Below, piece by piece: positions 1 to 21,897 of a DNA stretch of 21,897 nt (position 1 is the stretch's first letter; each line of letters begins with the position of its first letter). Below the pieces are notes generated by a model. It worked only from the letters and a program-made list of their open reading frames with translations. It did not search any database and had not been told where the DNA came from. Both the position numbers and the translations under genes were made by a program. The DNA lies in IMG/VR virus record IMGVR_UViG_3300027573_000128, positions 1-21,897 of that record; one strand, written 5' to 3'. The stretch is from a virus.

Positions 1-1
1 C

Positions 2-2071
2 AGGTACTATAGACATGATCACTCTCGCACCAACGCATCACCACGTGGCGATCAGGAAGAATACAGCGGCGCTAAGACACTGCAAGGCTCACTCGACAAC
101 ACTGAGAACATGGTGTTCGCCAACGTCAGCGCGCTAGTACCAATGTTGTTCACTAAGAACCCCGATGCTGAGTTCACTACTGAGGACAAAGAAGATCAAG
201 AGCAGACACGCATCGCTGAAAAGCTAGTCAACATACTAGCAGCCAAGAAGACATCACCCGGTCTAAATCTCAAGCGCAAAGTGAAGCGCAACATCGTTAG
301 CACATCGCTGTGCAACGTCGGTTGGTTTGAAGTTGGCTACACGCTGCGTGAGCAGTCATCAGAGGCAGCACTAGAAGAAATCAAGATACTCAGTGAGCAA
401 CTAGAGAAGGCTACAAGTCAGAAGGACATCAAGGAGTGTGAAGGCAAGCTGCTTGCGTTGGAAGAAACCATTGACATGCTCACACCATCAGGACCGTGGG
501 TCAAGGTGCGTAGACCTGATCAAGTCATTGTCGATCCTACTGCTACCGATCTAGACCTCAGTGGCTCATGCAACTGGGTGATGATTGAAGACCTCATGTA
601 TACTGCACTGCTCCGTGCACGATATGGACGTAAGAAGCCTGGTACAGAGGAATGGGAGAGTGTCTTCTCACCTACCAACGTCATTAAGGCTGGTGTTAGT
701 CCAGACCAAGGTGACAGAGGGCAGACAGACAACTTTCAATTGTTCAGTTACTCTACAAGCGAGCACACCAAGTACGGCTACGCAGACCAACGCGCATTCC
801 TTGCAGCGCAGATGACAAAGGTGGTCTATGTGTGGGACAAGACTACCAGACGAGTTGAGTTATACAACTGTAACGACTGGTGTTATCCTCTCTGGGTATG
901 GGATGATCCCTACTCACTTGATCAATTCTTTACAGCGGTGCCAATGGAGTTTCATACCGACCCTATTACAATGTACGCCAAAGGTGAAGTTACATATTAT
1001 CTCGACCAACAGGATGACTTGAACATCATCAACAATGAGTGGGCCAAGGTACGCAAGTTCGCTGCTGGTAAGATCGCGTATGACAAGAACTCACTCAAGG
1101 ACGGCTCGGTGTTGGAGAGCTTGATAGCTGGTACAAGTGACACTAACGCACTCGGTGTAGACTTGCCAGAGGGTAAGAAGCTGGGCGATGTGTTAGGTGC
1201 ACTACTGCCACCTAGTGCAGACGCGATCAAGTTCTTCGACAAGAAGCCTGTGCTAGAAGCCATTGACCGCCTGTCAGGTGTTACATCAGTACAACGTGGT
1301 GTGGAGTACAAGACCAACACAACGAACAGAGCCATTGAGAGCTACGAGAGCCAAGTACAGACACGTGCAGATGAGAAGATGGATGCTATCGAGGATAGCG
1401 TCGGCACAGTGTTGTGGCTAGTTGCACAGATGTGCATGCAGTTCATGAAGCAAGATGAAGTTGCTACCATCGTCGGTGACGAACTTGCATCTAAGTGGAA
1501 ACAGATAGACGCACAGACGATCCAGAAGAAGTACACACCGCGTGTCGTAGGTGGTAGCTCACTCAAACCTACGTCAAGAGCGAAGAAAGAGCAAGCACTG
1601 CAGATCAGTCAGATCATCGGCCAGTTCACACGTGCTACACCTATTGCTGCTGTTGTAGCCTTGAAGGTGTTGTCAGTCGCGTTCGACAACGTAGTGGTCA
1701 GTCAGGAAGATTGGGAACTAATCTACAAAGGCATCATGAAGGAAGCTGCCGCACCACCGCCTGAGCAGATCGAACAAGAGAAGATGGCTGAACAGGGCAC
1801 GCAACAGAGTAGAGATCGCGTTGTGCAGATGGCGCAAGCACGTCAACAGGCACAAGGTGCTCAAGCTGGTGGCGGTGCAGGTAGTGCGCAAGGCGGTGGT
1901 GGAGATGAGATTGACAACATTGCTGAAATAGTGCAGCAAGTAGCTCGACTTATCGACGGATTGCCACCTGAAATCAAGCAAACACTCGGTGTGCAACTCG
2001 CACGTGGTCGTAGTGTAGCTGATATAGCTACACAGATGATACAACAGATGCAACAAGGTGCTGTTGCGTAG
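2..2071 (+). CDS. Portal protein (5'-truncated by window edge)
   Basis: Dodecameric portal: the ring at the capsid vertex through which DNA is packaged and ejected and to which the tail attaches. The frame is open from base 2 with no stop, so the ATG at 110 is internal. It has no Shine-Dalgarno, and the preceding 36 codons continue in style (NTENMVFANVSALVPMLF). At least 689 residues are present, within the large podovirus portal range (P22 about 725). Visible traits are an N-terminal FANVSALVPMLFTKNP segment, a helical middle with a KATSQKD coiled-coil-like stretch, and a Gln/Gly-rich C-terminal tail (residues about 600-660) ending in a helical QQVARLIDGL and MIQQMQQG region. It sits directly upstream of scaffold and coat, the usual portal position. 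The family assignment rests on sequence style plus position. I see no terminase because the window starts too late. Confidence 0.85.
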   Translation, partial: RYYRHDHSRTNASPRGDQEEYSGAKTLQGSLDNTENMVFANVSALVPMLFTKNPDAEFTTEDKEDQEQTRIAEKLVNILAAKKTSPGLNLKRKVKRNIVSTSLCNVGWFEVGYTLREQSSEAALEEIKILSEQLEKATSQKDIKECEGKLLALEETIDMLTPSGPWVKVRRPDQVIVDPTATDLDLSGSCNWVMIEDLMYTALLRARYGRKKPGTEEWESVFSPTNVIKAGVSPDQGDRGQTDNFQLFSYSTSEHTKYGYADQRAFLAAQMTKVVYVWDKTTRRVELYNCNDWCYPLWVWDDPYSLDQFFTAVPMEFHTDPITMYAKGEVTYYLDQQDDLNIINNEWAKVRKFAAGKIAYDKNSLKDGSVLESLIAGTSDTNALGVDLPEGKKLGDVLGALLPPSADAIKFFDKKPVLEAIDRLSGVTSVQRGVEYKTNTTNRAIESYESQVQTRADEKMDAIEDSVGTVLWLVAQMCMQFMKQDEVATIVGDELASKWKQIDAQTIQKKYTPRVVGGSSLKPTSRAKKEQALQISQIIGQFTRATPIAAVVALKVLSVAFDNVVVSQEDWELIYKGIMKEAAAPPPEQIEQEKMAEQGTQQSRDRVVQMAQARQQAQGAQAGGGAGSAQGGGGDEIDNIAEIVQQVARLIDGLPPEIKQTLGVQLARGRSVADIATQMIQQMQQGAVA

Positions 2072-2083
2072 TAGGAGGCTACA

Positions 2084-3154
2084 ATGCCAGAAGACAAAGA
2101 CCTCATGTCGCAGGTTGGCGAGAGCTTTGGTATCAAGGATGATGCACAGCAGCCACAAACAGACGACACAGGCGGTGATAGTGGTCAGTTAGAGCCACAA
2201 GACCTACAAAATCAGCCGCAGCAGCCTCAAGATGCACAGCAAGGCGGCGGTGAGCAGCCAGAAACAGGCTCAGATCGTCATCAGCCACGCAAACAAGACG
2301 ACAAAGAGCAACTGTTTACAGATAAACCGCGCAAAGGGCCGCGTGGTGAGCTACTTGACAAGGCTGGCAACATCGTCGCGACTACTAGGCGCGAGAAACA
2401 GCTAGCCTACAACCTCAATCGTGCGCAGTACGCTGCAAATCAAGCCAGCAGGCAACTGCGGCAGATGCAGACACACATGCAGCACTACCAAGCCATCGAC
2501 AACGTGATGAAGCAGAACAACTTGTCGCCGCAGATGGCACAAGAGGCGCTGCAACTGCGTGCGATGGCAGAGAAAGACCCAATCAACGCAGTTCGTGACA
2601 TCGTTGCACGTGTTTTGTCAACTGGCGTCACGATGGAGCAGCTATTTGGCACTGATGCTGTGCCAGCTATCAACGCGAGCATCATTACGAACGAACTTGA
2701 CCGCAGATTAGGTCCAGTCGAACAGAAAGCACGTGCAGAGCAGCAACAGCAGCAGCTTGACGAGCGTGCACAAGAGATGATGGAGAAATTCATCGTCGAT
2801 CACCCACATGCTGAAGTGCATGGTAGTGAAATCAGTGGACTAGTGTCCAATCACGGTCTTTCACCGGAGCGTGCGTACTTTGAGCTACGTAGTTGGGTAG
2901 AGCGCAGAGGTTTCGACTTCACATCACCACTTCGACCACAGATCGAGGCCGCTATGAAGCGCCAAGGTGGCGGTGATAGAGGTCAGCCTACGCGACGTGT
3001 GCAACAGCCAACGACACCCGGCAGTATGCGCGGTGTAGCACCTAATGGTAGCGTTCCAACGCACAGAACAGACAACTCGCGTGGAGACTTCAAGAGCAAC
3101 ACGCCTTGGCGTGATATTGCTAGTGCAGTGTTCACAGAACTCAACAACAAGTAG
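2084..3154 (+). CDS. Capsid scaffolding protein
   Basis: Probable internal scaffold that directs coat assembly and leaves the head before DNA packaging. Start ATG 2084 follows a near-perfect TAGGAGG 12 nt after the portal stop. The 356 residues split into an acidic, Gln/Pro/Gly-rich disordered N-terminus (1-75), a basic linker (KPRKGPRGELLDKAGNIV), and a long charged helical or coiled-coil core (about 95-270, including a poly-Gln patch near 220). A basic C-terminal tail would be the expected coat-binding end. Highly charged, helical, low-complexity proteins between portal and coat are typically scaffolds. No protease domain (Ser-His-Asp or ClpP-like) is visible. Function is inferred from position and composition; primary sequence gives no clear family motif that I recognise. 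Confidence 0.75.
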   Translation: MPEDKDLMSQVGESFGIKDDAQQPQTDDTGGDSGQLEPQDLQNQPQQPQDAQQGGGEQPETGSDRHQPRKQDDKEQLFTDKPRKGPRGELLDKAGNIVATTRREKQLAYNLNRAQYAANQASRQLRQMQTHMQHYQAIDNVMKQNNLSPQMAQEALQLRAMAEKDPINAVRDIVARVLSTGVTMEQLFGTDAVPAINASIITNELDRRLGPVEQKARAEQQQQQLDERAQEMMEKFIVDHPHAEVHGSEISGLVSNHGLSPERAYFELRSWVERRGFDFTSPLRPQIEAAMKRQGGGDRGQPTRRVQQPTTPGSMRGVAPNGSVPTHRTDNSRGDFKSNTPWRDIASAVFTELNNK

Positions 3155-3166
3155 GACACATCAACA

Positions 3167-4117
3167 ATGCCCGTACTCCAAAACGTCCTTGCGACGACAC
3201 TTGAGCGTTCGCGTAAGAAGCTCATTGTCGCCGCTATGCAGAGTAACGCGCTCATGGCGTGGTGCTTCGCACGTGACCGCATTGAGAACGAACCAAGCGG
3301 TTACAACATCACCAACCCGCTGTTGACAGGTCGCAACCCGACAGTTGGCAGTTACAGTTACTATGACAGCTTGCCAGTGGTGCAGACGCAAGAGTTCATC
3401 AAGCTTGAGTACCGTTGGTCGCGTATTGCTGGTACTGTCATCATCAGCAATCAAGAGGAAGACGAGAACAAGGGTGAACAGGCATCTGTCAAGTTGCTGC
3501 AGGGCAAGCTTGAAGCACTTGAGATGTCTATCAAGGAGAAGTTCTCCATCTACCTCTATGGGCTTGGTGGCGGCAATGATCCGAATGGACTTGCTATACT
3601 TATACCTGACGATCCTACCACTGGATCGCTCGCTGGTGTTGATCGTGCGACTGAAGTGCAGTGGCGTCCAAGCAGCTACGATTTCGCTGGCACGCTCAAC
3701 GCGAGCAACATCGAAGAAGCATACGACGATGTGCTACTCGACCTCAAGCAAGGCACAGAGCGTCCTAAAGTTATCATTGCTGGACGTAATCACTATCGCC
3801 TGTATCGTGCTGCGGTACGTGCGAAGCTCACTATCCCGCTCAACAATACGAGCGCGGGCAAGCGCATGATGGACTTGGGCTTCGACGGTGTGTCGCACAA
3901 CGGTGTGCCGATCATCTACGATGAAAGCTGCCCTGTTGATCGTGCCTACTTCCTGAATGACACCTACCTCCGTCTGCATATCCTCGGTGACAACAACATG
4001 AAGAATGTTGATCTCACTGCACCGTGGACTATCGACGGTTATGGTCAGCGTGTCATCACTCAGTGTCAGTTCTGCACGTGGAAGCAGTACCGCACACACG
4101 CAGTCGTCAACGACTAG
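3167..4117 (+). CDS. Major capsid protein, HK97 fold
   Basis: Main shell protein of the icosahedral head. The 316 residues follow a recognisable phage coat pattern: N-terminal helix (LERSRKKLIVAAMQ), E-loop area with YYDSLPVVQTQEF, a spine-helix segment (ISNQEEDENKGEQASVKLL), then GLGGGNDPNGLAIL and LAGVDRATEVQWRP. The last matches the GGIDRAT..WW element common in this family. The A-domain part has KVIIAGRNHYRLYRAA, and GVPIIYDESCPVDRAYFLN precedes the C-terminal strands. AGGA at 3153-3156 overlaps the scaffold stop and lies 10 nt from the ATG. Codon use is strongly biased: all Phe codons are TTC and nearly all Lys are AAG, as expected of a highly expressed gene. There is no obvious N-terminal propeptide. 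Confidence 0.9.
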   Translation: MPVLQNVLATTLERSRKKLIVAAMQSNALMAWCFARDRIENEPSGYNITNPLLTGRNPTVGSYSYYDSLPVVQTQEFIKLEYRWSRIAGTVIISNQEEDENKGEQASVKLLQGKLEALEMSIKEKFSIYLYGLGGGNDPNGLAILIPDDPTTGSLAGVDRATEVQWRPSSYDFAGTLNASNIEEAYDDVLLDLKQGTERPKVIIAGRNHYRLYRAAVRAKLTIPLNNTSAGKRMMDLGFDGVSHNGVPIIYDESCPVDRAYFLNDTYLRLHILGDNNMKNVDLTAPWTIDGYGQRVITQCQFCTWKQYRTHAVVND

Positions 4118-4125
4118 TCACCCAC

Positions 4126-4140
4126 TTATACGCTGTATAG
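4126..4140 (+). promoter_or_regulatory. Dyad TTATAC-GCT-GTATAG before gene 4153
   Basis: Inverted repeat of five Watson-Crick pairs plus one T-G wobble around a 3-nt centre, in the 35-nt gap after the coat gene. It ends one base before CAGGAG, the ribosome site of the next gene. Near-identical dyads lie at 8512-8526 and 18666-18680, each followed by AGGA. It could be a protein-binding site, a hairpin promoter or an RNA stem presenting the ribosome site. The sequence shows the symmetry only; the role is inferred. Confidence 0.4.
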
Positions 4141-4152
4141 CAGGAGTTACAA

Positions 4153-4599
4153 ATGGCAAGCGAACCGACACCTGTCGTTAGTTTCAACGAGCGACCAATG
4201 CAGGCGCTCACTATGGATGAGCAGCGCAAAGCTGTGCCTGCATACACTGTCGAACCGATGAAACGTAAGACTGTTGTGAATAAGACAGTCAAAGACGAAA
4301 TCGGCTTCCGTGTTGTACCGACAGAGATCGAAGTCGAAGGCTACATGGTTCGCACGCTGCGTGGTGATAGTGTGTTCCTTCAACATGCTGACATCGTGAG
4401 GATGAAGTTGGATCGCAATCTCGTACCGCTGTTGTACGAAGGTGGCGACGATACGCCAGTTGGAATGCAGCCTGTGAATGCTGCATTGTCGAGTAAACAG
4501 AAACAAGCTCTCGACCTTGTGACGCAGCTTCTAGAGAGTGACCCTAAGATGGTCGAGAAGCTGCTTGCAGCTAGAGAGCAAACTCAAGAGGACAAATAA
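4153..4599 (+). CDS. Hypothetical head-associated protein (148 aa)
   Basis: I do not recognise a family. The 148 residues are soluble and mildly charged, with no signal peptide or membrane segment. The N-terminal third is extended and Pro-rich (ASEPTPVVSFNERPM), the middle looks like beta strands (EIGFRVVPTEIEVEGYMVRTLRGD), and the C-terminus is a charged helix (SSKQKQALDLVTQLLESD and onward to QEDK). ATG 4153 has a strong CAGGAG six bases upstream. It stands between the coat gene and the next virion gene, so a capsid accessory or assembly role is likely. A capsid-binding or head-completion factor would fit, but nothing in the sequence proves it. The dyad at 4126-4140 immediately precedes its ribosome site. 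Confidence 0.7.
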   Translation: MASEPTPVVSFNERPMQALTMDEQRKAVPAYTVEPMKRKTVVNKTVKDEIGFRVVPTEIEVEGYMVRTLRGDSVFLQHADIVRMKLDRNLVPLLYEGGDDTPVGMQPVNAALSSKQKQALDLVTQLLESDPKMVEKLLAAREQTQEDK

Positions 4600-4601
4600 C
4601 T

Positions 4602-5258
4602 ATGGCTGTTCAAGTCGCCGTTCCTGCGATGCGTCGCATCAATCACCGCGTAGCTGACATGATGTATGCGGCTGATGTTGGTGTTGACGGTCTGTGCACT
4701 GTTGACATTCCTGCGTGCGTTGCTGCGAATGCAACCGCGATCATGAATGCACAGTCAATTGCTACTGCTGGCTCCGCTGCGCCTGTAGTTCTGTTCACTG
4801 ACTTGTTGATGGGCCGCTATGGTCGCAACCTGACTGTCGTTGCAAGTGGCACTGCTACTAGCAACGTCACCATCACAGGCTACGACTATCTCGGTCAGAC
4901 AATCAAAGAGAGCTTCACTCTCACATCAGCAACTCCTGTAGTCGGCAAGAAGATGTTCAAGGACGTGTCACTTGTCACCTTCGGTGCGACTGCTGCTATC
5001 ACGATCAACGTCGGTGTTGGCGCTGTGTTGGGTGTGCCTTACAAGGTGCTCCACACTTCGCTGATTGGTGAGTTGACCAGTGATGTGGCTGCATCTGCCG
5101 GCGCTCTCGTAGCTGGCGTTGTAGCGCAGACACTCACTAGTGGTGATCCGCGTGGACAGTATACGCCCGCAGCGGCACCTGACGGCACACGTTGGTATCG
5201 CTTCACGTGTGTTGTAGATCGCAGTAACTTGCACGGTAGCGCGCACGTTGTTGCGTAG
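4602..5258 (+). CDS. Putative capsid decoration / virion structural protein
   Basis: A 218-residue protein of almost entirely beta character, rich in Ala, Val, Thr and Gly. It carries a pattern I associate with uncharacterised phage virion proteins found just after the coat gene: GRNLTVVASGTATSNVTITG, YDYLGQTIKESFTL, then TPVVGKKMFKDVSLVTF and GVPYKVLH, ending in GDPRGQYTP, PDGTRWYRF and VDRSNLHGSAHV. The likely role is a capsid-surface decoration or cement protein, which is inference from position and fold style. GAGGA at 4588-4592, inside the previous gene, lies 9 nt before the ATG, and only 2 nt separate the two genes. It has hydrophobic stretches but no convincing transmembrane helix. The hairpin at 5305-5346 follows its stop. 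Confidence 0.7.
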   Translation: MAVQVAVPAMRRINHRVADMMYAADVGVDGLCTVDIPACVAANATAIMNAQSIATAGSAAPVVLFTDLLMGRYGRNLTVVASGTATSNVTITGYDYLGQTIKESFTLTSATPVVGKKMFKDVSLVTFGATAAITINVGVGAVLGVPYKVLHTSLIGELTSDVAASAGALVAGVVAQTLTSGDPRGQYTPAAAPDGTRWYRFTCVVDRSNLHGSAHVVA

Positions 5259-5304
5259 TCCTATCCCACGCCGTACTCGTGATGGGGTTCGATGGTGGTA
5301 GGAT

Positions 5305-5346
5305 TGAGTAGCCTGCGTGTGTCTCGACGCACACGTAGGCTGCTTA
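5305..5346 (+). terminator. Strong hairpin between head and tail blocks, no U-tract
   Basis: A stem of about 17 pairs with three G-U wobbles in the outer and central stem, plus a possible further U-G pair at the loop neck. The core is AGCCTGCGTGTG (5310-5321) against CACACGTAGGCT (5330-5341), and outer pairs extend to 5305 and 5346. The loop is 8 nt. It lies in the 110-nt gap between the decoration-type gene and the adaptor gene. It is followed by GCTTACCATACAC rather than T residues, so it is not a canonical intrinsic terminator. It may act as an attenuator, an RNase III processing site or an mRNA 3'-end stabiliser for the capsid transcript. Confidence 0.5.
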
Positions 5347-5368
5347 CCATACACAACAGGTAGCAGCT

Positions 5369-6010
5369 ATGATTACATTCGGTAACATCGTTACGAAGGT
5401 GTTGCAACGGCTAGCTTTGGTTGAAGGGCTTGACGCACAAATCTACGCAGAGCCACGCATTGCGCTCGCTGTGCAGCACAAGTTCGACATGTTGTTTAGA
5501 GAATACTGGCTACCTGAATATACAACCATTCAAGAAGAATACACACTCGACGGTGCCACAGGTGTAATCACAGGTGATCTGACCAATAAGTTAGTCGATT
5601 GGCGCGATCTACACTCTGTCATGTGGGAAGGCTCACCTAAGCCGTTGCCACGCGCACCACTCAACACACGCGACATCGACATCAGCTACCCTAGCATTAG
5701 AGCATTCGCTACCAATGCAGCGAAGATGTTCAAGATACTGCCAGCTACTACATCAGGTAAGGTGTGGGTGACATACCGCACCAAGCCTGATGACTTTGAG
5801 GATGATGGAGATGTTATACATCTAGACACGCAACTACTACTGCTAGGCACGTGTTGGGACGTGCTAGAAGACGATGGCACCAATCCGGGTGCGAGTGACA
5901 AGTTCAAGATGCTGTTCCAAGACGCACTCAATCAGTTCAACAGACAAGGACACAACATACCACTAGACACCATTCCTACTACACGTTCAACTGTCAACAG
6001 GTGGATGTAG
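5369..6010 (+). CDS. Head-tail adaptor (tail tubular protein A / gp11-like)
   Basis: Probable adaptor ring joining portal to nozzle, in the position of T7 gp11 or P22 gp4. The 213 residues open with a helical segment (FGNIVTKVLQRLALVEGLDA), then an amphipathic AVQHKFDMLFREYWLPEY helix. A beta region follows (TIQEEYTLDGATGVITGDL, VDWRDLHSVMWEGSPKPLPR), with YPSIRAF and KVWVTYRTKPDDFEDDGDVI. The C-terminal helix GASDKFKMLFQDALNQFNRQ is typical of the adaptor helical bundle. The identification combines length, this helix-strand-helix layout and the next gene being a nozzle protein. The ribosome site is weak (CAGG at 5357-5360, 8 nt from ATG), and the gene starts 22 nt after the hairpin at 5305-5346. 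Confidence 0.7.
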   Translation: MITFGNIVTKVLQRLALVEGLDAQIYAEPRIALAVQHKFDMLFREYWLPEYTTIQEEYTLDGATGVITGDLTNKLVDWRDLHSVMWEGSPKPLPRAPLNTRDIDISYPSIRAFATNAAKMFKILPATTSGKVWVTYRTKPDDFEDDGDVIHLDTQLLLLGTCWDVLEDDGTNPGASDKFKMLFQDALNQFNRQGHNIPLDTIPTTRSTVNRWM

Positions 6011-6014
6011 TACA

Positions 6015-8510
6015 ATGGTGCAGATGCTCACACGCGCACAGAAGCCTCTCGGTAGGCCGAAGCAAGCAAGACCAACTGCCAAGCTACACAACACTACAAT
6101 CAGAGACTTCGGCGGCGGGCTGAACGTAGTTGACAGCGAGCAGAACCTGACAAGCAAGTTCTCGCCTGTGTTCGATAACATGGTTACGTACACAGACAGG
6201 CGAGCAGGTCCGCGCTTCGGCTATGAGATGTGGCTCAAGTTGAAGCAAGGCGCTGTTAGCAGTGGTACTGGCGTCAGCATTACTATCGGTACTACTGTTC
6301 AATCACGCATCGTTGTAATCAATTGGGCAGCGCATCCGTTCACAGGCACTGGCTTCGAGCACGTCACTATCTCTGGGTGGGATACTACGTTCCAAGATAT
6401 AGTGCCAGAGATGATGAACCGCACGCACGGCATTAGGCGTGTGATTGATGTCAACTCATTCGAGATAGTGCTTAGCAACTCTGCTACTGGCACTGGTACG
6501 AGTGGTGCTGACGTGATCAACTGGACACGTGACGAGCACATGCTCGGTGGTGAGCCTATCGAAGCGAAGTACTTTGCCAACTACGTAGTCATCTGGACTA
6601 GTGTTGGTGAGATACTGATCGTTGATAGGAACAAAGGCGTACAGCGTATATGGTCACAAGCTGTTGCATTCTCGCTAGCAGCTAGCCCGATCGCATGGAC
6701 ACATACTGAGTTGATTGCCAGTGACATCTTCGGCAAAGAGTTGATCTGCAGCAATGGACGCGATAAACCGCTGACGCTAGACTTCACGCGCAGTGTAGGT
6801 CAGTGGGTGTTGTATCTAGTCGATCCGGGCAACGCAAGCAGCAACGACAAGGTGCCAGCCTTTGATGCGTGTAAGTCTGCATTCAGGTTCTTTACTATAC
6901 ACGACACAGAGCCAGCCACACTGCCAGAGCATGCAACAGAGATACGCATCGCTGCTAAGGACACCGCTATGGTGTTCAGCGATGCACCCAATCCTGCCGA
7001 CGCTGTTGACATCAACATGAGCAAGATCACTGCCAGCCCTGAGCAGACAGTGAGAGCGTTCGCAGTCATCAAAGATGCAATACTAGTCATCACGCCTACG
7101 GCTACAACGATGATGAAGTACAACATCTACACCACCGATGGCAAGCACGATCCACAGCCAGTAGACACTCTCAACGGCTTCGGTACTAGTGCACCGCGCA
7201 CGGTCGTTGAGATTGGTAGCGACGTGTTCATGGTTGACTACAACGGTGTGCCATCTGCTAAGTTGTCATCAGTTAGCAACGCCATCGTGCCTGAAAGAGT
7301 GAGCAACTACGTCGAGACGATGTTCAGTCAACACATTGGCAGGCTGCGTAAGGAGACAATGCGATTGAAGGCGTTCGGCTTCTACGACAGCAAGAACAAG
7401 AGTGTGCACTTCTACTTGCCGAAGTTCGACACAGAAGACGTTCGTGAGTTACCTAGTGACCCGTTCTTCTTCGATACTGACATGGCTGCTAATGAGTTCA
7501 CGAAGCGCAGTCTCATAGTGCGCATGGAAGATCATCATCTAGAAGTCGGTGATACAGTCAACGTGTCAGGTGCAGTTGGCTTTGGCGGTATTGACGCAGC
7601 AGACATCAACGACACACGCACGGTTATCGCTGTGTTGGGTGACAGCTATATACTCATGTCTATAGGCGTAGACTTACCATCATCGCCACCACAGACAAGC
7701 ATCAGCGGCGGTGGTACTGCTGTAGTCGTACGACCGATCATCGACGGCTCGATTGGCTACATCTATCACTACGTACCGCAGTTGAAGCTGTTCGCATGGT
7801 CACGGTTCAAGACATCTAAGCCTGATGCAGTTGATGTACTAAGGTTCAACTGCGGCTGTGGCACTGTTGAAGGTCGTGCGTTCCTATTCACACCTGACGG
7901 CCACATGATGCGCTATGGTAGTCCTGATCACCACATACATGCTGACTGGCTCGGCATGTACGACCATGCATCGTGGTTGAGTGGACAAGCGTACACTGCT
8001 GGCGAGCGTGTATACGATGCAGTAGATGGCACTGTGTATAAGTGTCTAGAAGGCGTGTCAACAGTAGCCGCGGACTTCGCTACAGCACGTGCACTAGAAC
8101 CTGATAGCTGGGAGGAATACAAAGGTGAAGCGATCAACTTTGAGTGGGAGTTGCCTTGGAGTGACTTCGGTGCTCGACAGTCTACTAAAGGTGTACGCTT
8201 TGCACACATAGACGCGAGTGGTGAGGCACAGTTCACACTCAGTTTGTTCGCTGACAACATCTACAAGAATGCATCAACAGGGCAACTACTGCCAGCTAGG
8301 CAGTTGACATTCGTACCGAATGAAGCAGGCGCGTATGGCTACGGTACACAGGTCTACGGCGCTGGTCGTCGTACTAGAGAACAGAAGCTATGGCAGATGC
8401 CTATGAACCTGAAGCTGCTTAAGGCTCGCATCAGTGGTAGTAGTACACAGTCGTTGAGCATCAATGCAATGAGTTTCATGTATCACCGTGGCAGTATGGT
8501 GCGTGGATGA
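6015..8510 (+). CDS. Tail nozzle / tail tubular protein B-like, with inserted modules
   Basis: Large tail-tip (nozzle) protein of a short-tailed phage, analogous to T7 gp12 (794 aa) or P22 gp10. The 831 residues begin with IRDFGGGLNVVDSEQNL and NMVTYTDRRAGPRFGYEM, an opening I associate with these propeller-like nozzle proteins. Repeated strand blocks follow (YVVIWTSVGEILIVDRNKGV, VFMVDYNGVPSAKL, RLKAFGFYDSKNKSVHFYL). Two inserted beta modules, residues about 82-166 and 498-570, share the pattern (A)H-x-x-x-G-x-x-V-x-(I/V)-SG ... N-x-T-x-x-(I/V). Residues about 651-703 form a carbohydrate-binding-like W-x-x-G-x-x-Y-x-x-GE-x-V module resembling those in the next gene. AGGTGG lies 9 nt before ATG 6015; ATG 6024 is an alternative. 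It ends in a strand-rich domain (STQSLSINAMSFMYHRGS). Confidence 0.8.
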   Translation: MVQMLTRAQKPLGRPKQARPTAKLHNTTIRDFGGGLNVVDSEQNLTSKFSPVFDNMVTYTDRRAGPRFGYEMWLKLKQGAVSSGTGVSITIGTTVQSRIVVINWAAHPFTGTGFEHVTISGWDTTFQDIVPEMMNRTHGIRRVIDVNSFEIVLSNSATGTGTSGADVINWTRDEHMLGGEPIEAKYFANYVVIWTSVGEILIVDRNKGVQRIWSQAVAFSLAASPIAWTHTELIASDIFGKELICSNGRDKPLTLDFTRSVGQWVLYLVDPGNASSNDKVPAFDACKSAFRFFTIHDTEPATLPEHATEIRIAAKDTAMVFSDAPNPADAVDINMSKITASPEQTVRAFAVIKDAILVITPTATTMMKYNIYTTDGKHDPQPVDTLNGFGTSAPRTVVEIGSDVFMVDYNGVPSAKLSSVSNAIVPERVSNYVETMFSQHIGRLRKETMRLKAFGFYDSKNKSVHFYLPKFDTEDVRELPSDPFFFDTDMAANEFTKRSLIVRMEDHHLEVGDTVNVSGAVGFGGIDAADINDTRTVIAVLGDSYILMSIGVDLPSSPPQTSISGGGTAVVVRPIIDGSIGYIYHYVPQLKLFAWSRFKTSKPDAVDVLRFNCGCGTVEGRAFLFTPDGHMMRYGSPDHHIHADWLGMYDHASWLSGQAYTAGERVYDAVDGTVYKCLEGVSTVAADFATARALEPDSWEEYKGEAINFEWELPWSDFGARQSTKGVRFAHIDASGEAQFTLSLFADNIYKNASTGQLLPARQLTFVPNEAGAYGYGTQVYGAGRRTREQKLWQMPMNLKLLKARISGSSTQSLSINAMSFMYHRGSMVRG

Positions 8511-8652
8511 GTTATACACAGTATAAGGACTTGACAATTACACACACATATGCTACGCATTACCATTCCGAGGGTGGTGGGTGGGGTAAGTATACACATA
8601 CACTCTCTCAAATAGCCCGTTGGCTGCATAGCCGCTGTAAATCGGTGGCTTT
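8511..8652 (+). other. Longest non-coding gap, between nozzle and fibre genes
   Basis: A gap of 142 nt, long for this compact block. It holds the perfect dyad at 8512-8526, a TTGACA hexamer at 8531-8536 with only a weak -10 (TACGCA after 17 nt), a G-rich patch (GGTGGTGGGTGGGG around 8572-8586), and a small AGCC-CGTT-GGCT stem near 8614-8625. The size and contents suggest a transcription start or a long leader for the fibre operon. No T-run follows any stem. A 21-codon reading frame at 8550-8615 has no properly spaced ribosome site. Confidence 0.5.
8512..8526 (+). promoter_or_regulatory. Perfect dyad TTATAC-ACA-GTATAA
   Basis: Six-base perfect inverted repeat with a 3-nt centre, starting two bases after the nozzle stop. 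It continues AAGGACTTGACAA, which resembles the AGGAGTTACAA that follows the dyad at 4126-4140, so the similarity reaches beyond the palindrome. A late promoter, operator or RNA stem is possible; the function is inferred from symmetry, repetition and location. Confidence 0.45.
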
Positions 8653-8655
8653 GTG

Positions 8656-10620
8656 ATGGTAGCCAACATTCGTGGTTATACTCCTAACTACGGTTTCAAG
8701 CTCATCAACTTTGACACGCCACGTTGGCATACTCTTGAGTATTCCAACTGGAACATGGTCGATGGTATCTTGTTGGCAGGTGGCGTGCCATCTATGCGTG
8801 GCGCGTGGCAGAACAATACACTGTACTTAGTTGGTGAACGTGTATTTGATGAAGATACGAGTGCTATCTATAGATGTCTAGTAGAACACACGAGTGCTCT
8901 CAACGGTCCATTCATTGATGATAGAACAGCCAATCCTACTTACTGGTCATTACAACTAGCAGGCACTCCTGTATTCCGCGGCGAGTGGTTGTCAGGCGCT
9001 GTGTATGTGCTAGGTGATATAGTATCAGTTGATGATTATACATTCTATATAGCAGTCACACCATCGCACACGTCGAGTGCAACATTTCCGCCTGATGCTC
9101 TCAACTGGCAACAGGTCTTCGACGCTGCTCAAGTAGTAGCCGATGCTGAAGCTGCCGCTGCATCTGCATTCGGTCATGCTAACGCTGCTGCTGCTAGCGC
9201 GGCTGCTGCGTTGACGAGTGAGAACAATGCTGAGACTGCTGAGACTGATGCAGAGAGTTGGGCTGAGGATGCTCGTGCTGCACAAGGCGCATTCAGGTTT
9301 GCATTCAATGACAGCATTGCAGTAGCTGATCCTGCAACTGGCCGCATTGGCTTCAACAACGCGCTGCCTACATCAGCCACAGAAATCTTCATCAGTGCGC
9401 AGAGCGGAGAAGTTGGCAATCCTGATGTGTCTAGTTGGATTGTGACGTGGGATGACAGCACTAATCCGTTAACACGTGGTACAGTGCAACTACGCAAAGT
9501 AGGTGCACCTGAAGAATTTATGATCTTTGAATTAGTAGGTAGTATCGTAGACAACGGCTCATGGCTTAGACTTCCTGTCAGCTATGTTTCGCACTCTGGC
9601 AGCTTAGCAAACGCTGAGCCTATTAGCATCGGCTTCGTACGTGCTGGCAACGCTGGTCCTACTGGCACCGGCGGTGGTGATATGCTTGGTAGCAACAACT
9701 TGAGTGATGTTGCTAGTATACCAACGTCGCGTAATAACTTAGGACTAGGTACAGCGCAGATACCTACATTCTCACAAGTGCTACTAGGCAATGCACCTAG
9801 TGCACCAATGCATGCGACTACTAAGCAATACGTAGATGCTTCGCCATCACTTTATATCAGCGACACAGCACCAGTAGGCGTGCAAGACGGTTCGCTGTGG
9901 TGGGATAGCAACAGAGGTACGTTGTTAGTACGCTACAATGACGGCGACAGTGTGCAGTGGGTGGATGCTGTAGCTGTACCGGGGTTTGATACTGCTGGCT
10001 TTGTTCAGAAAGCTGGCGACACTATGACAGGTGCATTGGTGTTGCCTGGTGATCCGACCTCTGCACTGCATGCTGTACCTAAGCAATACGTCGATACAAA
10101 TCACATACGTCATCAGCGCGTTTCACTTGCAGGTTCAGCGCCATTCGTCATCAATGTACCAGTGACGGCGCAAGCAGTACGTATGACTAGTTTCGTCTCT
10201 ATAGCAACACCTACAGGACAGTTTCCATTTGTGGAATTGGGTTTTGGTGGTGTGTATCCGCCTCTTGGTAGCTACGCTCTAAACGGGTTTCATCATATTG
10301 GTGATGGCGTAGCCGTTGTAGGATATTTGAACTATCTGAACATACCGGGAATGTTACCGACACCGGCCAATGAAACCGTCGGTGTTTACTGCCAGTTTGA
10401 TGCCGCAATAAACGTACGACGCTTAAACACAGGTGCTCTGTTTCAGGGACTGTTTAATGGTGTTGCAATGACTATTGCTGGCTATACAGCAGTTTCAAAG
10501 TATTTCAACTTCCTTCAAGCAGCAACGGTTACTAACTTACAAGTTGATACAATACGCATCAATTCCAACATAGCAACACCATTTGGCGCAGACAGCTTCA
10601 TTAATCTGGAGTGGTTGTAA
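8656..10620 (+). CDS. Tail fibre / receptor-binding protein 1
   Basis: A 654-residue modular fibre. The N-terminus (YTPNYGFKLINFDTPRWHTLEYSNW) looks like a virion-attachment segment. Residues about 47-101 and 106-155 are two carbohydrate-binding-like modules (W-x-x-x-x-x-Y-x-x-G-(E/D)-x-V ... YW or NW). Residues about 155-215 form an Ala-rich helical stalk (AAAASAFGHANAAAASAAAA). A beta domain, an NLSDVAS...NLGLG motif and collar-type repeats follow (APMHATTKQYVDA; GDTMTGALVL...LHAVPKQYVD). The last 160 residues are a unique domain, probably the receptor-contacting tip, with TTT-rich codon use unlike the coat gene. GTG 8653 is possible, but GGTGG at 8644-8648 is better spaced for ATG 8656. 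Confidence 0.8.
   Translation: MVANIRGYTPNYGFKLINFDTPRWHTLEYSNWNMVDGILLAGGVPSMRGAWQNNTLYLVGERVFDEDTSAIYRCLVEHTSALNGPFIDDRTANPTYWSLQLAGTPVFRGEWLSGAVYVLGDIVSVDDYTFYIAVTPSHTSSATFPPDALNWQQVFDAAQVVADAEAAAASAFGHANAAAASAAAALTSENNAETAETDAESWAEDARAAQGAFRFAFNDSIAVADPATGRIGFNNALPTSATEIFISAQSGEVGNPDVSSWIVTWDDSTNPLTRGTVQLRKVGAPEEFMIFELVGSIVDNGSWLRLPVSYVSHSGSLANAEPISIGFVRAGNAGPTGTGGGDMLGSNNLSDVASIPTSRNNLGLGTAQIPTFSQVLLGNAPSAPMHATTKQYVDASPSLYISDTAPVGVQDGSLWWDSNRGTLLVRYNDGDSVQWVDAVAVPGFDTAGFVQKAGDTMTGALVLPGDPTSALHAVPKQYVDTNHIRHQRVSLAGSAPFVINVPVTAQAVRMTSFVSIATPTGQFPFVELGFGGVYPPLGSYALNGFHHIGDGVAVVGYLNYLNIPGMLPTPANETVGVYCQFDAAINVRRLNTGALFQGLFNGVAMTIAGYTAVSKYFNFLQAATVTNLQVDTIRINSNIATPFGADSFINLEWL
10000..10101 (+). 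repeat. Collar repeat copy A (fibre 1)
   Basis: Encodes F-V-Q-K-A-G-D-T-M-T-G-A-L-V-L then L-H-A-V-P-K-Q-Y-V-D. It is related to 10740-10848 in the next gene ([12 protein letters not shown] ... L-Q-A-V-P-K-Q) and more loosely to 9769-9842. The copies are diverged at the base level, so this is old module duplication, not recent recombination. Confidence 0.65.
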
Positions 10621-11852
10621 TGGGCTTCAACTTCCCCAACGCACCTACTATAGGCCAACTACACCCTGATCCTGCTACTGTAGGTGTGCCGCAGTATCAG
10701 TGGAATGGTAGTGAGTGGGTTACTCCTGCTTACAATCCGCTCGACTATGTGCGTAAGAGCGGCGATAGTATGACTGGTGCGTTGTTGTTGCATGCTAATG
10801 CTACCGCTGCACTACAAGCTGTACCGAAGCAACAACTTGAGACGTATGCTGCACCGTTTGATGCGATGGCATATAGCGGTATACAGGTGAATGGAGGTAT
10901 GGAGGTCAATCAAGAACGCGGTCATAACAACGCAACTGCAATTAACGGTGGGCATGGTGCGGATCAATGGGTGTTATTCTTTACTGGTACTGCTACTGTC
11001 AACTTAGGTACGTATGTTTCATCGGTAATCAGTGCATTCCCACGTTTTCCGAATTATTTAGGAATGAATGTATCGGTTGCTCAAGCATCAATGGCAGCGA
11101 ACGATATATATACGATTGCACAATCCATTGAGGGTTATCGTACAGCAAGACTTGCATGGGGTACAGCTAACGCACAGCCTGTTACAATCAGCTTTTGGTG
11201 TAGACACGCGAATGCCGGTACTCATGCTTTAGCTATTAGGAATAATGCCGCCACTCGTTCTTACGTTGCTACCTATACACAGAATGTCGCACAAGTTGAT
11301 GAATATAAGACTATTATTATTCCCGGCTGTATTGATGGTGTTTGGGAGACTACTAATCTTGCAGGAATGAATTTGAACTTCACAGCAGCAGGTGGCTCTA
11401 CATTCACCCCACCATCAGCAAACGCTTGGCACAACGGTAATTACGTTGTAGCACCCGGACAAGTGAACGCTGTTGCAGGTACAAGTGCACGATTGCGTAT
11501 TACTGGTGTTACTGTTCTGTCTGGTACGCAAGGACCGACTGCTGCACAGTCGCCATACGTCATGCGTACGTATGATCAAGAGTTGTTAACATGTAGACGT
11601 TACTGGCAATTCATACCTAATGTAACAGTATGGTGTCCATACGGAGGACCAGATCAAGCATTCGGTGGTCCGATTAGTTATGAGGCTATGAGAGCTAATC
11701 CAACTGCTGCGCTTTCTAATACTACATATGGCAATGCTTATAATGGATCAGTAGTTAGTCCAGTTATAAGTACTGCTAATTTCTACGGAGTGATAGTTGT
11801 TACTGGCTCTGCTTATGTTATCACTGCGATAACACTTAATGCGAGGATGTGA
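10620..11852 (+). CDS. Tail fibre / receptor-binding protein 2
   Basis: A 410-residue host-interaction protein. It opens with [18 protein letters not shown] and [10 protein letters not shown], a common start of phage fibre-tip proteins. One collar repeat follows (residues about 43-76, [12 protein letters not shown]...LQAVPKQ) that is homologous to the repeat in the preceding fibre. The main domain carries [36 protein letters not shown], the W(E)[11 protein letters not shown] stretch and [22 protein letters not shown] recognise this layout from phage and prophage proteins, often of alphaproteobacteria. It is a beta-sandwich, probably sugar-binding. ATG 10620 overlaps the previous TAA by one base (TAATG), with GGAG at 10608-10611 eight bases upstream; an upstream GTG at 10611 is less likely. 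Three of its Phe, Thr and Ile-rich blocks contain unusual T-runs. Confidence 0.78.
10740..10848 (+). repeat. Collar repeat copy B (fibre 2)
   Basis: Encodes [16 protein letters not shown] and L-Q-A-V-P-K-Q, a homologue of the segment at 10000-10101. The shared module links the two neighbouring fibre genes, possibly as an assembly element common to both. Confidence 0.6.
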
Positions 11853-12211
11853 TGGCTGACTATAGGCTCACAGACACTGATATTGTGATCCGCACTAGCG
11901 ATGGTGCGTTCATACCGAATGATCCTGCTAACCGTGATCGTGCTGAATACACGGCGTGGCTAGCTGCTGGTGGTGTGCCTGATCCTTATGTACCACTGCC
12001 AGAGCCGCCGCCGTATGTTGATCCTAACAAGCGCATTGACGATGGTATCACAGCAGCTATCGGTGCGGCTGAAGCTGTACGTGATGCAGTGCATGCGATA
12101 CCTAGCAACTTCAACGCTACTAACTTCGCTGCGTTCTTGACACAAGCGAAGATACTTAGTGATGCGTTTGTAGCGATGTTGGAAGCGCAACAAGTACAAC
12201 CGCCGCCATGA
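11852..12211 (+). CDS. Small fibre-associated protein (tail fibre assembly-like)
   Basis: A 119-residue protein. Its first half has [21 protein letters not shown] and [19 protein letters not shown], a pattern seen in small phage proteins encoded beside fibre genes (XkdW or fibre-assembly style: D-P-x-N-x-D-x-x-x-Y-x-x-W-L-A-x-G). A Pro-rich linker ([12 protein letters not shown]) leads to an Ala-rich C-terminal helix. It may be a fibre chaperone or a small tip component. ATG 11852 overlaps the previous TGA by one base (TGATG) and GAGG at 11843-11846 is 5 nt upstream. The in-frame GTG at 11849 is the less likely start. It is translationally coupled to the fibre gene upstream. Confidence 0.65.
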
Positions 12212-12432
12212 TGGAAGTCATCGTCGCAGCAGCGGCGCAATATATAGTACTACAGACACTAGACGGACGCACAATGTACGTCAATCCGCGGCACATCGTC
12301 AGTACTAGTCAAGCAAAGGGTAAGTTGGTAGTAGATGCTGTGCAATGTGTCATCTACACTACCGATGGTAGGATCATCACTGTGGCTGAGAACTGCAACA
12401 GTGTCAAGGCGCGTATAGAACAACTCAAATAG
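12208..12432 (+). CDS. Small FlbD-like protein of unknown function
   Basis: A 74-residue soluble protein. The layout (I-V-L-x-T-L-D-G-R-x-x-Y-V-N-P-x-x-I ... V-I-Y-T-T-D-G-R ... T-V-A-E ... V-K-A-R-I) resembles the small FlbD family of flagellar operons and similar short phage proteins: a compact beta fold with a conserved N-P and a closing helix. The resemblance is by eye and does not imply a flagellar role. ATG 12208 shares ATGA with the stop of the previous gene; a second ATG at 12211 is possible. No separate ribosome site is visible, so translation is probably coupled. Confidence 0.55.
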
Positions 12433-12446
12433 GACAGGAGAGCACG

Positions 12447-12650
12447 ATGATTGGAACGCTTATATCTATCATCCTAATGCTGATCGTGCTCGGTGTTATT
12501 ATATGGGCCGTTCAACAACTGCTGCCGCTTGTACCACTACCTGAGCCGATTGGCAGGATCATCAATGTGCTAGTTACTGTCATCGTCGTACTTGTCGTAG
12601 TGTGGATCATCGCTGGCCTACTCGGAGTAGTGACACCTATGAGGCTATGA
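12447..12650 (+). CDS. Two-helix membrane protein, holin candidate
   Basis: A 67-residue, extremely hydrophobic protein. Helix 1 spans residues about 3-24 (LISIILMLIVLGVIIWAVQQ) and helix 2 about 39-60 (INVLVTVIVVLVVVWIIAGL). A short polar loop with PLPEPIGR lies between them. Size and two helices are compatible with a class II holin. Equally, it resembles small phage and bacterial inner-membrane proteins of unknown function with the same L-I-V-x-x-W-x(8-12)-I-x-x-V-L-N pattern. AGGAG at 12436-12440 is 6 nt before the ATG, a good independent ribosome site. The gene for a small lipoprotein overlaps its stop, which favours a lysis role. I see no free endolysin gene in the window. Confidence 0.6.
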   Translation: MIGTLISIILMLIVLGVIIWAVQQLLPLVPLPEPIGRIINVLVTVIVVLVVVWIIAGLLGVVTPMRL

Positions 12651-12841
12651 TGCGTATCGCTCTAGTACTTGCGTGCTTGCTACTGAGTGGTTGTCAGATA
12701 ACAGGCGGTAGGTGGGTAGTTGATGATGTAAGTCGTAAGTGCCGTGGTGGTGTGATCAACACAGAGAAGCGTATCACTGACACATATATCACAGGTCGCG
12801 TGAGGAATACTACAATCAGAACGGATGCGTGTTTGGACTAG
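12650..12841 (+). CDS. Small lipoprotein
   Basis: A 63-residue protein starting with a type II signal peptide (MRIALVLACLLLSGC). The lipobox L-S-G-C places the acylated Cys at residue 15, so the mature part of about 48 residues would be anchored in a membrane, probably the outer one. It is basic and has two further cysteines (KCRGG and DACLD). Overlapping ATG codons at 12647 and 12650 share bases with the previous TGA; GAGG at 12641-12644 is best spaced for 12650. It may be an outer-membrane spanin-like protein or a superinfection-exclusion lipoprotein. It lacks the Pro-rich body of Rz1, and no inner-membrane partner with a coiled coil is visible next to it. Confidence 0.65.
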   Translation: MRIALVLACLLLSGCQITGGRWVVDDVSRKCRGGVINTEKRITDTYITGRVRNTTIRTDACLD

Positions 12842-12844
12842 CAG

Positions 12845-13390
12845 ATGAAAGTCGAAGAACTACACACACCGTTGCACGCTGTTGATGTTGCTGAGTTAGC
12901 TCAACATCATCACGACGAATTTGGCGGTAGTCGTGAGTTCTCAAGAGATGCTGTTAGCCGTGCATGTTTCAACTGCATACTAGACAGACAACGTGAACAG
13001 GTCAACTGCTGGGTAGTATACGATGATGCAGATATACCTGTTGGCTACTTCGCTGGCACTATTCATCCTAGCTTCTACAGCGATCGTTTATACGCTGTAC
13101 AAGAGATGTGGTACGTGCTGCCTAGAGTTAGAGGCACTAGAGCAGCAATCGAACTACTGGTACAATTTGAGCGTTGGGCTAACAATCACGGTGTTGAGCG
13201 CATCTATACACAAGTCGAACATGATGTTGATGCTGAGTTAGTAGAGCGCATCTTTAGGATGATGAATAAGTTAGGTTATAAGAAGCAAGGCTACATCGCT
13301 GTGAAAGTGACGAACAACAAACCAAACACACCGAAGTATGAGGACATTCACAATGATCGCACCACACATCGCACAGTGGGCGCTGAATAA
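12845..13390 (+). CDS. GNAT-family N-acetyltransferase
   Basis: A 181-residue enzyme expected to move an acetyl group from acetyl-CoA to an amine. The fold is visible as a GNAT layout: an N-terminal helix pair, the strand VNCWVVYDDADIPVGYFAG, then the strand QEMWYVLPRVRGTRAAIELLV. The last carries the V-x-P-x-x-R-G acetyl-CoA pyrophosphate-binding element (motif A, R-x-R-G-T-R). The motif B region is RMMNKLGYKKQGYIAVKV. The substrate cannot be told. It lies between the lysis-like genes and the ejection proteins, so it is an enzyme inside a structural block and should be expressed late. The ribosome site is weak (GGA at 12835-12837). Its last 38 bases overlap the next gene. Confidence 0.75.
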   Translation: MKVEELHTPLHAVDVAELAQHHHDEFGGSREFSRDAVSRACFNCILDRQREQVNCWVVYDDADIPVGYFAGTIHPSFYSDRLYAVQEMWYVLPRVRGTRAAIELLVQFERWANNHGVERIYTQVEHDVDAELVERIFRMMNKLGYKKQGYIAVKVTNNKPNTPKYEDIHNDRTTHRTVGAE

Positions 13391-14474
13391 GCGTAAGTCT
13401 GCTGGTGAGAATGAGGCGCGTGTGGCTGCGCATGTAGCTACGCACGTCGAGAGTGTACAGAAGAAAGCAAAGCGCAAGCCTCCTACTAACGAACGCGTGT
13501 TAGAGACTAAGGGTGGTGGTGGTTATCAACCGCCTCCGCAACCTAGCCCACGTGAGCTAGCTGAAGCACGCGATTGGGAAGCACAGCAAGAGTACGAACG
13601 TGAGCAACGCCGCGCTGATGCACTCAAGGAGCAGCAACGCATTGACAAGGAAGCAAGCGATGCTGCATGGAGTTCTAGCAAGGGTGCAGCATACACAGGT
13701 GCGTTGACAGGTGGTACTAATCGGTTGAAGTCGTTGGGCATTGAAGCTGGTGATCCATACGGTGTATATAGTGACTTCACCAATCGCCTCAACACTGCCA
13801 ACGCAAGCCTGCAACCGGGCGCTGACTACTCAAGTGCGTTCGCTCCTACCATCCTTGATGAGATACTAGGCAGCGCGCGTAGTGGTCAACGCAACAAGTA
13901 CCGCACTGCGTTCGAGAGCCAGATCAATCCCTACTACGCAGAGGACAGATTTGGTAGTACTGCAGATGACGCAATCTTGAACGCCATTCTAGAGGATCAA
14001 TACGGCCAAGCTGCTGCCGATCTACAAGCTGCACGTGATCGCGGTCAGGCTAGCAACATCGTCTACGACAGAGCATTGAAAGACCTTGGCACTGCGCGCT
14101 CTACTGCCAACAGTGAGTTGCAGAACATCGGTGGTGGTGTGCTGTCTGACATCGTTGGTGACATCGGTACACGCAGACAGAGTGCACTCGACAGCGCGGC
14201 TGCATGGGACTTCGGTACTACGTACGATCCCAATCAGGAAGCTGGTCGTATTCGTAGCTACGCAGACGAACGTGGTGCAGGGCTTGAAGGTGCTATCCGT
14301 GGTGCTGTTGGTGGTCGTGAGTTCTTTGATGTCAACTCACTCATTGGCAAGGCTGCGTCACGTGCTGGCAATCAGACTACGCCAACTACTACAGGCAGTG
14401 CGCTGTTCGACACGTTCAAGAATGAAGCTACTAAGACCAATGAGAACGTGAAGGCTACCGAAGGCATCTTCTAA
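13353..14474 (+). CDS. Internal virion protein (ejection protein) 1
   Basis: A 373-residue protein without a recognised domain. The N-terminus is short and helical (IAPHIAQWALNKRKSAG). It is followed by a basic segment, a Gly/Pro linker (GGGGYQPPPQPSP), and a strongly charged coiled coil (residues about 70-105, AEARDWEAQQEYEREQRRAD). Helical repeats then alternate with Gly-rich stretches (LKDLGTARSTANSELQNIGG). Composition and its place just before two other Ala/Gln/Gly-rich proteins match the first internal protein of podoviruses, which is injected into the cell. GAGG at 13340-13343 is 9 nt before ATG 13353; the earlier in-frame ATG 13338 has no ribosome site. The gene overlaps the acetyltransferase by 38 nt. 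Confidence 0.6.
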   Translation: MIAPHIAQWALNKRKSAGENEARVAAHVATHVESVQKKAKRKPPTNERVLETKGGGGYQPPPQPSPRELAEARDWEAQQEYEREQRRADALKEQQRIDKEASDAAWSSSKGAAYTGALTGGTNRLKSLGIEAGDPYGVYSDFTNRLNTANASLQPGADYSSAFAPTILDEILGSARSGQRNKYRTAFESQINPYYAEDRFGSTADDAILNAILEDQYGQAAADLQAARDRGQASNIVYDRALKDLGTARSTANSELQNIGGGVLSDIVGDIGTRRQSALDSAAAWDFGTTYDPNQEAGRIRSYADERGAGLEGAIRGAVGGREFFDVNSLIGKAASRAGNQTTPTTTGSALFDTFKNEATKTNENVKATEGIF

Positions 14475-14485
14475 GGAATAGAGCG

Positions 14486-15529
14486 ATGATGGACTTCGGC
14501 ATAGGTGGTATAGCTAGCGGTGTGTTCGGCTTTCTCGGTGCGATGGAGAACGCCGACGCACAGCGCGAAGCTACGCAAGCCAATTGGGCTATCAACATTG
14601 CGAACATGCAAGCGCGTGAGCGTGAGCGCAATGAAGCTATCGCTATGTCCAACAAGCTGCGTGGTGAGCAGAAGCTAGGCACGACTGACATACGTGGTAC
14701 GCGGACTAAGTTCGTACCCGGTCAAGGTTGGGTTGTAACAGGTGCGCCTGATCTACTTGAGATGATGAAGCTACAAGACGCAGAGCAGCGCAAGGTGCTG
14801 ACTGAAGACTTGCCTATGCGTCGCTCTGTGATGAAGCGCAACTACACACGCGGGATAGAGGAAGAAGCACTAGCTGACACGTTCAGACGGCAGTTGATGA
14901 ACAAAGCGCCAGTAGATGATGACGCTTATGCAGCAGACTTGTATCAAGCTATAGCAGGTGGCTTGCGTGAAGCTAGTGGTGATGCTGGTCGTCGAGTGTT
15001 CACACAAGCGATGCGCACTGGTCAGAACAGCAACTTCGGTGACGTAGCCACAGGTCTACAGCGTGCAGACAATGCTGCGTATGCCAATGCAGCACTGCAA
15101 GCGAAGCTGATGTCACGTGGTGAAGGTGAGAAGCGTGCGGGTGAGAGACAGAACAGACTTGCTAATCTGTACAACTTGTTCGCTACACGTGCGCAGCAAC
15201 TGCCAGAGACGAACTACAAGCCTCAGACCATTGACGCAATGGGCACAGTGAGTGATGCAACTAAGCAAGCTATGCAAGCTGGCGAGTTGTCAACTAAGAT
15301 GTCAGCTATGAAGGGCGGTGAGCTTGACTACATCTCGCCTAACTTCGGCTACGGCAATGCCATCTCCGCACTCGGTGGAGCGTTCAGCGGTATAGGTGGT
15401 GGTGGTAGTCGTGGTAGACAGCAACAGCAACAGCAGCAAGGTGGCGTACAAGGCTTCGGTGCTACAGGTGGTGGCGGTGGTTACGACGATATGTACATCA
15501 GCAGTCAGCACGATCTTGGCGGTTGGTAG
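14486..15529 (+). CDS. Internal virion protein (ejection protein) 2
   Basis: A 347-residue protein. It starts with a hydrophobic Gly/Ala segment (MMDFGIGGIASGVFGFLGAM), which could insert into a membrane, then a helical QREATQANWAINIANMQARERERNEA coiled coil. Its body is helical with an F-V-P-G-Q-G-W-V-V-T-G-A-P element. The C-terminal 65 residues are low complexity: GGG repeats, seven Gln in a row and YDDMYISSQHDLGGW at the end. This is the organisation of the middle T7-type ejection protein, though I see no family motif. AAGGA at 14473-14477 lies 8 nt before ATG 14486; ATG 14489 follows in tandem. It sits 11 nt after the preceding gene and 10 nt before the next. Confidence 0.62.
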   Translation: MMDFGIGGIASGVFGFLGAMENADAQREATQANWAINIANMQARERERNEAIAMSNKLRGEQKLGTTDIRGTRTKFVPGQGWVVTGAPDLLEMMKLQDAEQRKVLTEDLPMRRSVMKRNYTRGIEEEALADTFRRQLMNKAPVDDDAYAADLYQAIAGGLREASGDAGRRVFTQAMRTGQNSNFGDVATGLQRADNAAYANAALQAKLMSRGEGEKRAGERQNRLANLYNLFATRAQQLPETNYKPQTIDAMGTVSDATKQAMQAGELSTKMSAMKGGELDYISPNFGYGNAISALGGAFSGIGGGGSRGRQQQQQQQGGVQGFGATGGGGGYDDMYISSQHDLGGW

Positions 15530-15539
15530 TAGGTGATCA

Positions 15540-18500
15540 ATGGCACGTGTCATCCCGTCAGGTATACAAGACGAAACAGGCCGCAACGCTAGGCAGAATG
15601 CTGCAAATGCTGCAGCACTGCTTCGTCTGTATAAGTCACTACAAGCACGGCGCGAAGAACAAGAGCGCAATGAAGCAATGCGCTTGCAGATGCTTGGATT
15701 GCAGCAGCAACATGCAATCGGCATGCAAGAGCGCAGTCAGCAACATGCGTATGATCTTGAAGATTACAGGTATGGTGGTGGTCGTAGTGGTGGTGCTGGT
15801 GGTCCTAATCTACTAGGTCCGGGTGCACAAGGTCTACCTGCTCCTGCTACTCCTGCACCTACTACAGCAGCGCCTGCAGCTAGGCCACCTGTGTTCAATC
15901 CTGGCATGATACCTGGCAGTGTTGCACCACTTACACCCGGTGATCAGTTCAAAGGCGCTACGCAGCAACCAACTATAGGCCCCAATCCTGATAAGTTCTC
16001 TGCACGCACAGGTGATGACACAGAGGCATTCTCTGCGCAGGCACGTGCACCTACTGCACCCGCGCCGACTAAGAGCGGTATGAATGTCAAGTCACCGTTG
16101 CCTAATGAGACATCTAGACGCACACGCCAACGTCCGCAGCGTGATGCGTATCTGCCGATTGATCCGCAGTGGCTTAGTTACATGTCACAGAAGGAGAAGG
16201 AGTACGGTCTGCCACAAGGTATGCTGATGACACTCTACGGCATGGAGAATGGCGGTGGGCGTAGTGTAGGCAAGAACCCTAAGAGCAGTGCGTACGGCTT
16301 GTTTCAGTTCACTGCAGACTTGCGCAAGGAACACGGCATCAGTGATCAAGATGCACTCAATCCCGCTATCATGATTGATCGTGCTGCTGCCAATCTACAG
16401 CGCAATCATGAAGTGCTCAAGACCAAGTTCGGTGTATCACTACCGACTACACCCGAAGCTATACCTATATGGTCTATCTTGCATCAGTTCGGTGCAGGCA
16501 ACGGACCACGCATTGTAAAGGCGTTGGCTGATGGTCATGACACGCCGATGGCGCAAGTGATGATACCGAGTAAGAACAACTACCAGACACTTGTCAACAA
16601 CGGCATCGACCCGATGACGAGTGTGAAGAACTTCGTAGGTCAGCACACACAGAAAGCGCGTAACTGGTTTCACTCTAGCATACAGCAGTTCCAAAATCCG
16701 AATAGAGAGCAACAGCCACAGCAACAAGAGCAACGTCCCCCTGCAGACATTCAAGGTGGTGGGCGTGGTGCCAATCCGCGACTGATTAGAGCAATCAGCG
16801 GTGGTGCATCACTTGCGCTGCCTGATGGTTATTCACTGCAACAGACATCAGGACATAGGCCGGGTGATCGTGGCTATCATGGTAGGCGTGAAGCTGCTGA
16901 CTTTCAGATCGTCACACCTGACGGCAGGGCGATACCGAATAGGGGTGAAGATACAACAGGATTGTACACACGCTTAGCACGTGGTGTTAAGACGTGGGTT
17001 GCTGAGAATGACCCACAGCTTCGCATCAACTACGGCGGTGCTCATGGCACACAGAAGGGCGGTGGTGGTGTACCTGACTTGATGCACTACGACACCGGAC
17101 CTGATCGCGGCAACATGCGTCCTGATGTGCGTATGTCTAGGTTGCCACTGCTTAGTGACGAAGAACGCAATGCACCTGTACAGCAAGCATCAGCACAAGC
17201 ACCTACGCCTACACCACAAGTACAACCATTGCCACAAGTACAAGCACAAGCGCCTGATGTTAGTGTACAAGCTGCAACACTGCCGTCGCGTGGTGGCAAG
17301 GTGATTGGCAACACTGCGGCATTTGAGAAGCAGTACGGTGTACAACCACAGCCGTCTATTGCGTCGCTTGACATCTTCAGCCCGACACTTGCAGCTAATC
17401 AGCCAACGCAGCAACAGCCACCTACGTCTATCACGCCGAAGTCGAGCACACTGAGTGCACGGAGTGATCTAGAGTACGGCGCACAGCCTGCTACCGCTGA
17501 TGTGCCTGCACCTATCGAACCACAGAGAAGCACGTTGAGTGCTCGCAGTGATCTTGACTATGGTGGACAAGCACCTGAGCAAGTACCACAGCAGAAGCAA
17601 CCGCCTCCGAGTGAAGACTATGATCTGCGTGATGACATGCAGACAGAGTTCACTGTGTCTAGTCGCGAAGGCTCACCACAGGTAGATGTAGCGGTTGATC
17701 AGGCTCTAGCCGATCTACGTGGTGACATCAACACACGCAACTTCCCAACGCTACCGACGCCAGGTGTTGTAGCTAAGCAAGACCTACCACCTGAATTGAC
17801 ACCACCTGCTGCAGCTATACAGTGGCCTCCTGCTTCACCCGCCGCACCTAGCGCAGTAGCACGTGCACCTATACCACAAGAGTTTGCAACTGTTGACAGG
17901 GGACAGAGGCCGGGTGCACCTATACCTGATGTGAGTGCTAGTACTGCTCAACCTACAGCACCTACACGTGTACCCGGTCAGAGCATTGTGAATGCTATCT
18001 ACTCACGTCTACCTAATCTGTCTACTGCAGCACAACAAGGTGACAAAGGCACACCGCCGCAACTACCCAACATGCCGCCACCATCCGCACTCATGCCCAG
18101 CTTGCCGCCTATGCCACAAGGCATGACACTTGAAGGTGTAGGTGAGTGGTTGAAGCAGAACTTCGGTCCCGGCGGTGCACCGCCTGCACAGCAAGAGTTC
18201 AATACTAAGCTGCAGAATGCTGTGCAACAGAAGTTCGGTGATATACGTGGTGCTGTAGGTGGCTTCGATCCGATGGCGTTCATTGAACGTCTACGCTACG
18301 GGCCTAAGAGTGTGAAGACTACTACTATCGGTCAACCACAACAGCCTGCAACTAAACAACCCGCACGCACGATGCCGGGTGGTACACCGTATATGCCAGA
18401 TCAACCGCCGCTTACACTTGTGCCTAAGAAGGGTGGGCCTACTAATACTACGTTGAGTGGTGGTGGCAGCAGTGCAAGTACTGTGCCTCTACCCGATAGT

Positions 18501-18653
18501 GGTGGTGTTGGTATAAAGCAAATGCCTGATGGTAGTACTTTGGTCAAGATGCCTGATGGCTCGATGATGCGTCGTCGCGTTGTCAACGGCCAAGTAATTC
18601 TTGATGTACCTAATGATACTCCTACGGGTGAAGAAGTAACTGCTGGGCAATAG
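15540..18653 (+). CDS. Virion-associated lysin: lytic transglycosylase plus M15-like peptidase
   Basis: A 1,037-residue ejection protein with two murein-active modules. Residues about 20-75 are a Gln/Arg-rich coiled coil, then a Pro/Gly/Ala-rich linker. Residues about 203-345 form a lytic transglycosylase domain: M-E-N-G-G-G with catalytic Glu236, then S-S-A-Y-G-L-F-Q-F. Residues about 421-520 look like an M15-type metallopeptidase: SGHRPGDRG, then H447-x-x-x-x-A-x-D454, and H516 in L-M-H-Y-D as the third zinc ligand. The remaining half is disordered, Pro/Gln-rich, with a duplicated STLSARSDL-(E/D)-YG motif near residues 635 and 663. The role is to open peptidoglycan during DNA entry. The ribosome site TAGGTGATC sits immediately before ATG 15540. 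The transglycosylase call is firm; the peptidase call is by motif only. Confidence 0.82.
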   Translation: MARVIPSGIQDETGRNARQNAANAAALLRLYKSLQARREEQERNEAMRLQMLGLQQQHAIGMQERSQQHAYDLEDYRYGGGRSGGAGGPNLLGPGAQGLPAPATPAPTTAAPAARPPVFNPGMIPGSVAPLTPGDQFKGATQQPTIGPNPDKFSARTGDDTEAFSAQARAPTAPAPTKSGMNVKSPLPNETSRRTRQRPQRDAYLPIDPQWLSYMSQKEKEYGLPQGMLMTLYGMENGGGRSVGKNPKSSAYGLFQFTADLRKEHGISDQDALNPAIMIDRAAANLQRNHEVLKTKFGVSLPTTPEAIPIWSILHQFGAGNGPRIVKALADGHDTPMAQVMIPSKNNYQTLVNNGIDPMTSVKNFVGQHTQKARNWFHSSIQQFQNPNREQQPQQQEQRPPADIQGGGRGANPRLIRAISGGASLALPDGYSLQQTSGHRPGDRGYHGRREAADFQIVTPDGRAIPNRGEDTTGLYTRLARGVKTWVAENDPQLRINYGGAHGTQKGGGGVPDLMHYDTGPDRGNMRPDVRMSRLPLLSDEERNAPVQQASAQAPTPTPQVQPLPQVQAQAPDVSVQAATLPSRGGKVIGNTAAFEKQYGVQPQPSIASLDIFSPTLAANQPTQQQPPTSITPKSSTLSARSDLEYGAQPATADVPAPIEPQRSTLSARSDLDYGGQAPEQVPQQKQPPPSEDYDLRDDMQTEFTVSSREGSPQVDVAVDQALADLRGDINTRNFPTLPTPGVVAKQDLPPELTPPAAAIQWPPASPAAPSAVARAPIPQEFATVDRGQRPGAPIPDVSASTAQPTAPTRVPGQSIVNAIYSRLPNLSTAAQQGDKGTPPQLPNMPPPSALMPSLPPMPQGMTLEGVGEWLKQNFGPGGAPPAQQEFNTKLQNAVQQKFGDIRGAVGGFDPMAFIERLRYGPKSVKTTTIGQPQQPATKQPARTMPGGTPYMPDQPPLTLVPKKGGPTNTTLSGGGSSASTVPLPDSGGVGIKQMPDGSTLVKMPDGSMMRRRVVNGQVILDVPNDTPTGEEVTAGQ
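17444..17566 (+). repeat. Duplicated STLSARSDL-(E/D)-YG motif in the virion lysin
   Basis: Two 12-residue copies 28 residues apart, at codons starting 17444 and 17528, in the disordered C-terminal half of the lysin-type ejection protein. Synonymous positions differ between copies (for example ACACTGAGTGCACGG against ACGTTGAGTGCTCGC). The peptide is therefore preserved more strictly than the DNA, which suggests a short binding motif. Confidence 0.6.
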
Positions 18654-18654
18654 T

Positions 18655-21600
18655 ATGTCAGATGGTTATACATCGTATACCAAGGATGAGTTCATAGCCA
18701 AGTTCGGCTACGATCCTGACGCTGTTGGTGAGCCTGTTGCTGCTAGCGGCGGTTCACCTATCACCAATCACTTGAAGTCTGCAGCAGTCGGCGTGATGAC
18801 TGTGCCGACTGACATTCTCAACTTCCCATCTACTGTGTACAAAGGCGCTGGTGCGCTTTACGACGCATACGCCAATGACACCAAGTTCGTTGATGAGTTC
18901 CAGAAGCGCATACAAGTTGAAGGTGCTAAGGACAACGTACAGAAGCACTTGCAGGATGTCGTCACATCATGGCGACAGCGTGATCCTAGCTTGACACCTG
19001 AACAACTTGAAGCTGGCATAGCTGAGTACCAGAAGTCGAAGCAGTTTGAAGACTTCACCACTGAGCAACTGAGTGGCACGCAGTATGTAGCAAGCAAGTG
19101 GCGTGATACGAGTAGGCGTTTGCTAGGTGACGAGCGTACAGAGGATCAACGCAGTTGGACTGAGAGTGCTGGTGAAGTACTAGGTGGTGCACTAGTCGGC
19201 GGTCCTGCTGGTTGGGTTGGTAGGCTTAGTACTGTGCCTAGACTAGCAGGTGTTGTAGCTAATCCTGTAGCACGTGGTGCTATTCGTACTGCCGAAGCAC
19301 TCACACCGCTGACGATGCCTTATACTGGTACGAACGTAGCAATCAACGCGGCTGCTGGCATTGGTATAGATCAAGCGGTGCGCTATGCACAAGGTAAGTC
19401 TACAGCATTCACACCTACTGATGAAGACAGTGCAGGCATTGCATCGTTGGCTGGCACGTCTGCTGTTGTTGCAGGCGCTGCAGCGTTCGTAGCTGCTGTA
19501 CGTGGTAGGACTAGACAAGCACTACAGCAAAGTCAGACTGAGTTAGCACTGCAAGCCAATCCGCAGTTGAACTACAGAGTTGAACTTGATCCACAGACAG
19601 GCCAATCGTTCATACGTGGTGGTGCGCCACAACAACTAGGCCCATCGTCTGAGCTAGAGGAAACATCGAACAGAAGTCTGTTCGGTCGTGTACAAGGTTG
19701 GCGTCGCAGTGCACGTGATAGGCTCATTGATCAGGCTGCACACCCCAATGCGATGATCCGTGACATACACGGCGGTGAAGTAGCGAGAGAGGCTGAGAAC
19801 CTATACACACGTAACACAGGCGCTGTGCTCACAGACCGCATCGCATCAGACACTATCACCATCGACGGTCCAGTGCGTGATGCATGGGCAGCTATGTCGC
19901 CTGAGAGACAACGTGCTGTTGCTAATGCACACTGGATGACATCATACGGGTCGGACATACTGACCACGATGGATGATCTACGCACTAGGATCGCTAATCT
20001 ACAGACACAGATCACCAATCCACGCACGCAGCAGTCGTCTATCAACACACTGCAAAATCAGGTTGCAGAGTTGCAGACTAGCTTGCGTCGTCTAACCAAC
20101 GATGATCCAGATGCACGCATGCGTGTGCCTACGATCAGTCAGAACACTGTGTTCTCAACACGCAACACGTTTCTAGCTGACACCGATCCACAGGTGATGG
20201 CTTACAAGAACGCAGTTAGAAATCGCAACCGCATACTGCTCGACATGCAAGTAGCTAGCGGTAGGCTGTCACGTGCGACTGCGGATGAGTGGCACCGACG
20301 CAATCCATACTACGTGCAAGCGGTCAATGATCCATACAACAACCTGACAGGCTGGGCACGCACTCTTGCCAAGTGGCGTGGCTCTGTTCGTGCTGCACAG
20401 ACTAGAGCAAGCGAAGGCTCTGCAGCAGGCACACTGCGTGAAGGACCGCTGCGCAGTCTAGACAAGAACCCTGCAGCAGTACAAGGTGTAGGTGCACCTG
20501 AGACACGCATCACGCATCCAATGGAGCCGATGAGTGCATCGCAAGAGTACACAATTCGTACACTGCGAGAGGTCGCACATACACTGCCACGCAATGAGTA
20601 CATCAGGCTGTTGACACAAGACCCTGCAGGCAATCCATCTGCACTTGTCATTGACGGTCGTATACGTGGTGTGCAGAGTGGTGTTAACAGATACTGGTTC
20701 ACTCCTGAGCAGTTGAACTCACCTACATTCAGACACTTGAAGGACAGAACAGACGTAGCTATAGAGTGGCAGAACGGTCAAGCACGTGTGTGGGAGTTTG
20801 GTGATCCTGAAGTAACACGTGCGCTGCGCATGGAGCCTGTGCAGTTGTCGGGCTTGATGAAGACAGCGACAGCAATCACCAACAACTTCAAGTTCTTCAC
20901 CACTGGCAAAGGCAATCCTGCGTTCGCACCTGTCAACGGTTACTACAACACTGCCATTGCGATGTTGACACACAGAGCAGATAGAGTGTTCGGCCCTGTG
21001 TCATATGGACTACACCGTGTGTTGCCAGAGCGTGCAGCTAGGATCATCGGTGGTACTGTGCCAGATGTCACGTCGATCGCAGCGATGCCTTACTACGCAG
21101 TCAAGAACTTGATCCAACTACAGACACACTTCTTGACAAGGCCGCTAGCACGACAGCTTGCACAGAACGTAGTACCATTTCAGGCGTTGCAGTCTGTAGT
21201 CGGTCAGCGCATGTTCAACAGCATGGTCAACGTGGCTAGCCGTGTTGCACTGTGGGCTGATCAATCACCCGCAGTAGTACTACGCCGTGGTGGTGCTGGT
21301 CATGGTGTGCAGTCGATTGACAACATACCCAAGATACGTGACAGCTTCAGTTCAATGAAGGAGAGAGTGCCTGCACCACTGCGGTATGCGTGGCAGTTCT
21401 ACACTGATGTGCTCGACAGCTTCCATCTCTCTGACAAGGCGCAGTACTTCACTCAGAACCACGCGCTGTTGTCACGTAGACATGGTGGCAATATACCACA
21501 GCGCGATCTTGAACGGCTGATTGACGAGACACGCAACATCTCTGGCGATATGTCACTTGTACCGGCTAGTAAGTTGATGCAAGATGTTGAACGTGTAGTG

Positions 21601-21897
21601 CCGTATATGACGCAGACCAAGCTGGGTGCGTATCATCTAGCACGCAACATGTTCGGCAGGGATACAGCGCAATTCGTTATACCGCGTATGATGGTTGCGA
21701 TGTACGCAGTCGGTCAGTCGTACTACTTCATGACGCACTGGAACGATGAGAGTAGGAAGAAGCTGTGGCAAGAGACACCTGAGTATGATCGCTATCGCTT
21801 CGTCTACATACCTACTCCACAACTGCTGCTAGCATGGGGCAAGGGTGAGAACCCTGCATACAGTGATGATCTAGTATACAAGGTGCGCATACCACCC
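18655..21897 (+). CDS. Giant internal virion (ejection) protein, 3'-truncated
   Basis: Open frame from ATG 18655, one base after the previous TAG, to the window edge: 1,081 codons without a stop. It is long, as T7 gp16-type ejection proteins are. Residues about 170-205 (SAGEVLGGALVGGPAGWVG) and 260-283 (AGIASLAGTSAVVAGAAAFVAAV) are hydrophobic and could insert into a membrane. Residues about 442-480 are a coiled coil (LRTRIANLQTQITNPRTQQS). The end, residues about 912-1070, resembles the LPD38-type domain of large polyvalent phage proteins: RNISGDMSLVPASKLMQDVER, VVPYMTQTKLGAYHLARN and neighbouring Trp/Tyr-rich helices. AGGA-like bases upstream are weak, so translation is likely coupled. A dyad lies at codons 4-9. 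Confidence 0.8.
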   Translation, partial: MSDGYTSYTKDEFIAKFGYDPDAVGEPVAASGGSPITNHLKSAAVGVMTVPTDILNFPSTVYKGAGALYDAYANDTKFVDEFQKRIQVEGAKDNVQKHLQDVVTSWRQRDPSLTPEQLEAGIAEYQKSKQFEDFTTEQLSGTQYVASKWRDTSRRLLGDERTEDQRSWTESAGEVLGGALVGGPAGWVGRLSTVPRLAGVVANPVARGAIRTAEALTPLTMPYTGTNVAINAAAGIGIDQAVRYAQGKSTAFTPTDEDSAGIASLAGTSAVVAGAAAFVAAVRGRTRQALQQSQTELALQANPQLNYRVELDPQTGQSFIRGGAPQQLGPSSELEETSNRSLFGRVQGWRRSARDRLIDQAAHPNAMIRDIHGGEVAREAENLYTRNTGAVLTDRIASDTITIDGPVRDAWAAMSPERQRAVANAHWMTSYGSDILTTMDDLRTRIANLQTQITNPRTQQSSINTLQNQVAELQTSLRRLTNDDPDARMRVPTISQNTVFSTRNTFLADTDPQVMAYKNAVRNRNRILLDMQVASGRLSRATADEWHRRNPYYVQAVNDPYNNLTGWARTLAKWRGSVRAAQTRASEGSAAGTLREGPLRSLDKNPAAVQGVGAPETRITHPMEPMSASQEYTIRTLREVAHTLPRNEYIRLLTQDPAGNPSALVIDGRIRGVQSGVNRYWFTPEQLNSPTFRHLKDRTDVAIEWQNGQARVWEFGDPEVTRALRMEPVQLSGLMKTATAITNNFKFFTTGKGNPAFAPVNGYYNTAIAMLTHRADRVFGPVSYGLHRVLPERAARIIGGTVPDVTSIAAMPYYAVKNLIQLQTHFLTRPLARQLAQNVVPFQALQSVVGQRMFNSMVNVASRVALWADQSPAVVLRRGGAGHGVQSIDNIPKIRDSFSSMKERVPAPLRYAWQFYTDVLDSFHLSDKAQYFTQNHALLSRRHGGNIPQRDLERLIDETRNISGDMSLVPASKLMQDVERVVPYMTQTKLGAYHLARNMFGRDTAQFVIPRMMVAMYAVGQSYYFMTHWNDESRKKLWQETPEYDRYRFVYIPTPQLLLAWGKGENPAYSDDLVYKVRIPP
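18666..18680 (+). promoter_or_regulatory. Third copy of the TTATAC-N3-GTATA dyad, inside a gene start
   Basis: TTATAC-ATC-GTATAC with five perfect pairs, 11 nt downstream of the start codon of the giant ejection gene, and followed by CCAAGGA. Here it also encodes Tyr-Thr-Ser-Tyr-Thr, so coding chance cannot be excluded. It is listed because the other two copies are non-coding and lie at gene junctions. Confidence 0.25.

Follow-up and report, generated by a model that had tools for sequence, protein, structure and literature searches.

In the sections available on phage T7, a lytic transglycosylase (LT) is the only wall-cutting domain of gp16. Two cutters are combined in phi29, where gp13, a podovirus virion protein, has a lysozyme-like and an endopeptidase domain (PMC9863714, available sections); its peptidase is of the M23 type (PMC9662197). 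In phage TM4, motif 3 (MT3) degrades peptidoglycan and aids DNA injection into stationary cells, and we regard TM4 as having no LT partner because motif 3 is the only one listed for this phage in the Introduction of that source (PMC1796659, available sections). The motif-3 domain of VldE is M15-like according to the available part of another study (PMC11667670). As for general statements, the available sections of one review assign a single catalytic domain to the virion-associated lysins of Gram-negative phages (PMC9863714), those of a second place virion endopeptidases, with few exceptions, in phages that infect Gram-positive bacteria (PMC6116005), and the word "peptidase" is absent from the main text, in the portion available, of a review published in 2022 on the ejection proteins of podoviruses (PMC8954989). 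In the literature that we searched, with most subscription papers outside it, no description was found of an LT paired with an M15 peptidase in a podovirus ejection protein.

Here we analysed a stretch of viral DNA of 21,897 bases (the window), which is a complete IMG/VR record and a fragment of a podovirus-like genome; it is probably from a podovirus because of its gene content and capsid-protein relatives. An open reading frame (ORF) of 1037 aa (15540..18653, plus strand, as are all window features below) is predicted to encode an ejection protein, that is an internal virion protein, in which an LT is joined to a peptidase of the M15 type. It shares with T7 gp16 the LT fold (Z 8.7 for the predicted LT part against the T7 core-protein chain 9jyy_I, presumably gp16) and a predicted role in entry, but it adds the M15-type peptidase and is separate from the 1435-aa protein that follows it. 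Like phi29 gp13, it would be a podovirus virion protein that cuts both glycan and peptide, whereas gp13 has an M23 peptidase instead of M15, is located at the tail tip and not internally, and belongs to a Bacillus phage. TM4 motif 3 and VldE/Spr1875 likewise have an M15-like zinc peptidase, in TM4 within an injection-aiding virion protein, although these are a siphovirus tape measure or a bacterial protein. Finally, the M15_C endolysins (EndoT5, EndoRB49, Ply500, LysB4) share the fold, the zinc ligands and the catalytic Asp with the predicted domain of the window, but they are free lysis enzymes, while the window domain lies inside a large ORF and lacks their conserved Trp. An earlier, sequence-only reading of the window had called the pairing unusual; this applies as far as podovirus ejection proteins are concerned, for which we found it undescribed, whereas phi29 gp13 and other phage ORFs also pair glycan and peptide cutters.

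Organisation of the 1037-aa open reading frame

The LT domain (aa 200–385, 16137..16694) was placed by Pfam, PHROG and predicted fold, and its catalytic Glu236 is encoded at 16245-16247. It is followed by a Q/P-rich linker (aa 386–410, 16695..16769), which has 25 aa in the window and is longer in other members (alignment A4); in a model of both domains the linker region shows a pLDDT below 50 at model residues 192–205. The M15-type zinc peptidase domain (aa 411–535, 16770..17144) was delimited by the A2 alignment, the structural model, its fold matches and a profile alignment with Ply500. Its first zinc motif, H-x6-D (16878..16901), runs from His447 (16878-16880) to Asp454 (16899-16901), each present in 27/27 aligned sequences. 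The second, D-x-x-H (17076..17087), was assigned from conservation and the Ply500 alignment and comprises the presumed catalytic Asp513 (17076-17078) and the zinc ligand His516 (17085-17087). The remainder of the protein is a long Pro/Gln/Ala-rich tail by composition (aa 536–1037, 17145..18650; 15.3% Pro, 10.0% Gln), in which no Pfam match was obtained and no domain recognised. The sequence-only reading had given E236, H447, D454 and H516 the residue numbers that we find, and its span for the two domains (16149-17130, aa 204–530) is correct to within a few residues.

A counterpart of identical length and gene order is present in a related contig (L002:9392-12505). When the two are compared, dN/dS is 0.095 for the LT domain, 0.088 for the M15-type domain and 0.196 for the tail. 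Both domains are slow-changing and under purifying selection between the window and this relative.

The lytic transglycosylase domain

The Pfam SLT model matches the window protein below its cut-off (E=0.0019, 18.2 bits versus 21.3 bits), and a relative likewise stays under the same 21.3-bit threshold with 20.0 bits (L057). The PHROG transglycosylase family phrog_4067 matches aa 214–396 (5e-7) and phrog_2533, a family of unknown function, matches aa 213–286 (3.8e-9). The model of the LT and M15 domains together is of middling quality (pLDDT 71.5, pTM 0.49); its residues 10–183 align with phiKZ gp144 (Z 13.4, rmsd 3.0, 158 aligned), and the next matches, at Z 8–10, are the Phi6 lysin, MltF, Slt, MltE, the T7 core-protein chain and goose lysozyme. 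With an LT profile the only PDB matches were two SltB chains, weak (E 1.8–2) and aligned across Glu236, which is invariant in alignment A4 (7/7). The proposal that the ORF carries an LT with Glu236 as its catalytic residue is thus borne out by the phrog_4067 match, the predicted LT/goose-lysozyme fold with its catalytic Glu and the invariance of this residue, with Pfam SLT below threshold.

The M15-type peptidase domain

On the window sequence the peptidase domain is unnamed by Pfam and NCBIfam, and PHROG yields for it a single tape-measure match at chance level (E 0.29). By tblastn we obtained tape-measure proteins of Rhizobium phages with 33–36% identity and weak E-values (0.03–0.3). Those of RHph_I4 and L338C have a domain about 33% identical to that of the window, zinc-binding and catalytic residues included, but they belong to long-tailed phages and the A5 LT profile has no match in their stretches (L004, L005). 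An IMG/VR search with an alignment including two of these tape-measure proteins gave 35 loci from 69 candidate stretches. Genome contigs scanned with the single domain sequence gave no relative among 175 stretches, while alignment A1 gave one among 66, in Rhizobium lusitanum; a plasmid search returned one weak match (E=4, over 55 residues). Alignment A2 contains 27 sequences, that of the window plus 26 chosen from the 36 loci found, and omits near-copies or truncated loci (L014, L016, L017, L020, L025, L030, L031, L038, L045 and L046). Within it S437, H447, A452, D454, G499, G500 and D513 are kept in 27/27 and R440 in 24/27; D513, the presumed catalytic acid, had not been named in the sequence-only reading. 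H516 is present in 25/27, and the two others (L040, L041) read "...DLMH" past an insertion when translated further.

As a check on the peptidase assignment, the sequence-only reading had proposed an HMM search against M15 families. This came out mixed: no Pfam M15 family matches the window protein, Peptidase_M15_4 included, while nine of ten relatives scanned do match Peptidase_M15_4 at E up to 1, none reaching its cut-off (best 24.4 bits versus 25). Searched against the PDB up to E=10, the A2 profile finds four sequences, all of them M15-type (VldE twice, 0.0018; Ply500, 0.3; VanX, 1.3). The other check, structure prediction, was clearer as regards the fold. The AlphaFold model of the domain has a pLDDT of 87.3 and a pTM of 0.84, and the top fold matches are M15 enzymes: Foldseek places ChiX, LysECD7, Ply500, VldE and VanX as the five best, with only ChiX at E <= 0.001 and unrelated folds from rank 6 on. 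Comparison with PDB folds gave ChiX (5opz; Z 10.1, rmsd 3.2, 103 aligned), LysECD7 (8q2g; Z 9.6, rmsd 3.1, 101 aligned), which we take to be an M15 enzyme, the RB49 peptidase (23ri; Z 8.2, rmsd 3.1, 99 aligned), EndoT5 (2mxz; Z 7.6, rmsd 3.7, 107 aligned) and Ply500 (2vo9; Z 7.4, rmsd 3.0, 101 aligned). Among viral models Foldseek found six matches at E <= 0.001, five of them nameless. An hhalign comparison with Ply500 (phage A500 record) pairs all of H447, D454, D513 and H516 (E 8.1e-5, probability 61%). In EndoT5 the zinc ligands are H66, D73 and H133 and the catalytic Asp is D130 (PMC10487532, available sections), and D130/H133 have the spacing of D513/H516. As to kinship with MT3, matches to mycobacteriophage tape measures were weak (52% over 25 aa, E 3–7, among the matches listed), and the A2 profile match to VldE (0.0018) falls on an MT3 domain.

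Chance occurrence of the motif was considered and rejected, because conservation of the four catalytic residues extends over 27 sequences, in agreement with the predicted fold. The zinc-ligand pattern, an acid placed three positions ahead of the second His and the predicted fold are those of the M15 clan, which also holds Hedgehog domains. The peptidase suspected earlier from H447, D454 and H516 is therefore supported by conservation in the 27 sequences, the predicted M15 fold and the Ply500 pairing, and the domain is, by these predictions, an M15-fold zinc peptidase.

One feature of M15_C enzymes differs. From the Ply500 alignment and RB49 numbering, the position of their typical Trp (W114/W109) is taken by His502 in the window, and across A2 by Phe in 24/27 and His in 3/27. 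Since this defining Trp is not kept, we file the predicted domain as M15-type and not as M15_C. The replacement could mean that we are dealing with a pseudo-enzyme, whose fold carries zinc or binds murein but is devoid of useful catalysis, and Hedgehog domains, which have the same fold, do match the model at Z 5.2–6.0. We consider this very improbable: the catalytic positions are kept in 27 diverse sequences, the domain changes slowly between the window and L002, W-to-F mutants of EndoT5 and EndoRB49 retain 30–40% activity (PMC10487532, whose available sections report no His variant at this position), and the tape measures of Omega and Che8 have Phe instead of the conserved motif-3 Trp, maybe at another position (PMC1796659, available sections).

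An active peptidase may still cut a bond other than L-Ala-D-Glu, either the cross-link or, as a carboxypeptidase, the terminal D-Ala. The nearest Pfam families (M15_4 and VanY, all below cut-off) are named D-alanyl-D-alanine carboxypeptidase, and VldE, which tops the PDB matches by sequence, carries the title of an L,D-endopeptidase. Against this, several L-Ala-D-Glu endopeptidases, one of them in first place, are among the best fold matches and share the D-x-x-H spacing, an argument of limited weight since fold does not fix specificity. We therefore hold another bond to be possible but somewhat unlikely, and keep L-Ala-D-Glu as the favoured target.

Pairing of the two domains among relatives

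In order to follow the pairing, related LT domains were searched for with LT alignment A5, which gave 14 loci. An A2-type M15 domain is present in the same ORF as the LT at 11 of these 14, including one locus whose M15 domain is cut by the contig end (L062) and one whose LT is cut (L070); at two further loci the contig ends before the peptidase slot (L058, L068). With the window, LT and A2-type M15 thus occur in one ORF in 12 records, several of which are near-copies, and LT with an M15_3-like domain in one. In this last case (L065) the LT is kept and the M15_3-like domain occupies the peptidase slot (L065:5619-6131), with 21.4 bits against a cut-off of 23.2 (E 0.00029) and again 22 bits in a six-frame search. 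By eye, its first His lies 10 residues before the Asp, versus 7 in A2-type domains. A scan of viral contigs with this peptidase found its own contig only, and a single-sequence PDB search found no M15 enzyme. The arrangement suggests that the peptidase domain has been replaced in L065, and, as a different M15-like domain stands in the same slot beside the LT, the pairing itself seems to be maintained.

In a midpoint-rooted tree of the domain, the seven podovirus-type sequences of A2 form one group (98/99), which adjoins L021–L024 (joint group 97/96, with L024 on a long branch). Pfam names no tape-measure domain in the latter, which we nevertheless read as tape-measure-like. Because the podovirus-type group adjoins these sequences, the tree suggests that the M15-type domain moves between phage types. 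Among 20 other M15-domain ORFs, Phage_lysozyme2 is predicted in five (L021, L023 and three of a set of 11), SLT in two and M23 in one, the counts within the set of 11 being per domain, and one ORF may hold several; judged by these domain matches, other phage ORFs also pair an M15-type domain with a glycan cutter. The tape measure of corynephage CL31 has an SLT domain above the Pfam cut-off (23.0 versus 21.3 bits) and a short M15/MT3-like motif (a 23-residue match, 73.9%, E 7e-3). As neither the A2 nor the A5 profile has a match in the CL31 stretch (L006) or in those of seven capsid relatives (L072–L078), this tape measure is called M15-like from the 23-residue match and the motif seen by eye.

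Gene neighbourhood and predicted role in ejection

Upstream of the 1037-aa ORF lie two presumed ejection or virion proteins, of 347 aa (14486..15529) and 378 aa (13338..14474), assigned by conserved gene order, and downstream a presumed large ejection protein (18655..21897), which is cut by the window end and has 1435 aa in L002. A GNAT acetyltransferase (12845..13390, Pfam 2.3e-7) precedes them and also stands first in this module in relatives of the phage; perhaps it modifies virion proteins. The 347-aa protein belongs to no Pfam or PHROG family, tblastn with it and with the 1435-aa protein gave no match in a collection of 50,697 phage records, and an 831-aa protein likewise had no tblastn match in phages. 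Two other window proteins have domain matches just above cut-off, a tail-fibre-like protein (8653-10620) with CBM_5_12 (26.8 versus 26.2 bits) and a 74-aa protein (12208-12432) with FlbD (24.9 versus 24.7 bits).

The annotated relatives of the capsid protein, with 24–29% identity, are from BUCT555 (host Stenotrophomonas), Mx8/Mx9 (Myxococcus), RHph_I3_18 (Rhizobium), ppBjS10J-1 (Bradyrhizobium) and two uncultured records. In BUCT555, ppBjS10J-1, RHph_I3_18 and Mx9 (L072, L073, L075, L077) an acetyl- or acyltransferase is followed by structural or hypothetical proteins, as in the window. At the place matching the 1037-aa ORF, BUCT555 encodes a protein annotated as an LT and Mx8 has two annotated virion structural proteins, with p53, a potential holin, three genes earlier. 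This acetyltransferase-headed order, together with the LT protein of BUCT555 and the virion structural proteins of Mx8, suggests that the 1037-aa ORF encodes an ejection protein; the assignment to the ejection module comes from gene order and not from homology of its neighbours, since the 347-aa and 1435-aa proteins are without a match. The lack of A2 and A5 matches in the seven capsid relatives likewise speaks against this reading. The earlier proposal of a single injected protein with two murein cutters stands in that both predicted domains lie in one ORF at the position of an ejection protein, while we infer the ejection itself.

Search for an endolysin

A second role for the protein was also considered, in which it, or a surplus of it, degrades the wall for late lysis after release by a small membrane protein, the reason in that view being that these phages have no separate endolysin. 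We therefore looked at a complete relative (G006, comprising L049–L051), which is circular or terminally redundant, with 44,808 bases and an exact end overlap of 127 bp, and which is also useful as a reference genome for the lineage. For 37 of the 46 ORFs listed for it, no endolysin was named among the matches listed, whether with Pfam (25 of 35 families) or with PHROG (25 of 52), and PHROG named none either when 20 proteins were scanned singly (17 from this genome, two of them outside the 37). The A2 profile finds in it only the counterpart of the LT and M15 ORF. Six-frame searches of six lineage records with PF08291, PF00959, PF01510 and PF05838 recovered only the domain of L065 already described, while PF08291 detected the free endolysin of BUCT555 in a seventh record, used as positive control. 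Yet PF01464 found the LT in one of the six lineage records though all six carry it, and because a known LT was missed in five of six, the absence of an endolysin is weak evidence.

Among the matches listed in the same Pfam scan of 37 ORFs are one UDG and one DNA_pol_A. The start of the DNA polymerase of L002 (16829-19357, minus strand), matching L050:447-3059, resembles what we take to be a uracil-DNA glycosylase motif, and this polymerase is possibly a UDG–polymerase fusion.

The comparison with BUCT555 bears on the same question. Its gene order, with the acetyltransferase and an LT protein, is similar, but the M15-type enzyme of this phage is an M15_3 endolysin encoded on its own next to an annotated holin, and its 585-aa LT protein has no A2 match; no free endolysin was recognised in the window family. 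Like the lack of a recognised endolysin in the complete relative, this favours a role in lysis, as do two adjoining upstream proteins, one lipoprotein-like and the other small and hydrophobic (window 12447-12841; L050:13688-14079). On the other hand, a divergent endolysin is as easily missed as the LT was by the SLT model (five of six), and a 1037-aa protein that is presumably capsid-bound would be an odd lysis enzyme. On balance we judge such a second role to be quite unlikely. At 12447-12841 itself, the ORF of a 67-aa hydrophobic protein overlaps the small lipoprotein-like one that comes next; they are possible holin/spanin candidates, and the sole lysis-type PHROG match there is at chance level. 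In phage T7, gene 16 reportedly compensated for a lost lysin. A scenario in which the free endolysin was lost and one two-enzyme ejection protein came to serve entry and exit, with M15 domains of different types taking the peptidase slot in the course of evolution, is in our view a long shot, and entry is the best-supported role.

Discussion

The two-domain protein is real and well supported by sequence and predicted structure. It is likely that it acts as a podovirus ejection protein whose LT and M15 peptidase breach the wall for DNA entry, the peptidase most likely being directed at L-Ala-D-Glu. During infection the 1037-aa protein would leave the capsid together with the other ejection proteins, and its two activities would open the peptidoglycan where DNA is injected. 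The LT domain, through Glu236, would cut the MurNAc-GlcNAc glycan strand. In the M15-type domain His447, Asp454 and His516 would bind zinc and Asp513 would act as catalytic acid/base, the stem peptide being cut most probably between L-Ala and D-Glu. Cutting strand and peptide at one spot could free whole murein patches, and the double cut may be of greatest help on highly cross-linked walls.

The wall-piercing principle is already known, as are M15-like domains in virions (TM4 motif 3) and the cutting of glycan and peptide by a single podovirus protein (phi29 gp13). What is new, judged by the literature searched, is the combination of LT and M15 in an ejection-type protein whose peptidase slot is exchangeable, probably in a podovirus of a Gram-negative host; such a host is suggested by those named for the closest relatives of the capsid protein, at 24–29% identity. 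If the host is indeed Gram-negative, the family would be an exception to both review generalisations, that of a single catalytic domain and that of endopeptidases almost confined to phages of Gram-positive bacteria. With a peptidase half that varies while the LT half stays constant, it may also serve as a natural experiment for asking why the two cuts are combined in phages.
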